Shown: piece by piece, positions 1 through 64,000 of the stretch
How positions within the stretch are numbered: position 1 is the first letter of the stretch
How the letters are laid out: every line of letters starts with the position of its first letter
Assembly: GCF_032999765.1 (NCBI RefSeq)
Contig: NZ_CP136051.1
Coordinates: 5,598,501 to 5,662,500, forward strand
DNA from: Imperialibacter roseus
GTDB lineage: Bacteria > Bacteroidota > Bacteroidia > Cytophagales > Cyclobacteriaceae
DNA: 64,000 bases
Reading direction: 5' to 3'
Notes under the pieces: model-generated
What the model saw: the letters and a program-made list of their open reading frames with translations, nothing else
Told to the model about the DNA's origin: nothing
Database searches by the model: none
Position numbers and translations under genes: made by a program

Positions 1-1061
1 ACCAGCTTCACATAACTGCCCAACCACTTAATGTTGTGCCAGTAGTTCTTCACCACCTTTTGGACCCGTCTATCATTGAAATGGCCATCGAAGTCGATAT
101 AAAAAATATACTTAAAATTAGAGCCCTCTTTAGCTGGCCGGCTCTCAACTTTGCAAAGATTGATCTTGGCCTTGTGAAATTCTTGCAGGAACGTAACCAA
201 AGCTCCAGGCTTATCTTCCAGGCGTGCCAAAATGGATGTCTTGTCGTTGTTGCTTGGCTCGTTAAAATGGCCCTTGCAAAGAATGATGAACCGGGTAGAG
301 TTCTCTCCGGAATCTTCAATGTTCTCAAACAGTATCGGAAGGTCATATTCCTTGGCTGCAATGTGAGCGCAAATGGCCGCCGCACCTTTTTCTTCCTTGG
401 CTATTTTTACAGCCGTGCTCGTAGAGTTGACCGGCACCAGTTCCACTCCTTTGTCGAAGTGGTCCTCGATGAAAGCACTACACTGCCTGAAAGCAATGTC
501 TTTAGAATAAATTTTCTTAATGCTTTTCAGGTTTTCTTCTTCAGTGGCAAAAGCGAAGTGGATGGCCAAAGGCAGCTCGGCAATGATGTTAAGGTCGTAG
601 CGGCCAAGCAGGTCAATGGTTTCCTGCACCACACCCTCCTGGTTATTCTCAATAGGCACTACGCCAAACCTCGCCCTATCGCTCTTAACGGTTTCAAACA
701 CCGCTTCAATGGAGTTAAGTGAAGTGTAAGTGCTCATTGCCCCATACCGGCTTTCTGCTGCCTGGTGGGTAAAACTTCCTTCCGGCCCCAGGTAAGCCAC
801 TCGTTCGGGCAGCTCCAGATTCCTCGCTACTGCGAAAATCTCAAGAAAGATGGCCTCAATGGCCGCCCTGTTGAGCAAGCCTTTGTTCATTTTGTCAAGC
901 CTGTCGATGATCGCCTTTTCTCTTTCGGGGCGGTAAATCGTGGCCTTGGTCTTTCTTTTTAAATCGCCGACCTGCTTCACCACTTCCATCCTCTGAGCTA
1001 ATAAGTCCAAAATCCTGTTGTCGAGGTCATCTATCTGCTTCCGGTATTCTTCTAGTGCCAT
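1..1061 (-). CDS. pheA: Bifunctional chorismate mutase / prephenate dehydratase (3' end cut by window)
   Basis: Makes phenylpyruvate from chorismate via prephenate in phenylalanine synthesis; cytosolic. The frame starts at an ATG (MALEEYRKQIDDLDNRILDL) and stays open to the window edge, giving 353 codons, close to the usual 355-375. An N-terminal AroQ-type mutase helix (YRKQIDDLDNRI, residues 5-90) is followed by the dehydratase domain (AYLGPEGSFTHQAA near residue 90; NSTRFIIL, the conserved TRF, near 265). A C-terminal ACT domain has GAL (LEDKPGALVTFL) and ESRP, the phenylalanine-binding motifs, so feedback inhibition by phenylalanine is expected. The mutase-first order with ACT matches the classic P-protein. 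It is divergent from glyA with about 260 bp between. Only the stop and the last few residues are missing. A 228-codon open frame on the opposite strand is its shadow. Confidence 0.95.
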   Translation of the reverse strand, partial: MALEEYRKQIDDLDNRILDLLAQRMEVVKQVGDLKRKTKATIYRPEREKAIIDRLDKMNKGLLNRAAIEAIFLEIFAVARNLELPERVAYLGPEGSFTHQAAESRYGAMSTYTSLNSIEAVFETVKSDRARFGVVPIENNQEGVVQETIDLLGRYDLNIIAELPLAIHFAFATEEENLKSIKKIYSKDIAFRQCSAFIEDHFDKGVELVPVNSTSTAVKIAKEEKGAAAICAHIAAKEYDLPILFENIEDSGENSTRFIILCKGHFNEPSNNDKTSILARLEDKPGALVTFLQEFHKAKINLCKVESRPAKEGSNFKYIFYIDFDGHFNDRRVQKVVKNYWHNIKWLGSYVKL

Positions 1062-1274
1062 GTCCTTTGCCTTATAATTAATTCCTGATCCAACAGGTAT
1101 GCGCTGTGCGGATGTTGCCTTTATTTTGAAATGGGAACAAAAATGTACGTTTTTTTTGGGTAAAACAACATATAGCAGCTGTGTCAGTTGGCCGAAACGG
1201 CGGGCTTCGTCAAGGCATATTTCTTTTGGTTGTCGCATGCTAAAAAAGGCATTGTAATACGTCTGGTATTTCAA

Positions 1275-1305
1275 TTGGTAAATTCTACTGCTTGCGCTAA
1301 CTTTG
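1275..1305 (+). promoter_or_regulatory. Housekeeping promoter of glyA, Bacteroidota type
   Basis: ATTG at 1274-1277 and TAACTTTG at 1298-1305 are separated by 20 bases, matching the Bacteroidota primary sigma consensus TTG-N19-21-TAnnTTTG. Transcription would start a few bases downstream, leaving a leader of about 15 nt before the glyA ATG. This is the best complete housekeeping promoter in the window. The rest of 1062-1274 shows no further recognisable element. Confidence 0.75.
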
Positions 1306-1324
1306 GCCGCAAACAATTCCTGAA

Positions 1325-2596
1325 ATGCAGAGAGATACATTGATTTTTGACCTCATCCAAAAAGAGAAGAAAAGACAAGAAGACGGCATTGAGTTGATAG
1401 CCTCTGAGAACTTTGCTTCTCCGCAGGTAATCGAGGCGATGGGTACCGTGTTAACCAACAAATATGCCGAGGGCCTCCCTGGTAAAAGATACTATGGTGG
1501 GTGTGAAGTCGTTGATGAAATAGAAACTCTTGCGATTGAGCGTGCAAAGGAATTGTTTGGCGCCACCTGGGCCAACGTGCAACCCCACTCAGGGGCTCAG
1601 GCAAATGCCGCTGTGATGCTGGCAGTGCTTAATGCCGGTGACGCTATCCTTGGGTTTGACCTCTCACATGGTGGGCATTTAACTCACGGATCCCCCGTCA
1701 ACTTTTCAGGCAAGCTGTACCGGGCCAATTTTTATGGCGTTGAAAAGGAAACCGGCGTCATCAACTATGACGTGGTGGAAGCTACAGCAAAAAAAGAAAA
1801 ACCTAAGTTGATGATTTGTGGTGCTTCAGCTTACAGCAGAGACTGGGACTACGAAAGGCTCAGGGCCATCGCCGATCAAGTAGGTGCCCTATTGCTGGCA
1901 GATGTATCACATCCTGCGGGGCTCATTGCCCGGGGTTTGCTCAACGATCCGCTTGACTATTGCCACATAGTAACTACCACCACTCACAAAACACTGCGGG
2001 GCCCAAGGGGTGGCATGATTATGATGAGGGAGGATTTCGAAAATCCGTTTGGGCTGAAAACGCCTAAAGGCGACTTGAGAATGATGACTTCGCTGCTGGA
2101 CGGCGGTGTTTTCCCTGGCACGCAAGGCGGCCCACTGGAGCATGTGATAGCAGCCAAAGCGATTGCCTTTCAGGAAGCTTTGTCGGACGACTACATGAGC
2201 TATGTGCTGCAGGTACAAAAAAATGCGAAGATAATGTCTCAGGCATTTGTCGACAAAGGTTACAAAGTGATTTCGGATGGCACCGACAACCACATGATGC
2301 TGATCGACCTGCGCCCTAAAAACTTAAGCGGCAAGCAGGCTGAAAATGGCCTTATTAAAGCAGATATTACCATCAACAAAAATATGGTTCCCTTCGACGA
2401 CAAGTCTCCGTTTGTAACCTCGGGCATGAGGCTCGGAACTGCGGCCATGACCACAAGAGGACTCAAAGAAAATGACATGCTGAAAATCGCCGAACTGGTG
2501 GACGACGCATTGATGAACCATGAAAATGAGTCCAAACTTTCCGCTATCAAGAAGGAGGTAAATAGCTGGATGAGCAACTTCCCACTTTACAAATAA
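1325..2596 (+). CDS. glyA: Serine hydroxymethyltransferase
   Basis: Converts serine and tetrahydrofolate to glycine and 5,10-methylene-tetrahydrofolate, the main source of one-carbon units; cytosolic PLP enzyme. The 423-residue length is typical. Family signatures are visible: [13 protein letters not shown] near residue 23, [13 protein letters not shown] near 47, HSGAQAN near 88, and [14 protein letters not shown], in which the PLP-binding lysine is residue 222. The ATG start is 20 bases after a full housekeeping promoter and no upstream in-frame start is needed. tatC follows after 16 bases on the same strand, so glyA, tatC and rpiB may be co-transcribed. Nothing is unusual about the protein. 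Confidence 0.98.
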
Positions 2597-2612
2597 TTAA
2601 ACTATACCGGCC

Positions 2613-3455
2613 GTGGCGGAGAGTGAAGAGAAAGAAATGTCGTTTATCGACCACCTGGAAGAGCTCAGGTGGCATCTGGTGCGTTCAGTAGCATCAGTAT
2701 TGGTTTTTTCCGTGGCAGCCTTTGTTTCCAAGGGCTTCATATTTGGCGTGCTGATTCTTGGCCCGTCCAAAACTGACTTTTGGTCGTACAGAATGCTTTG
2801 CAAGCTCTCCGAGATTGTTAAGATTGATGCCCTGTGCATCAATGAGCTTCCTTTCATTATCCAAAGCCGACAGCTTACCGGGCAGTTTACCATGCACATC
2901 ACCTCCTCACTGGTAGTGGGGCTTATTTGTGCCTTCCCTTATGCCTTTTGGGAAATTTGGCGTTTTGTAGCGCCTGGACTTTACTCACATGAAAGAAATT
3001 TGACCCGTGGGGCCACCTTTTTTGTGAGCTTCCTTTTCATGATTGGCGTGCTATTTGGCTACTTTATAGTGACGCCAGTGTCAGTGTACTTCCTTGCCAA
3101 CTATCAGCTGGATCCATCCATTCTCAACGAGTTTGATATTATCTCTTATGTTTCCACGGTAGTGACGTTGGTACTTTCAAGCGGGCTGATTTTCCAGCTT
3201 CCGATTGTGATGTATTTCCTAACAAAGGCCGGAATTGTAACACCGGAATTCCTGATCACCTACAGAAGACATGCTATTGTTGTTATTTTCATTGTTGGCG
3301 CTGTGATTACTCCACCAGACCCTTTTAGCCAAATGCTTGTTTCGCTGCCGATCGTCGGGCTTTATGAAGTGAGTATCTATATTTCGAAGAGAATCAAACG
3401 CAGAGAAGCGAGAGAAGAAGCAAAAGAAGCGCTGAAACGAAACCCGAAATCATGA
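2613..3455 (+). CDS. tatC: Sec-independent (twin-arginine) translocase subunit TatC
   Basis: Integral inner-membrane receptor of the Tat pathway, which binds twin-arginine signal peptides and exports folded proteins together with TatA. The protein has 280 residues and about six membrane segments. The hallmark N-terminal EMSFIDHLEELRWHLVRS, carrying the conserved HLEELR, begins near residue 8, and WEIWRFVAPGLYSHER is the second conserved block. I chose GTG at 2613 because related proteins have a short acidic lead before MSF; the alternative ATG at 2637 would start at MSFIDHLEE. A stretch near residues 45-85 that lengthens the first periplasmic loop is typical of Bacteroidota. The stop overlaps the rpiB start as ATGA. 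Confidence 0.95.
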   Translation: MAESEEKEMSFIDHLEELRWHLVRSVASVLVFSVAAFVSKGFIFGVLILGPSKTDFWSYRMLCKLSEIVKIDALCINELPFIIQSRQLTGQFTMHITSSLVVGLICAFPYAFWEIWRFVAPGLYSHERNLTRGATFFVSFLFMIGVLFGYFIVTPVSVYFLANYQLDPSILNEFDIISYVSTVVTLVLSSGLIFQLPIVMYFLTKAGIVTPEFLITYRRHAIVVIFIVGAVITPPDPFSQMLVSLPIVGLYEVSIYISKRIKRREAREEAKEALKRNPKS

Positions 3456-3886
3456 GCTTAAAAATTGCCCTGGGAGCTGATCATGCTGGCTTCGGTTACA
3501 AAGAAAAGATACTTGCCTTTTTGCGACGTGAAGGTCACATAGTAAAGGACTTTGGCACCCACAGTGCTGATTCAATAGACTATGCGGATTTCGCTCATCC
3601 TGTAGCCACATCCGTCGAAAGTCATGAATCTGATTTTGGTATCCTTATTTGCGGCAGTGGCAACGGTGTGGCCATGACAGCCAATAAACACCAGCAAATA
3701 CGAGCAGCCCTTTGCTGGAAAGAAGAACTAGCTGCGCTCGCCAGACAGCACAACAATGCCAACGTATTGTGCATGCCAGAGCGATTCGTTGACTATGAAG
3801 AAGCTGAAAAAATGGTTAAGGCTTTTCTTTCAGTTAAATTCGAGGGAGGCAGACACGAACGAAGGGTGGGCAAAATAAGCTGTTGA
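3452..3886 (+). CDS. rpiB: Ribose-5-phosphate isomerase B
   Basis: Interconverts ribose 5-phosphate and ribulose 5-phosphate in the non-oxidative pentose phosphate pathway; cytosolic. At 144 residues it has the RpiB/LacAB length. ALGADHAGFGYKEKI at the N-terminus is the substrate-binding block, ICGSGNGVAMTANK near residue 67 carries the catalytic cysteine and anion-hole loop, and HNNANVLCMPERF near 100 is the third conserved block. The ATG overlaps the tatC stop by 4 bases, suggesting translational coupling. The stop codon abuts the end of the convergent membrane-protein gene with no base between. Confidence 0.96.
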   Translation: MSLKIALGADHAGFGYKEKILAFLRREGHIVKDFGTHSADSIDYADFAHPVATSVESHESDFGILICGSGNGVAMTANKHQQIRAALCWKEELAALARQHNNANVLCMPERFVDYEEAEKMVKAFLSVKFEGGRHERRVGKISC

Positions 3887-5296
3887 CTACTCCCTTCTTA
3901 TGTAGAGGTTCGTCCCCTCCACGCTCTCATATCTTTCGCCTATAGCAGGTGCCCGATTTATTAACTTAGGCATCAGGCCTTCGAGGTCTACGATTACCTC
4001 GGGCTGGATTTGATCGATATTGTTGAATACGTTTTCAACATTGCTGTAAAAATCGAGTTGTGTTACCTCCTCCTCACTCAGGTTCCAGTTCAGGTATTTA
4101 CTGCCCAATACGGCGCTTTCGTAGTAGCTTTCCTTATCGCCAATTACCCATATTTTCTTGCCTGAGTAGCTGGCTGGCAACAACTCCTTTTGAGCGAAAT
4201 ATGCATCGTAAGTAATTGTCTCACTGAGCCTGGCAGGCAGCTTAAACATTGCATAGCTCCAGCCGAGCACCAAAACAAAAACCAAAGTAGTAAATATTTC
4301 AGCCCAAATTCTCCGCCTCATTTCCAATATATAGTGAGCAGTAAAAAAGGCTAGTGGGGGCACAAAAATCAGGAGCAGCTGCGGAACGATTTGGTTTGAA
4401 ATAGCCAGCGTGATGAACCCGGCAATAATATTGATGAACATGACCTGTTGAAATTTTACCTGATAGTTGGCAAATCTCGCTTTGGTGTAAATCCGAAATA
4501 GAGAGACCACAAGGATCAACAGTGAGGATCCGCCGATGACCAAAAGCTGAAACGAGGACATCAAATAATGCTTTCTCGTTCTCCAAAGTCCTTTCATAAA
4601 CTGCGTGTGGAACTCATCCACGGCGTCGAACCAATAGTAGTAGGCATAGCTAACAGAAATCAATACCGAAAAACCAAAAAAGAGCAGGATGTACCGCCGT
4701 GGTATGGATCCCGTAAAGAGGGCCAGCGATAAAGCTGTGGTAAAAAGGAAGGGAAGTAGTGGCAGATAGAATAATACTGCAATGCCCAAGTAAAGCCCTG
4801 TGTACAGAAAAAGCTCATCCCGGGTATTGTTGTCTATGCGCCGGAAAATATTGTTGATCGCTAACAAGATGAACGTAATACTGAACAGAATTGGCGGTAG
4901 CGTGATGAAATCGAACGAAAGGTTCATGTACATCATGTAGAACAATGCAGGCACGTAGGTGTTTTCCTTGTAGGCCTTGTTCCGGAGCAGCACCTGATTG
5001 AATAGCCCAGCCTGAATAATTACCAGCAAAGCAGAGATGACGTAGTAAGGCCAGCGGGAGTCGCCAAACAGGTAGAAGATCGCCTGATACATGACGCCTG
5101 ACAGCGGCCCGATGTCGTCCCAAATATCGAGATAAAGGTGGCCACCCTGAGCCATTGCCTCCCCAATAAGCCTCCAGTGCAGCTCCGGCAACGTGAGTGG
5201 AATTCCCCAAATGTAAAATGGCAGCCTTACCAGCACCAAAAGTAGCAGCACAAAAATGAGGCGGTAAGGGTCGTTTATTCTAAAAAAAGATAGCAA
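3887..5296 (-). CDS. Multi-pass membrane protein, DUF6427-like
   Basis: The function is not known. The 469-residue protein has about ten to twelve hydrophobic segments, starting with the conserved-looking MLSFFRINDPYRLIFVLLLL and a first extracytoplasmic loop rich in acidic and aromatic residues (ELHWRLIGEAMAQGG, DIWDDIGPLSG). A soluble C-terminal part of about 110 residues (residues 360-469) follows the last membrane segment. This layout recalls GT-C glycosyltransferase-like proteins and the Bacteroidota family DUF6427; that assignment is from memory of the N-terminal pattern. It is divergent from rbfA (about 85 bp) and its stop touches the rpiB stop. Confidence 0.75.
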   Translation of the reverse strand: MLSFFRINDPYRLIFVLLLLVLVRLPFYIWGIPLTLPELHWRLIGEAMAQGGHLYLDIWDDIGPLSGVMYQAIFYLFGDSRWPYYVISALLVIIQAGLFNQVLLRNKAYKENTYVPALFYMMYMNLSFDFITLPPILFSITFILLAINNIFRRIDNNTRDELFLYTGLYLGIAVLFYLPLLPFLFTTALSLALFTGSIPRRYILLFFGFSVLISVSYAYYYWFDAVDEFHTQFMKGLWRTRKHYLMSSFQLLVIGGSSLLILVVSLFRIYTKARFANYQVKFQQVMFINIIAGFITLAISNQIVPQLLLIFVPPLAFFTAHYILEMRRRIWAEIFTTLVFVLVLGWSYAMFKLPARLSETITYDAYFAQKELLPASYSGKKIWVIGDKESYYESAVLGSKYLNWNLSEEEVTQLDFYSNVENVFNNIDQIQPEVIVDLEGLMPKLINRAPAIGERYESVEGTNLYIRRE

Positions 5297-5381
5297 CGGA
5301 TTTTCTCAAGGTTATTGTCTTGCCACGAAAATACGTGTTATAACGCCGATTGTGCAAAATAATGCGGATATTTGCCATCTT

Positions 5382-5762
5382 ATGGAGAGCACCAGACAAC
5401 AAAAATACGCCCGCTTAATACAGAAAGAATTAGGGGAAATTTTCCAGCGTGACACAAAACACATGTTTGGAAAGGCCTTTATCACCATTACGCTGGTGAA
5501 AATGAGCCCAGACCTCGGCTTTGCCAAAGTGTACCTCAGTATATTCATGGCAGAGGACAGAAACGAAATGCTGGCACAGATCAACGAACGCAAGAGCCAG
5601 GTTCGTAAGCTGCTTGGCCAAAGGATCGGCAAACAGGTAAGAATAATTCCTGAAATTGCTTTCTTTATTGATGACACTGAGGATCATGCTCACAAGATGG
5701 ATAGTTTGATCAACAGCCTTGAGATTCCACCGGCGGACGAAACTGACGATACAGAAGATTAA
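5382..5762 (+). CDS. rbfA: Ribosome-binding factor A
   Basis: Binds the 30S subunit and assists late maturation of the 16S rRNA 5' end and cold adaptation. The 126-residue protein begins MESTRQQKYARLIQKELGEIF, the usual RbfA start, and contains a KH-like core with ITITLVKMSPDLGFAKVYLSIF near residues 36-58 and KQVRIIPEIAFFIDDTEDHAHKMDSLI near 86-112. An open frame reaches back to a GTG at 5352, but the ATG at 5382 matches the family start and is preferred. A short acidic tail ends the protein. The permease gene follows after 12 bases, probably in one operon, a pairing common in Bacteroidota. Confidence 0.93.
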   Translation: MESTRQQKYARLIQKELGEIFQRDTKHMFGKAFITITLVKMSPDLGFAKVYLSIFMAEDRNEMLAQINERKSQVRKLLGQRIGKQVRIIPEIAFFIDDTEDHAHKMDSLINSLEIPPADETDDTED

Positions 5763-5774
5763 CGAACTACTACT

Positions 5775-6998
5775 TTGAATCTACCTCTATTCATCGCCAG
5801 GAAGTATTTCGTCACCAAGAAAAAGAAGAATTTCATCAATATCATCTCCATTATTTCTATGGTGGGGGTGGCCGTTGGCACCATGGCATTGATCATCGGT
5901 CTGTCATTTTTCAATGGGCTGGAGGATATTCTCAGAAACCTGTACGGCACATTCGACTCGCAGATAAAAGTAGAGGCTTCAAAGGGGAAAAGTTTTGTAG
6001 CCAACAAAAGCCTGATTGATTCAATAGCGGCCGTTCCGGGTGTGTCGATAGTGTCGGAAGTAATCGAAGACTTTGTGCTCATTTCCTACAACGACACCGA
6101 CATGGTGGCCAAAATAAAGGGTGTTAGCGACAATTTCATTAGTAACCACCGCTTTGATGAGCACCTTGTTCAGGGCGAGCTCCTGCTTAAAAAAGACAAC
6201 GCTCCAAGGGCTATCATTGGTCGTGGTATTCAGTACGCTCTTTCTATTTCAGCCAACAACGATTTCCTGGCATTACAGCTTCATTATCCAAAAAATGTAA
6301 ACCCGGGTTCGTTAAGCCCATCCAGCTATTTCAATAAGCAAAGCATTATGCCAGGTGGCTTTTTTGCGATTGAGAAGCAGTACGACGAGACATACATCTT
6401 CGTTCCGCTAGATTTCGCTGTTACCCTAACCGAGTTTGGCAACAAGAGAACAAGCCTGGAGCTGCAACTGCAGGAGGGTTTCACGCCAGAAGGTGTGAAG
6501 CCGGCTTTACAAAAACTACTTGGTGGCCAATTCAAAATCCAAACTTCAGAAGAGCAACACTCCGATCTGTTTAAAATACTGAAGTGGGAGAAACTTTTCG
6601 TTTTTCTCACCTTCTCGTTTATTGTGGCCATCGCCTCATTTAATATCTTCTTCTCGCTTTCCATGCTTGCCCTTGAAAAGAAAAGAGATGTGGCGATCCT
6701 CTATGCGCTTGGTGCCACAGATAAGCTTATCAGGAGAATCTTCGTGTCGGAAGGTGCACTGATCGGACTTATCGGTGCCTCTATCGGCCTCGTGCTGGGC
6801 CTTACTTTAAGCTATCTTCAGCAGCAGTTTGGAGTTGTTTCTTTGGGTATGCAAAGCTCTATTGTAGACGCCTATCCTGTGCTCATCGATCCCCTGGACG
6901 TTGCCGTTACTGCAGTGCTTTCTATCCTGGTCACCTTGCTTGCCTCCTACAGACCCGCCTACCTGGCCAGCAAATCAAAGTTTATCGCTGACTTGTGA
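5775..6998 (+). CDS. LolC/LolE-type ABC transporter permease
   Basis: Inner-membrane permease of an FtsX/MacB-family ABC system, by family probably involved in releasing lipoproteins from the inner membrane. The 407-residue protein begins NLPLFIARKYFVTKKKKNF followed by a first membrane segment (ISIISMVGVAVGTMALIIGLSF). A periplasmic domain spans about residues 45-265, and three C-terminal membrane segments (near 272-295, 320-345, 370-395) follow with the FtsX-like EKKRDVAILYALGAT. The start is a TTG at 5775; the frame has a stop just upstream at 5760 and no ATG until well inside the protein. No ATPase gene is adjacent, so the partner must lie elsewhere. Confidence 0.9.
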   Translation: MNLPLFIARKYFVTKKKKNFINIISIISMVGVAVGTMALIIGLSFFNGLEDILRNLYGTFDSQIKVEASKGKSFVANKSLIDSIAAVPGVSIVSEVIEDFVLISYNDTDMVAKIKGVSDNFISNHRFDEHLVQGELLLKKDNAPRAIIGRGIQYALSISANNDFLALQLHYPKNVNPGSLSPSSYFNKQSIMPGGFFAIEKQYDETYIFVPLDFAVTLTEFGNKRTSLELQLQEGFTPEGVKPALQKLLGGQFKIQTSEEQHSDLFKILKWEKLFVFLTFSFIVAIASFNIFFSLSMLALEKKRDVAILYALGATDKLIRRIFVSEGALIGLIGASIGLVLGLTLSYLQQQFGVVSLGMQSSIVDAYPVLIDPLDVAVTAVLSILVTLLASYRPAYLASKSKFIADL

Positions 6999-7019
6999 AC
7001 CCATCAGCGGTTCATTTTT
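6996..7019 (+). terminator. Intrinsic terminator after the rbfA-permease operon
   Basis: A perfect 6-bp stem (TGAACC 6996-7001 and GGTTCA 7009-7014) with a 7-base loop is followed directly by TTTTT. The stem starts on the stop codon itself. Confidence 0.65.
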
Positions 7020-7195
7020 GCCGTATATAAAATGAATCGCTCTCGGGTGCTTCACGAATAAGGCTATCAATGTTTTAGTTTTCAACTGATTGGGGAAACT
7101 TCGTTGATTTTAGAGTCAAACAGATTACAGAATTTTGATGCTTATTTGACCGATAATGGTTAGTTTTCAGGTTTGAAAATTTTTTGAATCTATTA

Positions 7196-10141
7196 ATGAA
7201 CGTTTCACCAGCAAAACCATTCAAATTAATTTATTCTCTGTTCCAGCACGAGTACCTCGGCTATTTGGCGGAATCGTTCGTGGTACAAGTAGATGAAAAA
7301 GGCAGGCTTTCTTTGGCTTCTCAAAATATTTCCTTCAAGAACGCACAGGAGTTTGCTTCCGGGCTGGACGAAGTCGATTACGAACTCATAAAGACGATGG
7401 ACTCGATGCAGCAGGATGCGGTGGTGAGTCACTTTCATAAAAAAAAGATCAAGCCGGCTGAATTCTTTTTGAAAACCTACGACACCGAAAAAGGAAACAA
7501 GCTACTACAGCAGGAAATTGAGCAGTACCTGGAAAGAAGGAGAGGAAAACTACTGCCCTTGATGGTGAACAAGGAGGTGTACGAAATGGGGCGAGATGGT
7601 GACCCTGCCTGGAAAAAGCTGGAATGGCAGGACGAACCGGCAACTGTTCTCTTCCACTTTAGGCGGAATGAGGACAACACCCACTATTTCCCAACATTAA
7701 AATTGAACGGCGAAAAGCTTGAATTCAACAACAAGGGGGCCTACATCGTAAGTAAAAAGCCTGCCTGGATGGTGATGGACAATATGCTGTTCACCTTCAA
7801 AAAAGAAGTAGATGGTCACAAACTGCTCCCGTTCTTAAACAAAAAGTTTATTGTGATCCCCAAGTCGGTGGAGGATACTTACTACAGGAAATTCGTCGCT
7901 CCTCTCGTTGCAGCTTTTGACGTATATGCCAAAGGCTTTACCATCAACACTGTTAGCTTCCCTCCAAAGGCTGTCATCACTTTTTCTGAACTTGCGTCAA
8001 CAAAAGAGTTATCACTCTTTTCCGACGAGGGCAATGTGGCTGTGGCAGGTGATCCCAACGATGAAAAAATGCTTTTTGAGCTCGTCTTTCAATACGGCCC
8101 GTACAAATTCAAAGCTGAAAATCTGACAGAAGTGAGTGTGTCGGTAGAGCAAAACGGAGACGATTACACATTTCACAGGGTCAACCGTGACCTGACAAGA
8201 GAACGGGAAATTATCGCCCTATTGAAAGAGTCGGGGCTGGAGTTGAAGCATGCAAAGGCCACCCTGAACAAAGGGGAAGCGTTCAGTTGGATGTCCTTTA
8301 CCGCCCCAAAGCTGGCAGAGCTTGGAGTCAAGCTCCAGCAAAACCAAAAGGGAGACAAGCGGTACTTTATCGGTACTTCACAAATCTCGATTGAGGTAAG
8401 AGAAAACATTGACTGGTTCGACATTTTTGCCACGGTCCGGTTCGGGGAGTTTGAAATACCGTTTCAAACCATCAGAAAGCATATCATTCGGAAGCAAAGG
8501 GAAATCAGGCTCCCCAATGGGGAAATCGCCGTTATCCCCGAAGCCTGGTTTACGGAATATTCAGAGCTTTTCAATTTTGCCGAAGATGGCAAAGCTGACG
8601 GAAGTGCCGTTTCACTCAAAAAACATCACCTGGCGCTGGTTAAGGAGTTGAGCAATAGCGACCTGGCTACCGTTACACTCAGCAGAAAACTGGAGAAGTT
8701 GCGGGGCTTTGAGGAGATCGAGGACTTCCCGGCCCCATTGCATTTTAAGGGCACGTTAAGACCCTACCAGAAAGCTGGGTTCAATTGGCTAAGGTTCCTC
8801 AACAGCTACAACTTTGGCGGCTGCCTGGCAGACGACATGGGCCTGGGCAAAACCGTGCAGACGCTCGCAATGCTTCAAGCCGTGAAAGAAGAACAAAACG
8901 GCAACACCGGCACCAGCTTGCTTGTCATGCCCACATCGCTTATCTACAACTGGGAAAAAGAAGCAATAAAGTTTACTCCCGGCCTCAAAGTGCTGAACTA
9001 CACAGGCACACAAAGAGAGAAAGATGTAACCAAATTTGCTGACTACGACCTGGTGCTCACCAGCTACGGCATCGTGCGGCTTGACATCGACTTGCTGGAA
9101 AAGTTTTACTTCAACTACATTATACTTGATGAGTCTCAAGCCATTAAGAACCCTTCTTCCAACATTGCCAAGTCGGTGAAGAAACTTCGATCGAAGCACA
9201 AACTTATTCTGACGGGAACACCAGTCGAAAACACTACGCTGGACTTGTGGTCGCAAATGAGCTTTATCAACCCCGGACTTTTGGGAAATCAGGCATTTTT
9301 CAAAAATGAGTTCCTTAACCCTATTGAAAAAAAGAACGACGAAAAGAAGGTTCAGAAGCTTTACGCCATTATAAAACCGTTTATTCTGCGGAGGAAGAAA
9401 AACCAGGTGGCTACTGAGCTGCCTGAGAAAGTTGAAAACGTTCAGTATTGCACCATGACTGCCATGCAGGAAGAGGAGTATGAAACAGCCAAGTCACTGT
9501 TCAGAAACAAAATCATGGATCAGATAGAAACGGATGGCGTCAACAAGTCGCACATGATTTTGCTACAGGGCCTGACAAAGCTCCGGCAGATAGCCAACCA
9601 CCCCAAGCTCGTTGATCCCGACTATGGTGGCGACTCAGGAAAGATGGAGGACGTGACCCACATGCTGGCAACAGCGGTAGGCAAAGACCATAAAATTTTG
9701 GTTTTTAGTCAATTCGTGAAACATTTGGCTTTGCTGGAAAATTACCTGAAGGAAAACAGAATTACCTATTGTTATCTCGATGGATCAACGAAGGATCGAC
9801 AAGCGCAAGTCGAGAAGTTTCAAAATGATCCATCTATTCAGGTGTTTCTGATTTCCCTAAAAGCTGGCGGGCTGGGCCTCAACCTAACAAAGGCCGATTA
9901 TGTGTTCCTCCTCGACCCCTGGTGGAACCCGGCCGTGGAGGCACAGGCTGTGGACAGAGCGCACAGAATTGGGCAGGAAAACAAGGTTTTTACCTACAAA
10001 TTCATCACGAAGAACACTGTGGAGGAGAAAATATTGGCGCTTCAGCAGTCGAAAATGAAGCTGGCTACGGAATTAATTAGCACCGAAGAGAGTTTTGTAA
10101 AAAATCTTTCAAAAGAAGATATCCAGAATCTATTAACCTAA
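7196..10141 (+). CDS. SNF2/Rad54-family DEAD-like helicase (ATP-dependent DNA translocase)
   Basis: Probably an ATP-driven double-strand DNA translocase related to RapA/SNF2 proteins; its bacterial role is unsettled. The 981-residue protein has an N-terminal region of about 520 residues without recognised motifs. The helicase core follows: DDMGLGKTVQTLA (Walker A, near 546), DESQAIKNPSS (Walker B, near 644), LTGTPVENTTLDLWS (motif III), LRQIANHPKL, ILVFSQFVKHLALLENYL, SLKAGGLGLNLT (motif V) and DRAHRIGQ (motif VI). All key ATPase residues are present. The ATG at 7196 is preferred over an in-frame TTG at 7184. The gene stands alone after the terminator at 7019; the 58-codon gene behind it begins 12 bases after its stop. 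Confidence 0.93.
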   Translation: MNVSPAKPFKLIYSLFQHEYLGYLAESFVVQVDEKGRLSLASQNISFKNAQEFASGLDEVDYELIKTMDSMQQDAVVSHFHKKKIKPAEFFLKTYDTEKGNKLLQQEIEQYLERRRGKLLPLMVNKEVYEMGRDGDPAWKKLEWQDEPATVLFHFRRNEDNTHYFPTLKLNGEKLEFNNKGAYIVSKKPAWMVMDNMLFTFKKEVDGHKLLPFLNKKFIVIPKSVEDTYYRKFVAPLVAAFDVYAKGFTINTVSFPPKAVITFSELASTKELSLFSDEGNVAVAGDPNDEKMLFELVFQYGPYKFKAENLTEVSVSVEQNGDDYTFHRVNRDLTREREIIALLKESGLELKHAKATLNKGEAFSWMSFTAPKLAELGVKLQQNQKGDKRYFIGTSQISIEVRENIDWFDIFATVRFGEFEIPFQTIRKHIIRKQREIRLPNGEIAVIPEAWFTEYSELFNFAEDGKADGSAVSLKKHHLALVKELSNSDLATVTLSRKLEKLRGFEEIEDFPAPLHFKGTLRPYQKAGFNWLRFLNSYNFGGCLADDMGLGKTVQTLAMLQAVKEEQNGNTGTSLLVMPTSLIYNWEKEAIKFTPGLKVLNYTGTQREKDVTKFADYDLVLTSYGIVRLDIDLLEKFYFNYIILDESQAIKNPSSNIAKSVKKLRSKHKLILTGTPVENTTLDLWSQMSFINPGLLGNQAFFKNEFLNPIEKKNDEKKVQKLYAIIKPFILRRKKNQVATELPEKVENVQYCTMTAMQEEEYETAKSLFRNKIMDQIETDGVNKSHMILLQGLTKLRQIANHPKLVDPDYGGDSGKMEDVTHMLATAVGKDHKILVFSQFVKHLALLENYLKENRITYCYLDGSTKDRQAQVEKFQNDPSIQVFLISLKAGGLGLNLTKADYVFLLDPWWNPAVEAQAVDRAHRIGQENKVFTYKFITKNTVEEKILALQQSKMKLATELISTEESFVKNLSKEDIQNLLT

Positions 10142-10153
10142 AAACCACTAGTA

Positions 10154-10330
10154 ATGACTGATCAGGAAAAAACCGCCGTTGAAGGCGAAATCGCAACACT
10201 GGAAGGCAAGCTTACCGGCGACATGTTTCAGGACATGGAGATCAGGGACAAAATCCACAACCTCAAAATGACACTTGAAGGAGTTCGCCCGAGCAACTCT
10301 GAGTTTGAGTGCGTGGGCTGTGGGAGCTAA
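10154..10330 (+). CDS. Small conserved-looking protein with C-terminal ECVGCGS
   Basis: The function is unknown. This 58-residue frame starts with ATG 12 bases after the SNF2 helicase stop and reads MTDQEKTAVEGEIATLEGKL, a charged helix-forming stretch with two acidic Met-containing turns (DMFQDMEIRDKIHNLKM). It ends in FECVGCGS. The two cysteines in CVGC could bind a metal or be redox-active. Codon use and amphipathic heptad spacing look coding, and close spacing suggests co-transcription with the helicase. I recall similar short Bacteroidota proteins ending in CxxCGS, but this cannot be checked here. Confidence 0.7.
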   Translation: MTDQEKTAVEGEIATLEGKLTGDMFQDMEIRDKIHNLKMTLEGVRPSNSEFECVGCGS

Positions 10331-10386
10331 TGAATGCTCTTCGGTAATATTTTCTGACCTGCCCCTCCGCAACCGGCAGCTCGAAG

Positions 10387-10899
10387 CTAAAAGAGAGACG
10401 GCAGGTTAGGTTTGAATTTCCCACTTAAAAATTTATCAGCCACCAGCAACACAGCAATGGCCGTGGCAATCACCACGAGCTGAATCAGCGCTGGATTGTC
10501 GATTGCTTCGAGCATAGGAGCAAAGTCGAACGCTGGGAGTTCAGGAAGGTAATCGGGCTTTACAGATGGGCTCTGTACCGTTTCCTGAAATAAAGGCAGT
10601 ATGCTCAGTACAGCAGCGAACATAGCTGCAAAAATCCCCAGTGCCATCCAAAGAAGGCGATTGCTTTTACTGGCCCTGGCCTTTCCGGCCTCTATCCTAT
10701 TCATGATGCCATCGGTGAAAAATACATCATCGAGCTCCATCATGTTATGCCTGGCCATGAGCTTGTCGGCATTTTGCATGCTTATCAACTGCTTTTGCAA
10801 AACGTTGTCCTTGCTTATTTGCTTTTCCAGCTCTTTCCTCTCAGCGGCTGGAAGTTTATTTTCTAAATAGTCGAATAATCTTTTTTCCATGTTTTCCAT
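10387..10899 (-). CDS. Probable anti-sigma factor, membrane-anchored
   Basis: Likely holds the sigma factor encoded directly upstream in an inactive state at the membrane. The 170-residue protein begins MENMEKRLFDYLENKLPAAERKELEKQI, typical of the helical cytoplasmic anti-sigma domain of Bacteroidota. It has two hydrophobic segments: one near residues 84-105 (LLWMALGIFAAMFAAVLSILPL) and one near 140-158 (LIQLVVIATAIAVLLVADKFL). The gap to the sigma gene is 12 bases, so the pair forms an operon. No zinc-binding HxxxCxxC motif is visible. The assignment rests on context and on the N-terminal pattern. Confidence 0.8.
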   Translation of the reverse strand: MENMEKRLFDYLENKLPAAERKELEKQISKDNVLQKQLISMQNADKLMARHNMMELDDVFFTDGIMNRIEAGKARASKSNRLLWMALGIFAAMFAAVLSILPLFQETVQSPSVKPDYLPELPAFDFAPMLEAIDNPALIQLVVIATAIAVLLVADKFLSGKFKPNLPSLF

Positions 10900-10911
10900 T
10901 GCCTTTTCTTT

Positions 10912-11487
10912 TTAGGTCAATGAGGTTATTTCCTCCTGCAAGCACTTGCCCAACCATTCGGCCAGCTTTTTTCGTGCCCTGAAAATTTTTACTTTAACAT
11001 TGTTGGGGGCAAACCCAGTAACTTTTTCTATCTCCTCCAGCGTCAGTTCCTGAAAGTAATATAGTGTAATCAAAAACGCATCATCCTCAGGCAGCCGTTC
11101 AATCGCCTTATTGATCCAGGCCCTCCTCTCCTTTTGCGACAACAGTTCACTGGAGTTCATGCCGTCCGCATCCAAAACGCCAGAAGCCTTCTCAATATCT
11201 GTTTCAGGTAGTCTCTTTTTTCTCTTTTTACTTATAGCAGTGTTAAAAACAATTCTATAAAGCCATGTGCTGAATTTAGCGTCTCCTTTGAACGATGAAA
11301 TATTGTTGTAGGCCTTGATAAAAGAGTCCTGTGCCACCTCCTGAGCATCTTCATGTGAGCACACCACCCTGAGGGCAAGCGTGTAAACATAGCTTTTGTG
11401 CCTGTCTACCAAATGGCGAAAGTAGGCAGACTCGCCCTTTTTGATAAAGGTGATTAGCTCCTCTTCTGTATAACTAGTTTCTGACAC
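10912..11487 (-). CDS. ECF-family RNA polymerase sigma factor
   Basis: Directs RNA polymerase to a dedicated stress or envelope regulon. The 191-residue protein has region 2 (FRHLVDRHKSYVYTLALRVVCSHEDAQEVAQDSFIKAYNNISSF, then FSTWLYRIVFNTAISKKRKKR) and region 4 (RLPEDDAFLITLYYFQELTLEEIEKVTGF, then NVKVKIFRARKKL). There is no region 3 or extra domain. It is followed by its probable anti-sigma gene and preceded by a promoter element shared with the divergent gene at 11602, so it is probably autoregulated. The start ATG sits just 2 bases inside the 13-bp mirror element. Confidence 0.94.
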   Translation of the reverse strand: MSETSYTEEELITFIKKGESAYFRHLVDRHKSYVYTLALRVVCSHEDAQEVAQDSFIKAYNNISSFKGDAKFSTWLYRIVFNTAISKKRKKRLPETDIEKASGVLDADGMNSSELLSQKERRAWINKAIERLPEDDAFLITLYYFQELTLEEIEKVTGFAPNNVKVKIFRARKKLAEWLGKCLQEEITSLT

Positions 11488-11488
11488 C

Positions 11489-11522
11489 GCCCCTATGACG
11501 CATCTTTGATTACAGAAGTTAC
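11489..11522 (-). promoter_or_regulatory. ECF-type promoter of the sigma/anti-sigma operon
   Basis: Read on the minus strand: GTAAC (11518-11522), 17 bases, then CGTCATAGGGGC (11489-11500). GTAAC and CGTC match the usual -35 and -10 forms of ECF promoters. The same elements at the same spacing appear facing the other way at 11548-11581. The element ends at the sigma start codon, so the transcript would have almost no leader or the true start lies slightly inside. Confidence 0.65.
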
Positions 11523-11547
11523 CGAAAAAAATAATAAGTTTTCATTT

Positions 11548-11581
11548 GTAACCGCTGCAAAGAGTGGGGCGTCATAGGGGC
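11548..11581 (+). promoter_or_regulatory. ECF-type promoter of the DUF6249-like gene
   Basis: GTAAC (11548-11552), 17 bases, CGTCATAGGGGC (11570-11581), then 20 bases to the ATG at 11602. It is a mirror copy of the promoter of the sigma operon: 13 bases (11489-11501 and 11569-11581) are a perfect inverted repeat while the intervening 17-base spacers differ, as expected of a functional -35/-10 pair. Confidence 0.65.
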
Positions 11582-11601
11582 AAATCAAAACTTAAAATAA
11601 T

Positions 11602-11928
11602 ATGCACGGACCGGAAGTATTAATCCCATTAGCGTTGTTTACCTCCATTGCTATCACCATTATCTTTTGGAGGAAGTTTCTAAACGACGAGCGACTAGCC
11701 GCCATTGAAAAAGGCGCCGACCCCAATATTTTCAGAGGGAAGTCAACCAATAGCATTGCGCTTAAATTTGGGCTGTTGTTTATTGGTGTAGGCTGCGGAA
11801 TTTTATTTGGGGGGCTTATTGAAGGCTTCTTCAGAGACGAAGAGGTAGCCTATTTTTCCATGATTTTTATCTTTGGAGGAGCCGGGCTTTTTATCTCACA
11901 CAAAATGGAGCAGAAGGAGAACCAATAG
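11602..11928 (+). CDS. Small membrane protein, DUF6249-like
   Basis: The function is unknown. The 108-residue protein has three membrane segments (near residues 5-22, 54-72 and 82-98). A cytoplasmic stretch ERLAAIEKGADPNIF between the first two resembles the DUF6249 family. It is divergent from the ECF sigma gene and shares its promoter type, so it is probably part of that regulon. Its last codons and stop form one arm of a hairpin with the end of the convergent hydrolase gene. Confidence 0.8.
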   Translation: MHGPEVLIPLALFTSIAITIIFWRKFLNDERLAAIEKGADPNIFRGKSTNSIALKFGLLFIGVGCGILFGGLIEGFFRDEEVAYFSMIFIFGGAGLFISHKMEQKENQ

Positions 11929-11945
11929 TATCTATTGGTTCCTTT
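11919..11945. terminator. Bidirectional terminator spanning both convergent stop codons
   Basis: A perfect 10-bp inverted repeat (GAACCAATAG 11919-11928 and CTATTGGTTC 11932-11941) has a 3-base loop. On the plus strand it is followed by CTTTTC. Each arm contains the last codons and TAG stop of one of the two convergent genes. Confidence 0.6.
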
Positions 11946-12858
11946 TCTTGTTTACCTTGAAGTCGAAAACATCTTCTCGTTTGTAATGACCCGTTACATC
12001 AAGGGTCATTTTTTCCTTTATAGTCTCACGCAAGGGCAACTCTACCTCAATCGTAGTTTCCAAATCGAAAATAGGCTCCCGGATGTAAAATCCATCAGGC
12101 CCCACCACACAACTCCCACCTTTCAGGAGCAAGCTTTCGGGGTTGGCTTTTAATTCTTCGGGAAGCTCAAAGGCTGCGGGAATGTCTTTTGCTCTCAGTA
12201 TCTGCCCAACGGCCAGCACAAAACACCGGCCCTCAAAAGCGTATTGACGGCTGGCTACCTGGTGCATTTCGTGTACCGTGGGCCACAACGCAATGTGAAC
12301 CTGCTCGCCTGTTTCGTGCATGGCTTGTCTGGTAAGTGGCATCCAATGCTCCCAGCAAATGAGCCCGCCTACTCTTGCACCGGCCACTTCAGCTGACCGC
12401 AATCCGTTTCCATCACCGACGCCATAGATCAATTTTTCCGTGAAAGTCGGCATCAGCTTTCGGTGGTGCACAACCAGCTCACCCGCCGGGCTAATAATAG
12501 CCATTGAATTATACAACGTTCCATTGGCGCTTCCGCTGCCGGTTTTCTCATTGATTCCGATACATATAGCTATACCGAGGTCGGACGCAGCCTGTTGTAA
12601 AACAGTCATTTCAGGCCCGTCGATCACTATCGCATTTTCATGGGTTTTTGCGAAGACCTCTTTTGTTGGCTCGTGGTTCCACAGTGCAGCACCCGGGCAA
12701 TAGTCGAGCCAGGCTGGGTAGCCGCTTAGCCAGCTTTCGCCAAAAACGGCCAACACATTTCCACCGCTGGCCGCCTCCCTTATAAGCACAAGCGCTTTTT
12801 CCAAACTCCGCTTCTTGTCAAGATACTCGGGGGCGTGTTGAATAATGGCTACTTTCAT
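11932..12858 (-). CDS. Nitrilase-type carbon-nitrogen hydrolase
   Basis: Hydrolyses a nitrile or amide C-N bond; the substrate is unknown. The 308-residue protein has the complete Glu-Lys-Cys triad: E41 in VFGESWLSGYP, K134 in HHRKLMPT and C168 in GGLICWEHWMPL. The CWEH form and the PT after the lysine loop are characteristic of the true nitrilase/cyanide hydratase branch rather than amidases or NAD synthetase domains. The ATG at 12858 begins MKVAIIQHAPEYLD, the normal family start. It follows the LolA-like gene by 10 bases, probably in one transcript, but no functional link is obvious. Confidence 0.92.
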   Translation of the reverse strand: MKVAIIQHAPEYLDKKRSLEKALVLIREAASGGNVLAVFGESWLSGYPAWLDYCPGAALWNHEPTKEVFAKTHENAIVIDGPEMTVLQQAASDLGIAICIGINEKTGSGSANGTLYNSMAIISPAGELVVHHRKLMPTFTEKLIYGVGDGNGLRSAEVAGARVGGLICWEHWMPLTRQAMHETGEQVHIALWPTVHEMHQVASRQYAFEGRCFVLAVGQILRAKDIPAAFELPEELKANPESLLLKGGSCVVGPDGFYIREPIFDLETTIEVELPLRETIKEKMTLDVTGHYKREDVFDFKVNKKRNQ

Positions 12859-12868
12859 TTGACCGCTG

Positions 12869-13585
12869 TCAGTTAAAAAAGCTATCGTTGAGGGGGTAGC
12901 CCAAAAGCACCTCGTCGTAGATCAGATCGGCACTGCCATCTTCCGTGTCCATCACAAACACCGCTGGTACTTTCACGCCCCCGAGGTCCATGTATCTGAG
13001 GTATTTGATTTCCTGCACGTCTTTTTTTGACGACTTTGACACACTGATAATTCTTTCGAGCACTATTTCGTAGGTTCCTTTATCAACTAAAAACTCCAAT
13101 TGTGATTCTTCGGTGTCAGTTACGAGCTTGTAAAATTCCCTGTTATTCCATTTTTCGGCGGACAAACTGAATTGGCCATTTCCTGCCTCCCGCAAAGGCG
13201 ACGTTGACCTTAGCATCCAAAACAGGTCGAATGATTCCTTTCCCTCCAACTCCGTAGTAACACCACCCTGCCTGCTGACAGCCCTTCCATTGGCATAGGT
13301 GTCCGTCCACTTGACTCTACCCTGTGTCCACTCAATCTTTATCTTATCCGGAAACTTAAGATAGGCCACAAAGGTGACCGGCTCCATGGTGAGCGGGACG
13401 TAGCGACCCTTGATGCAAGCCGTGCGAAGCTGCTGAAGACTTGCCTCCCCGATCATACCAAAATGTTTTTCAACTACCTGATTTTGTGCGAAAAGCGCAG
13501 TCTGGACAAGGAAAATCAAGGTCAATACAAACCCCGCCACAACAGGCCCGGAAAGATTTTCATGCGCAAAAAGAAGTTTTCTCAT
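12869..13585 (-). CDS. LolA-like outer-membrane lipoprotein carrier fold protein
   Basis: Periplasmic protein that may carry lipids or lipoproteins between membranes. The 238-residue protein has an N-terminal signal segment (VVAGFVLTLIFLVQTALFAQ, cleavage near residue 34). A LolA-type half-barrel pattern follows: FVAYLKFPDKIKIEW near residue 72, then repeated strands and a C-terminal GGVKVPAVFVMDTED near 205. Identity to true LolA is low, and Bacteroidota carry several such paralogues, so the cargo is unknown. A TAnnTTTG box lies at 13596-13603 just ahead of the start. The nitrilase gene follows by 10 bases. Confidence 0.75.
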   Translation of the reverse strand: MRKLLFAHENLSGPVVAGFVLTLIFLVQTALFAQNQVVEKHFGMIGEASLQQLRTACIKGRYVPLTMEPVTFVAYLKFPDKIKIEWTQGRVKWTDTYANGRAVSRQGGVTTELEGKESFDLFWMLRSTSPLREAGNGQFSLSAEKWNNREFYKLVTDTEESQLEFLVDKGTYEIVLERIISVSKSSKKDVQEIKYLRYMDLGGVKVPAVFVMDTEDGSADLIYDEVLLGYPLNDSFFN

Positions 13586-13595
13586 AGTTATATGT

Positions 13596-13603
13596 CAAAA
13601 GTA
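13596..13603 (-). promoter_or_regulatory. Probable -7 box for the LolA-like gene
   Basis: On the minus strand this reads TACTTTTG, a match to TAnnTTTG, 10 bases before the ATG at 13585. No TTG is present at the proper upstream distance, so it is only half supported. Confidence 0.4.
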
Positions 13604-13784
13604 GCAAAAACCAAACATTTCATCCTATTACTTAGATCATATAAAATATTGAATTAATCCAATTATAGGCGCTGATAGTGACCATTTGACCGCATAGAAG
13701 GGTTGCTTTTCGATTGAATTGTAGAAAAAAACATACATGTAAGGGGAGGTGGCAGCTTCCGAAAATTGAGAGACTGCTACCCGT

Positions 13785-13792
13785 TACTTTTG
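13785..13792 (+). promoter_or_regulatory. Probable -7 box for the hybrid sensor kinase
   Basis: TACTTTTG matches TAnnTTTG and lies 24 bases before the preferred ATG at 13817. It falls inside the longer frame that begins with TTG at 13766, which argues for the downstream start. The TTG at 13766-13768 is 16 bases upstream, closer than usual. Confidence 0.45.
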
Positions 13793-13816
13793 GATTATAC
13801 TTTACTCTCTCTGGTT

Positions 13817-16711
13817 ATGCTAGTTGAAATTTTAAACGGTTACGAGAAAAAAGGCCCGATGGCTGCGAAGGATTCAAAGGCCTTTGTAACCACCAATATT
13901 ATCAATTACTTTTTTGGCGCCATTAACACCTTTGTAGCCCTGACACTGTTTCTTTCAGGCAACAACGACCCAGCTTTTACTTTCTTTCTGATCAGCCTGA
14001 TCCACCTTTCTCTTACGTTTTACACTAATCTGAAGGGAAGAATATGGAAAAGATACACTTCGCTATTCAATGCCAATCTCTTTGCAATACTTATCGGCTA
14101 CGCATTCGAAGATATCCTGATTGTTCAAATTCTTTTCTTCGTCCTGCTCATCGGGATTTCTTCCCTCTTATTTGGTAATAAACAGAGAAACTCCCTGATT
14201 CTTTGGTTCTCTGTTCCCTTTTTACTGCTAACGACCACCGCCCTTCAAGCCGTTGTCAGCGACATCACTCTTGCCCACCTGCCCGTCAGGATTGTGCTCA
14301 CAACTCTGGGAATATTTGCCATTGCCTTCGGACTTGGGTCAACAATTTTAAAAGTTCGTCAGGTACAAACCGTGTTGGATGCCTTGCTTAGGTCATCTTC
14401 AAAGGAAAAAAACCCTTTTTCCAGCCTTTCGACCAGCAGCCTTAAGCTGATCAAGAACAATATCACGGAGCAAGAAAACATCTACAAACTGTTAGCTACA
14501 CATTCAAAAGATATTATCCTGCTTTGTTCAATGCGGGGAGATATCACCTACGTTTCGCCTGCAGTAGAGGCCATATTAGGTTACCAACCCTCTGAGGTAA
14601 TAGGTACAAACATCAAGCTGTTTATAGACCCCAGTGCCAAAGGATTGGCTACTGAAGGTACCAACATCGACTTCTCGGTAAGAACCAAAACTGGCAACTA
14701 CGTTTGGCTGGAAGCGGCTATACAGAAGATATCTGACGAAAAAGGAGCGCATATTCAAACCCAGGCCATTCTTAGAGACGTGACCGAGCAAAAGTGGCTG
14801 AACGAAGTACTTAAGCAAACGACACAGCTGGCACACATTGGTGGCTGGGAGACCGACGTAGTGTCGGGAAGAAGTACATATACAGACAGTTTGGCCGAGC
14901 TGCTAGGGTTCAAAAGCGGCGAAATTCCCGGCATGCCTGAAATACTGAAATTGTTCACGAAAGAGTCAGCCGAAAAAATTGCTAAAGCCTATAGCGACGT
15001 GTACCACAAAAATATCAGTTTCGATATTGAGGCCCAACTCACCGTTGCCGGGCATGCCACCAAATGGGCCAGAATAGTCGCTGAGCCCAAATTAGAAAAC
15101 GGCCGTTTACATAAAGTCATCGGCAGCCTAATCGATATTACCGAAAGGAAGAGAAACGAAGAAGCACTTAAAGAGCTTGCTATGGTGGCTCAATATTCGA
15201 GCTCCGGCACCATTATAAGCGACAAGAATGGGCTAGTGGAATGGGTCAACGAAGCATTCATTACAATGACAGGATACAGCCTGGAGGAAATGAAAGGAAA
15301 AAGGCCAGCAGAAGTTCTCCAGGGTCCGGAATCCGATGCGCAGGTTAGAAAAGCCATGAACGAGGCGCTCGACTCTGGCGCAAGCTTCAGAGGAGAAATC
15401 ATCAAATACAACAAGCGAGGCGAAGCGTATTGGGTAGAAATACAGATAAACCCTGTATTCAGCGAAAATGGTGAGCTGATAAAATTCATATCAATCGAAA
15501 ATAATGTGAGCGAGAGAAAAGCTGCTGAAACCAAACTCCTGGAAGCAAAGAAAAATGCTGAAGAGGGGTCAATGGCCAAAGAGCAGTTTCTGTCGACTAT
15601 GACGCACGAAATACGGACACCGCTCAATGCTGTAATTGGCATGAGCAAGATCCTTATGGATGAGGATCCTCGCAAAGACCAGGTGGAGCTTCTTCAAACG
15701 CTCCACTACTCTGCAGAAAACTTACTCACGCTGATTAATGACATCCTTGATTTTTCAAAAATATCAACGGAGAACATCCAGTTCGAAAACATCCCCTTCA
15801 AGTTCAATGAAGAAGTGGCCAAGGCGGTGCATTCAATGAAATTCAAAGTGCAGGAACGGGGAAACACTATCGAGTTCGAGGGCGATACGAAGCTTCCGAC
15901 GCTGCTTGAAGGTGACCTGCACAGAATTGTTCAGGTGCTCAATAACCTCATTGGCAATGCCACCAAGTTTACTGAAAAAGGAAAGATTAAAGTAGCCACA
16001 AAACTGCTTCGTCAAGACAACAACAAACTTTGGATCAGGTTCTCAGTGACCGACAATGGCATTGGGCTGAGCAAAGACAAGCTTCAAATCATCTTTGAAA
16101 AGTTCAGCCAGGCAGATGCCTCCACGTCACGAAAGTATGGTGGAACGGGCCTTGGCCTGGCCATCTGCAAGATGATTGTAGAGCAGCAGGGCGGCAAAAT
16201 ATGGGTTGAGAGTAAGAACAATCAAGGTTCTACCTTCTACTTCGATATCCCACTAAAAACGACAAATCAATCAATTAAAAACGACCAGCATATGACCCAC
16301 CTACTTGAATCTTTGGAAGAAATCCGTGTTCTTACGGTTGACGACAACCAAATCAATCAATTGGTCCTAGATCGTTTTCTGAAAAAATGGAACGTCACTT
16401 TCAAGCAGGCAAGCGACGGCAAGGAAGCCATTGAGCTAGCTAACCGGGAGAAGTTTGACATTATTCTTATGGATCTTGAAATGCCGGTTATTGATGGCTA
16501 CCACGCTAGCCACGAAATCAGGGGAACAAGTAATTTCAATTGTGATACACCGATAATTGCCCTAACTGCCTCCACAAGAAAAGAAGTTGAAGGCAGGGTA
16601 TATGCAGCTGGAATGAATGACGTGATGATGAAGCCATTTAATCCGGCCCATTTGCATCAATTGCTAATGGACTATACCATGCCCGTCCGGACTTTGCATC
16701 ATGTGGCATAA
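13817..16711 (+). CDS. Hybrid sensor histidine kinase with PAS domains and receiver
   Basis: Membrane sensor that phosphorylates itself and passes phosphate to its own receiver domain; the signal and output partner are unknown. The 964-residue protein has about six N-terminal membrane segments (residues 10-190), then three PAS-like domains (near 225-330, 335-440 and 455-575; the first reads [19 protein letters not shown]). HisKA follows with [12 protein letters not shown] (phospho-accepting H597). HATPase has [23 protein letters not shown] and GTGLGLAI. The C-terminal receiver has D886 ([13 protein letters not shown]) and a conserved lysine in MMKPF. There is no DNA-binding domain. The ATG at 13817 is preferred to TTG 13766 because a -7 box lies between. 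Confidence 0.93.
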
Positions 16712-16713
16712 CG

Positions 16714-16740
16714 AGCAAGGCCACACAGCGTGGCCTTGCT
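16714..16740. terminator. Strong hairpin terminator between convergent genes
   Basis: A perfect 11-bp stem (AGCAAGGCCAC 16714-16724, GTGGCCTTGCT 16730-16740) with a 5-base loop starts 2 bases after the sensor kinase stop. It extends by wobble pairs on both sides. The T-run is weak, so it may work on both strands by its stem strength. Confidence 0.65.
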
Positions 16741-16806
16741 TGTTAATTATGTCTCATAGAAACCTTTGCCTTTTCAGCATGCAAACAGGTAAAGTCGATC
16801 ACTTTT

Positions 16807-19800
16807 CTATTTTTTCTGAATCCTCCATGTCTCAGTGAAGCTTCCAGCTTCATCAGAAATAACCAGAATATACATTCCCGGTGTAAGTCCAGATATATCC
16901 ATTGCTGTTCTTTGAGGCCCTTGGCTATATGGAAGGGCATGTAACATCAGCTCTCTACCGGTCATATCCGTCACCCTCATGTTAAGGCTTTCAACCTTTC
17001 TTCTTACGAAATAGTCGAGATTGATGATGTCATCGCCTGGGTTAGGATACACGTTGAGGTCACGAAGGAATGGAGCTGCAATCCCTTTTACGGATACTTT
17101 GTCAACTACAATTCCTTCGGGGGTCACAAGTGCAGCCACCGAAATCTCGTTGAAATCCGTCTGTGTGCCTAGTGTTAGCAGAATATCAGAACTCTGATCC
17201 ATTGGAACACCCGGGTACTGAATATTGATCAAATATGTATCGTCAGTCAGTGTGCCAAAACTAAAATTCCCTTCTTCATCTGTCACAGTATACGCTACAA
17301 AATCATAGTCGAACTCATTGCCCTTTGCCCTGAATCGCTGGCGGCTCAAGCTTACCCCAGCCCCGGCAACACGCTTTCTGTCAAGAATTCGAGCTTCCTC
17401 ATCCGGAATCGTATTGTCAGGTAAATCCGATTCAAGTGACCCGCCAATCACACCATCACCATTTAGGGGTGGAGGGGTGCCTAACAGAGAAATGGCTAAG
17501 CCAGTAACCGTATTCCTTACTCTTAATGTATCCGCTTGTATCCAGTCTATAGTGCTTGAATAATAGGTTTGCAGAGCGTCGGGGAACAACTCTAAATCCG
17601 GCTTGGCAATAATGATGTAATCACCAAGCACAATTTTTTCAGCTATAAACGCCCCTTCAGGCGACACTTGTGCTGCTGCAATGGAGTCGTAGGGGCCGTC
17701 TTTGATTTTGTATACAATAGCGACGCCGCTGGTCAATGGGCTTTGATCGAAAGCTGAATTTATCGAACCAGAGATCGTTGTTGTGGCCAGCACGTTCTGA
17801 TTTCTGTTTCGAATGCTAAAATCAGGCACTTTCGGGCTCTTCACCTCGACAAAATATGACCCCATTTTATCGTAGTTAACATTGTCGATAATGTGGAATC
17901 GCTTTGTTGCACCTTCAATAGGCTGGTCGTTAAAGTACCACTGATAGCTGTTGGTAAGACCGCTGACCTCAATCGCAACCTTGTGAGCCTGCCCGACAGG
18001 GACACTGTCGTATCGGGTTTCACCAAACCTGCGCTGCGGACTGAATAAGAACTTGTCACCAAGGGCAGCCAGGTTTGTTTCGATGCTGACAAAGCCGAGT
18101 CTATTTCTTGTTAAATCCACAGAGGTTAAGCTGTCTAATCGCTTAAGGTCAGGAAGAAACCTGATCTGGTTGTCTATTGCCGGGTCGAACGAAGGAGCAG
18201 AGTTAGAAAGATTAATTACGGCTAGCTCGCCAATGTCTCTGATCGCAGCTGGCATAGGGCCAACCATGCGATTGTTTGGCAAATTAAGCTGGCTCACTCT
18301 TCCATTCTTGAGCGTTACCCCGGCCCAGGTAGACAACTCTCCCTCGAGCCAATTGGTCTTATTTATCCAGTTAGGGCCGTCGGTTCCCTCGTAGATAGCC
18401 ACCAGGGCTAAACTGTCTCTTTTACGGGAGGAAATCTTCAACACGTACTCATCTGTGTCCAGCACAAGGTCTGGCACCGATGCATTGGCTACCCGGGCAA
18501 AGTAGGTGCCTTCATCGTTCTCTGTCGTACTTGCTATAAAATAGTCTTGTTCTACCGCACCAGCAACCTCCGCATCATCTTTGAACCACTGGTAGCTGTT
18601 CGTGGAACCTCCCATTTCTAACTCAAACAGGAACGGATCACCTGCGCTATGCAACGTATCGAGTGGGAGCCCAAACCTTCCTTGCGGGCTGTACACAAAG
18701 CCATTCACAGCCAGGTTTGGCTCTATGGATCCAAAGCCAACCTTGTTATTTGAGATATTTAGCGTGTCGAGACTGGCCAGCCCAGTGAGGTTTGGCACGA
18801 ACGTGAATTGGTTCTGCTGCAAAATAAGAATCTGCAAGCTGTCCATGGTAGCAACTCCTGCTGGCACCGAACCTTCAAGCTGATTGTCGAAGAGGTAGAG
18901 CGACTTCAAGCTTTTAAGCTTGGCAATCGAGTCGGTCAATGCACCAGTGAGCTTGTTCTGATGCAGATACAGCGCCTCCAGGGCGGCCATATTACCAATT
19001 TCTGCTGGTATCGATCCATCAAACTGATTAGCATCAAGCGCAAGAACCTTCAGTTTATTGAGGTTCCCAATCGTAGGTGGTATTATTCCTTCCATTTGGT
19101 TGCCCATCACTCCAAAAATAGATTCCAGTTTGGTGAGGTTGCCAATTGATGCTGGCAGACCACCTATTAGCTGATTTCGCCCCAAATCAAGTGCGCTGAG
19201 TGACTGAAGCAGACCGATGTCATCCGGAATCTCGCCGCCTATTCGGTTGTCATTCAGGTACAGCATTTCGAGCCTTTTCATCCCCGTAATGCTTGAAGGA
19301 ATGGATCCGGTCAATTGGTTGGCTCCCAGGTTCAATATGCGTAGAGAATCCATGGCAAATAGCTCGGCGGGCAGCTCCCCTATCAAATTGTTTCCGGGAA
19401 GATCGATTTCTACTACTCTGCCATTAGAGGTCTTTATGCCATGCCAGAAACCAACCGGCAAAGCCGACTTCCAATTGGTTTTGTTCGTCCAGGTATCGCC
19501 ACCGGTAGTGTCATACAACTTAACTATAGCCGCCCGATCCGTTGAGTCCATTTGGCTGGCCGTCTTGAAAAAGCGCAAATTAAGCCAATCACCACTTGCG
19601 GTTTTGTACTCCATCCACAATGTATCGGGCGCATAAACAACGGAGGACACAGACGCCAAAATTCCGGTAGGGTCTGTAAGGGAGGATTTTGATGCCACGT
19701 TGCATACTCTGCTAAGTGTGTCAATAACCGCCGCCGAGCCGAAATACTTCTTGTAGTAGCCGCCCGTTAATCCATTAACGATGTAGGTGCCGGGCCCTGT

Positions 19801-22800
19801 TGAATAAATGGCCGCATATGACTCCTCACTTGGTATGATTACCCCGTCTCTTTTTCTTGCACCATACTTCACCAGATAATCTCCATCCGATAAAGGAAGT
19901 GCCCCACAGGACATTGTAACATTCACGGCAGCTGACACGGCCGACTGGCTCACACTTTGTCCGTAGGCAATTACCCTCACATTGTAAACACTGTCAGGCA
20001 AAAGGTTTTTTACGAGCACCTGTGATGTGTCGGAGGGTACCACCTTGACATTTGAAAAAGCAGTTGCGCTTAAAAGCTTGGCCTGCACGAGGTACGAAGA
20101 GGCATCAACTACTGGCGTCCACTCGATATAGGCAGACGTGGTGTTTGCGGCAACAGCCCTGCTGATAGCAGGAGCCAGTGGCGTAGCTGACTGACCGTGC
20201 ATGCTGAAGAATAGATCCCTTTCTTCAACTCCTTCAAATTTTGCTGACCCAATTTGTGCATTAAAATGCACCCCGCCTGCCACAACAGCCGCATTATGAT
20301 AGGCTGAGTAATTCATTGCCCAGGAATATAGCTCTCCCTCACCGGCATCTGCCCATTTAATAGTGCCATTGGTATCAAAAGAAGCAAGGTATAAAAGGCC
20401 TCCATTGACAACCGGGCCTCCAAACTGTGTCGGTTCAATATCCATTGCACCTGCCACAAAAAAGCCTGTGGGGTCTGAGGCTATTTTATACGGGTAGTCA
20501 CTTCCTTGTGGCGTTCCAAAAGTTTTCCCCCATATGCCCGCACCTGTGCTGCCGCTCAACTTCGCAATCAAGTTTAATTGCCCATTTTGGCTTACAGTTA
20601 TCGTGTCTATCGAAATCGAGCTGCTTTTGGGGAAGGCCAACACCAACACATCTCCATTTGCATCAAGGGCAATGTCCCTGGCCTCATCGTCGCCTGTACC
20701 ACCTATAGATCGAAGCCATTGTATGTTTCCTGCGAGGTCGTAGTGAGCTACAAAAAGGTCTGTTCCACCAATGCCCGTGGCAGGAAGTCCGCCAAAAGTC
20801 CAGTCGTTGTTGTATTTCCCCAGAACATATACTCCGGCATTATTGACTTTTACTCTTTGGAACTGGTTAACAAAGGATGTTTGAGCGGAGACCAAAGCCC
20901 CTTGCAAAGCCAGCAGTGGTGCCCCGTTGGCGTCATATTTCAATAGCGCATGACCTCCTCCGTTTAAGGTTGTGGCCCCGTGAGTAAGACTACCGTTGAA
21001 ATAGCCCGCCACAAAAACATTTCCAACCGAATCGACGGCGACTGACAGTCCCCCGGAATCGCCACTTCCGCCGGCCGGCTTGGCCCAAATAACGTCGCCG
21101 TTTGCCGCATTGAGCTTAATGGTTATCATGTCCGTATGGCCCAGAGCAGGGAGCGAATCTGCCCCAATGGCCATCGCACCATTATAATAACCCGTCACAT
21201 ACACACTTCCCTGTCCATCAATCTGAACTCCCTCTAAAATATCGGTTCCAGTGCTGCCGAAACTTTTTGCCCAAACTGGGCTGCCTAGCGAATCAAGTTT
21301 GACAGCCAAAAGGTCATGTGCTCCTTTGCTGGTGACTTGCAGAGCTCCAAATGTGGTAGTGTCTGTGGCATAACCAACCAAATAGGAATAACCCGATGCG
21401 TCGGTGACTATATCAAGAAAGTTTTCCCTGCCCCGTCCCTTAAAAAACTTCGTATTGTCCCAGGAATCGGCCAAAGAATTCGAAAACGTAAATACTTCTT
21501 CAGTATAGGTATAGTCGGAATATACACCTTGCAGAGATCTCAACCGGTAGTAATAGGTCTGTCCCGAGGCTACTGATGCATCGGAATAGGTTAGCACCGA
21601 ATCAGGCAAGGATGCTATCTGGCTATATGGACCAAGGAAATCATCTGCTCTTTCCAAACTATAACTTGCTATACCTGGCACGGCGGCCCACTTCGCACTC
21701 ACCGGCCCATTGAAGGTGGCAAATGCCTGAAAGGCACCAGGCGCTGCCGGAATCGGCAAACCAGAGTCGTTATGAAAAACCAAAAACCCATTTCTATTGC
21801 CCTTGTCTGTTAAGTCAGTGACACCAAAGCGCTGAGTATATTCGAAAGAGCCTGTCATTAGGATCCCCTGATCAACAGGCGAATATTCCAGCCCCCAGGG
21901 GAGACCGAACGAGCCTTCTGATTTATCTACCCACCGCACAGCACCATCGGTTCCGTAGGAAGCTATGAAAAGCTTTCCATTGCCGAGAGTGGAAGCGTCA
22001 AAATTGGTAGCACCGTACCCCATGGTGCCTGCTATGAATGCGCTGTTTCCGTCTGTAGTCAAGCTATATGGTGTGTCGTTTTCATTGGCCGTGCCAGCAC
22101 TTTTACCCCACAGCACCGTTCCATCCGAGCCATTGACCTTAGTAAGGTAAATATCGTATCCCGTTCCGGAATTAGTAACACTTACGGCGTCGACAGTCGC
22201 TGCGCCTCCATCAAAGTCTCCCGCCCAAAAAACATTACCGGCAGCATCAACAACCACCTCGTTGCCGAACTCTTCTCCCGGCCCAGCCATGGTTTTTACC
22301 CATTTGAGAGAGCCGTCGGTCCCATAGTTAATCAGCACCGCATCTCTAAGTGCATTGGGAGTGATGGGCGTGCCCTCAAAAGACCACTGGCCGTCTACTT
22401 CACCGGTAACATAAACATTACTACCGCTAACTGCCACCGAGTTAAAAGTGTTGACAAATCGGGTATTGCCCACAAGTGTACCAAAACGTGCAAAAATTTT
22501 ACTGCCGTCGGGGCCCACTTTAAACAGAGCCGCTCCTCCTCCTCCTCCGCTAAAAGTAGTGGCGCCAAATGTGAAGTCGCCGTTATAGTAACCTGCCAGG
22601 TAGGCGTTCCCGGCGGCATCAGTAGCAATTTTGTTTACGGTAGCATCTCCGGGAGCGCCCAGGGTTGTGATCCACGTAACCGTTCCATCCGGCGAAAGGC
22701 GGGCAACGTAGCCATCCTGTGCGCCACCAACCGGCGCCGGTGCCGACTGGCTGTCCACCGTAAATGCCCCACGATGGTAACCCCCCACATAAATACTCCC

Positions 22801-25800
22801 TCCAGGGCCTATGGCCACGTCAATGGCAAGATCCACGGCAGGGCTTCCAAATGTTTTTATCCAATCAATGGTTTTGGTACTATTCACTTTAATGACAATG
22901 GCATCGTTGGCGCCGTTGGAGTAAATACTGTCTCCATTCAAAAACAAAGTACCTGCAAAATTTCCCGCCAGATAGGTATTGCCCAGGCTGTCCACCGCCA
23001 TATCAAGAAGGGTTAGCCGACCCGGGGTTGTGAACTCCTGTTGGATATTCCAGGTGTCGGGCAGGCCGGTGGTGAAAGTGGCTGTAACAACGGACGGCGA
23101 ATATGCAGATACGGTAAGTCCGTTTTCATGCTTGAGCCGATAATAATATACAGTGTTGGCAAACAGCCCAACATCTGAATAACTAGATATCGTGTCACTA
23201 AGTATACCAACTGTCAGAAAAGGGCCTGCATCACTGGTAGCACGTTCCAAATAGAGAGAGCCCCCATTGGCAAATTGGTAAGGTGTCCATTTCAGTTCAA
23301 TGCTATTTTCCGACTTGGTACCGGCCAATAGCCCCTTTGGTACAGTGCTATTTTCGGTCACGGTCAAAACTTGATTAATCCCCGGATTTAGAATTACGTC
23401 GGTATTGCCTGAAGGCCAGTCCACAGTGACAGAGGTAATTGCTGTTTGTGCTCCGAGACCAAATTTGGTGATCATCGAGTTTGATACAGCAAATCCAGAT
23501 CCAGATTTCACCGTACTGATACGAGACCCTGCCCCAGAAACTAGTGTTATTTTCGCTCCGATTCCTTGTCGGTTGGATGCCACGCCATTCAGCTTTACCT
23601 TCGTCCAGTTATTTGCATTAGTAACATTTGTATACGCCCTTGGTATGTCTTCAATATGCACGAATGCATCGTCATTTGTGCTTGAAAAATTCACAAGATC
23701 AGTAAAACCATCATTGTTGAAGTCGGAAACAGAAAGGCTACCAAATGTATATGCAGTGTAAAAGCTTTGTTGCAATGGCGTGACCAGGGTAAAATTACCA
23801 AGGCCGTCATTCAGATATACCTGTTGTTCATTGCTTGACTGTATCACCATTAGATCAAGGTCGCCATCATTGTCAATGTCTTCAAGGGCGGAAGTTCGCC
23901 CAATAATTTCTGTTCCGGTTCTCGTCAGGTCGTCTGAAGATGCGAAGTTCCCGGCACCATCATTGATAAAAAAAGTAGTTTGGGATCCTGGATTCTGGCT
24001 TAACTGCACTAAATCAACAAATCCATCATTGTTGATGTCGCCCCATGAATGACCTCTGGTGCTGGTTATTGCTTCTGTTACTAGTGGGTTTGTCGTATTT
24101 TGTGTGAAAGTTCCGTCTCCATTGTTCCGGAAATAATATCTGCCAGCTGTTTCCGAAAGAAACAAATCAAGAAAACCGTCGCTATCAATATCGATCCAGG
24201 AAATTGTTCCCAAAGATCCTAATAGCAAATTGAATGCACCCGGCACCTCCGAAAAGGTTAAATCCCCATTGTTTTTAAAAAGTGTCACAGGACTTGACAC
24301 ATTAGAGCTACCAAACACTGCAAGGTCAATAAAACCATCGTTGTCGTAGTCTCCAAAGGCCCCACTTTCAATGTTGTCAAGATCGGTGACTACAGGCAGG
24401 GGCACCGACGTGAATGTATTGTCAGCATTGTTTACATATATAACCGAAGTGGCTGGCACCGGAGCCCCTATCCTGTAGCCTAGGTCAGGTACAAACAGGT
24501 CAGGGTATCCATCATTGTCGATATCGCCCCAGGTGGCGCTTCTCACATCTGCCAAATCCGTCGTTATAGCGCCCGCCGACATGGAGGTGAACGTGCCGTC
24601 TCCATTGTTCTGGTATAGTTTGTTTACAGACCCCGGGCCGCCGATGTCAAGAGTTCCTATAAATAAGTCCTCATCCCCATCCTGATCAAAATCCGCCCAC
24701 GCCTGGCCGTAAACAACTCCTGATACGGTTTCACCAAAAATGGAATTGGTGTTATCAATCTGAAACAAAGATTCATTGGCCAACATCGCCTCTCTGGGTT
24801 GAGATACCAAAGTCAATAAAGTCAAAGTGGGGTGGTTAGCCAGCAAAGTGTACGTACCGGTGTCAAGCACTGTGAAGGAGGGGATGTTAAGAGCAGTGGC
24901 TACTTGACCACCAACGTCCACAGCATTTTTTTGCCATTGATAAGTTACGCCAGTGCCTGCAACGGCAGGAAAAGAGAGTGTTAGCGGCTCAGTGGTTCTC
25001 AACAATAACTCTGTCGGGTTAAGTGCGCCAAATGCCTTTTGTGGCGCATAAGTGAAACTTGCTATCGAAGTATGAGGCTCAAGTTCAAGGAATTGAAAAT
25101 TGTTGTCGCTAACATCCAAAGTAGCCAGTGATACTATACCGGACAAATCAGGTAAGTTCGTGAGTGAATTGCCTTGCAGATAGAGGGCGGTGAGTGAAGT
25201 AAGGTTAACCAATGACGCCGGCACATCTCCTGAAAACTGGTTATTATTCAGCCATAAAGTGCCCAAATTCACCAAGTTCCCTATTTCAGTTGGGATCGTT
25301 CCCGAAAACTGGTTGGGAGCCAGATCTAAATAGGTCAAATTGGTTAAGTTACCAATCGACGTTGGCAGTGGCCCTGACAACTGGTTATTCCAAAGCTGGA
25401 AATCGACCAAAGCTGTGAGGTTGCCAATTTCTGTAGGTAGCGCACCCGTCAGTTGGTTACCTCCGAGGTTTAATGAGGCCAATGAAGTAAGGTTGCCTAT
25501 TTCGACAGGAATGTTGCCATTTATTGAGTTAGAACTAAGGTCAAGGTTTGAAAGGTTTGCAAGGGTTCCAATTGAAAAGGGAAGAGTTCCTATCAAATTA
25601 TTTGAAGGCAAGGAGATAGAGGTTACTCTGTTGAAACCCGTGACTCCGTCAAAGGCCGTGGTGACACCTTGCCATGTCCCTATGCTCGCCGATGTTTCCC
25701 AATTGGTAGCCGATGTCCAGGTTGCCCCACCCAGCGTGGCATATAGCTCTCTTATCACCAGTGAGTCTGGCTCATAGGTTGCCTGAGCCTTGACATGCGA

Positions 25801-25890
25801 CGGTTTGGAAATCAGCAAAAAGAAAAAAACTACAGTTGCTACTGCCAGAAAGGCATACTTCGTCTTGGGAGTGTTTGGTTTGGTTGGCAT
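16807..25890 (-). CDS. Giant secreted LRR / FG-GAP-UnbV / SBBP protein with T9SS sorting domain
   Basis: A 3027-residue extracellular or surface protein; binding or adhesion is plausible, but no enzyme motif is seen. Rough order: signal peptide 1-36; leucine-rich repeats 45-290; Ig-like 320-375; seven FG-GAP/VCBS repeats 395-750 with calcium-loop signatures (DQDGDEDLF, DNDGYPDLF, DNDGDLDLM); ASPIC/UnbV 763-847; fibronectin III 857-940; SBBP-type propeller repeats 950-1370; fibronectin III 1390-1467; second SBBP set 1473-1897; fibronectin III 1907-1997; LRR 2110-2383; Ig-like; LRR 2490-2600; Ig-like. A beta module with DRKRVAGAGVSLSRQRFRAK follows near 2835, then the T9SS tail (LNVYPNPGDDIINLDYF to the lysine-rich end). 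The frame extends 45 residues further up to 26025, but the ATG at 25890 begins the signal peptide. Confidence 0.92.
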   Translation of the reverse strand: MPTKPNTPKTKYAFLAVATVVFFFLLISKPSHVKAQATYEPDSLVIRELYATLGGATWTSATNWETSASIGTWQGVTTAFDGVTGFNRVTSISLPSNNLIGTLPFSIGTLANLSNLDLSSNSINGNIPVEIGNLTSLASLNLGGNQLTGALPTEIGNLTALVDFQLWNNQLSGPLPTSIGNLTNLTYLDLAPNQFSGTIPTEIGNLVNLGTLWLNNNQFSGDVPASLVNLTSLTALYLQGNSLTNLPDLSGIVSLATLDVSDNNFQFLELEPHTSIASFTYAPQKAFGALNPTELLLRTTEPLTLSFPAVAGTGVTYQWQKNAVDVGGQVATALNIPSFTVLDTGTYTLLANHPTLTLLTLVSQPREAMLANESLFQIDNTNSIFGETVSGVVYGQAWADFDQDGDEDLFIGTLDIGGPGSVNKLYQNNGDGTFTSMSAGAITTDLADVRSATWGDIDNDGYPDLFVPDLGYRIGAPVPATSVIYVNNADNTFTSVPLPVVTDLDNIESGAFGDYDNDGFIDLAVFGSSNVSSPVTLFKNNGDLTFSEVPGAFNLLLGSLGTISWIDIDSDGFLDLFLSETAGRYYFRNNGDGTFTQNTTNPLVTEAITSTRGHSWGDINNDGFVDLVQLSQNPGSQTTFFINDGAGNFASSDDLTRTGTEIIGRTSALEDIDNDGDLDLMVIQSSNEQQVYLNDGLGNFTLVTPLQQSFYTAYTFGSLSVSDFNNDGFTDLVNFSSTNDDAFVHIEDIPRAYTNVTNANNWTKVKLNGVASNRQGIGAKITLVSGAGSRISTVKSGSGFAVSNSMITKFGLGAQTAITSVTVDWPSGNTDVILNPGINQVLTVTENSTVPKGLLAGTKSENSIELKWTPYQFANGGSLYLERATSDAGPFLTVGILSDTISSYSDVGLFANTVYYYRLKHENGLTVSAYSPSVVTATFTTGLPDTWNIQQEFTTPGRLTLLDMAVDSLGNTYLAGNFAGTLFLNGDSIYSNGANDAIVIKVNSTKTIDWIKTFGSPAVDLAIDVAIGPGGSIYVGGYHRGAFTVDSQSAPAPVGGAQDGYVARLSPDGTVTWITTLGAPGDATVNKIATDAAGNAYLAGYYNGDFTFGATTFSGGGGGAALFKVGPDGSKIFARFGTLVGNTRFVNTFNSVAVSGSNVYVTGEVDGQWSFEGTPITPNALRDAVLINYGTDGSLKWVKTMAGPGEEFGNEVVVDAAGNVFWAGDFDGGAATVDAVSVTNSGTGYDIYLTKVNGSDGTVLWGKSAGTANENDTPYSLTTDGNSAFIAGTMGYGATNFDASTLGNGKLFIASYGTDGAVRWVDKSEGSFGLPWGLEYSPVDQGILMTGSFEYTQRFGVTDLTDKGNRNGFLVFHNDSGLPIPAAPGAFQAFATFNGPVSAKWAAVPGIASYSLERADDFLGPYSQIASLPDSVLTYSDASVASGQTYYYRLRSLQGVYSDYTYTEEVFTFSNSLADSWDNTKFFKGRGRENFLDIVTDASGYSYLVGYATDTTTFGALQVTSKGAHDLLAVKLDSLGSPVWAKSFGSTGTDILEGVQIDGQGSVYVTGYYNGAMAIGADSLPALGHTDMITIKLNAANGDVIWAKPAGGSGDSGGLSVAVDSVGNVFVAGYFNGSLTHGATTLNGGGHALLKYDANGAPLLALQGALVSAQTSFVNQFQRVKVNNAGVYVLGKYNNDWTFGGLPATGIGGTDLFVAHYDLAGNIQWLRSIGGTGDDEARDIALDANGDVLVLAFPKSSSISIDTITVSQNGQLNLIAKLSGSTGAGIWGKTFGTPQGSDYPYKIASDPTGFFVAGAMDIEPTQFGGPVVNGGLLYLASFDTNGTIKWADAGEGELYSWAMNYSAYHNAAVVAGGVHFNAQIGSAKFEGVEERDLFFSMHGQSATPLAPAISRAVAANTTSAYIEWTPVVDASSYLVQAKLLSATAFSNVKVVPSDTSQVLVKNLLPDSVYNVRVIAYGQSVSQSAVSAAVNVTMSCGALPLSDGDYLVKYGARKRDGVIIPSEESYAAIYSTGPGTYIVNGLTGGYYKKYFGSAAVIDTLSRVCNVASKSSLTDPTGILASVSSVVYAPDTLWMEYKTASGDWLNLRFFKTASQMDSTDRAAIVKLYDTTGGDTWTNKTNWKSALPVGFWHGIKTSNGRVVEIDLPGNNLIGELPAELFAMDSLRILNLGANQLTGSIPSSITGMKRLEMLYLNDNRIGGEIPDDIGLLQSLSALDLGRNQLIGGLPASIGNLTKLESIFGVMGNQMEGIIPPTIGNLNKLKVLALDANQFDGSIPAEIGNMAALEALYLHQNKLTGALTDSIAKLKSLKSLYLFDNQLEGSVPAGVATMDSLQILILQQNQFTFVPNLTGLASLDTLNISNNKVGFGSIEPNLAVNGFVYSPQGRFGLPLDTLHSAGDPFLFELEMGGSTNSYQWFKDDAEVAGAVEQDYFIASTTENDEGTYFARVANASVPDLVLDTDEYVLKISSRKRDSLALVAIYEGTDGPNWINKTNWLEGELSTWAGVTLKNGRVSQLNLPNNRMVGPMPAAIRDIGELAVINLSNSAPSFDPAIDNQIRFLPDLKRLDSLTSVDLTRNRLGFVSIETNLAALGDKFLFSPQRRFGETRYDSVPVGQAHKVAIEVSGLTNSYQWYFNDQPIEGATKRFHIIDNVNYDKMGSYFVEVKSPKVPDFSIRNRNQNVLATTTISGSINSAFDQSPLTSGVAIVYKIKDGPYDSIAAAQVSPEGAFIAEKIVLGDYIIIAKPDLELFPDALQTYYSSTIDWIQADTLRVRNTVTGLAISLLGTPPPLNGDGVIGGSLESDLPDNTIPDEEARILDRKRVAGAGVSLSRQRFRAKGNEFDYDFVAYTVTDEEGNFSFGTLTDDTYLINIQYPGVPMDQSSDILLTLGTQTDFNEISVAALVTPEGIVVDKVSVKGIAAPFLRDLNVYPNPGDDIINLDYFVRRKVESLNMRVTDMTGRELMLHALPYSQGPQRTAMDISGLTPGMYILVISDEAGSFTETWRIQKK

Positions 25891-26129
25891 AATACTCAGG
25901 CTAGCGCTAATACAATTTAAGATATTGTAACAATAAAAACTATTTACCACAAAGCCATCGAAAGTTTGACTGATGGGGCAAATTGTGTACACAGTCGAAC
26001 AGCTAATTGACTCATAAGCGTACAATTAAACAATACTCCTAATTGAGTATTTTTATAAAGCGCTGTTAACCAGAAAGATATGCAAACAGGTACGTAACTT
26101 GTTGCTGGTTTTATATAAATTTTCTCTTT
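25891..26129. other. Divergent intergenic region with a 7-bp hairpin
   Basis: This 239-base spacer separates the giant gene from the divergent permease gene and must hold both promoters. No TTG-N19-21-TAnnTTTG match was found on either strand. At 26032-26051 lies a perfect 7-bp stem (AATACTC and GAGTATT, 6-base loop) followed by TTT on the plus strand. No plus-strand gene precedes it, so it is not an obvious terminator. Confidence 0.45.
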
Positions 26130-28523
26130 ATGCTAAGAAGTTATGTAGTTGTAGCCATAAGAAATTTGCGTCGCCAGGGCTTTTATAGCTTCATCAATAT
26201 TTTTGGTTTAACAGCCGGCGTGCTTTCCAGTCTGTTTCTTTTGCTCTACATAAAGGATGAACTAAGCTTTGATGCCTTCCACAAAAACGCTGATCAAATA
26301 TACCGTGTAGGCATGCACGCCTCCATTCAGGATACCAAGGTGGACATCTGCCAGGCCATGTCACCGATTGGGCCTACCATGAAGACAGATTTTCCCGAGG
26401 TTGAAAATTTTGTCCGTATCAACTACCCCGGAAGAGAACTGGTGACCAAAGAAGACCAGCAGTTTTATGAGGAGAAGTTCTATTTCGCCGATTCCTCTTT
26501 CTTCAGCGTTTTTAGCTTTCAGCTGGTAACAGGTGATCCAAGAAAGGCGCTCGTTGCCCCAAATTCTATCGTATTAACGGAAAGTATAGCAAAGAAATAC
26601 TTCGGTGAGGACGAACCCCTGGGCAAAGTGATTAAAACCGGCTCGGAAGAATGGCAAAGAATCGTAACGGGCGTAATGAAAGATGCCCCAGTCAATTCTC
26701 ACTTTCGACCCAAGGCACTCATCTCTTATAGCAGCCTGCCCGCACAAGGCCCATCAGCGTGGGGCAATATCAACGACTGGGTATACCTTCAATTAGCTAC
26801 CGGCACAGATCCAAAAATAGTCGAAGCAAGGTCTCCAGCGTTTATGGAAAAATATACCGGAGAGCTGTTTCGACAGTTCAATGCAAAGGCCGATTTTTAC
26901 CTTGAACCGCTCCTCAGTATTCACCTTTATTCAAAAAACGAGGGGCAAATCGAGCCTGGAGGAGACATCACCTATATCTATGTTTTCTCTATCGTAGCTA
27001 TTTTCATACTGCTTATTGCCTCCATTAACTATATGAACCTGGCCACTGCACGGGGCACCATGCGGGCCAAAGAAGTGGGCATCAGAAAAGTGCTTGGTTC
27101 TTATCGCAAGCAACTCATGATCCAGTTCACTGTAGAAGCCATAGTGGTGACACTTCTTTCTGTCGTGTTAAGCGTGGTTCTAGCATTCTTCCTTCTTCCC
27201 TATTTTAATGATCTTGCTGACAAAGCAATCACCCGAGATTTCTACAAGGATCCCATTATTTTGCTTGCTTTGAGCGGGGTTTTGGTGTTTTTAGGTTTGG
27301 TGTCGGGAAGCTACCCGGCTTTCTACCTTTCAAGGTTCCAGTCTGCGCAGGTACTAAAGGGCAGGGCCTCCTCCAAATCGGGTAATCCGGCACTCAGGAA
27401 AGCTCTGGTGGTCTTCCAGTTTTCCATTTCGATCATTATGGTGATATGCACCTGGGTGGTATACGACCAGCTCAACTTTATGAAAGAAAAGAACCTGGGC
27501 TTCAACAAGGATCAGGTCATCCGTATTCCGCTGGAAGGGCAAGAAGCACGCAAAAAACTCGATGTGCTAAAACAGGCGCTTTTGACTAACCCGGACATTT
27601 ACAGTGTAGGGTCTGGATGGGCTACTCCTGGAGGTGATTTCAACCTGAACGGCATATTTGTGGAAATGGAGCAGGGAGGTTTTACGGAAAAGGGGTTTAT
27701 GAGCTGTCAGGTGGATGCTGGCTACCTCCCAACGCTTGAAATAGAAGTGGTAGAGGGGCGCAATTTTTCCGAAGGTACAAAGAGCGATACTTCCAACGCT
27801 GTGATAGTGAACCAGGAGCTGGCCCGGGAAATGGGCTGGACGGAGCCTATAGGCAAGCGGTTCAAGGTAATGACTGGTGACGGCCTGCAAACCCGGGAAG
27901 TAAAAGTGGTAGGCGTTATTAAGAACTTTCACCAGAGAGCTCTTCAGGAGCCTATCATGCCCATGATTATTCACAACAGCATCCAAAACGGTATTTTGCT
28001 GGTGAGGATCAACACGGCCAACACTGGCGATGTGCTAAGCTTTATCGACAAAACATGGAAAGATATTATTACCAACAGGCCACTGCAGTATTCCTTTCTT
28101 GAGCAGGATTTCTACGAGAAATACCAGGCAGATGAGTCGAAAGGTCAGGTTTTTGCCACGTTCTCCATTTTTACCATTGTCATTGCCTGCATGGGCTTGT
28201 TTGGCCTTGCGTCGTACACGGCAGAGCAAAGGAAAAAGGAAATCGGCCTGAGAAAAGTGATCGGTGCCTCGGTTTCGAGCATCATGCTATTGATTTCGAA
28301 GGACTTTTTGAAGCTGGTTGGCGTTTCTATTTTGATCGCCTTCCCTATCGCCTATTATGCCATGAGCAATTGGCTTCAGGAGTTTGAATTCAGGATCAGC
28401 CCCAGCCCAATCACTTTTATTTCTTCGGCTGGCCTCATCCTGATTGTCACGCTGCTTACAGTCGGTTACCACAGCCTGGTAGCGGCTACGGGGAATCCGG
28501 TGGCCTCATTGAAAGACCAGTGA
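26130..28523 (+). CDS. MacB/FtsX-type ABC transporter permease
   Basis: Inner-membrane permease of the large Bacteroidota family with a duplicated FtsX layout. The 797-residue protein starts MLRSYVVVAIRNLRRQGFYSFINIFGLTAG, with its first membrane segment near residue 20-40. The first periplasmic MacB-like core domain spans about 45-285, three membrane segments lie near 290-400 with ATARGTMRAKEVGIRKVLGS, and a second core domain and three more segments near 675-785 carry EQRKKEIGLRKVIGASV. The two repeated GIRKVLG/GLRKVIG signatures mark the internal duplication. No ATPase gene is adjacent. Related orphan permeases often take part in peptide or antibiotic export, but the substrate here is unknown. 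Its stop lies 5 bases from the convergent Uma2-like gene. Confidence 0.9.
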   Translation: MLRSYVVVAIRNLRRQGFYSFINIFGLTAGVLSSLFLLLYIKDELSFDAFHKNADQIYRVGMHASIQDTKVDICQAMSPIGPTMKTDFPEVENFVRINYPGRELVTKEDQQFYEEKFYFADSSFFSVFSFQLVTGDPRKALVAPNSIVLTESIAKKYFGEDEPLGKVIKTGSEEWQRIVTGVMKDAPVNSHFRPKALISYSSLPAQGPSAWGNINDWVYLQLATGTDPKIVEARSPAFMEKYTGELFRQFNAKADFYLEPLLSIHLYSKNEGQIEPGGDITYIYVFSIVAIFILLIASINYMNLATARGTMRAKEVGIRKVLGSYRKQLMIQFTVEAIVVTLLSVVLSVVLAFFLLPYFNDLADKAITRDFYKDPIILLALSGVLVFLGLVSGSYPAFYLSRFQSAQVLKGRASSKSGNPALRKALVVFQFSISIIMVICTWVVYDQLNFMKEKNLGFNKDQVIRIPLEGQEARKKLDVLKQALLTNPDIYSVGSGWATPGGDFNLNGIFVEMEQGGFTEKGFMSCQVDAGYLPTLEIEVVEGRNFSEGTKSDTSNAVIVNQELAREMGWTEPIGKRFKVMTGDGLQTREVKVVGVIKNFHQRALQEPIMPMIIHNSIQNGILLVRINTANTGDVLSFIDKTWKDIITNRPLQYSFLEQDFYEKYQADESKGQVFATFSIFTIVIACMGLFGLASYTAEQRKKEIGLRKVIGASVSSIMLLISKDFLKLVGVSILIAFPIAYYAMSNWLQEFEFRISPSPITFISSAGLILIVTLLTVGYHSLVAATGNPVASLKDQ

Positions 28524-28528
28524 GGCTC

Positions 28529-29107
28529 TTAAAATATCTTTGTCAGATTCAGGCTGAAGCCTGGCAGCACCATTTCACCATCAAGAACCTTGTTGAATGG
28601 AGTTTCAATCATTCCTTCAGAGCGATAAATGTATGTCGCCCTCTTTGCGGAGTCGATCAACCAGCCAAGACGACAACCATTGCTTTGATACTCTTCCATT
28701 TTCTTGTGTAGCTCGGAAAGCCGATCAGAAGGAGACATCAGTTCAATGATGAAATCGGGGCAAATTGGCGGAAACCTTTCTTGCTCTGCAAGTGAAAGTG
28801 CCTCCCATCTGGCTTTTGCAACCCATGATGCATCGGGGGATCGAATGGCTGCGTTTGGCAGCGTGAATCCGGTAGACGAATCAAACGTGTATCCAAGGTT
28901 GGTTTGCTCATTCCACGCATCAAGCCTCGCACCAATGCGCATTCCCTTATTACCAATAAAGCCCCCGCTTGGTGTCATAATGATAATTCTTTTATCAAAA
29001 GTTCGCTCAAACTTCAAGTCTCTGTTTTGCTGGCAAAACAGATAAAACTCCTCCTCAGTAAAGGAGTCAAGTACTTTATCCGGAAATTTGAGTTCGAAAG
29101 AGTCCAT
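28529..29107 (-). CDS. Uma2-family (DUF820) nuclease-like protein
   Basis: Belongs by pattern to the Uma2 family, a PD-(D/E)XK nuclease fold whose function is largely unknown. The 192-residue length matches the family. Visible are the N-terminal SFTEEEFYLFCQQNRDLKFER with the conserved E, SPDASWVAKARW near residue 90 and CPDFIIELMSPSDRLSELHKKMEEYQSNG near 115-143, which carries the D-x(n)-ExM(S)PS core, then GWLIDSAKR. The frame extends to 29245, but MDSFELKF at 29107 gives the standard start. It lies 52 bases downstream of the cbb3-associated safE-like gene in the same orientation. Such genes are usually abundant in cyanobacteria and scattered in other phyla, so transfer is possible. Confidence 0.88.
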   Translation of the reverse strand: MDSFELKFPDKVLDSFTEEEFYLFCQQNRDLKFERTFDKRIIIMTPSGGFIGNKGMRIGARLDAWNEQTNLGYTFDSSTGFTLPNAAIRSPDASWVAKARWEALSLAEQERFPPICPDFIIELMSPSDRLSELHKKMEEYQSNGCRLGWLIDSAKRATYIYRSEGMIETPFNKVLDGEMVLPGFSLNLTKIF

Positions 29108-29159
29108 TTCTTGCCTTTTACTCAAAGATAGTAAATCTGCAGATATGCTTGTAGAAGTA

Positions 29160-29864
29160 TCAGGGAGTCGTACAGATTGTAATGCCAGCAAAAGGACTGC
29201 TGCCAGATGCCCCCGGGATATATTCAATGCGAAGATTGAGCCCACGCCAAATGAGCAACAGGCCCAGACAGGCTATAAAAACGGGAGCCAGCTTTCTTAT
29301 GTTCAGCCAGCTGAGATGATTGACAAATGTGCTGCCATAGGAAATGGCCAACAACATGGGCCAGGTGCCCAGGCCAAAGAAGATCATGTAAAGGCTGCTC
29401 TGAAAATAGTCGGCCATGGAGAGTGAACCGGCTATGGCAATGTAGACCATGCCACAGGGCAGAAGGCCGTTCAATCCGCCGAGCCAAAGTTGGCGAAACG
29501 GGCTATGGGAGGCCACAGCTCTACCGATCCATTTTCTCACGCCGCCTGATAGCCATCCGCTGGTTTTTGTACTAAGGTAGTGACTGTGAAATCGGGAAGA
29601 AATCAGGGGAAATATCACTGACGCAAGCAGCCCAACGCCTAACAGGAGAGAAAACCACTTTTGCAAACCTGCGAGTTGAGCGGCAAAGCCAAGGCCACCC
29701 AGTATAAGGCCCAGCAAAGCGTAGGTAAGAATTCTACCCGTGTGGTAGGTGATTTTTCCATAGCCGCTACCTCCTTTGTGAAGGGCAAAAACAAGCGGGC
29801 CACACATGCCTGCACAGTGTAGGCTGCCAAATAGTCCAAGCACAAAAGCTGACCAGAGCGGCAT
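29160..29864 (-). CDS. TauE/SafE-family (UreH-like) membrane protein of the cbb3 operon
   Basis: Membrane protein found with cco genes across Bacteroidota and Proteobacteria; probably helps copper or cofactor delivery to the oxidase, but this is inference. The 234-residue protein has six to seven membrane segments. Two cysteine motifs lie within segments: LHCAGMCGPL near residue 16 and LLPCGMVYIA near 135, typical of the CcoI-associated DsbD/SafE-like group. It begins 1 base after the ccoH stop, so it is translated with it. The C-terminus ends in a short hydrophilic tail. Confidence 0.88.
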   Translation of the reverse strand: MPLWSAFVLGLFGSLHCAGMCGPLVFALHKGGSGYGKITYHTGRILTYALLGLILGGLGFAAQLAGLQKWFSLLLGVGLLASVIFPLISSRFHSHYLSTKTSGWLSGGVRKWIGRAVASHSPFRQLWLGGLNGLLPCGMVYIAIAGSLSMADYFQSSLYMIFFGLGTWPMLLAISYGSTFVNHLSWLNIRKLAPVFIACLGLLLIWRGLNLRIEYIPGASGSSPFAGITICTTP

Positions 29865-29865
29865 A

Positions 29866-30300
29866 TCAGATCACTATTGTTTTCTCTTCAAAGAAAGTCT
29901 GCCCCCCCTGCTGCCAGGAAATTTTCATTTTCCAAAGTCCCCTCTTTAGCCGAGAAGTGTCCATTTGAAAACTTCCTGTATCGTCCAGCTGCAGCAAAAA
30001 CTTCTTATCAAGCTTGGCATCAGATGGACGAAACATAACGACTTCGCCAGTCAACGCAGCTCCTTGCTCGCCGAATGACAGCTCCAGTCGGTTCTCTCCC
30101 GGAATTCGGGTTACCTCAACTTTCCTCCGTGATTCCTGTGCATTAGAAATATCGTCGATCCTTGTTTGGTATTTGATTTCCTGCTGGTAGTAGTCTGTTG
30201 AAACCAGCGACACATCCTGGCGCACACAAACCACCACAAGGCTGATAATAAGGCCAGCAAATAGCACAAAGGCTACTGTAATCCAGCTCCCGAAGTTCAT
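29866..30300 (-). CDS. ccoH: cbb3 oxidase accessory protein CcoH/FixH
   Basis: Single-pass membrane protein needed for stable assembly of the cbb3 oxidase. The 144-residue protein has an N-terminal membrane anchor (ITVAFVLFAGLIISLVVVCV, residues 7-27). VSTDYYQQEIKYQTRIDD near 33 is the typical FixH signature of a short anchor, YYxxxxxY and a small beta domain. The gene overlaps the ccoG stop by 4 bases (ATGA). Position between ccoG and safE is standard for Bacteroidota. Confidence 0.9.
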   Translation of the reverse strand: MNFGSWITVAFVLFAGLIISLVVVCVRQDVSLVSTDYYQQEIKYQTRIDDISNAQESRRKVEVTRIPGENRLELSFGEQGAALTGEVVMFRPSDAKLDKKFLLQLDDTGSFQMDTSRLKRGLWKMKISWQQGGQTFFEEKTIVI

Positions 30301-31727
30301 GGCTTTTTCTGTTTAAAGGGTCCTAAAAAGTTTGTCTTTATCTCATCAAGCAACTCCCCATCTCTATAGAGTTGTATCACCAGCTTATTACTGGTTTCGG
30401 TCACGTTCTCTCTGGGCAGGTCAATAAAGTAAACGGACTCAAGGTTGCTGGCTGCCGGTATCACCAGGCCTTCGCCCCCCACCCGGTCAATCGTGCCTCC
30501 GTTGGCGTCTTTCAGCTTCACTTCTATGTGAATATCCTCATAGGTTTTGTTCACAAACTGAATATTGTAAAGATTGGAGATCATTCCGTTTTCTTTCTCC
30601 TGATACAGCATCCCCGGAACACGCAGCATGGTAGCTTCCACGTCTGTTCGGGTGGTAAGCAGAAAGGCCAATAGCCCCAAAATTCCCACAAGAACTGTAG
30701 TGTAGGCGGCTATCCTGGTGTTGAAGGAAAACTTTTTCCCCTCACTGACCATACTGTGACTGTAGTAACCAATGAGGCCCGTTGGGCGATCAACTTTCGT
30801 CATTACGTCATCGCATGCGTCTATGCAAGCTGTGCAGTTGACGCACTCCAGCTGGGTGCCGTTTCTGATATCAATTCCGGTTGGGCACACGTGCACACAA
30901 AGCTTGCAGTCGATGCAATCGCCCTTAGGTGGTTCAGCTTTCGCTCCGGGTACTTCTTTCTTTATTTTTCCTCTGGGCTCGCCCCGCAACCAGTTGTAGG
31001 CCACAACGATTGACTCTTTGTCGAGAAGCACACCCTGCAAACGGCCATAAGGACAAACAGCGATACAAGCTTGCTCTCTAAAATAGGCAAAAACCCAAAA
31101 GAAGATCCCTGTAAAAGCAATAAGCCCAATGAAACCCGCCATGTGTGCTGTGGGCGGCTGCGATACAATGGTAACCACCTCGTCAATCCCTATCAGATAG
31201 GCCATAAGGGTATGGGCGATGAGCGCTGAAATCGCCAAAAAGATGGAAAGCTTGAGGCCCTTCTTCCAAATCTTCTCAAAATTCCAGCCTTGTCTGGCCA
31301 GTTTACGCTGCTGATTGGCATCCCCCTCAATCCAGTACTCTATTTTCCGAAAAACCATCTCCATAAAGATAGTCTGAGGGCACATCCAGCCACACCAAAT
31401 ACGGCCGAATACAACGGTAAAAAGGATCACAAAAACAAAGAAGGCGATCATGCCTATCCCGAAAATGATGAAATCCTGAGGCCAGAATACCGTGCCGAAT
31501 AAAATAAACTTGCGCTCGAAAATATTGAACAGGAACATTGGGTGCCCCTTCCAGGAAAGGAAAGGGGCACCAAATAATAAACCTAACAAAAGCACTGTTA
31601 CTGCTATCCTGTAAGTGTGGTACTTCCCTTTGGGCTTTTTAGGATTAATCCACACTCTCTTGCCTTGTTCGTCTACAGTGGCAATCGTATCACGGTACAG
31701 CTCATCATATTCATATAAATCTTCCAT
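30297..31727 (-). CDS. ccoG: cbb3 oxidase accessory iron-sulfur protein CcoG/RdxA
   Basis: Membrane ferredoxin-like protein that reduces copper for cbb3 maturation. The 476-residue protein has about five membrane segments. Cysteine motifs are CGWMCPQTIFMEM near residue 112, CIAVCPYG near 222, and two 4Fe-4S sets (CIDCKLCVHVCP near 270 and CVNCTACIDACD near 295). A C-terminal Ig-like periplasmic domain covers residues 365-476. The N-terminus MEDLYEYDELYRDTIATVDEQGKR is typical of Bacteroidota CcoG. It follows ccoP by 29 bases. Confidence 0.95.
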   Translation of the reverse strand: MEDLYEYDELYRDTIATVDEQGKRVWINPKKPKGKYHTYRIAVTVLLLGLLFGAPFLSWKGHPMFLFNIFERKFILFGTVFWPQDFIIFGIGMIAFFVFVILFTVVFGRIWCGWMCPQTIFMEMVFRKIEYWIEGDANQQRKLARQGWNFEKIWKKGLKLSIFLAISALIAHTLMAYLIGIDEVVTIVSQPPTAHMAGFIGLIAFTGIFFWVFAYFREQACIAVCPYGRLQGVLLDKESIVVAYNWLRGEPRGKIKKEVPGAKAEPPKGDCIDCKLCVHVCPTGIDIRNGTQLECVNCTACIDACDDVMTKVDRPTGLIGYYSHSMVSEGKKFSFNTRIAAYTTVLVGILGLLAFLLTTRTDVEATMLRVPGMLYQEKENGMISNLYNIQFVNKTYEDIHIEVKLKDANGGTIDRVGGEGLVIPAASNLESVYFIDLPRENVTETSNKLVIQLYRDGELLDEIKTNFLGPFKQKKP

Positions 31728-31756
31728 CGCTTTTTTGGGATACTCACGTCTTGGCT

Positions 31757-32686
31757 CTAGTTTCCAGATTCCTGCCCTGCGGCTCCCGGCTCATAAGGGT
31801 CTCCCTGCGGCTCTTTGGGGCTCGCCGGCGTGGTGCCTTGCATAGTCAGTATATAACTCGCCACATCTCTGATGTCTGTTGGTTTCAAAGTAGCCTGCCA
31901 GGCGATCATCCCCTTCTGAGGCACACCGTACTTGATGGTTTTAAATAGGTCGTTGATAGAACCGCCGTGCAGCCAATACACGTCTGTGAGGTTAGGGCCA
32001 ACGCCTCCGCCGCCATCAGCAGCGTGGCATACAGCGCAGCTTTTTTCAAAGATATTCTTGCCGTTTGCTAATTCTGCCTCTACAGTGGTTGTTTCAACGC
32101 TGTTCTCATCCAGCTCATTTACGGCGAGCAGCTTTCTGGCCTCGGCTTCTTCACTGGCCACCGCCAACTCGTTTTGATATTCCTCCTCCTGAAGTGGAAG
32201 CGTATCGAAGACATGGTAGGCAAGCAGATAAACCACTGCAAAAACTATAGACAAATAAAACATGTACTTCCACCATGGCGGCAAGTGATTGTCAAGCTCT
32301 CTGATGCCATCGTAGTTATGATCGAGCAATACTGCGTCCTCTTTTTCAAGTGGTACTGCATCCGTCATTTTTTGATTGAACCTTGTCCAGAAGCTGGGGC
32401 CTTCTTCATAGGTCAGCCCCTGGTCAGCTCGCTCGCTCACTTTTTCCTTCCTGATAATTACTTTAATAATGGTAAGGGTATAGAGCGCTACTACGAGTAC
32501 GAGAACGGCCACAATGACCACAAGTGCCATGGCAGTGTAGAGCAGCAATTCAGGGCTGTCGGAGGTGGCTGATGAAGCACTTGCATCCTGGCCAAAGCCC
32601 ACCGCAGGCATCAGCAGTCCAAAAAGTGTTAACCACGTTTTCGGCTTTTTCTTTAGTAAGGCCAAAAGTCTATTTAAGTGTGTCAT
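31757..32686 (-). CDS. ccoP: cbb3 cytochrome c oxidase subunit III, one-haem form
   Basis: Membrane-anchored c-type cytochrome that feeds electrons to the cbb3 core. The 309-residue protein has an N-terminal hydrophobic segment and a second one (LLLYTAMALVVIVAVLVLVV, near residue 48), then the CcoP N-domain (DGIRELDNHLPPWWKYMFYLSIVFAVVYLL, near 124). One haem site, CAVCHAADGGGG, lies near residue 216 and its ligand methionine is in KGMIAWQ near 252. Proteobacterial CcoP has two haem c sites; the single site here is the usual Bacteroidota form. It overlaps ccoQ by 17 bases. The C-terminal tail is Pro/Gly/Glu rich. Confidence 0.94.
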   Translation of the reverse strand: MTHLNRLLALLKKKPKTWLTLFGLLMPAVGFGQDASASSATSDSPELLLYTAMALVVIVAVLVLVVALYTLTIIKVIIRKEKVSERADQGLTYEEGPSFWTRFNQKMTDAVPLEKEDAVLLDHNYDGIRELDNHLPPWWKYMFYLSIVFAVVYLLAYHVFDTLPLQEEEYQNELAVASEEAEARKLLAVNELDENSVETTTVEAELANGKNIFEKSCAVCHAADGGGGVGPNLTDVYWLHGGSINDLFKTIKYGVPQKGMIAWQATLKPTDIRDVASYILTMQGTTPASPKEPQGDPYEPGAAGQESGN

Positions 32687-32873
32687 GATTCAACTGGTTA
32701 GGTGTGGAACTTTGATCGCTATCCATAGGGAGGTGGCTCATTTCATCGATATAGTCTTTGTCTGCCAACCAGACCCACAGTAATAGCCCGACAAAGAAGG
32801 CGAAGAAGATGGCCAGTGAAACTAATGGCCAAATCTCTATGCCCGTGATTGATCTTAATACTTCCTTATACAT
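32670..32873 (-). CDS. ccoQ: cbb3 oxidase small subunit CcoQ/FixQ-like
   Basis: A 67-residue single-span protein (PLVSLAIFFAFFVGLLLWVWLA, residues 16-37) followed by DKDYIDEMSHLPMDSD, the Bacteroidota CcoQ/FixQ form. It starts 2 bases after the ccoNO stop and overlaps ccoP by 17 bases. It probably stabilises the oxidase. Confidence 0.88.
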   Translation of the reverse strand: MYKEVLRSITGIEIWPLVSLAIFFAFFVGLLLWVWLADKDYIDEMSHLPMDSDQSSTPNQLNHDTLK

Positions 32874-32875
32874 GG

Positions 32876-35026
32876 CTAGTTTCCTCCTTCTTGGGTTGAC
32901 GATACATTTTGATTGGCAACTCCCTTCACTTTGATGTCAGTGCCCAGGCGTTGCAAATAGGCAATGAGTGCAATGATCTCTGCCTCGGGAGCGATCTCTA
33001 TGCCATCCTTTTTCAGGTTTGTGGCTATCAATGCGGCTTGTTTACTCATCAAGGCATTGGCCTGATCCTCAAACCCTTCCTCGTAAGGCACGCCTACATG
33101 GCGTAATGCACTGATCATGGCCGGAGTTAAGTCGGCATCTACCTGTTGCTCAAACAACCAGGGGTAGCGGGGCATGATAGAGCCAGGCGACATGGATGTG
33201 GGGTCAAGCATGTGATTGAAATGCCATGAGTCGGGATACTTGGCGCCTACCCGGTGCAAATCTGGCCCGGTACGTTTCGAGCCCCATAAGAATGGATGAT
33301 CGTACACAAATTCTCCGGCCTTAGAGTACTCTCCGTAGCGCTCCGTTTCTTCCCTGAATGGGCGCACCATTTGAGAGTGACAAGTATTACAGCCTTCACG
33401 GATATATATATCCCGGCCATGCAATTCCAGTGGTGTGTAAGGCTTCACGCTGGCGATAGTGGGCACATTAGATTTGATGAGAAATGCCGGTACAAACTCA
33501 ATCACCCCACCGATTAAAATGGCAACAAGTGCCAGGCTGGTGAAAATAATCGGCTTGCGCTCCAGCACAGCATGCCAATGTCCTCCAACAATTTCCCTCT
33601 TTTCAAGCGCTGGCGCTTCAGCTGGCTCGTTGGCAATCAACTTACCTGCATAGGCTGTTTTCACAAGGTTGTAAGCCATTACCAGCACTCCAATGATGTA
33701 AAGCAAGCCACCAACAGCCCTTAACATGTACATGGGCACAATCTGAGTGACCGTTTCCAGGAAGTTAGGGTACTGTAAGAAACCATCTTCAGTGAATTGT
33801 TTCCACATCAAACTTTGGGTGATACCGGCCCAATAGAGTGGCAAAGCATAGAAAATGATACCAAGGGTGCCAATCCAGAAATGGAAATTAGCGAGCTTAT
33901 CTGAGAATAGCTTAGTGCCGTAAATCCTTGGGATCATCCAGTAGAGCATGCCGAAAGTAAGGAAGCCATTCCAGCCCAGGCCACCAATGTGCACGTGTGC
34001 GATGATCCAGTCAGTGAAGTGAGCAATGGCATTCACATTTTTCAGTGAAAGCATAGGCCCTTCGAACGTGGACATGCCATAGGCAGTCACAGCTACCACC
34101 ATAAATTTCAACACTGCATCTTCACGCACCCTGTCCCAGGCGCCACGGAGCGTCAGCAGGCCGTTGAGCATGCCACCCCACGAAGGAGCCAGAAGCATGA
34201 TTGAAAATACGGTGCCCAGCGATTGAGCCCAGTTGGGAAGAGAGGTATAAAGCAGGTGATGAGGGCCTGCCCAAATGTAAATAAATATCAACGACCAGAA
34301 GTGGATAATAGAAAGCTTGTAAGAGTAAACTGGTCGGTTAGCCGCCTTGGGCAGGTAATAGTACATCAAGCCAAGGAAGGGTGTGGTAAGGAAAAAAGCC
34401 ACGGCGTTGTGGCCGTACCACCACTGAACCAGCGCATCCTGCACACCAGCAAAGGCTGAATAGCTTTTGAACAGGCTTACCGGCCATGCAAACGAGTTGA
34501 AAATGTGAAGCACCGCAACGGTGACGAATGTCGCAATGTAAAACCAGATGGCCACATACATGTGTCGCTCCCGCCTCTTGAGAATGGTGCCTATCATATT
34601 GATGCCAAACACTACCCAGATAAGTGCGATGGCAATATCGATGGGCCACTCCAACTCAGCGTACTCTTTGGAAGAGGTGAAGCCGAGCGGCAATGTGATG
34701 GCCGCAGCCACAATAATAAGCTGCCAGCCCCAGAAGTGAATCCAGCTTAAGGTGTCGCTCAGCATTCTGGCTTTTAACAGCCGCTGCAAGGAGTAGTACA
34801 CCCCGGCAAACATAGCGTTGCCCACAAATGCAAAAATCACCGCATTGGTGTGCAGCGGTCTGATTCTACCAAAAGTGGTGTACTGCAAATCAAAATTGAA
34901 TATCGGGTAAAAAAGCTGAATGGCTGCAGTAAGACCTACCAGCATGCCCACGATACCAAAGACAACCGTGGCAATAGCAAAGTACTTTACTATTTTGTTG
35001 TCGTAGCTAAATTTTTCTAATTCCAT
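32876..35026 (-). CDS. ccoNO: Fused cbb3 oxidase subunits I and II (CcoN-CcoO)
   Basis: Catalytic haem-copper subunit plus its mono-haem cytochrome c in one chain, reducing oxygen to water and pumping protons at low oxygen. The 716-residue protein has the twelve-span CcoN part (residues 1-480), with the haem and copper ligands in LHTNAVIFAFVGN, WWYGHNAVAFFLTTP, GPHHLLYTS and HIGGLGWNGF. The CcoO part (about 510-716) carries REGCNTCHSQMVRPF. The fusion is common in Bacteroidota. The gene starts the operon; upstream are a TAnnTTTG box and a CRP/FNR-like palindrome shared with ccoI. Confidence 0.96.
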   Translation of the reverse strand: MELEKFSYDNKIVKYFAIATVVFGIVGMLVGLTAAIQLFYPIFNFDLQYTTFGRIRPLHTNAVIFAFVGNAMFAGVYYSLQRLLKARMLSDTLSWIHFWGWQLIIVAAAITLPLGFTSSKEYAELEWPIDIAIALIWVVFGINMIGTILKRRERHMYVAIWFYIATFVTVAVLHIFNSFAWPVSLFKSYSAFAGVQDALVQWWYGHNAVAFFLTTPFLGLMYYYLPKAANRPVYSYKLSIIHFWSLIFIYIWAGPHHLLYTSLPNWAQSLGTVFSIMLLAPSWGGMLNGLLTLRGAWDRVREDAVLKFMVVAVTAYGMSTFEGPMLSLKNVNAIAHFTDWIIAHVHIGGLGWNGFLTFGMLYWMIPRIYGTKLFSDKLANFHFWIGTLGIIFYALPLYWAGITQSLMWKQFTEDGFLQYPNFLETVTQIVPMYMLRAVGGLLYIIGVLVMAYNLVKTAYAGKLIANEPAEAPALEKREIVGGHWHAVLERKPIIFTSLALVAILIGGVIEFVPAFLIKSNVPTIASVKPYTPLELHGRDIYIREGCNTCHSQMVRPFREETERYGEYSKAGEFVYDHPFLWGSKRTGPDLHRVGAKYPDSWHFNHMLDPTSMSPGSIMPRYPWLFEQQVDADLTPAMISALRHVGVPYEEGFEDQANALMSKQAALIATNLKKDGIEIAPEAEIIALIAYLQRLGTDIKVKGVANQNVSSTQEGGN

Positions 35027-35058
35027 ATTTATAGAGGGTTAGCAAATGGAAACAGAGA

Positions 35059-35066
35059 CAAAGCTA
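35059..35066 (-). promoter_or_regulatory. -7 promoter box of the ccoNO operon
   Basis: On the minus strand this reads TAGCTTTG, a full match to TAnnTTTG, 32 bases before the ccoNO ATG. No TTG sits at -33, as is usual at activator-dependent promoters. Confidence 0.55.
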
Positions 35067-35109
35067 TTTGCCATGCGCCGGGGGATGAATGACTATTCTT
35101 CCCGGCAAA

Positions 35110-35124
35110 ACTGATATTTGTCAT
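35110..35124 (-). promoter_or_regulatory. CRP/FNR-type operator upstream of ccoNO
   Basis: Read towards ccoNO: ATGACAAATATCAGT. It contains the half sites TGAC and ATCA around a 4-base spacer, the FNR/HcpR-like architecture, and differs at one base from the site upstream of ccoI over TGACAAAWATCAGT. It starts 44 bases upstream of the -7 box, about -62 from the expected start, a standard activator position. Confidence 0.6.
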
Positions 35125-35226
35125 AATTGCCCGTGAGTAAATAAGACTTGGGCCAATAGGTGTATTGAAAAACAGAAATGTTTACATTACGTTAAACCAC
35201 TACCCTACTTGACGAACTGGTTGAAA

Positions 35227-36471
35227 ATGATAAAGAGAAAAGCTTTTTCTCATATCCTGTGTGTTTCTTTACTGCTTGTTCTTTCGGCCCAGACCCATGC
35301 CCAATTTTTGGGCTTTCGAATGAGCACAGGTGCCAAGGTGATTGAATTCCCGTTCGAGCGATATAATAACCTGATTATCATCCCGGTAACTATCAATGGG
35401 AGAATTACCGTCAAGTTCATCCTCGACAGCGGTGTTCAAAACTGTATCCTCACGGAGCCTCTTGTTGCCTCTCTCCTCAACCTTACCTACGACCGCACCA
35501 TCACCTTTACCGCACCGGGGCAGGCGGATAGCATTTTGGCTCACGTGGCAAAAAATGTGCAGCTCAAGCTCCCTGGCATTGAAGGGCAAGGCATCTCCAT
35601 GTTGGTGCTTGATCAGGACTACCTCAACCTAAGCAATCAGCTTGGCACCGAGGTATTCGGTATCATAGGATATGAGCTGTTCAGCCGTTTTATCATCGAA
35701 GTCAATTATGACAAGAAGGTGGTAAAATTCTACGAGCCTAATTTTTTCAACCCGAAAAAATACTATGAAAAAGTACCACTCATTGTCCGAGGCACCAAGC
35801 CGTATATGGCTGCCGAAATCACTCAAAAAAACGGGACCAAAATGAACGTGGCTTTGATGGTAGATAGCGGCGCCAGTCACGCTATTTTGCTTGATCAAAG
35901 TACCAGTCAGCTGATTCATATACCAGAAAAAAAACTTGAAGCGAGCCTGGGCAAAGGACTTGGTGGAGATATCGAAGGTGTGGTCGCCAGGGTCGACAAG
36001 GTGAAGATTGGTAAATACAGCTTTGACGACGTGATCGCTTCCTACCCAAATGAAGGTTCATACGGCCTTGTTCCCGAAGAAGCTGAGCGAAGAAATGGGA
36101 CCGTAGGTGGTGAAATCCTCAGCAGGTTCAATCACATTTACGACTACTTCAGCCAAACGCTTTATCTCTCAAAAAGCGTTGAGTACCAAAAGAAGTTTGA
36201 GTACGATATGAGCGGGCTGGAAGTGGTGGCGCACGGCACAGAGCTCAATCGCATCAGGGTTGTCAATGTGAGGGAAGATTCGCCAGCAAAAAAGGCCGGT
36301 GTGATGGAGGGGGATATTATCAAAACGGTGAACGGCCTTACTATAAGTAACACAAGCCTCAACTTTCTTACCACGCTCATGCGGCTTAAAAAAGGGAAAA
36401 AAGTTACGCTGAGGCTGCTGAGAAACGCAGAAGAGGTAAAGGTCACTTTCCGCCTGGAACGAATGATCTAG
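35227..36471 (+). CDS. Retropepsin-like aspartyl protease with PDZ domain
   Basis: Probably a periplasmic or lipid-exposed protease. The 414-residue protein has a signal peptide (MIKRKAFSHILCVSLLLVLSAQTHAQ), then two retropepsin-type halves: KFILDSGVQNCIL near residue 60 and ALMVDSGASHAILL near 214. Each carries the D-S/T-G active-site motif, as expected for a pseudo-dimer in one chain. A C-terminal PDZ domain (residues 325-410) reads NVREDSPAKKAGVMEGDIIKTVNG. An in-frame TTG at 35209 exists, but ATG 35227 starts the signal peptide. It is divergent from the ccoNO operon. Its stop shares CTAG with the convergent gene. Confidence 0.9.
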   Translation: MIKRKAFSHILCVSLLLVLSAQTHAQFLGFRMSTGAKVIEFPFERYNNLIIIPVTINGRITVKFILDSGVQNCILTEPLVASLLNLTYDRTITFTAPGQADSILAHVAKNVQLKLPGIEGQGISMLVLDQDYLNLSNQLGTEVFGIIGYELFSRFIIEVNYDKKVVKFYEPNFFNPKKYYEKVPLIVRGTKPYMAAEITQKNGTKMNVALMVDSGASHAILLDQSTSQLIHIPEKKLEASLGKGLGGDIEGVVARVDKVKIGKYSFDDVIASYPNEGSYGLVPEEAERRNGTVGGEILSRFNHIYDYFSQTLYLSKSVEYQKKFEYDMSGLEVVAHGTELNRIRVVNVREDSPAKKAGVMEGDIIKTVNGLTISNTSLNFLTTLMRLKKGKKVTLRLLRNAEEVKVTFRLERMI

Positions 36472-38387
36472 AAAAGAAAGTCCCTATACACCGCCGTGAT
36501 GAAAGCTCTGCTATTTTCGTATGCATCAGCAAAAGCAGACTCGTCGGTAAATTCACTTTCTACTACTTTGATCCTGTCGAAGTCGAAGGCAAAATAGCCA
36601 TTGGCGTCAACCCACCCATAACCATTGTGGTGTTCATACATGGCAAAGCCCTCCGACCCTTTGTTGAGCAAATCTTTACTGAATCGATAGCCGGAAACCT
36701 CCCGATCCATTTGGCTTAATAGCGTTTTGGCAAGGTCGTATTGAGAACCTATTTTATCCACTTTGGCTCCCCGAAACTCCTCTTTGATCACTCCTCCCCA
36801 CCAAATCATGGGAATGTGGTACATCTTGTCATTGTAAGGAAACGGATTGTATTCATTGGTGCGGCCATGGTCTGCTATCAACACAAACAGGGTATTGTCG
36901 TAAATGGCCGAGTGCCTTGCCTTTTCAAAAAACTTGCCCAAATGCTCGTCGGCATAGGCAATTGTAGCAGCATAGGCCGCCCACTCCCCGCCGGTTGGCC
37001 AGTCGGTTAGTCCGGGTATGTCGTAAGGTGAATGACTGCTTAGCGTAAAGAGTGAATAGAAGAAGGGCTCATCTCCTTTGCCTGCTCGCTCCAATTGATC
37101 GTAAAAATAGGGCAGGGTAGCCTCATCGTGTGCCCCCAGTCGGCCCCGGGGCTGCAAGGTGCTAAGTGAGTCTTCGTCGAACAACTTGTTAAACCCGGCA
37201 TTCACCAGATATCCCCCGATATTTCCAAAATCGAGGTCGCCACCATAATGGTATTCCGAATTATAGTCACCGAGGCTCCGGGGCAAAGAAGGCAGGCTGC
37301 GTATTTTCTCATCCTGCTGATTGATGGGGCTGCGAGGCAAGGCCGGGTAGCCGCTAAAAATGGATGCGTTCCCTTTTTGAGATGTCCATGACGCAGCATA
37401 TACCCGCTCAAAAAGGATGCCTTCACCGGCCACTTTCGAGACACTGGGAGCGCCCACTCCGCCAAGCGCCTCCACCATTTGGGCCGACCAGCTTTCGAGC
37501 ACTATAAACACAATATTGAACGTGTCCTTTTTAACCACCTTTGTAGTCAGGCTATCGTGGTCACTCAACAACATTCTTGTTATATCCTCCGCCTTCTCTT
37601 GCGGATATCTGCCAAAGAACTGATCAAGATTGCCCTTGCGGTACCGCAGCCATTTGTCTCCAAAGTTCCAGATGGTGTTAACCGAGGCATCGTTGACAAT
37701 ATGATAGTTAGAAAAATAGCCATTGGATATCCCTAACGGATACCTTCCCAGGCCTCCTCTTATAGCTACAATAAGCAGAAAGGCATAAAAAAGCAGCGCT
37801 GGAAGGCCAATGGCAAAACGCCGGAACCAGGAACCTTGCGCAGCTACGGGAGCTGCCCTCTTCAAAAGTTGGCGGTGCAGCAGCCAGGCAACAAACCCCA
37901 ATGCCAGCACCATTGCAGCAAACTCAACCATGTAAGCTGGAGTCGCTGTGCGAACCACCTCGGTAGGGTGGGCAAGGTGCACAAAGACCCGTGAAGAAAG
38001 CTTCGACTTCCACTCCTGGTACGTAACCGTTTCTCCTACATGAATAAGAATGGTTAGGGCTGCAAATACCAGAATTAACACGGTGATGACTTTGGTCAGC
38101 ACGGTTCTCGCCCGCTGATGCCTGACAAAGAGAAACCCCAGGCTTAGCAAAAAGGGAATAACAGTAAAGTACGCAGCCGCAGAAAGATCAAGCCTGAAGG
38201 GCATAAAGAAGGCCCTGAGCGTTTCCTGGAATCCAGCTTCGCCCGACATCTCCGGAAAATAGAAGACAACGAACAGCAAGCGCTCGAAAAAGAAGAGGAT
38301 GAAGAAAAATCCCAGCACTCTGAGAACAAAGGCTCCAATGTTCAGAAAACTCTTAACCGGGGTGCTCCCCTCAGGTGAAAACAACAT
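36468..38387 (-). CDS. LTA-synthase-like sulfatase/phosphatase-fold membrane enzyme
   Basis: Probably transfers phosphoglycerol or phosphoethanolamine groups, or acts on a periplasmic polyol; the true substrate is unknown. The 639-residue protein has five N-terminal membrane segments (residues 15-215) and an extracytoplasmic sulfatase-fold domain (about 260-639). Metal-site motifs visible are FIVLESWSAQM near residue 297, LIADHGRTNEY near 508 and a histidine in MYHIPMIWW. Where many relatives have a threonine nucleophile before KG (RTDKG), this one reads TSQKGNASIFSGYP, so serine may be the nucleophile. That alignment is from memory. A -7 box and an inverted repeat lie upstream. Confidence 0.88.
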   Translation of the reverse strand: MLFSPEGSTPVKSFLNIGAFVLRVLGFFFILFFFERLLFVVFYFPEMSGEAGFQETLRAFFMPFRLDLSAAAYFTVIPFLLSLGFLFVRHQRARTVLTKVITVLILVFAALTILIHVGETVTYQEWKSKLSSRVFVHLAHPTEVVRTATPAYMVEFAAMVLALGFVAWLLHRQLLKRAAPVAAQGSWFRRFAIGLPALLFYAFLLIVAIRGGLGRYPLGISNGYFSNYHIVNDASVNTIWNFGDKWLRYRKGNLDQFFGRYPQEKAEDITRMLLSDHDSLTTKVVKKDTFNIVFIVLESWSAQMVEALGGVGAPSVSKVAGEGILFERVYAASWTSQKGNASIFSGYPALPRSPINQQDEKIRSLPSLPRSLGDYNSEYHYGGDLDFGNIGGYLVNAGFNKLFDEDSLSTLQPRGRLGAHDEATLPYFYDQLERAGKGDEPFFYSLFTLSSHSPYDIPGLTDWPTGGEWAAYAATIAYADEHLGKFFEKARHSAIYDNTLFVLIADHGRTNEYNPFPYNDKMYHIPMIWWGGVIKEEFRGAKVDKIGSQYDLAKTLLSQMDREVSGYRFSKDLLNKGSEGFAMYEHHNGYGWVDANGYFAFDFDRIKVVESEFTDESAFADAYENSRAFITAVYRDFLF

Positions 38388-38409
38388 TTATCCGTCTGCT
38401 AAAGTGTCT

Positions 38410-38454
38410 ATCGTTAACCTCTTGGTTGCGCAAAGGTAACTTTTAGTTAACGAT
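38410..38454 (-). promoter_or_regulatory. Promoter region with 9-bp inverted repeat for the LTA-synthase-like gene
   Basis: ATCGTTAAC (38410-38418) and GTTAACGAT (38446-38454) are a perfect 9-bp inverted repeat. Between them lies TACCTTTG on the minus strand (38431-38438), a full TAnnTTTG match. The geometry suggests an operator pair bracketing a promoter, 23 to 67 bases ahead of the ATG at 38387. Confidence 0.45.
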
Positions 38455-38464
38455 TACCTTACGG

Positions 38465-38635
38465 CTATTTTTCGGTTTTGTTCTCGTCTTTTTTGATGTT
38501 GTCGTCGAACAGCATTCTCACAGATGGCCCGTAGGTGTCTTCGTACTGGCCGCTTTTCATTGCCCAAAGAAATGCGACAAGAAAAACGATCGCCACAACT
38601 ACACTGATGCTGATAAGAAGGATAATAATTTTCAT
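38465..38635 (-). CDS. ccoS: cbb3 oxidase assembly protein CcoS
   Basis: Small membrane protein needed for cofactor insertion into cbb3 oxidase. The 56-residue protein begins MKIIILLISISVVVAIVFLV, a single membrane segment. AFLWAMKSGQYEDTYGPSVRML follows; the GQYED(D/T)xGPxxR stretch is the CcoS signature. The start lies 3 bases after the ccoI stop. Its short length explains why it is easily missed. Confidence 0.93.
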   Translation of the reverse strand: MKIIILLISISVVVAIVFLVAFLWAMKSGQYEDTYGPSVRMLFDDNIKKDENKTEK

Positions 38636-38638
38636 GCG

Positions 38639-41065
38639 TTACGTGAGTTTAAGGCGGCCTGCTACCAATCGGACTAAAACAGTACTAAGAGCCACTATGC
38701 TGATGCTGCTAACAGGCATAAGAATGGCAGCCAGCAGGGGGGTGAGCATGCCTGTCATGGCAAAACTTAAACCCACAATATTGTAGGCAAATGACACTCC
38801 GAAGCAGACAAAAATAATTTGTCTGGCTCGTCTGGCAAACAGCAGAAACGTTGGAAGCAGCTCGAAGCTCCTGGCATCCAAAATAGCATCGCTGGCTGGC
38901 GAAAAGCTGGCCACATCTTCGCTGATGGCCATGCCCACATCGGCCTGCTGAAGGGCACCGGCATCATTCAGGCCATCGCCCAGCATCATTACTTTTTCAC
39001 CACTCGCCTTGCAAGTAGCCACATATTCCAGCTTCATTTCCGGTGTCTGATTGAAATACATGGGCGTTTCGTCGGGAAAAACCTCCTTCATCAACGACTG
39101 TTCGGTGGATCTGTCGCCGGAAAGCAGCGTAGTTTTGAAACTGGCAGCCAGCTTTTGTATAACTTGCTTCAGCCCTCCCCTCGTTTTTGTGCGAATGGAA
39201 AAGAGACCCCGGGTAATTCCATCAATGGCCAAATAAACAACATTGCCTTCCGTGGTTGATACCCTGGCCTCCTCAATGCAAAATGATGGAGAGCCTATGC
39301 GATACACCTTCCCGTTGACGGCTGCTTCAATACCTTTGTTCTCAATTTCTTTAAACTTATCAACCGGCAGCTTTTGAGCAAAGCGTTGCGAAAGGTGCTC
39401 GTGCAGTTTACGGCTTAACGGGTGGGTGGAGTGACTGGTCACCGAAAAAATGGCCTGAAGCTCGTCGTCCGAGTAGCGACCGCCCAACGTTACATCCCCG
39501 TCCTTTGCATAAGTGAGCGTGCCCGTTTTGTCAAAAACCAGGCGATTGATAGTCGCCATTTTCTCAATGATGTGCGTATTTTTTAAATAGAGTCCGGCTT
39601 TGCCCATCATCACCATAGCATTGCCCAGGGTAAATGGTGTGGCCAGCGCCAGCGCACAGGGGCACGCAACAATGAGCACTGCTGTAAAAGCATTTACCGC
39701 CAACGTGGGCGATTGCTGCCACCAAAAAATAAACGCTCCGGTGGCCAGCACCATGACAGCCATAGTAAAATACCTGGCGATTACATTGATTAGCTGCTGG
39801 TACTGTTTCTCATTTTCCTTTGCAAAGGAGCTATGGTTCCAAAGCTGAGTAAGGTAGCTCTGTGACACATCCTTTTCTATCAGCACCTTAATAGAAGCGC
39901 CCTGCTGGCGGCCGCCGGCATACAGCAAGTCATTCTGTGTCCTGTTTACCGGATCGCTTTCGCCAGTAACAAAGCTGTAGTCTACTGAGGCCGAAGGGCT
40001 GATGAGAATGCCATCAGCTGGAATAAGTTCTTTGTTTCTAATCAGCAAAATATCGCCTTTCTTAATATCAGAAACGGGGATGTTTCTGGTTGCGCCGTCA
40101 ACCCACTTCAGCACCGCCAGGGGGAAATAGGAGGTATAATTCCGCTCAAATGAAAGGTGGTCGTAGCTCTTGCTCTGAAACCACTTGCCAATGAGCAGGA
40201 AGAACAGCAGGCCCGCAAGCGAATCGAAATACCCCGCCTCTCCTCCTAAAAACACCTCATAGGAGCTCCGCAGAAAGAGGGCGGCAATACCAAGAGAAAT
40301 TGGCACATCGATATTGACAAACTTCTTTCGCAGGCTCTTAAACGCAGAAACGAAATAGTCCTGCGCAGAATAGAACACGACGGGAAGTGCTAAAAGGAAA
40401 TTCAGATAGCCAACAAATTGCTTGAGATATTCTTCGTCGCCATCGAAGCCAAGGTATTCAGGAAAGCTTAGCAACATAATATTGCCAAAGCAAAAACCCG
40501 CTACACCGAGTTGTGCGTAGAGCTTCCGGTTGGGTGAGGAAGTTTTCTTCTGTTCTTTTGCTTCGTCTTCGAGTGTAATGAGCGGCGCATAGCCAATAGA
40601 AGCCAGTAACTCTACGATTTTTCTCAGGGTTACATTATCCTGCTGAAAGGCAACAGTAAGCTCCTTTTTCACAAAGTTAACCCTTGAACTTATCACCGAA
40701 CTCTCCAACCTTGGAAGGTTTTCCAGTAGCCAAAGACAAGAGCTACAGTGAATACCGGGAATGTAAAAGGTCACTTTTGTGGTCTTGCCGTCAGTGAAGT
40801 CGATCAGTTTTTTACTGATAACCTCCTCGTCAAGAAATTCATAAGCCTCACTTGACTTTGGCTGCTTCAAGCTCAACCCAGGGGTTTTCTCCAGTTCGTA
40901 GTAGTCGCAAAGCCCATTGTCCTGCAGCAGCTCGTAAACCGTTTTGCAGCCCTCACAGCAAAAGTGCTTTTCATGGGCCAAAATAGGCTCAAAGAGGCAC
41001 TCATCACCACAGTGATAGCAATAGGTCTTCTCTGCAACAGGTTTCTTTGGGAGGGTTGTCTGCAT
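38639..41065 (-). CDS. ccoI: Copper-exporting P1B-type ATPase for cbb3 assembly
   Basis: Moves copper across the membrane for cbb3 biogenesis. The 808-residue protein has an N-terminal cysteine-rich metal domain (TYCYHCGDECLF, FCCEGCKTVYELL, residues 14-50), then a heavy-metal domain with GIHCSSCLWLLE near 106. Eight membrane segments include the copper-site CPCALALATPF. The catalytic parts are FDKTGTLTYAKDGDV and GDGLNDAGALQQADVGMAI. The extra N-terminal cysteine region is the Bacteroidota/epsilon type. It starts its own transcript with ccoS, not adjacent to ccoNO. An operator and -7 box lie immediately upstream; the box is so close that the mRNA may be leaderless. Confidence 0.95.
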   Translation of the reverse strand: MQTTLPKKPVAEKTYCYHCGDECLFEPILAHEKHFCCEGCKTVYELLQDNGLCDYYELEKTPGLSLKQPKSSEAYEFLDEEVISKKLIDFTDGKTTKVTFYIPGIHCSSCLWLLENLPRLESSVISSRVNFVKKELTVAFQQDNVTLRKIVELLASIGYAPLITLEDEAKEQKKTSSPNRKLYAQLGVAGFCFGNIMLLSFPEYLGFDGDEEYLKQFVGYLNFLLALPVVFYSAQDYFVSAFKSLRKKFVNIDVPISLGIAALFLRSSYEVFLGGEAGYFDSLAGLLFFLLIGKWFQSKSYDHLSFERNYTSYFPLAVLKWVDGATRNIPVSDIKKGDILLIRNKELIPADGILISPSASVDYSFVTGESDPVNRTQNDLLYAGGRQQGASIKVLIEKDVSQSYLTQLWNHSSFAKENEKQYQQLINVIARYFTMAVMVLATGAFIFWWQQSPTLAVNAFTAVLIVACPCALALATPFTLGNAMVMMGKAGLYLKNTHIIEKMATINRLVFDKTGTLTYAKDGDVTLGGRYSDDELQAIFSVTSHSTHPLSRKLHEHLSQRFAQKLPVDKFKEIENKGIEAAVNGKVYRIGSPSFCIEEARVSTTEGNVVYLAIDGITRGLFSIRTKTRGGLKQVIQKLAASFKTTLLSGDRSTEQSLMKEVFPDETPMYFNQTPEMKLEYVATCKASGEKVMMLGDGLNDAGALQQADVGMAISEDVASFSPASDAILDARSFELLPTFLLFARRARQIIFVCFGVSFAYNIVGLSFAMTGMLTPLLAAILMPVSSISIVALSTVLVRLVAGRLKLT

Positions 41066-41069
41066 GCTC

Positions 41070-41077
41070 CAAAATTA
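41070..41077 (-). promoter_or_regulatory. -7 promoter box of ccoI-ccoS
   Basis: On the minus strand this reads TAATTTTG, a full TAnnTTTG match, ending 4 bases before the A of the ccoI ATG. The transcript would start at or next to the ATG. Confidence 0.55.
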
Positions 41078-41120
41078 GTGGACAATACAGTGAAAGGTTA
41101 TGATATTGCCTTTATTATCC

Positions 41121-41136
41121 ACTGATTTTTGTCAGT
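41121..41136 (-). promoter_or_regulatory. CRP/FNR-type operator upstream of ccoI
   Basis: ACTGA-N6-TCAGT is a perfect inverted repeat; read towards ccoI it contains TGACAAAAATCAGT. It begins 44 bases upstream of the -7 box, the same distance as the matching site ahead of ccoNO. It also lies 61 bases before the start of the divergent FAD oxidoreductase gene and could affect it. Confidence 0.65.
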
Positions 41137-41196
41137 CTGCAACAAAGACGAAAACAAAAAGTGCTGCCAGCTCATTTTAACTTATATTTCTTATTC

Positions 41197-42312
41197 ATGA
41201 GAGACGTAATAATTATCGGAGGTGGGCTTGCAGGACTGGTCAACAGCATTTTGCTGACCAGGACAGGGCTTGACGTGCTCCTGATAGAGAAAAAAAGCTA
41301 CCCCTTTCATAGGGTCTGTGGAGAATACATTTCGAATGAGGTGATGCCTTTTTTGCGACGCAACGGGCTCTATCCCGATGATTTCGAACCAGCCTCCATC
41401 AAACAATTCAGCCTATCGGCCATCTCTGGCAAGCAGGCCTCAGTGCCCCTTTCTATGGGTGGCTTTGGCATCAGCCGGTTTCAATTCGATCAGTTCCTTT
41501 ATGAGAAGGCACTGCAGAGCGGTGTAGAGTTTGCGCTCAGTCAATCTGTTGACCACGTATCAAGAGAAGGCCAGCATTTTGTCGTAAGCTATGGCAACGG
41601 TCAATCGGCCAGCAGCACGCTGGTGATTGGGGCGCATGGCAAAAGATCCAAAATTGACAAGCAGCTCAACAGGCCCTTTATCGAAAAAAGATCCCCCTTT
41701 ATTGGCGTGAAGTATCACGTGAAAACTGACTTCCCAAAGGATTTGATCGCCCTTCACAATTTCCCGGGAGGATATTGCGGGATAAGTAAGGTTGAAAATG
41801 ATACCTACAATGTTTGCTACCTGAGCCGCACCCAAAACCTGAAGGCCTTTGGAAGTATATCAGAAATGGAAATGGCTGTGCTTTACCAAAACCCGAGGCT
41901 CAAAGAGCTTTTCGAAAATTCCGACTTCCTATTTGACGCCCCTGAGGTGATCAACGAAATTTCTTTTGAGAAGAAAGAGACAGTCAGCAACAGCATCCTG
42001 ATGTCGGGCGACTCGGCTGGGCTGATCACACCCTTGTGTGGCAACGGTATGGCTATGGCCATTCATTCGGCTAAAATTCTCTCGGAAGTAATTATCTCTC
42101 AGCGCCGGAATGATGGCTTTGGGCTGGCGGCCATTGAAAAAGAATATGCTCAGAAGTGGAAGCAGCAATTTGCCGGCCGGCTTTGGGTAGGCCGACAGTC
42201 ACAAAATCTTTTCGGTACTCATTTTACCTCCAATATTGGAGTGGGGTTGGTGGGTGGCTTGCCATTTTTAGCCAAACGCATCATCGCTCAAACACATGGC
42301 CGACCTTTCTAG
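41197..42312 (+). CDS. FAD-dependent oxidoreductase (phenol hydroxylase / geranylgeranyl-reductase-like)
   Basis: A flavoprotein that probably hydroxylates or reduces a lipid product of the neighbouring polyketide synthase. The 371-residue protein begins with a Rossmann FAD motif (DVIIIGGGLAGLVNSILL, GxGxxG form). FHRVCGEYISNEVMPFL near residue 40 follows, and GDSAGLITPLCGNGMAMAI near 270 is the second FAD block (GD, as in p-hydroxybenzoate hydroxylase and GGR families). The ATG at 41197 is preferred to a GTG at 41161 because the FAD motif should start at once. Its stop shares CTAG with the end of the ubiA-like gene. With the next three genes it resembles the srsABC set of Streptomyces griseus (type III PKS, methyltransferase, hydroxylase). 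Confidence 0.88.
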   Translation: MRDVIIIGGGLAGLVNSILLTRTGLDVLLIEKKSYPFHRVCGEYISNEVMPFLRRNGLYPDDFEPASIKQFSLSAISGKQASVPLSMGGFGISRFQFDQFLYEKALQSGVEFALSQSVDHVSREGQHFVVSYGNGQSASSTLVIGAHGKRSKIDKQLNRPFIEKRSPFIGVKYHVKTDFPKDLIALHNFPGGYCGISKVENDTYNVCYLSRTQNLKAFGSISEMEMAVLYQNPRLKELFENSDFLFDAPEVINEISFEKKETVSNSILMSGDSAGLITPLCGNGMAMAIHSAKILSEVIISQRRNDGFGLAAIEKEYAQKWKQQFAGRLWVGRQSQNLFGTHFTSNIGVGLVGGLPFLAKRIIAQTHGRPF

Positions 42313-43202
42313 GTAAACAACCAAAGCCAGGAAAAAAACAGATTGAGACAGATGGCAGAATAGAAGTTCAGCCGCATGGTATTCCTAAAGTTTGCCTGCT
42401 TTCTATCGTTTCGCACACTTGCATACCACCAGAGAAAGTAGGCGAGCACCGGCACCATGGCCACTGCAAAAGCCAATGCGGTGGTCATTCCGTAGCTCGT
42501 CAAAAAATAGTAGAAAAAGCCGCCGCTCGCTGCAGTGAAACAGATGGCTGTAAAATGAAAAGTGCCCAAAACACCAAGCTTACGGCTCAGCGTCTCATCT
42601 CCTCTTCTTCCGTCCTCCTCGTGCTGATACACCTGGGTCATAGGATACGAACCCCAAAGCAAGGCAGAGGATAAAAAAGCCGGCACGAAATATTTGGCGT
42701 TCAGAAATAACTCAGGGGAAAAGTCTTTCAAGCCTACTACTACCAGCATAAACGTGAAATACCCTTGAAAAAAGCCAGCCACAAGCCAGCCAAGTAATGG
42801 CTTCTTTTTCCAACGAGTAAGCGGATGGCTGTAGGCTTTCGACGCCAGTCCATAGCCAAAAAGCATCATTGCAAATACCCAATTAATCATGAACCCAGCA
42901 ATAAGGGCTACGGCATCGAAGATCAGCGACGTCCAGTAAAGTTCTTCAGATACTTTTGGTGGATGCTCCAAACCACCAATGCTTTCTTCATCTTTATCAA
43001 AATAGGAGTTAAAGCCATTGCTGGCGGGGTAAAGAAAAAGGTGAAGAATTAAAAAAATAAGCCCTGTCAATAAAAGGCCATTTGGCTTTACAGTTGCACA
43101 GGCAAATACAAATACCGGCAATAAGTAAAAAGAAAACGGGATTCGAAGATGAAGCCAGGTAGACTTTTGTAGCGTATAAGACTTTTGTAACATATAAGAC
43201 AA
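42309..43202 (-). CDS. UbiA-family prenyltransferase
   Basis: Attaches an isoprenoid chain to an aromatic acceptor in the membrane. The 297-residue protein has about eight membrane segments. The two Mg-diphosphate motifs are visible: NGFNSYFDKDEESI near residue 62 (NxxxDxxxD) and YQHEEDGRRGDETLSRKLG near 193 (DxxxD). Divergent from the type III PKS gene with 45 bases between, and convergent on the FAD oxidoreductase gene. The context suggests it acts on a phenol from that synthase. The N-terminus holds a short repeat, SYMLQK-SYTLQK, from an 18-bp tandem duplication. An alternative start is the second Met (residue 4). Confidence 0.92.
   Translation of the reverse strand: MSYMLQKSYTLQKSTWLHLRIPFSFYLLPVFVFACATVKPNGLLLTGLIFLILHLFLYPASNGFNSYFDKDEESIGGLEHPPKVSEELYWTSLIFDAVALIAGFMINWVFAMMLFGYGLASKAYSHPLTRWKKKPLLGWLVAGFFQGYFTFMLVVVGLKDFSPELFLNAKYFVPAFLSSALLWGSYPMTQVYQHEEDGRRGDETLSRKLGVLGTFHFTAICFTAASGGFFYYFLTSYGMTTALAFAVAMVPVLAYFLWWYASVRNDRKQANFRNTMRLNFYSAICLNLFFSWLWLFT
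43161..43200 (-). repeat. 18-bp tandem repeat in the 5' end of the prenyltransferase gene
   Basis: Two 18-base copies (43161-43178 and 43179-43196) differ at two positions and a third copy begins with AGAC. They encode SYTLQK and SYMLQK and stay in frame. Confidence 0.8.
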
Positions 43203-43247
43203 GAGTATTTAAACAAGTAAGGCTAAATTTAGCTTATTATACCATCT

Positions 43248-44372
43248 ATGGAATCTAATATTCTCGGAATAGGCACTGCTACCCCCGCTCATCGCTTTTG
43301 TCAAAGCGAGATTCTGGGGTTTATGATTAAAGCGCACGGGCTAACCGGGAAAGATGCCACAAGACTGGAGGCACTCTATCGGGCCTCCGGTATTCGATAC
43401 CGCCATTCGGTGCTCGACGACTATGGTGCGGCAGTAGATGACTTCACTTTCTACCCCAAAAATGAGCGGCTGGAGCCATTTCCCACTATCAGCCCAAGAA
43501 TGGAGCGGTACAGGCAGGAGGCACTTCCTCTTTGCCTAGAGGCCGTGAGCAATCTTGAGAAGGCCATCGGGCTGAAGGCAAACTGGCAAGAGGAGATAAC
43601 GCACCTTGTTACTGTTAGCTGCACGGGCATGTATGCTCCGGGGCTTGACCTTGAGTTGCTAAAACAGCTCGGTTTAACAGGTGATGTGCAACGCACAGCC
43701 ATCAACTTTATGGGTTGCTACGCTGCATTCAATGCCATGAAAGTGGCCGACAACATCTGTCGCTCGCACAATGGGGCACAAGTACTTGTCGTTTGCGTGG
43801 AGCTGTGCACATTGCACTTTCAGAACCAGCCCACGGAAGACAACCTACTGGCCAATGCCCTTTTCGCTGATGGAGCGGCAGCCATGCTTATATCCGGAAA
43901 AAAGAAGAACGGAGTCAATCTCACCCTGGCAAACTTCCATTGTGATGTCGACACAACCGGAGAAAATGACATGGCCTGGCAAATTGGCGACTTTGGCTTC
44001 GAGATGAAGCTTTCCTCCTATGTACCCGACATTATTAAGGGCGGCATCAGCAAACTCACCCAAAAGCTTCTGCGACAACACGGTGGTTCTGAGGCTACAG
44101 TCGACTATTTTGCCATTCACCCGGGTGGCAAACGGATACTTGAAGCCATAGAAGAAGCAGTCGGTATAAAAAAAGAGCAAAACTGGGCGGCTTATGAAAC
44201 ACTGCGTGAGTTCGGCAATATGTCATCCCCGACCGTGTTATTCGTTCTGAAAAGGATCATGGAAAGCCTCTCGGAAAAAGATGACGGAAAAAAGGTATTG
44301 AGTTTTGCATTTGGGCCTGGCCTAACACTTGAAAGTATGCTGCTTGAAATCAACGTCGAGGGCCATGCCTGA
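43248..44372 (+). CDS. Type III polyketide synthase (chalcone/alkylresorcinol synthase-like)
   Basis: Homodimeric condensing enzyme that extends an acyl-CoA starter with malonyl-CoA and cyclises it, likely to an alkylresorcinol or alkylpyrone. The 374-residue protein has the full triad: C157 (INFMGCYAAFNAM), H291 (YFAIHPGGKRIL) and N324 (EFGNMSSPTVLFVL). There is no acyl carrier or extra domain. It overlaps the methyltransferase start by 8 bases, so the two are translated together. The starter unit cannot be read from sequence. Confidence 0.95.
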   Translation: MESNILGIGTATPAHRFCQSEILGFMIKAHGLTGKDATRLEALYRASGIRYRHSVLDDYGAAVDDFTFYPKNERLEPFPTISPRMERYRQEALPLCLEAVSNLEKAIGLKANWQEEITHLVTVSCTGMYAPGLDLELLKQLGLTGDVQRTAINFMGCYAAFNAMKVADNICRSHNGAQVLVVCVELCTLHFQNQPTEDNLLANALFADGAAAMLISGKKKNGVNLTLANFHCDVDTTGENDMAWQIGDFGFEMKLSSYVPDIIKGGISKLTQKLLRQHGGSEATVDYFAIHPGGKRILEAIEEAVGIKKEQNWAAYETLREFGNMSSPTVLFVLKRIMESLSEKDDGKKVLSFAFGPGLTLESMLLEINVEGHA

Positions 44373-45078
44373 TTTCTCCCAACGCTCAACAGCATTAGAA
44401 TGGATGGATGACCTGAGCTCCTCAGGAGACATTATTGTGCAAACTCTCAAAGAGCTCGACACCATCAACAGATTACTTGGCGGCAACAATATCAGCCTGA
44501 CTGGGCTAAAAAAGCTACTAAGTCGGCACCCCGAAAAACGAAAGGAAAAAATAGTGATTGCCGATATTGGCTGCGGAGGTGGCGATATCATGAAGCTGCT
44601 GGCCGGGTGGGGTAGAAAAAACAATCTACAGCTGGAGTTGATAGGCATTGATGCCAATCCTCATGTGCTGGAATATGCCCGGCAGAACACGAAAGATTTT
44701 CCTGAAATCAGGTTTGAACAGATTGACATTTACTCGAAGGCATTTTCCAAACTAAAGTTTGACATCATCCACACCAGCTTGTTCACACATCATTTTCCCG
44801 AGCCCGAGCTTGTTGCCTTTTACTCACAGTGGGTCGGGCAGGTGAATATGGGCATTATCAACAATGACCTGCACCGCCACTGGTTTGCGTACCACTCCAT
44901 CGATTGGTTAACAAGAATGTTTTCCCGCTCACCCATGGTGAAATACGACGCCCGGCTATCGGTACTCAGGTCGTTTCTCAAGGCAGACCTTGAGCATATT
45001 CTTCACAAAGCCGGCATTCAGTCCTACGATATTCAATGGAAATGGGCGTTCCGTTGGGAATTAGTCATATATGCCTGA
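44365..45078 (+). CDS. Class I SAM-dependent methyltransferase
   Basis: Probably methylates the phenolic product of the polyketide synthase. The 237-residue protein has the SAM-binding glycine motif VIADIGCGGGDIMKLLAGWG near residue 61 and the acidic second strand LELIGIDANPHVL near 89. FDIIHTSLFTHHF near 131 is the family's post-III region. The start at 44365 (MPDFSQRS) lies inside the synthase gene's last codons; an in-frame start at 44329 would overlap more. It resembles SrsB of the Streptomyces griseus phenolic lipid operon in role and position, by inference. The CDF gene follows 9 bases after its stop. Confidence 0.9.
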   Translation: MPDFSQRSTALEWMDDLSSSGDIIVQTLKELDTINRLLGGNNISLTGLKKLLSRHPEKRKEKIVIADIGCGGGDIMKLLAGWGRKNNLQLELIGIDANPHVLEYARQNTKDFPEIRFEQIDIYSKAFSKLKFDIIHTSLFTHHFPEPELVAFYSQWVGQVNMGIINNDLHRHWFAYHSIDWLTRMFSRSPMVKYDARLSVLRSFLKADLEHILHKAGIQSYDIQWKWAFRWELVIYA

Positions 45079-45087
45079 TATTTGAGC

Positions 45088-45996
45088 ATGGCGCATCAGC
45101 ACGGACACCATCATGGGCATCACCACCACCACGAGCACGACAGCTCTGGTAAGCTAAGGGCTGTTTTTTTCATCAATCTGATCTTTGCCATTCTCGAGCT
45201 GATAGGTGGGCTGCTGACAAATTCCATGGCTATTTTATCGGACGCCCTTCACGATTTGGGCGACTCTATGGCCATAGGGCTCAGTTGGATTTTTGAGCGG
45301 ATTTCCAGAAAAAAAAGAGACAAAAACTTTAGCTACGGTTACAAGCGCTTCTCTCTTATTTCGGCCACCATAAGTGGCCTCATTCTTTTTGCCGGTTCGG
45401 TCATCATCATCATCGAAGCCATTCCACGTTTCTGGAACCCAGAGCCGGTGCAAACTTTTGGCATGCTGATTTTTTCTGTGTTGGGTATCCTGGTCAACGG
45501 TGCTGCTGCGTGGAAAATGTGGGGCGGGAAAACCGCCAACGAAAAAGTAGTACGGTGGCACCTCCTGGAAGATGTGCTTGGCTGGGTAGCAGTGCTGATT
45601 GGCTCCATTGTTATTCATTTTACCGACTGGTATTTTATCGATCCTTTGTTGTCAATAGGCATAGCGGTTTTCATTTTGTTTGGCGTGTACCGCACATTGA
45701 GCGAAACCATCACTATATTTTTGCAGGCTGTGCCAGACGATCTATCCGTGAAGGCAATCCACGATCAGCTAATGACCATCGATCACGTGAGCGATGTTCA
45801 TGATATTCATGTGTGGACGATGGACGGACAATACAATGTACTTTCCTGCCACCTGGTAGTGGAAGATGATGCTTCAGCCCAGGTTGTTGCCGCTGTTAAA
45901 AGGGAGGCCCGAAAAGTAGCCGCTTCCTTTGGCATCAACCATCAGACCTTTGAGGTGGAGACAAGGGACGACGTTTGCGAATATGAAGATTGTTAA
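45088..45996 (+). CDS. CDF-family zinc/cobalt efflux transporter
   Basis: Exports Zn2+ (possibly Co2+ or Cd2+) from the cytoplasm by proton antiport. The 302-residue protein starts with a histidine-rich metal tail (HQHGHHHGHHHHHEHD, residues 4-19). Six membrane segments follow, with the site residues in SDALHDLGDSMAIGL near 49 and HLLEDVLGWVAVL near 155. A C-terminal regulatory domain (200-290) includes HDIHVWTMDG. It is close to CzcD/ZitB. ATG 45088 is used; TTG 45082 is 2 codons upstream. Probably at the tail of the polyketide operon but functionally separate. Confidence 0.94.
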   Translation: MAHQHGHHHGHHHHHEHDSSGKLRAVFFINLIFAILELIGGLLTNSMAILSDALHDLGDSMAIGLSWIFERISRKKRDKNFSYGYKRFSLISATISGLILFAGSVIIIIEAIPRFWNPEPVQTFGMLIFSVLGILVNGAAAWKMWGGKTANEKVVRWHLLEDVLGWVAVLIGSIVIHFTDWYFIDPLLSIGIAVFILFGVYRTLSETITIFLQAVPDDLSVKAIHDQLMTIDHVSDVHDIHVWTMDGQYNVLSCHLVVEDDASAQVVAAVKREARKVAASFGINHQTFEVETRDDVCEYEDC

Positions 45997-46001
45997 GCAG
46001 T

Positions 46002-46586
46002 TCAGCGCACCCAGGTTGTTTTCTCTTTCACGGGTCCTCGTTTCCCTTCGGGCCATTTTGAACCGGGCACTCCAATAAAGAGAAAGCCGAGAAATTTGTC
46101 ATTCTCGCCAAGGCCAAAAAATGATTTTGCTTCTTCCATATAAGTGATTCCTCCAGAGCCCCAATAGCAGCCAACGCCATAGGCAGCAGCCGTCAGGTAC
46201 ATGTTCTCCACTGCGCATGAAACCGCCTCAATTTCCTCTATCTCGGGGATTTTTCCCCTTTCATCTCTTTTCATTCCTATGCCGATAATGTGAGATGCCG
46301 ACAGTGGCTTGGTTTTAAGCCCCTCGTATTTTCCTTCGTTAAAATTGCCCTGGGCGGTTGTTACTTTCCTGAATAACTCCGCCTGAAAAGCTGCCAATTT
46401 TTGAATGCCATCACCAGTGAAAACGGTAAATCTCCAGGGCTCGGTAAGCCCATGAGTTGGTGCCCAATTGGCATTTTCCAGCATTTGGTGAATAACAGCT
46501 TCGTCCACCTTCTCGCCGGTAAATTGCCCTGTGTAAATTGATCTCCTGTGCTTAATGAGTCTGTTGAATTCCTCTGTATTGAACAT
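46002..46586 (-). CDS. Nitroreductase-family FMN oxidoreductase
   Basis: FMN-dependent NAD(P)H oxidoreductase. The 194-residue protein begins FNRLIKHRRSIYTGQF, the typical N-terminal RRS/T block. NANWAPTHGLTEPWRFTVF near residue 40 matches the substrate/FMN region, and AAYGVGCYWGSGGITY near 135 is the second. It is closest to the short YdjA-like group. It lies 5 bases from the convergent CDF gene and 37 bases after the end of the T9SS protein gene. Confidence 0.92.
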   Translation of the reverse strand: MFNTEEFNRLIKHRRSIYTGQFTGEKVDEAVIHQMLENANWAPTHGLTEPWRFTVFTGDGIQKLAAFQAELFRKVTTAQGNFNEGKYEGLKTKPLSASHIIGIGMKRDERGKIPEIEEIEAVSCAVENMYLTAAAYGVGCYWGSGGITYMEEAKSFFGLGENDKFLGFLFIGVPGSKWPEGKRGPVKEKTTWVR

Positions 46587-46623
46587 TTTGCTGCTTTTTC
46601 CCCGTAAAGCTAGTCAACAAAAA

Positions 46624-49131
46624 TTACCGGGAAATAATTATTCTGTAGGTAATTATTGGCCTGCCAGGAACCAGTTGATCATGAAAACGAAGGACGTATA
46701 TCCCATTATTGACATCCGCAACGTCCAACAATTGCGTGTAGCTCTTTTCGTTTTTCAGCGCCATAGTTTTCAGGCTGTTCCCGTTCAGGTCCATCAACTC
46801 AGCCACCACTTTTCCTTTAACCAGCTGCTCATATTTGATGGCAACGAATTTGTCAGCCGGGTTAGGATACACTTCAAGGTCTTTGAAATAGCTCAAATAG
46901 ATGCCTGTTTCTTTCACCTTCGTAATAAGGAGCGATTCTTCCGTCACCAGTGCTTCCAGTGAGATCCTGTTTTGCTCCAGGCCTGCTCCGCCTCCGAGCT
47001 GGAAATCGATAAATGACGCTGGGTCTATTGGAATGCCCGGGTACTGAATATTGATCCTGTAATCGCCGTCAGCCAGGTTGCTAATTTCAAACTCTCCGTT
47101 CTCGTCGGTCTGAATGTACACCACCAATTCATAGTCGTCTTCATGGTCTTTTGCCCTGAACCTTGAACGGCTGATACTGACACCTGCCCCTTTCACCCGT
47201 TTCCTGTCCAGCATTTTGCCATTGCCAAAATCTTCATCCAAAAATCCCAGCACAACATTATCGCCATCATCAGGTGTCAGCTCTCTTGGAAGATACTCCA
47301 TTGTTACATCAACCCCGGAGATGTTTTCTCTTACATTTACCACGTCGGCAAATGCCCAGTCTATCGTCCTTTTATGATAAGTCGGAATATAAACACTATT
47401 GTTTTGGCTGGCATAGAGCAAATAGTCTCCTAACACAAGCTGAGGGATAAAAAATAATCCATCAGCCCCTCCGGTATAATTGCCAAGGGTGTCGTAACGC
47501 CCGGGTCTAATGCCCAGCGCAGCACCGGTAGGGTTGGCAACATTGGCTCCATCTGCGTTTGTTACTCGACCTTGCATGCTGGCTGTTGCCCTTATCCGCT
47601 GTGTGTTACTGGCCAGGATAAGATCAGGTACCAGCGAACTGGTGGCACGAAGCTCATATTCTCCCATATTGTCGTAGACCAAATCATCGATGGTGAGGGT
47701 GGATGAGTTGGCTTGAGCAACCGGCTCGCCTCTCCGAAACCATTGGTACTCGTTGGCTGAGCCCCCCACGGGCAAATCATTGACAAAGGCTGTATGTACT
47801 GGCTGAAGGGAGTCCAGCGCTGTTCCGAACCTCCCCTGGTTAGCGTAGTTAAAATTGGAAAGACCGATGTTCGGTTCAAGGTCATCAAATTGCAAAAGGT
47901 TACCCGAAACATCTATTAGCTGAATATTAGGCAGTGTTGAAAGGTCGGGAAGATTTTCCAGCCTGTTGCCGGCCAGGTTGAGTGTTTGAAGGTTCGTCAG
48001 CTGCGCTGCCGAGGCCGGTACACCCTGCCCGATTTGGTTATTTGAAAAGTTCAGACTGGCCGCCAAAGACAACTTTCTAACATCAGCTGTGAGGCGTCCT
48101 GTAAGGTTGTTATCGGCCAGGTTGATGCCTACCACTCTTCCTCCCTGAACGCTGACGCCGTGCCAGGTATCTATCGGGGTAGTTAACCAATCTGTTTTGT
48201 TGATCCAGTCGTCGCCGTTTGCTCTTGAGTAAAGCTTCACCAAAGCCACGGAGTCGGCCTCCCTGCTATTGTTGATTTCGCTGGCTAGTGCATAAAAGCT
48301 GAAAAGTGCGTCTTCGAAACTGGTAACAGTGCCATTATCGACAGTGCCGCTGGTAGACTGCTGGCCCAGGCTTTCGTAAGTACCACCAAGTTCATCTGAT
48401 GCCACTATCGAAGCATTGTTCATCGTGCCAATGAAGCTTTCGTTGATTGCAGGTAAGGTAATTTGCCCCTCCGTCATTTCGCCAGAAATAACAGTTTTCT
48501 CCCAGTACCTTGCCTGTGAGATTTCCACAACCCCGAGGCCACTTTGGCCAGTTGGGTGTGGTTCCTTCACCTCCATGGAAACTACCGGAGCATTGCCCTT
48601 TACTTTTATCAACTCAACCGGAGTGAAGGTAGAACCAATGCCAATGGGAAAGTATTGATTGCCCTGCCCCGAAATTTGCATTCTTCCCCGGACGTAGCTG
48701 GACGACGATGCGCCGGAAATACTGGCGGTGCTTTTCACAACAAAATTGGCTGCTGGATTTACATCTATCAACCCGTTCGCAAGTACAAGACCTTCAGTAA
48801 TTAAAACATCGGATGAAATTTGCTTTGACCCTCCCCCGTTTACAAACAAAGAGGCCAGCGCCTGACCATTGTGGGCAAACGATTGATCTGCCCCAAACAA
48901 GTTTACGATACCTACGCCTCCATAAGTGCCGACGTTGCTCCAGTCGTTGTGGAGATACAAAGTGCCGGTATTTGAAATGATGCCCTGGTTGATCACATTG
49001 GCTTGCACGCCCACTTTGGTGGCTACGGCTATACCGAGAGTGGTGCCCGGGCTGGTGGTAAATTGGGCAAGACAGTTCGAGGCTGCTATATGCACCCAAA
49101 GACTTACCATAAAAAGGCTAAGCTTTTTCAT
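46624..49131 (-). CDS. Secreted LRR / SdrD-like protein with T9SS sorting domain
   Basis: A surface-exposed protein of 835 residues. Signal peptide 1-22; a beta-rich N-terminal domain about 23-285 (LGIAVATKVGVQAN, FPIGIGSTFTPVEL); an LRR region about 290-415 beginning DSVALVKLYSRANGDDWINKTDW; an Ig-like domain near 435-500 (ANEYQWFRRGEPVAQA); then a carboxypeptidase-regulatory/SdrD-like pair with DRKRVKGAGVSISRSRFRAK near 645. The T9SS C-terminal domain (LEVYPNPADKFVAIKYE, about 755-835) ends in RIIISR. It shares this C-terminal half with the 1735-residue and 3027-residue proteins. It lies 10 bases after the 1767-residue gene and is probably co-transcribed with it. Confidence 0.9.
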   Translation of the reverse strand: MKKLSLFMVSLWVHIAASNCLAQFTTSPGTTLGIAVATKVGVQANVINQGIISNTGTLYLHNDWSNVGTYGGVGIVNLFGADQSFAHNGQALASLFVNGGGSKQISSDVLITEGLVLANGLIDVNPAANFVVKSTASISGASSSSYVRGRMQISGQGNQYFPIGIGSTFTPVELIKVKGNAPVVSMEVKEPHPTGQSGLGVVEISQARYWEKTVISGEMTEGQITLPAINESFIGTMNNASIVASDELGGTYESLGQQSTSGTVDNGTVTSFEDALFSFYALASEINNSREADSVALVKLYSRANGDDWINKTDWLTTPIDTWHGVSVQGGRVVGINLADNNLTGRLTADVRKLSLAASLNFSNNQIGQGVPASAAQLTNLQTLNLAGNRLENLPDLSTLPNIQLIDVSGNLLQFDDLEPNIGLSNFNYANQGRFGTALDSLQPVHTAFVNDLPVGGSANEYQWFRRGEPVAQANSSTLTIDDLVYDNMGEYELRATSSLVPDLILASNTQRIRATASMQGRVTNADGANVANPTGAALGIRPGRYDTLGNYTGGADGLFFIPQLVLGDYLLYASQNNSVYIPTYHKRTIDWAFADVVNVRENISGVDVTMEYLPRELTPDDGDNVVLGFLDEDFGNGKMLDRKRVKGAGVSISRSRFRAKDHEDDYELVVYIQTDENGEFEISNLADGDYRINIQYPGIPIDPASFIDFQLGGGAGLEQNRISLEALVTEESLLITKVKETGIYLSYFKDLEVYPNPADKFVAIKYEQLVKGKVVAELMDLNGNSLKTMALKNEKSYTQLLDVADVNNGIYVLRFHDQLVPGRPIITYRIIISR

Positions 49132-49141
49132 TCTGCCTCAA

Positions 49142-52100
49142 TTAATATGGTTTGGTTATTTGGTACTGTATTCTTGCGTTATACAGCCTGGTGTTCTGGG
49201 TATTGTCGTCTTTACCAGTATACCTCACAAAATATGAGTACAGAGAATTGTCGATCGCACCGGAGAAAACAGACACGGTAGAAACGCTTTGAACTGAAGC
49301 CAATGCTGTGGGAACATCACTTTCTACCGTAGCCATTACCAAATAGTTGCTAGTTCCATTTTCATGTCTTACAAGCTCTATTCTTGAGGGTGACGTGGCG
49401 TCGTTGTCCCAAACCCAGCCAGCAAGCTCAGTAATCACAGCACCATCGGGCAAGTTCATTGATGCTACGGCGTAGCCCAATGCGCCCGAAACTCCATTAA
49501 AGTAATGATACCCGGTTACTGCATTGGGTGTCGCAAACTTTGTATCAGAGCCCAACATCGTCAAAACATCAAACACATTAGCACTGTAGCTTGCATATCT
49601 TGTAACAGCCGACGAGAACGTAAAGTCGGCAGCGTCCACCGTTCCGCTAGCTTGTATATTTCCCGTCACATCCAATGCCTCTGCCGGCGTTGGGTTACCA
49701 ATTCCTACTCGGCCCAACCCATTTATATTGATCGCATCCACATAAGTAGGTCCTGCTGTATTGGTAAGAACGCTAAGTTTCATGCCGCCGGCGGTAGGAG
49801 AGCTCTTAGCGGCTGATATTTTCCCTAGGTCAAACCGGTTGCTTCCGTTTGTTGATCCTCTGAATGACAAGGCAACACCTGTTCCTGTTCCTGATGTGTT
49901 ATTGTTTGTCAGCGAAAGCATATTGTAAACGGATCCAGCGGCCGTGCCATCAGTAAACTCTACTTTGTGAGTCAGATCCGAAGCCCCATAAATAAGGTTT
50001 GTTCCTGACATTGAAATATAACCGGCACTTACAGTTCCCGTGCCAGCGTTTAATCCAAGGTTACCTCCAGTTCCTCCCGAAGTGCCGCCAGCCTGAATCG
50101 ACAAGTTGTTTCCAGCGCCGGAAGGAACAGTACCCACTCTGAGGTTTCTGTTGCCACCAGTTTCAAACTGGAAATCGCCATTTGCAAAAGCCACTGGCGA
50201 ACCGCTTGGGCCGTTGAGTCTCATGGCTCCGTTCACAATCACATCCGACGGGGTTAAAAAGCCTGGTTGAACGCCCGGACTCAGCACTATATCGCCACCG
50301 ACATCGCTATTAGTGGCTCCATCACCTGACTTCAAAATCAGATCGCTGCCTACTCCACTCAAAGCTGCATTCACCTGAATAGTTCTGTTTGTCGCGCCAT
50401 CAAACTGCAAGTCCTGGGTAAGCGCACCCGTAGTCCCCTGGCTTGCCATATCTTGCCAGGCGCTTCCATCATATCCTTCGTAAGTACCGAGGGTGGTATT
50501 GTAGCGAATCATGCCCACCACTGGAGTTGGCCTTTGAGCGGTAGTACCGGAAGGTATTCTGATAGCATCGTTGCCTGCAATGTCGAGTGAAACGCCTGGA
50601 GCGAAGTGACCTATCGACACCAATCCCCCAAAACTGGCATCCTGGCCAATTCTAGATGTATTGCCTGATTGTATCTCCAATGCGGCTCCAGTGCCGCTGT
50701 TGTTGATGGTTACGGCGGGTGCCGTTGCATTGCCTGTGTTTTGAAATATTGCTACCTGATCTGTTCCATCGTTGCCTACGATGAGGGCAGGCACGCTGTT
50801 GGAAGCATTGAGGTTCCTAAAGTTAGCTACATAACCATCTCCGCTGGTCGTTACCTCAAGGCCCGCACCTGCTCCGGCAATTACTTCGCTCGACAATGCC
50901 GCAGCTGTATTCGATACGTTGTTTACCTGAAACCGGCCAGCTGAATTGGTTCCAACCGTCTCTACGAGCAGACCATACTGATTGTTTAAGCCATTGCCAA
51001 TAATAACTTCCGCCCCTCCGCCGAGCCCCGTATGTGAAACACTGAGCCCATTTGAGCCAGTATCATCAGAATCGTTAAAAATGCTGACAGCGCTGCTTAT
51101 GGCAGAAGTGTTATTAATAGAAAAGGACGCCGCTCCTCCCCCGCCAGTGTTGACAATATCAATAAGGGTACCACCATCAGCCACTATATCGGTTACCGGA
51201 TAGGCCAAGCTTGAGAAAGAATTCCAGGAGACACCATCGAACCCCTCGAAGTTACCATTGTAACGGATCATTCCCGATGTTGGTGTACCTTTAACATCCC
51301 CCACTTCGACTGCGCCTCCAAACTGGGCGTCGCCAGCATTGTCCAGCACGAGAGCGGATTGAACAACCCCTGTCAATGCGTCGGTCTCCGCTGGTTGGCT
51401 ACCTCCCACCAAAAACTGAATAATACCACCGTGCTGGTAAATAGCACTTGCCGGACCAGCGTTAGTGTATTTCATTAAATTAGCCAGCTCATCAGGATAG
51501 AGATTCTCACTCAAAAATTCGCCATCGACGGTCGAGCCGTTATCAAAATGAAATAAATGGTAGTCATCAAAGATTTGTAACCCGCTTACCGGGCTGCTAG
51601 TGCCTATTCCCACCTTAACACCAGAACTTCCCAATACGATTGCATTGTCTGTACTCACCACAGCATTAGCACCAATTGCCGTTGCGTTCGTGAGGCCGTC
51701 TACACCTACATCAGCGTTATCCCCAATCAATGTGTTAAAATTGCCTGTCGTGTTGGTTCCACCATCACCCCCAATGAAAACATTGTGAGCTCCACTTGTA
51801 TTGGTCAAGCCAGCATTGGATCCAACGAATGTATTTCCGTTGCCAGACGTTGCTTGCCCGGTATTCGCTCCCAGAAATGTGTTATCGGTCCCCGCACTTC
51901 CGGCTTTTGCGGCGGTGTTCCCGGTACCGGCACCAACAGCAACAAAATTATCGGTTGCATTAACCTCCATGTCATTGATAGCGTTGGCATCGAGCCCCGT
52001 GATCGCAGCACCATCTCCAGCAAAACTGGTTGCGGTGATGTTGTTGGCAGCGAAGTTGCCTGAGCCATCCCTTGCGACTATTGTCCCAGATATATTAACA

Positions 52101-54445
52101 TCGGTAGCGCTATTGGCCGCATTTGCCCCAGAGACTACGGTAGCAACAGGTACACCATTTACCTGGCTCACAACAGTAGCTCCCTGAGTGCCTGTAACAT
52201 CTCCAGTTAGCGTACCTGTAAATCCCGGGACCGTGATTCCGGTCAGAGCACTGCCATCGACTGCCGGGAGTGCACCCGTGCCATCAAGCTGAACGAGGTT
52301 GTTTGCACCCGTGCCTGCATTAAGCGTGGCCGCTGAGCCCAGACCTGAGATTTGAGCTGCCGACATATTTACCAGCGCTGACCCATCAAGCGCCGGAAGC
52401 GTGCCGTCTGATGGTAGCTGAACCAGGTCGTTTGTAGTGACCCCTGCATCAAGCGTGGCGGCTGTGCCAAGGCCTGTCACTTTGCCCACGGCAACATCGG
52501 CAATATCGGCATCCGCAATGGAGCCATCAGCTATTTTTACGCCAGTAACTGCATTATTTGCAAGCTTTGCAGTGGTCACATTACCATCTGCCAGATCGAT
52601 TGTGATGACTGAGCCATCAACAATTTTATCACTGCTTATTGCGTCAGTGGCGATTTTCGCTCCGGTGACGTTACCATCTGCTATTTTTCCATTAGTGACT
52701 GCGTTTGCCGCCAATTCCGTGGCACCAATAGTGCCCGCTCCAATTACCGGAACAATTCCAGTCAAACTAGACCCGTCTACAGCAGGCAAAGCACCACTAC
52801 CATCCAGCTGAACTATTTGATTAGGCCCGGTGCCAACATTAAGTGTCGCCGCAGTGCCCAGACCTATTATCTTTCCCGCATCAACATCGCTGATGTCAAT
52901 GTCTGAAATTGTTCCATCAAGTATTTCCAGGCTGGAAATCCCGCCGGCCGGGACTTCAAACGTTGACCCATTCGACGCCAATGTAATACCATCCACAAAG
53001 GACAGGTCGTTGACCATGTCGTGCGTAATAACTGCCGACTGGATTTGAGCTATTCCTGTGTTATCAACAGTGATATGGCCAGTAATTACCTGCTCCTGAG
53101 GAGTATTGGTGCCGTCGCCAATCAGCAGCGTGCCGCTGGTAAGCGAAGCCAAACCTGTAACATCAGTCGCAGGCGCCCAGGTACTGCCAGTCCATTTTAA
53201 TACCTGACCTGTGGTTGCGCCCGATTGGGTAATCTTTGCCGGCGCTACGTCGCTTACCTTGGCGTCTGTCACCGAACCATTCACCAGCTTAGCCGTTGTC
53301 ACACCATTGTCACGCACCTCAAACGACGAGCCGTTCGAAGCCAGTGTAACTCCATCCACTACAGCGGTGTTCAAATCGGAAAATGCGATTGAGCCATCTA
53401 CAACTTCTGCGCTGCTGACAGTATTCGGGCCTGGGGTGGCGGGAATGTTCGTTAATCCGCTCCCGTCGCCAGAAAAGGAGCTTGCCGTCACTAATCCGGT
53501 GGTCGATATGTTCTGAGCACCAAAGTTTGGAGTAACCTTAGTACCAGCAATTGCGGCGGCAGCGTTGATATCCGCATCGGCAATCGATCCATCAATAAGT
53601 TCTGGGCTACCTACCGTATTTGGCCCTGGCGTCGCTGGTATATTGGTTAAACCACTTCCGTCTCCAGAGAAAGAAGCAGCAGTTACTGTGCCTGTGGTTA
53701 AAACATTCTGCGAACCAAAGTCTGGGTTAACCTTTGTTCCTGCTATATCGGCCGTCGCATTTATGTCTGCGTCAGCAATCGATCCATCTATTATCTCAGA
53801 GCTGCTAATGCTGTTTGGGCCGCTGGTGATAGACAATATCTCCACCTGTAGTTCTTCGAGTGCTGCCTGCGTATTGGTAGCTAATAGGTTTGCATTGGGA
53901 ATAACTGTCTGATTAGACGCCGAATCCAGGGCGAATTTCCAAAGGCTTCCATTCCAAACGAGGCTAAATCCTGTGGATGGGGCGATGCTGTCGAGCGGCA
54001 GTCCTTTGAGCCCCGAAACTACCAGAGAATCGAAGCGGCCCAACACATCACCGGCAGATGCCGTTGTGATGGTCACATCATCTGTCGCATCAATATCTCC
54101 TGAGTTAGTGATCTCCTGACCGGAAATTGAAATGCCATTGCCAGCCACAAGTTGAGACAATCCAATGACGTTCCAGGTTGAGTTGTACCAAACATACAAT
54201 GTCCCATCATCGCTGTCGAAAACCAACATACCATTGTCGGTAGCCGTCAGATTGGCTGCGAAGGCTGTTCGCTCGGCAGCGGTTAGCCGGGGAGCAAGAA
54301 AGCCTTGATTTCCATTGATAGCAATTAACTCAAGGACAGCATTTTGATTGGGCGTTTCTGTGCCAATGCCAACTGAGTTTTGGGCATACAAGTTCTGAAT
54401 AGCACCTACCAGTACTATTGAGAACACCAAAATTTTAAATTTCAT
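49142..54445 (-). CDS. 1767-residue tail-fibre-like repeat protein
   Basis: A large secreted fibrous protein; function unknown. Signal peptide 1-21 (ends LYAQ), then the SVGIGTETPNQNAVLEL start common to Bacteroidota fibre-like proteins. A 65-residue repeat (GSIADADINA with IAGTKVxPxFG and SFSGDGSGLTNIPATPGPNTV) occurs near residues 215-350, followed by GNV(T)xAK and related degenerate repeats to about 800. A YadA-head-like run (GNTFVGSNAGLT, ATAIGANAVVSTDNAIVLGSSGVKVGIGTSSP) lies near 900-980. Several further GMIRYNxxxxxxEGFDG modules follow. The C-terminal 150 residues form a beta-sandwich-like module (LPDGAVITELAGWVWDND). There is no T9SS tail and no S74 endosialidase end. Confidence 0.88.
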   Translation of the reverse strand: MKFKILVFSIVLVGAIQNLYAQNSVGIGTETPNQNAVLELIAINGNQGFLAPRLTAAERTAFAANLTATDNGMLVFDSDDGTLYVWYNSTWNVIGLSQLVAGNGISISGQEITNSGDIDATDDVTITTASAGDVLGRFDSLVVSGLKGLPLDSIAPSTGFSLVWNGSLWKFALDSASNQTVIPNANLLATNTQAALEELQVEILSITSGPNSISSSEIIDGSIADADINATADIAGTKVNPDFGSQNVLTTGTVTAASFSGDGSGLTNIPATPGPNTVGSPELIDGSIADADINAAAAIAGTKVTPNFGAQNISTTGLVTASSFSGDGSGLTNIPATPGPNTVSSAEVVDGSIAFSDLNTAVVDGVTLASNGSSFEVRDNGVTTAKLVNGSVTDAKVSDVAPAKITQSGATTGQVLKWTGSTWAPATDVTGLASLTSGTLLIGDGTNTPQEQVITGHITVDNTGIAQIQSAVITHDMVNDLSFVDGITLASNGSTFEVPAGGISSLEILDGTISDIDISDVDAGKIIGLGTAATLNVGTGPNQIVQLDGSGALPAVDGSSLTGIVPVIGAGTIGATELAANAVTNGKIADGNVTGAKIATDAISSDKIVDGSVITIDLADGNVTTAKLANNAVTGVKIADGSIADADIADVAVGKVTGLGTAATLDAGVTTNDLVQLPSDGTLPALDGSALVNMSAAQISGLGSAATLNAGTGANNLVQLDGTGALPAVDGSALTGITVPGFTGTLTGDVTGTQGATVVSQVNGVPVATVVSGANAANSATDVNISGTIVARDGSGNFAANNITATSFAGDGAAITGLDANAINDMEVNATDNFVAVGAGTGNTAAKAGSAGTDNTFLGANTGQATSGNGNTFVGSNAGLTNTSGAHNVFIGGDGGTNTTGNFNTLIGDNADVGVDGLTNATAIGANAVVSTDNAIVLGSSGVKVGIGTSSPVSGLQIFDDYHLFHFDNGSTVDGEFLSENLYPDELANLMKYTNAGPASAIYQHGGIIQFLVGGSQPAETDALTGVVQSALVLDNAGDAQFGGAVEVGDVKGTPTSGMIRYNGNFEGFDGVSWNSFSSLAYPVTDIVADGGTLIDIVNTGGGGAASFSINNTSAISSAVSIFNDSDDTGSNGLSVSHTGLGGGAEVIIGNGLNNQYGLLVETVGTNSAGRFQVNNVSNTAAALSSEVIAGAGAGLEVTTSGDGYVANFRNLNASNSVPALIVGNDGTDQVAIFQNTGNATAPAVTINNSGTGAALEIQSGNTSRIGQDASFGGLVSIGHFAPGVSLDIAGNDAIRIPSGTTAQRPTPVVGMIRYNTTLGTYEGYDGSAWQDMASQGTTGALTQDLQFDGATNRTIQVNAALSGVGSDLILKSGDGATNSDVGGDIVLSPGVQPGFLTPSDVIVNGAMRLNGPSGSPVAFANGDFQFETGGNRNLRVGTVPSGAGNNLSIQAGGTSGGTGGNLGLNAGTGTVSAGYISMSGTNLIYGASDLTHKVEFTDGTAAGSVYNMLSLTNNNTSGTGTGVALSFRGSTNGSNRFDLGKISAAKSSPTAGGMKLSVLTNTAGPTYVDAININGLGRVGIGNPTPAEALDVTGNIQASGTVDAADFTFSSAVTRYASYSANVFDVLTMLGSDTKFATPNAVTGYHYFNGVSGALGYAVASMNLPDGAVITELAGWVWDNDATSPSRIELVRHENGTSNYLVMATVESDVPTALASVQSVSTVSVFSGAIDNSLYSYFVRYTGKDDNTQNTRLYNARIQYQITKPY
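53390..53800 (-). repeat. Two 195-bp direct repeats encoding a 65-residue unit
   Basis: The consecutive units encode GSIADADINA...IAGTKVxPxFGxQNxxTTGxVTAxSFSGDG with about 85% identity and a third, decayed unit upstream. The boundaries given are approximate. Confidence 0.7.
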
Positions 54446-54461
54446 GTTCGATTAGATCGGT

Positions 54462-54482
54462 TGAGCCAATACTCGGCTCAAG
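54462..54482 (-). promoter_or_regulatory. 5'-leader hairpin of the fibre-like gene
   Basis: A perfect 7-bp stem (arms TTGAGCC and GGCTCAA) with a 7-base loop lies 17 bases before the ATG at 54445. There is no T-run after it, so it is not a terminator on this strand. It may be a transcript-stabilising or translation-controlling leader element. Confidence 0.5.
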
Positions 54483-54496
54483 AAAATACAATAATT

Positions 54497-54519
54497 AAAA
54501 AAAGGCCCGCAAATTGGGC
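54497..54519 (-). terminator. Weak intrinsic terminator after the 1735-residue gene
   Basis: On the minus strand, GCCC and GGGC form a 4-bp stem with a 7-base loop, followed by C and seven T. It lies about 95 bases after the 1735-residue gene and before the fibre-like gene, so the two may be separate transcripts. Confidence 0.5.
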
Positions 54520-54611
54520 TATAGGCAGCACCCCAATATAAGAATTTATCAATAAAAAATATCACTTAAACTTCCTAAGTGGTAAAGTTGGTATTAGCCG
54601 GTTTATGCCAG

Positions 54612-57600
54612 CTATCTGCTTATTATTATTCTTAGTGAAATAACACTCCCCCCATTTCCCGTTGTATCATAAAATCTCAAAATATACATGCCTGCTTTCA
54701 CGTCGTCAACGTCAAGAAGAACCTGTCTATCAGAGCCCGGCTCAAGGTTAGCGCTTCTTATTGTCTGACCCGTCAAATCTATCAAGTCGGCTACTATTTC
54801 GCCCCTCACTAATTTCTCATAACGGATTGTCAAGAATTTATTGGCCGGGTTAGGGTACACCGTCAGCCCCTTGAAGTAATCCAAATAGATGCCCGTCTCT
54901 TCCACCTTGGTCACCACAATGCTGGTTGGCGTAGCCAACGCATTGATACGGATGCTGTTCTGCTCAACACCGTTGCCACCGCCAAGCTGAAACTCGATAA
55001 AAGAAGTGGGATCCATCGGAATACCCGGATACTGAATATTAACACGATAGTCTCCATCAGGCAGGTTGTTCATCTCAAACTGACCCGTTTCATCTGTTTG
55101 AACATAGGCGATCAGCTCGTAGCCTTCATCGTTATCCTTCGCCCTAAACCTTGAGCGACTCAAACTTACTCCCGCACCTTTTACCCGTTTTCTATCAAAC
55201 ACCCGTGCCCCATCGTCGCCAAAATCAGATTCAAATAATCCACTGAAGGTATTGTCTCCATCTACAGGGGTTAACACTGGCAGAACACCCTCCATGGTAA
55301 GCACAAGTTCACCAACATTGCCACGGAGCTGAAGTAGATCGGCAAAGGCCCAATCGATGGTGCTTTTGTAAAAGCTTGGTAAAAAGACCTCTATATCCTG
55401 CTCAGCATAAAGCAGATAATCGCCCAGCACCACATCTTCGATGACAAATGTCCCGTTTGGCCCGCTTCTGAAGTGACCTGTGGTATCGTAGGCGCCCGCC
55501 TTAACTATAAGTAGTGCCCCAAAGGCGTCATTGACAGGGAGCTCGCTTTTGTCTGTTATTTTACCCGAAAGATTGGCTGTGGCTAAAACTTGCTGTACGC
55601 TACTTTTGATAGTCAGGCCAGGTACCCTGGCATTCGTAACTTCCAGTTGGTAATCGCCCATCGTAGCGAAATCTATCCCAGCAATAGTATACTCTGCCGC
55701 ATTGCCTTCCTCCACCTCCACGCCATTCCTGAACCACTGATGACTATTGGCACTGCCACCAATCGATACGCTGAGTAAGTAATCAGCCCCCACTGGTATC
55801 AGTTCTTCCAACATCACTCCGGCCAATTTTTGTGGACTATAGTTCAGGCTGGGAATGTTGATATTTGGCTCAAGATCGTCAAACTGTAGCCTGTTGTTCG
55901 AGACATTGAGCATCGTGAGTTGAATGATATTTGTCAAAACTGGCAGGCTGGTGATTTCATTTCCCGATAAATTGATACTTGTTAGCTTCCTCATATCTCC
56001 CAGAAACTTCGGCAAGTCACCAGAAAGGTTGTTTGCGGGCAAGTCAATCCCGGTTACCCTGTCGCTGGCAACGGTTATACCAAACCAAGATGATAGATCG
56101 GCCGTGTTCCATCCCGAATTATTGATCCAGGCTTCGCCACTGGTTAAGCTATACAACTCCTCCAACAATAACCTATCACGCTCAAGGGAGCTCACCCTGA
56201 GTGCTACCGGCTTAGTTGTGAGCGTCAAACCCGGAACAATACTACTGGTAACCTCTACATAATAATTGCCCTCGTCCGCAAATGTTGGGAAATCGATTGT
56301 ATGATTGAACCCGGCAGCACCTTCTAGTGATAGGTCATTTTTAAACCACTGATAATTGTTTGCACTTCCTCCGACCTGGCGATCCAAGATCAGGCTTTCG
56401 CCCCTCTCCTGAAGGGTGTCCGTAAAAGTAAGGAGCGCAGACTGCGGCGAAAACGTGAAAGAAGCAAGTCCCATATTGAATTCCAGTGAGGCAAAATCAA
56501 GAACATTATTGGCAACGTTGGTGGTAGAAAGTGCCATTGAAGTCAGGTTGGGTAATCTGGAAATCTGATTATTGCTGATATCGAGGGTTTTCAATGAGTC
56601 AAGCACAAGAATATCATCGGGCAGACCCCCTCTAAGGCCGTTTGCTACCAAATCAATGCCCGTTATCCTTGAAAGAGACGCCGTCACTCCAAACCAGTTC
56701 TCAACTTTCTGGCCAGGTGCAAGCCAATTAGTATTATTGACCCAATTAGCTCCGTCAAGAGAATTATACAGGCTCACAAGGGCCAGGGAGTCAGATGCGA
56801 TGACACCATCCTTGATTTTCCGGATTTCAAGCACATTACTATTTTCTGCAAGATTCCCTGCTAAGTCCGTCACACCGACCGACCGAAGACTTGCCTGCAA
56901 CAATGCAATGTCTGCGGTGACCAACAAAATAAGCTGATAATTTGAGGCGTTGGTTCGGACAATTGTATCCACGACGCCATTGAGCACCTCAAAATCCTGG
57001 CTTGTTAGATTGGTGACTGCTTCAGAAAATTGGACGTCAACAGGTATGACGCCTGTTATTGACGGCTGAGGCAGGCTGTAAGTCAACGTGGCTGTAGGGG
57101 GAACAATGTCTTTGAGCCCTTCGGTACTAATTGTATCGCCCCGATTGCCAAGACTATCGGTTAAAACAACTTTAACACTGAAAATACCGTCGGCCAAGCT
57201 GGCCAAATCTATTTCGGTAAGGCGCTCTGGGTCAGAGGAAATAGTGTTACTGCCACTTATTGTCAGGGCACTGCTGTCCGCCTCACTATTAATAAAATAC
57301 TCAAACGTTGCTCCTATCTCTCCATTTAGTATGTCGAAGTCTAATAACTGTGAATCAAGATTCAGGGGCCCACTTTGCACAATCACGGAGTCAGCAGTGG
57401 CCGGGATATTGTCGATGCTATACACCTCCCCATTGAAAGGGATGTTGATAACGCTTGGCAAAACTCCAGCGTTGTCGGTGAAATCTAGGCCCAGGGTGCC
57501 CCCGGCTGCGCCAAATTCTGCTGCAACGACCCAGTTGACCCCATCTGCATCTGATACAGCTATTAAGATTGGACTAGCTACGCCGGATTCGACAAGCGAG

Positions 57601-59819
57601 AAATTTGCTTCGGAAACCCCGGTCACCGGCTGGTCGAAGGCGACAGTCCAGCTAACTGAAGAAAAGTTATTTGGGTTGGCATCGTTTCTTGTAATAGAAA
57701 GCACCGATGCTGGCGATTTAATGGTGATTGGCTCACTTATGAGGGTCAATCCCATAACTACAGTGTTGGTTACCCTCAGTTTATATACACCGAGGTTCAG
57801 TGGGCCAAAGTTTGTTATTTCGTACGTATCAGTTGTGGCGCCAACAATATCCTCCCCGTCCTTCTCCCACTGATATTCGTTGTTAATACCACCGACTGCA
57901 AATGCCAATGTTTGACTATCTCCAGCATTTAGTCCAATTGTTTGGCTCAGGCCGAACGGCTTCTGTCCTGCATTGACGGTGATGATGCCTACGTTTGGCT
58001 CTAAATCTTCAAAGGTAAATCGATTGTTGCTCACATCAAATGAGGCGAGCAGGCCGAGTGAGCTCATGTCGGGCAAGTGGGTTAGTTCGTTGTTGCTAAT
58101 GTTAAAACTGGTCAGCGCCTGCAAATTCACTATCTGTTCGGGGACACTGTCTGCCAAAAAGTTACCTGACAGATCAATACTGGCTGCTTCAGATAAGTAG
58201 GCCAATTCATAGGGGAATTTGCCCTCCAAATTATTGCTGCTCAAGCTCACCGCTTGCACCCTGCCTCCCAGTGTGTCTATTCCGTACCAGGTATTGAGAT
58301 CCACATTGAACCAATTGGTGCTATTTACCCAACTTGCTCCATCCGTTTTTCTGTAAATAGAATCAAGGGCCACACTGTCTATCATAAGGGAAAAACCTAG
58401 CAGTTCGAAGGCAGTCGTATTTGTTAAGCTCCACGCTCCATTTCCATCTTTTACCCTCGTTAAGAGATTATGGCTGCCACTACTAAACGAATTGACCGCA
58501 ATAGGTATACTGACATTTTCATCAATGGGGTTTTGGGGAGAAGCCACAACCACCTCGGTGGCCTGACCCGCACCGGGGTCTGTGTCTATAGCATATTCAA
58601 CAGTAGTTATCAGCCTTGTTCCATCCCTAAAAAAGGGGCTTGATTCAATATGACTCCACTGCCCCTTATCATCCAGAGCCCTGATATGAAGCGTATGCAT
58701 CCCGAGAGAAAGTGACTCAATGGGTATAGGAATAGCCGCATCAACCTGAGTTCCGGGAGAAATGACCAGTGCCAAACCATTTCCATATCCCGGATCCACA
58801 TCAAAAAAGTATTCCAACGAGGTAATGGTATTTTGACCCTCAACACTCGAGGTGGTGATAAAAAATGGTCGATGTTCGGTGGCGCTCCACTGACCGGAGG
58901 CATCACGTACCCTGAAATAGACCGTGTGAAAGCCTGTACCTAACGATGACGTTGGAATCTGCTCCAGCAGGTCTACATCTGTGGATGGTGTTACCGCTAC
59001 GGCCACACCGTTACCCTGACCCGGATCAACATCTATAAAATACTCAACGGCATCAATGTCATTTCGGATCTCGCTCGTTGACTGACTGATAAAAAACGGC
59101 CGATGCTCCGTAGCACTCCACTGACCGGAGGCATCACGCACTCTGAAATAGACCGAGTGAAAGCCAGCACTTAACGATGAAGTGGGAATTTGCTCCAGCA
59201 GGTCTACATCTGTAGATGGTGTTACCGCTACGGCCACACCGTTGCCCTGACCCGGATCAACATCTATAAAATACTCAACGGCATCAATGTCATTTCGGAT
59301 CTCGCTCGTTGACTGACTGATAAAAAACGGCCGATGCTCTGCTGCACTCCACTGGCCGGATGCGTCCTGCACCCTGAAATAGATGTTATGAAAACCGGAG
59401 CTAAGGAACGCCGTGGGGATCAGCTCAAAAACATCGACATCAGCAGACGGCGTCACCGCCACCGGCGTCCCATTACCCTGACCAGGATCAGAGTCAAGGT
59501 AATACTCCATACTTACTATGTTGTTGCGTGTTTCGGTTGTGGATTGACTGATAAAAAAAGCTCTTCTTTCAAAATGACTCCAAACGTTGTTTTCATCCAT
59601 CGTGCGAACGTACAATGTATGCACGCCTGGCGTAAGCGAGCCAGTGGGCACAGCAAAGTTAAAATCTACCTGAGCGGCAGGTGTGAAAAAAACGCTGGTA
59701 CCACCGCCAAAACCTGGGTCGGCGTCTACATAGTATTCCATGGCCGTTATTTGCGGGGCCTGTGCCAGCCCAAATTGCGCACAGCATATCAACCCCAAAA
59801 AGGAAAGAAGCCTTTTCAT
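54612..59819 (-). CDS. 1735-residue surface protein with 77-residue repeats, LRR and T9SS domain
   Basis: Secreted surface protein. A 20-residue signal peptide (MKRLLSFLGLICCAQFGLAQ) is followed by six tandem repeats of about 77 residues (21-475) with the pattern EYFxDxDPGxGNG...IPTSSLxxGFHxVYFRVRDASGQWSATEHRPFF. LRR block about 480-610, Ig-like about 620-680, a bacterial-Ig segment (about 700-1000), a second LRR/Ig set 1010-1190, a third LRR/Ig set 1195-1385, then the SdrD-like module with DRKRVKGAGVSLSRSRFRAK near 1545 and the T9SS tail (LTVYPNPANKFLTIRYE) near 1655-1735. It follows the beta-helix gene by 20 bases. Confidence 0.92.
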   Translation of the reverse strand: MKRLLSFLGLICCAQFGLAQAPQITAMEYYVDADPGFGGGTSVFFTPAAQVDFNFAVPTGSLTPGVHTLYVRTMDENNVWSHFERRAFFISQSTTETRNNIVSMEYYLDSDPGQGNGTPVAVTPSADVDVFELIPTAFLSSGFHNIYFRVQDASGQWSAAEHRPFFISQSTSEIRNDIDAVEYFIDVDPGQGNGVAVAVTPSTDVDLLEQIPTSSLSAGFHSVYFRVRDASGQWSATEHRPFFISQSTSEIRNDIDAVEYFIDVDPGQGNGVAVAVTPSTDVDLLEQIPTSSLGTGFHTVYFRVRDASGQWSATEHRPFFITTSSVEGQNTITSLEYFFDVDPGYGNGLALVISPGTQVDAAIPIPIESLSLGMHTLHIRALDDKGQWSHIESSPFFRDGTRLITTVEYAIDTDPGAGQATEVVVASPQNPIDENVSIPIAVNSFSSGSHNLLTRVKDGNGAWSLTNTTAFELLGFSLMIDSVALDSIYRKTDGASWVNSTNWFNVDLNTWYGIDTLGGRVQAVSLSSNNLEGKFPYELAYLSEAASIDLSGNFLADSVPEQIVNLQALTSFNISNNELTHLPDMSSLGLLASFDVSNNRFTFEDLEPNVGIITVNAGQKPFGLSQTIGLNAGDSQTLAFAVGGINNEYQWEKDGEDIVGATTDTYEITNFGPLNLGVYKLRVTNTVVMGLTLISEPITIKSPASVLSITRNDANPNNFSSVSWTVAFDQPVTGVSEANFSLVESGVASPILIAVSDADGVNWVVAAEFGAAGGTLGLDFTDNAGVLPSVINIPFNGEVYSIDNIPATADSVIVQSGPLNLDSQLLDFDILNGEIGATFEYFINSEADSSALTISGSNTISSDPERLTEIDLASLADGIFSVKVVLTDSLGNRGDTISTEGLKDIVPPTATLTYSLPQPSITGVIPVDVQFSEAVTNLTSQDFEVLNGVVDTIVRTNASNYQLILLVTADIALLQASLRSVGVTDLAGNLAENSNVLEIRKIKDGVIASDSLALVSLYNSLDGANWVNNTNWLAPGQKVENWFGVTASLSRITGIDLVANGLRGGLPDDILVLDSLKTLDISNNQISRLPNLTSMALSTTNVANNVLDFASLEFNMGLASFTFSPQSALLTFTDTLQERGESLILDRQVGGSANNYQWFKNDLSLEGAAGFNHTIDFPTFADEGNYYVEVTSSIVPGLTLTTKPVALRVSSLERDRLLLEELYSLTSGEAWINNSGWNTADLSSWFGITVASDRVTGIDLPANNLSGDLPKFLGDMRKLTSINLSGNEITSLPVLTNIIQLTMLNVSNNRLQFDDLEPNINIPSLNYSPQKLAGVMLEELIPVGADYLLSVSIGGSANSHQWFRNGVEVEEGNAAEYTIAGIDFATMGDYQLEVTNARVPGLTIKSSVQQVLATANLSGKITDKSELPVNDAFGALLIVKAGAYDTTGHFRSGPNGTFVIEDVVLGDYLLYAEQDIEVFLPSFYKSTIDWAFADLLQLRGNVGELVLTMEGVLPVLTPVDGDNTFSGLFESDFGDDGARVFDRKRVKGAGVSLSRSRFRAKDNDEGYELIAYVQTDETGQFEMNNLPDGDYRVNIQYPGIPMDPTSFIEFQLGGGNGVEQNSIRINALATPTSIVVTKVEETGIYLDYFKGLTVYPNPANKFLTIRYEKLVRGEIVADLIDLTGQTIRSANLEPGSDRQVLLDVDDVKAGMYILRFYDTTGNGGSVISLRIIISR
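58395..59759 (-). repeat. Six tandem 231-bp repeats in the 5' part of the 1735-residue gene
   Basis: The units code for residues 21-97, 98-174, 175-251, 252-328, 329-402 and about 403-475. Units 3 (59067-59297) and 4 (58836-59066) are nearly identical in DNA, with the same 231-base period; the outer units are more diverged. This indicates a recent duplication of an inner unit. Confidence 0.88.
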
Positions 59820-59839
59820 CTTTTTCGAGATGAGCTATA

Positions 59840-60970
59840 CTAGTTTCCTTTGGCCTGGATGTGCACATTCAGGTCATTGCCTTCAATCACCATAGAAGGA
59901 ACATCGAGCACCTGAATGGTGGGTATTAAGGTGCCCTCCAAATTAAAAGGGATTGGGCCTCCATACACCCCCATATCGGTGCCATTGGTGCCTGAGCCAA
60001 GAGCAGGTGAGCCCGTATCCAGGGCTGGGTCAAATGTTGAGAGAGAGGGAACTCCTGTTCCAAATGAGACATTGACAAAAAGAGGGTCTTGGCCAGTAAT
60101 ATTATTAACACTTGTGTTGCCACCAGTAGTGAGAAATCCTTGAGTTGGCTTGCTATGGAAGCTAAGATTGTTTTCGAAACTGTTGTTTGACAAAGCCGTT
60201 TTGCCCCTTGGGCCAATGCCATAAAAGATATTGTTTTTAACAGTAGAATTGGTGAGCCGGTTAAAAGCAAACCAGCCATTTGCTTCTGCGTCGGTATGAA
60301 TAAAAATATTGTTTTCAATGGTACTGAGATCAGTCGTAACTGATCCATAAGTGGCGGTCCCATAACTTTCTGCTGTGGTACCGTAAATGATATTATTAAC
60401 TATTGCAATATTAGATACATAGCCTTGAAGAAAATCGATTGTCTCCTCAGTGCTATTGCCAATGCCACTGCCTAATATATTGTTTCTGACTACGACGTTA
60501 TTCAGACCAGTGATGGCTCCTGCATGTTGTATTCTTGTGATTACACTATTTTCTATTAGTAAATTCGATAGTGTCCCTGCAATACCGCCAAGCGCCAGAG
60601 AGGAGGAAATATACATACCCGATATTCTGGTACCGCTTGCCGCCGGGTCGGCTATCTCGACCGTGGTTACGTAGGATCTGCTGGAGCCATCAGTATCCGG
60701 GAAAAGCCCAATTCCAAAAATATTAAGTCGCTTGTCAATAGTGATTGCTCCATAACTGCTAGAGCTTCGGATTACATGAATAATGTCATCATCCACCGCC
60801 GCCGCTATGGCGTCCTGCAGAGCAGTTGAACCAACAAAAACAGCACCCGGCACGGCTACTGCCCCCGGGTTTCTATCCGCTGTCAAAATGCTTTGAGCAC
60901 TTCCGAAGTAAGTTATGAGCATCCCCAAAAGAAAAGCAAGCCCATTTTTTTGATTAAAAAAGGTTTTCAT
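59840..60970 (-). CDS. Secreted right-handed beta-helix protein
   Basis: A 376-residue protein with a signal peptide (FLLGMLITYFGSAQ, cleavage near residue 26), then ALQDAIAAAVDDDIIHVIRSSSSYGAITIDKRLNIFG. This is the usual start of the pectate-lyase-like parallel beta-helix. Repeated IENNIF, VVRNNIL, IVNNIIYG and VKNNIFYG coil turns fill residues 130-270. No lyase catalytic lysine/aspartate pattern could be recognised, so it may be a binding or structural protein. It has no T9SS tail. It is the first gene after the HTCS regulator and is followed by the 1735-residue gene after 20 bases. Confidence 0.85.
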   Translation of the reverse strand: MKTFFNQKNGLAFLLGMLITYFGSAQSILTADRNPGAVAVPGAVFVGSTALQDAIAAAVDDDIIHVIRSSSSYGAITIDKRLNIFGIGLFPDTDGSSRSYVTTVEIADPAASGTRISGMYISSSLALGGIAGTLSNLLIENSVITRIQHAGAITGLNNVVVRNNILGSGIGNSTEETIDFLQGYVSNIAIVNNIIYGTTAESYGTATYGSVTTDLSTIENNIFIHTDAEANGWFAFNRLTNSTVKNNIFYGIGPRGKTALSNNSFENNLSFHSKPTQGFLTTGGNTSVNNITGQDPLFVNVSFGTGVPSLSTFDPALDTGSPALGSGTNGTDMGVYGGPIPFNLEGTLIPTIQVLDVPSMVIEGNDLNVHIQAKGN

Positions 60971-60987
60971 GATCCTGAGAGTTAGTT

Positions 60988-61035
60988 AAAAACTTGAGCT
61001 GATGATCAGCCTTTTGGCTTTTTCATAGCTTCAAG
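60988..61035 (-). terminator. Intrinsic terminator after the HTCS gene
   Basis: On the minus strand CTTGAAGCT and AGCTCAAG form an 8-bp stem with one bulge, enclosing a smaller AGCC/GGCT hairpin, followed by TTTTT. It lies about 80 bases after the regulator's stop, inside the 142-base gap before the beta-helix gene, so the two are likely separate transcripts. Confidence 0.55.
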
Positions 61036-61112
61036 TTCGGCCCTCAGATACCGACATGCTAACAGACACGTAACACGGACTCACACAGATGTAACATATA
61101 GCCCAAAAAACC

Positions 61113-64000
61113 TCAGAAGTTCCCAGCGCTTGATTTATCCTCAAGTTCCGAGGGCAGCAAACCATACTCTTCTTTGAAGCATTTCGAAAAATAAGAAAGG
61201 TTATTGAAGCCCACCTCAAAGGCAATTTCTGTCACGGTGGCGCTCCTCTTCCGGATGAGCTGGTGAGCTCGCTTCAACCGGATGGATCTGATGAACTCGC
61301 TGGGCGATTGGTCAGTAAGTGCCTTCAGCTTACGGTGGAGGTGCATCCGACTCATGGCCATCTCGTCACTCAGCCATTCTACGCTTAATTCCGAACCTGC
61401 CAGATGCTTCTCCACGAGCGCCACCGCTTTTCTGATAAAAGTTTCGTCCATTGACATGGCTTCTACTGGACTCGGCTCCAACAAGACCTGCTGGCGGATT
61501 CTTTCCCTCAACTTTTGTCTGATATTAATCAGGTTGTCAATCCGCACGGCCAACTCTTTTCCGTCAAATGGCTTGGTTAAATAGTCATCAGCTCCTGTTA
61601 CAAGCCCTTCAATTTTATCTTGACTGTCGGCCCGGGCGGTCAGAAGCACAACAGGAATATGTGAAGTGGCTACATGTTCCTTCAATTTCTTCGTCAATGT
61701 ATATCCATCCATGACCGGCATCATTATATCGCTGATGATCAAATCGGGTACCTTTTCTTTGGACATAGCCAACCCTTCTTCTCCATCGCCTGCTTCAAGA
61801 ATTCTAAACTGTCCCTCCAGTTGGCTTTTGATATAGGTTCTCACATCCGAGTTGTCTTCAATCACCAACACGACGAGACGGCCATCGTCAGCCACTACAC
61901 TATTCTCTGTCAAAACTTTGCTTTTAGCCGGCTTTGTGGCAACATCGACGGTCACTTTTTCTGCAACAATTTCGTCTTTCCCAAAGTGAGCACTTCCTTT
62001 AAGCAATTTGACCGTAAACACTGTACCCTTCTCTCTGGTGCTATTGACACTAATTGACCCATGATGAAGCTCAACAAGTTCCCGGGTCAGCGCCAGCCCG
62101 ATCCCTGAACCTTCCTGAAATCTAGTCGTTGAGCTATCTACCTGATAAAACCTCTCGAAAATATTTTTCAGTTGATCTTCAGGGATTCCAATGCCTGAAT
62201 CCGCCACATCAATTTCGACGGATTCTTGTAATTCTCTTATGGTCAAACTGATGCTTCCGCCGTCTTCTGTGAACTTAATTGCGTTAGTGATTAGATTAAA
62301 AAAGACTTTTTCAATTTTGTCGACATCAAAAAAAATGTCCAGCGAGTCTACCTCCGAGTAAATAGACAACGTCAACCCTCGGCGATCTGCCAGCGAGTCA
62401 AATGATCTGGTCAGGCCTTTCACAAATGATACCAAATCATATTTTGCAGCTTCTAACTTCAGCAAGCCGGTCTCCAGCTTCGACAGATCCAAAAGCTGGT
62501 TGATCAAGCGCAAAAGCCGGTCGGCGTTGGACTTCATCATGCTCAGCACGCTGCCCGGCATCACTGCATCGTTGCCATCCGCCCGATCGTTTAGCGGGCC
62601 AAGTATTAGGGTGAGCGGTGTTCGAAACTCATGGGAAATATTGGCAAAGAAGTTAGATTTCACTTTGTCCATTTCCTGAAGCTGCCTGGCCTGCTCCTTA
62701 AGCTGTGCATTCTTTTGCTCGATTTCTTGTGTTCGCTGTCCTACAATGCGTTCAAGCACCAATTTTTCTTCTTTAAGTTGTTTGGAGCGCCGACGAATAA
62801 TGAACTGTATCGTTCCCACAAACAACGCCAGGTAAATGACAAATGCCCACCAGGTGCGATACCATGGCGGAAGGATCAAAAAAGCATAGGAATCAACCTT
62901 TCCCTGCACACCATAAATGTTTCTCCCTCGTACATAGAAAGTATAAGACCCTTCAGATAAGTTCGTAAAGTCTTTTTGTGTCTCCGTTGTCCAGGCCGAC
63001 CAGTCTTCATCATATCCTCCCAGCATAGTCTGGTATTCGTTTTTTTCTGCAAAGTCGAAACTGGTCGCCGCAAATTGAAACCGAATGAAATTGTTCGGAA
63101 ACTCCAATTTGGGGACTTTCAGTGCTTTTTCCTTCTGGTTCCCACCAAAAATCAGGGAATCATTTTTGGTGATAACCCGCCTTATGAGTGTATTGAAAGG
63201 TCTATCATAATTAACAGAGACGCTATGGTCATGTCGCAACAAAAGATCGTTACCACCCAGCCAGGTAATGCCATTAGGCTCTGAATAGATGTAAAAAAGG
63301 TTGACGTCTTCCAATCCCGCAAAGGCGTTATTCGCCCAGGCGTACTTTCCATCTTCTCCCCTTTTTGCATAGCCAGTATCCCTAACCTTCTTATCACGAT
63401 TGTATATATGTATCCATGCTCTACCATCAGTCCCTTCCTCAAAGAAATAGGCGGCATGAGAGCCATTGGCCAGCATATCTCCAAAAGTAGAATCAGGTCG
63501 AAATTTATTCAGCCCAGCATCAAACTGAAAAATACCACGGTGGGTGACTATAACCTTACCTCCTCCGTATGGATAAACGAAATTTTCAACCATGGAGGGC
63601 AGGCCTCCCAGCGTATCATACAGCTGCGCCTCCTGAATCTCAAGCGGTGAGCCCGGATCCGTTTTCAGTCGATAAATACCACGATGAAAGGTGCTAATCC
63701 AAAGAATACTATCCACGACCAGCATTCGGCGAATTTCCCCTCCGACATCAGGTAGTTTTCCAAGACTCTCCCATTTTCCGCCTTTCACTTCGAACACTGC
63801 CACGCCATCGGTAGTGCCGCCGTAAACAATGTTTGGGTTTTGAGGAGATTGATAAAGTTGGCGATATCCCTGAGGAGCTACAGGAACTTGCTCGAAGCCG
63901 CTTTTAGTCAATACCTTAATGCCAAAATCGGTGGCAACTACTAAAGAACGGTCGACCGTCAGAAAAGACCAGGCGCTATTGGCCCCCTCAATGCCGCTCA
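61113..64000 (-). CDS. Hybrid two-component system protein (HTCS), 5' end cut by window
   Basis: One-chain membrane sensor and DNA-binding regulator. The frame is open to the window edge; the first visible codons (SLVVATDFGIKVL) are inside the beta-propeller, so a TTG near 63911 is not the start. In order: part of the Reg_prop propeller, Y_Y_Y domain (GYDEDWSAWTTETQKDFTNLSEGSYTF), one membrane segment, HisKA (FANISHEFRTPLTLILGP), HATPase (NLITNAIKFTEDG, DSGIGIPEDQL, GSGIGLALTRELV), a receiver with phospho-aspartate in IISDIMMPVMDGY, and a C-terminal AraC-type HTH (VTEIAFEVGFNNLSYFSKCFKEEYG). All catalytic parts are intact. In Bacteroidota such proteins usually activate the adjacent surface or polysaccharide loci, so the downstream surface genes are likely targets. 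Confidence 0.95.
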   Translation of the reverse strand, partial: SGIEGANSAWSFLTVDRSLVVATDFGIKVLTKSGFEQVPVAPQGYRQLYQSPQNPNIVYGGTTDGVAVFEVKGGKWESLGKLPDVGGEIRRMLVVDSILWISTFHRGIYRLKTDPGSPLEIQEAQLYDTLGGLPSMVENFVYPYGGGKVIVTHRGIFQFDAGLNKFRPDSTFGDMLANGSHAAYFFEEGTDGRAWIHIYNRDKKVRDTGYAKRGEDGKYAWANNAFAGLEDVNLFYIYSEPNGITWLGGNDLLLRHDHSVSVNYDRPFNTLIRRVITKNDSLIFGGNQKEKALKVPKLEFPNNFIRFQFAATSFDFAEKNEYQTMLGGYDEDWSAWTTETQKDFTNLSEGSYTFYVRGRNIYGVQGKVDSYAFLILPPWYRTWWAFVIYLALFVGTIQFIIRRRSKQLKEEKLVLERIVGQRTQEIEQKNAQLKEQARQLQEMDKVKSNFFANISHEFRTPLTLILGPLNDRADGNDAVMPGSVLSMMKSNADRLLRLINQLLDLSKLETGLLKLEAAKYDLVSFVKGLTRSFDSLADRRGLTLSIYSEVDSLDIFFDVDKIEKVFFNLITNAIKFTEDGGSISLTIRELQESVEIDVADSGIGIPEDQLKNIFERFYQVDSSTTRFQEGSGIGLALTRELVELHHGSISVNSTREKGTVFTVKLLKGSAHFGKDEIVAEKVTVDVATKPAKSKVLTENSVVADDGRLVVLVIEDNSDVRTYIKSQLEGQFRILEAGDGEEGLAMSKEKVPDLIISDIMMPVMDGYTLTKKLKEHVATSHIPVVLLTARADSQDKIEGLVTGADDYLTKPFDGKELAVRIDNLINIRQKLRERIRQQVLLEPSPVEAMSMDETFIRKAVALVEKHLAGSELSVEWLSDEMAMSRMHLHRKLKALTDQSPSEFIRSIRLKRAHQLIRKRSATVTEIAFEVGFNNLSYFSKCFKEEYGLLPSELEDKSSAGNF

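Follow-up and report, generated by a model that had tools for sequence, protein, structure and literature searches.

A pair of mirrored promoters facing outward from one intergenic region of Imperialibacter roseus very probably belongs to a self-activating ECF module, in which a sigma factor would drive its own sigma/anti-sigma operon and, in the opposite direction, a gene for a small membrane protein of the DUF6249 family. The module lies in the window, by which we mean the whole stretch of 64,000 nucleotides analyzed here. The proposal draws on comparison across loci, namely of the putative promoters, their conservation and orientation, the link to DUF6249 and the covariation with the recognition helix of the sigma factor. 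According to the proposed mechanism, a membrane anti-sigma would hold the sigma factor at the membrane and then release it, and the freed sigma-RNA polymerase would transcribe outward from both GTAAC-N16-GCGTCATA promoters. The sigma-side promoter would amplify the sigma/anti-sigma operon and the other one would yield DUF6249, which may be an inner-membrane effector or a feedback partner of an envelope response. Since only about 30 residues separate the two transmembrane (TM) helices of the anti-sigma-like protein and little of DUF6249 lies outside the membrane, one may speculate that sensing or feedback takes place within the membrane itself.

The sigma gene (10912 to 11487, minus strand) encodes 191 amino acids with the Pfam domains Sigma70_r2 (PF04542) and Sigma70_r4_2 (PF08281) above cut-off and no further sigma region; TIGR02937 was also matched above cut-off. 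Having regions 2 and 4 and no region 3, the protein is an ECF (group IV) sigma factor, and by sequence it matches the solved structures of sigma-E and SigW. The gene that follows (10387 to 10899, minus strand) encodes a membrane protein of 170 amino acids, with an N-terminal part of about 85 amino acids and two predicted TM helices, that we label with moderate confidence as a putative anti-sigma. It matched no Pfam family, and its match to NF052375 was far below the cut-off (E 8e-4, 19.5 bits vs 100). All of its 19 homologues have at least two predicted TM helices, and at E <= 0.01 the anti-sigma family NF052375 was matched in eight of them, NF010501 in six and zf-HC2 in three. On the other side of the intergenic region, the DUF6249 gene (11602 to 11928, plus strand) encodes 108 amino acids that match PF19762 with 60.8 bits (gathering score 33). 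Three TM helices are predicted in the protein, and the same number in 22 of 28 aligned homologues; a conserved loop, NxER..xIxxG, follows the first. Its predicted model, built from two sequences, has a mean pLDDT of 60.7, too weak a basis for a fold search, and hints at no more than three long helices. Compared by sequence with solved structures, the protein gave weak matches, of which a designed repeat protein was the best (E 8e-4). A terminator-like hairpin, recognized by consensus match only, is located at the end of the gene (11919 to 11941, plus strand); four sites of this consensus were found vs 3.1 in shuffles.

The sigma side of the intergenic region reads GTAAC-TTCTGTAATCAAAGAT-GCGTCATAGGGGC (11522 to 11489, minus strand) and the DUF6249 side reads GTAAC-CGCTGCAAAGAGTGGG-GCGTCATAGGGGC (11548 to 11581, plus strand). 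The original prediction, made from this sequence, had described GTAAC-N17-CGTCATAGGGGC facing outward on both strands at this very place, and so we found it. It had also described a mirroring of 13 bases and GTAAC with spacers that differ: the mirrored parts are indeed the 13 nucleotides of GCGTCATAGGGGC and the five of GTAAC, and the spacers do differ, but the distance between GTAAC and the 13-mer is 16 nucleotides. Allowing up to three mismatches, the 34-nucleotide pattern has two sites in the 64 kb vs 0.04 expected from shuffles, which confirms that the mirrored motif is real and above chance expectation. At the same threshold, these are the only sites in the whole 6.75-Mb genome, each with no mismatch; the reversed control of the pattern also gave two matches in the genome.

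The motif is best accounted for as a back-to-back pair of putative ECF promoters, GTAAC-N16-GCGTCATA, facing outward, an assignment supported by the comparison with other loci described below. On the sigma side (minus strand), the candidate -35 element GTAAC (11518 to 11522) is kept in relatives, the -10 element GCGTCATA occupies 11494 to 11501 and the GGGGC discriminator 11489 to 11493. On the DUF6249 side (plus strand), the corresponding elements are at 11548 to 11552, 11569 to 11576 and 11577 to 11581. The two -35 elements are separated by an A/T-rich stretch of 25 bp (11523 to 11547). An extended -10 element of 12 bases had been proposed originally, but the 13 mirrored bases parse better as an ECF -10 (GCGTCATA) followed by a five-nucleotide discriminator (GGGGC). 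Over 129 sites collected from other loci (68 on the DUF6249 side and 61 on the sigma side), the five bases beyond the -10 vary; the GGGGC tail is common to the congener and some relatives and is not general, and the 12-base element was rejected. Because the pattern used to collect these sites prescribes G[TC][AG]AC and RTC and gives preference to the -10 tail, only the variability beyond that tail counts as a finding. The congener (G001) carries the locus at the matching place. In the two copies of GTAAC and GCGTCATAGGGGC taken together, 36 of 36 element bases agree between the two genomes, compared with 20 of 32 spacer positions (Fisher p = 3e-5). The prediction was said beforehand to fail if close relatives had lost the motif but kept both genes; in the congener the motif is fully retained.

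DUF6249 and the sigma gene are associated well beyond this genus. In a sample based on the sigma factor, made of the window and 35 loci from the best sigma matches (L093 and L094 were already known to carry DUF6249), DUF6249 was present in 30 of 36 loci and an anti-sigma homologue in 33. In a sample based on DUF6249, 60 matches were found in 51 of 194 genomes of the order, 44 of them with an ECF gene within 1.1 kb; for the matches above cut-off, an ECF gene adjoined 41 of 49. Across the phylum, DUF6249 was matched in 124 of 395 Bacteroidota genomes, in 113 of them above the curated cut-off. The best-scoring 30 of these loci, which are not a random draw, included 26 new ones, and an ECF gene was present in 26 of 26 fetched stretches (about 3.3 kb each); the DUF6249 gene of two phylum loci (L226 and L227) was not found again by our own DUF profile. 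Among the titles and abstract openings listed in a literature search, which took in neither subscription articles nor the re-classification of ECF sigmas, no DUF6249-ECF link was seen, and the term DUF6249 retrieved one plant paper.

In 90 of the 114 loci that we examined for promoters, DUF6249 and the sigma gene lie no more than 1.5 kb apart; the pair is divergent in 71 of them and runs in one direction in 19. A general motif, G[TC][AG]ACY-N16/17-RTC-HWA, was present in the divergent loci on the DUF6249 side in 50 of 71, on the sigma side in 49 and on both sides in 38, so that 33 loci are without it on one or both sides. In the one-direction loci it preceded DUF6249 in 12 of 19 and the sigma gene in one. 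Shuffled sequences gave an average of at most 0.09 and never more than one match. With the stricter GTAACY-N15-GCRTCHWA, the counts were 18 (DUF6249 side) and 22 (sigma side) of 71 in divergent loci and three and none of 19 in one-direction loci. Antisense matches to the general motif in the same intervals numbered 13 and 28 of 71 in divergent loci, where they are no clean control because the promoter of the neighbour occupies that strand, and none of 19 in one-direction loci. The general motif was loosened after part of these loci had been viewed, and near-copies such as L135/L136 and L147/L148 inflate the counts. In the phylum loci, which were fresh, it was found in 10 of 18 (DUF6249 side) and eight of 18 (sigma side) divergent loci (L251 being doubtful) and on the DUF6249 side of one of six one-direction loci.

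Eight DUF6249 genes above cut-off had no ECF gene in the fetched stretch. The putative promoter is kept in six of them (L130, L133, L139, L146, L152 and L153); L134 is without it and L159 lies at a contig end. Close sigma relatives were found in five of those eight genomes, and the motif precedes the sigma gene in L252, L255 and L256, with no match in L253 and L254. Conversely, six of the 36 sigma-sampled loci are without DUF6249. In genomes G003 and G025 a promoter-pattern search located DUF6249 elsewhere (L289 and L310, recognized from their translations). In L073, L074 and L087 the divergent place is occupied by DUF2752 and TM2 proteins instead of DUF6249; DUF2752 has a Pfam match in two of the three and was recognized by eye in L074, TM2 is above cut-off in two, and the mirrored promoters of all three read GTAACA. 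At the sixth locus, L092, neither a remote DUF6249 nor DUF2752/TM2 was seen.

The motif had also been put forward as a search pattern for the whole regulon, a use that our genome scans did not bear out, as nothing convincing appeared past the two sites. In the genome of I. roseus, GTAAC-N15-19-CGTCATA gave three matches vs seven for the reversed control, GTAAC-N16-GCGTC eight vs 12, GTAACY-N16-17-GTCWWA seven vs 28 and GTAACY-N15-GCRTCHWA three vs one, the third match being inside a gene. The strict pattern gave 18 off-locus matches vs 23 for the reversed control in a set of 20 genomes (with 26 more at DUF6249/sigma loci) and 14 vs 26 in a set of 17 genomes (with 18 more). Of 15 sites examined among those 18, ten were inside genes and five just upstream of a gene, these being two MacB/FtsX permeases, one DUF4097 gene, one PadR regulator and one gene without a Pfam match. 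Together with a relaxed site before a permease-like protein (judged by its look) in both Imperialibacter genomes, these five sites speak for an account in which promoters and self-control are as proposed and DUF6249 is a single member of a larger envelope regulon, alongside MacB/FtsX-type permeases and DUF4097 proteins. However, the off-locus matches are fewer than those of the reversed control in both sets, and the 13 of 14 sites examined in the second set (nine inside genes, two before DUF6249 and two elsewhere) included no additional permease. We regard this broader account as possible though doubtful, and the wider regulon as a lead, not a result. The relaxed site is GTAACC-N17-GTCAAA (L210, G000:C1:1481704; L222, G001:C46:120678), in a region that is 91% identical overall between the two genomes. 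In both, an inverted repeat (TTTTGCATCT/AGATGCAAAA) lies on either side of it, and the site may be an ECF promoter that a repressor controls.

In the self-activating module the two transcripts would begin in different ways. Six bases lie between GTCATA and the GTG start codon of the sigma gene (11485 to 11487, minus strand). In RpoE-type promoters the last A of the -10 is position -7; placed likewise, the last A of GTCATA would set +1 at the G of the GTG, and the transcript is predicted to start there or within a few nucleotides. With a -10 within about ten nucleotides of its start codon, the window sigma gene has the sequence arrangement of a leaderless mRNA. The DUF6249 mRNA would instead carry a 5' leader of about 19 nucleotides (11583 to 11601, plus strand); the leaders of this family are 50% A (n = 64). 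Across loci, the first in-frame start past the -10 on the sigma side is at 2-12 nucleotides in 55 of 61 sites and at 5-9 nucleotides in 45, where random placement gives 23% and 10%. The same rule on the DUF6249 side gives three and one of 68. We predict, on these distances, that the sigma mRNA is leaderless across this group. A misplaced start codon, with a normal leader on the sigma mRNA, finds some support in the mechanical starts (the first after a stop), which put only 43 of 61 sigma-side sites at 2-12 nucleotides (one of 68 on the DUF6249 side), so that the figure of 55 needs the first in-frame start past the -10. Yet the next in-frame start in the window sigma is 25 codons further in, within the conserved domain, and neither the DUF6249 side nor random placement comes near the sigma-side counts; a misplaced start is thus improbable. 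The prediction outlines a leaderless sigma-gene group in a phylum in which few mRNAs have been mapped as leaderless: the share reported for Flavobacterium psychrophilum is 5.5% (PMC9723704), and leaders longer than ten nucleotides are reported on 87% of the predicted transcripts of F. johnsoniae (PMC6847099).

The two promoters of a locus resemble one another, with a mean of 0.87 mismatches between them in 52 divergent loci. Permuting the loci raised this mean to 2.07, and in 5000 permutations it never came down to 0.87, although a permutation of loci leaves relatedness in. The -35 class varies with residue 166 of the sigma factor (numbered as in the window protein), which clearly outscores every other column (0.57 vs 0.31). 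Among 77 sigmas, Val or Ile at this position goes with GTAAC (61 of 61), Met with GTGAC (6 of 6) and Asn, Ser or Ala with GCAAC (10 of 10). On the sigma tree the GTGAC label requires at least two changes (gains or losses) and GCAAC at least three, and Met is found at 166 in both separate GTGAC groups. In the alignment with E. coli sigma-E, residue 166 falls on the Ser of VRSRIFRAR (the IFRAR helix), which we take to be S172, in the helix that reads the -35. Columns 82, 83 and 86, which belong to region 2, are among the best for the -10, at lower scores (0.12 to 0.21). One locus, L083, mixes the -35 classes GCAAC and GTAAC. The covariation of the -35 with residue 166 is the strongest argument for the neighbouring sigma as the one that would read these promoters, it makes this residue a candidate for specificity, and the promoter class should be useful for predicting ECF-promoter pairs.

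A second DUF6249-ECF-anti-sigma module exists in the same genome, outside the window, with its genes in one direction (L093, G000:C1:2338177-2339070); its promoter class is GTGAC..GTATCTAA and Met is at the recognition-helix position. ECF promoters can overlap in specificity and the genome holds 38 matches to the window sigma at E <= 0.001, so that real ECF promoters might be read by another ECF sigma with the neighbour not regulating itself. But the -35 variant goes with the residue at position 166 of the sigma encoded beside it, and the second module of the same cell pairs a different promoter class with a different residue, and we hold control by another sigma to be distinctly improbable. 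A putative cognate promoter does precede the sigma operon, as in autoregulated ECF modules. The original prediction that one sigma controls both its own operon and DUF6249 from two mirrored promoters is thus favoured by conservation, gene order, covariation, residue 166 and the unlinked DUF6249 genes. That the 13-base inverted repeat might be the operator of a bridging repressor or activator, with the ECF resemblance secondary, would suit arms that form a perfect inverted repeat within one short intergenic region, but we reject it as highly improbable because the motif tracks gene order, preceding DUF6249 far more often than the sigma gene in the one-direction loci, standing in single copies before unlinked DUF6249 genes and keeping 18 nucleotides from GTRAC to RTC in 63 of 68 DUF6249-side and 54 of 61 sigma-side sites (17 or 18 being allowed), while the called gene gaps of divergent loci span -142 to 1045 nucleotides. 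The same tracking supports ECF promoters that would move with their genes when gene order differs.

Autoregulated ECF sigma/anti-sigma operons include rpoE-rseABC of E. coli and sigW-rsiW of B. subtilis. The module described here is like them in its two-domain ECF sigma, in the membrane anti-sigma-like gene next to it and in the GTC-type -10 of its own putative promoter. It differs from them in the divergent second promoter on DUF6249, in the predicted leaderless sigma mRNA and in an anti-sigma-like protein whose two TM helices are about 30 residues apart. In Bacteroidota, an ECF sigma with a membrane anti-sigma is also found in the Bacteroidales Dma/Das and EcfO-Reo systems, whose anti-sigma spans the inner and outer membranes and whose reported targets are NigD and other proteins (PMC13088901, PMC13114119). 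The first of these reports also relates that removal of the das2 anti-sigma raises the sigma gene itself (PMC13088901). The SM6 ECF promoters of F. psychrophilum likewise have a CGT box in the -10 region, and one ECF/anti-sigma pair is among their genes, as here; the targets named for them, however, are genes of type IX secretion, among others (PMC9723704). Class I anti-sigmas are reported to adjoin only 6% of Bacteroidetes ECFs (PMC7406223), and sigma/anti-sigma pairing is therefore apparently not the rule in the phylum. A self-controlled ECF module is known, then, and what is new is the DUF6249 partnership, the putative promoter pair that follows its genes and the predicted leaderless sigma. 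For DUF6249, a family of unknown function, the module points to a specific regulator and to a part in an ECF response that can be tested.

A more tentative reading, which we put forward with more doubt than confidence, joins these features into a widespread and nearly closed ECF circuit of Bacteroidota. If it were true, the constant output of the circuit would be one small inner-membrane protein, DUF6249, or DUF2752 and TM2 in some lineages. With a leaderless sigma and a leadered cargo, translation would be initiated in two different ways on the two halves of the mirrored promoter pair. Within the membrane, the cargo would act back on the anti-sigma with its two TM helices, and residue 166 of the sigma would set the -35 and keep parallel modules in one cell apart.

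Some other features were observed in the congener and in the window. Contigs C3, C11, C15, C21, C23, C39 and C61 of G001, and C26 as a variant, share a nearly identical stretch starting with GTAACAAAACATCA, which was absent among the matches of the I. roseus genome and is perhaps a mobile element. In the window, a unit of 231 bp is repeated in tandem between 58856 and 59490 (2.3 to 2.7 copies), within an ORF of 1735 amino acids (54612 to 59819, minus strand). Another ORF, of 3072 amino acids (16807 to 26025, minus strand), shows leucine-rich-type repeats by eye, and its C-terminal end presumably resembles a type IX secretion signal.
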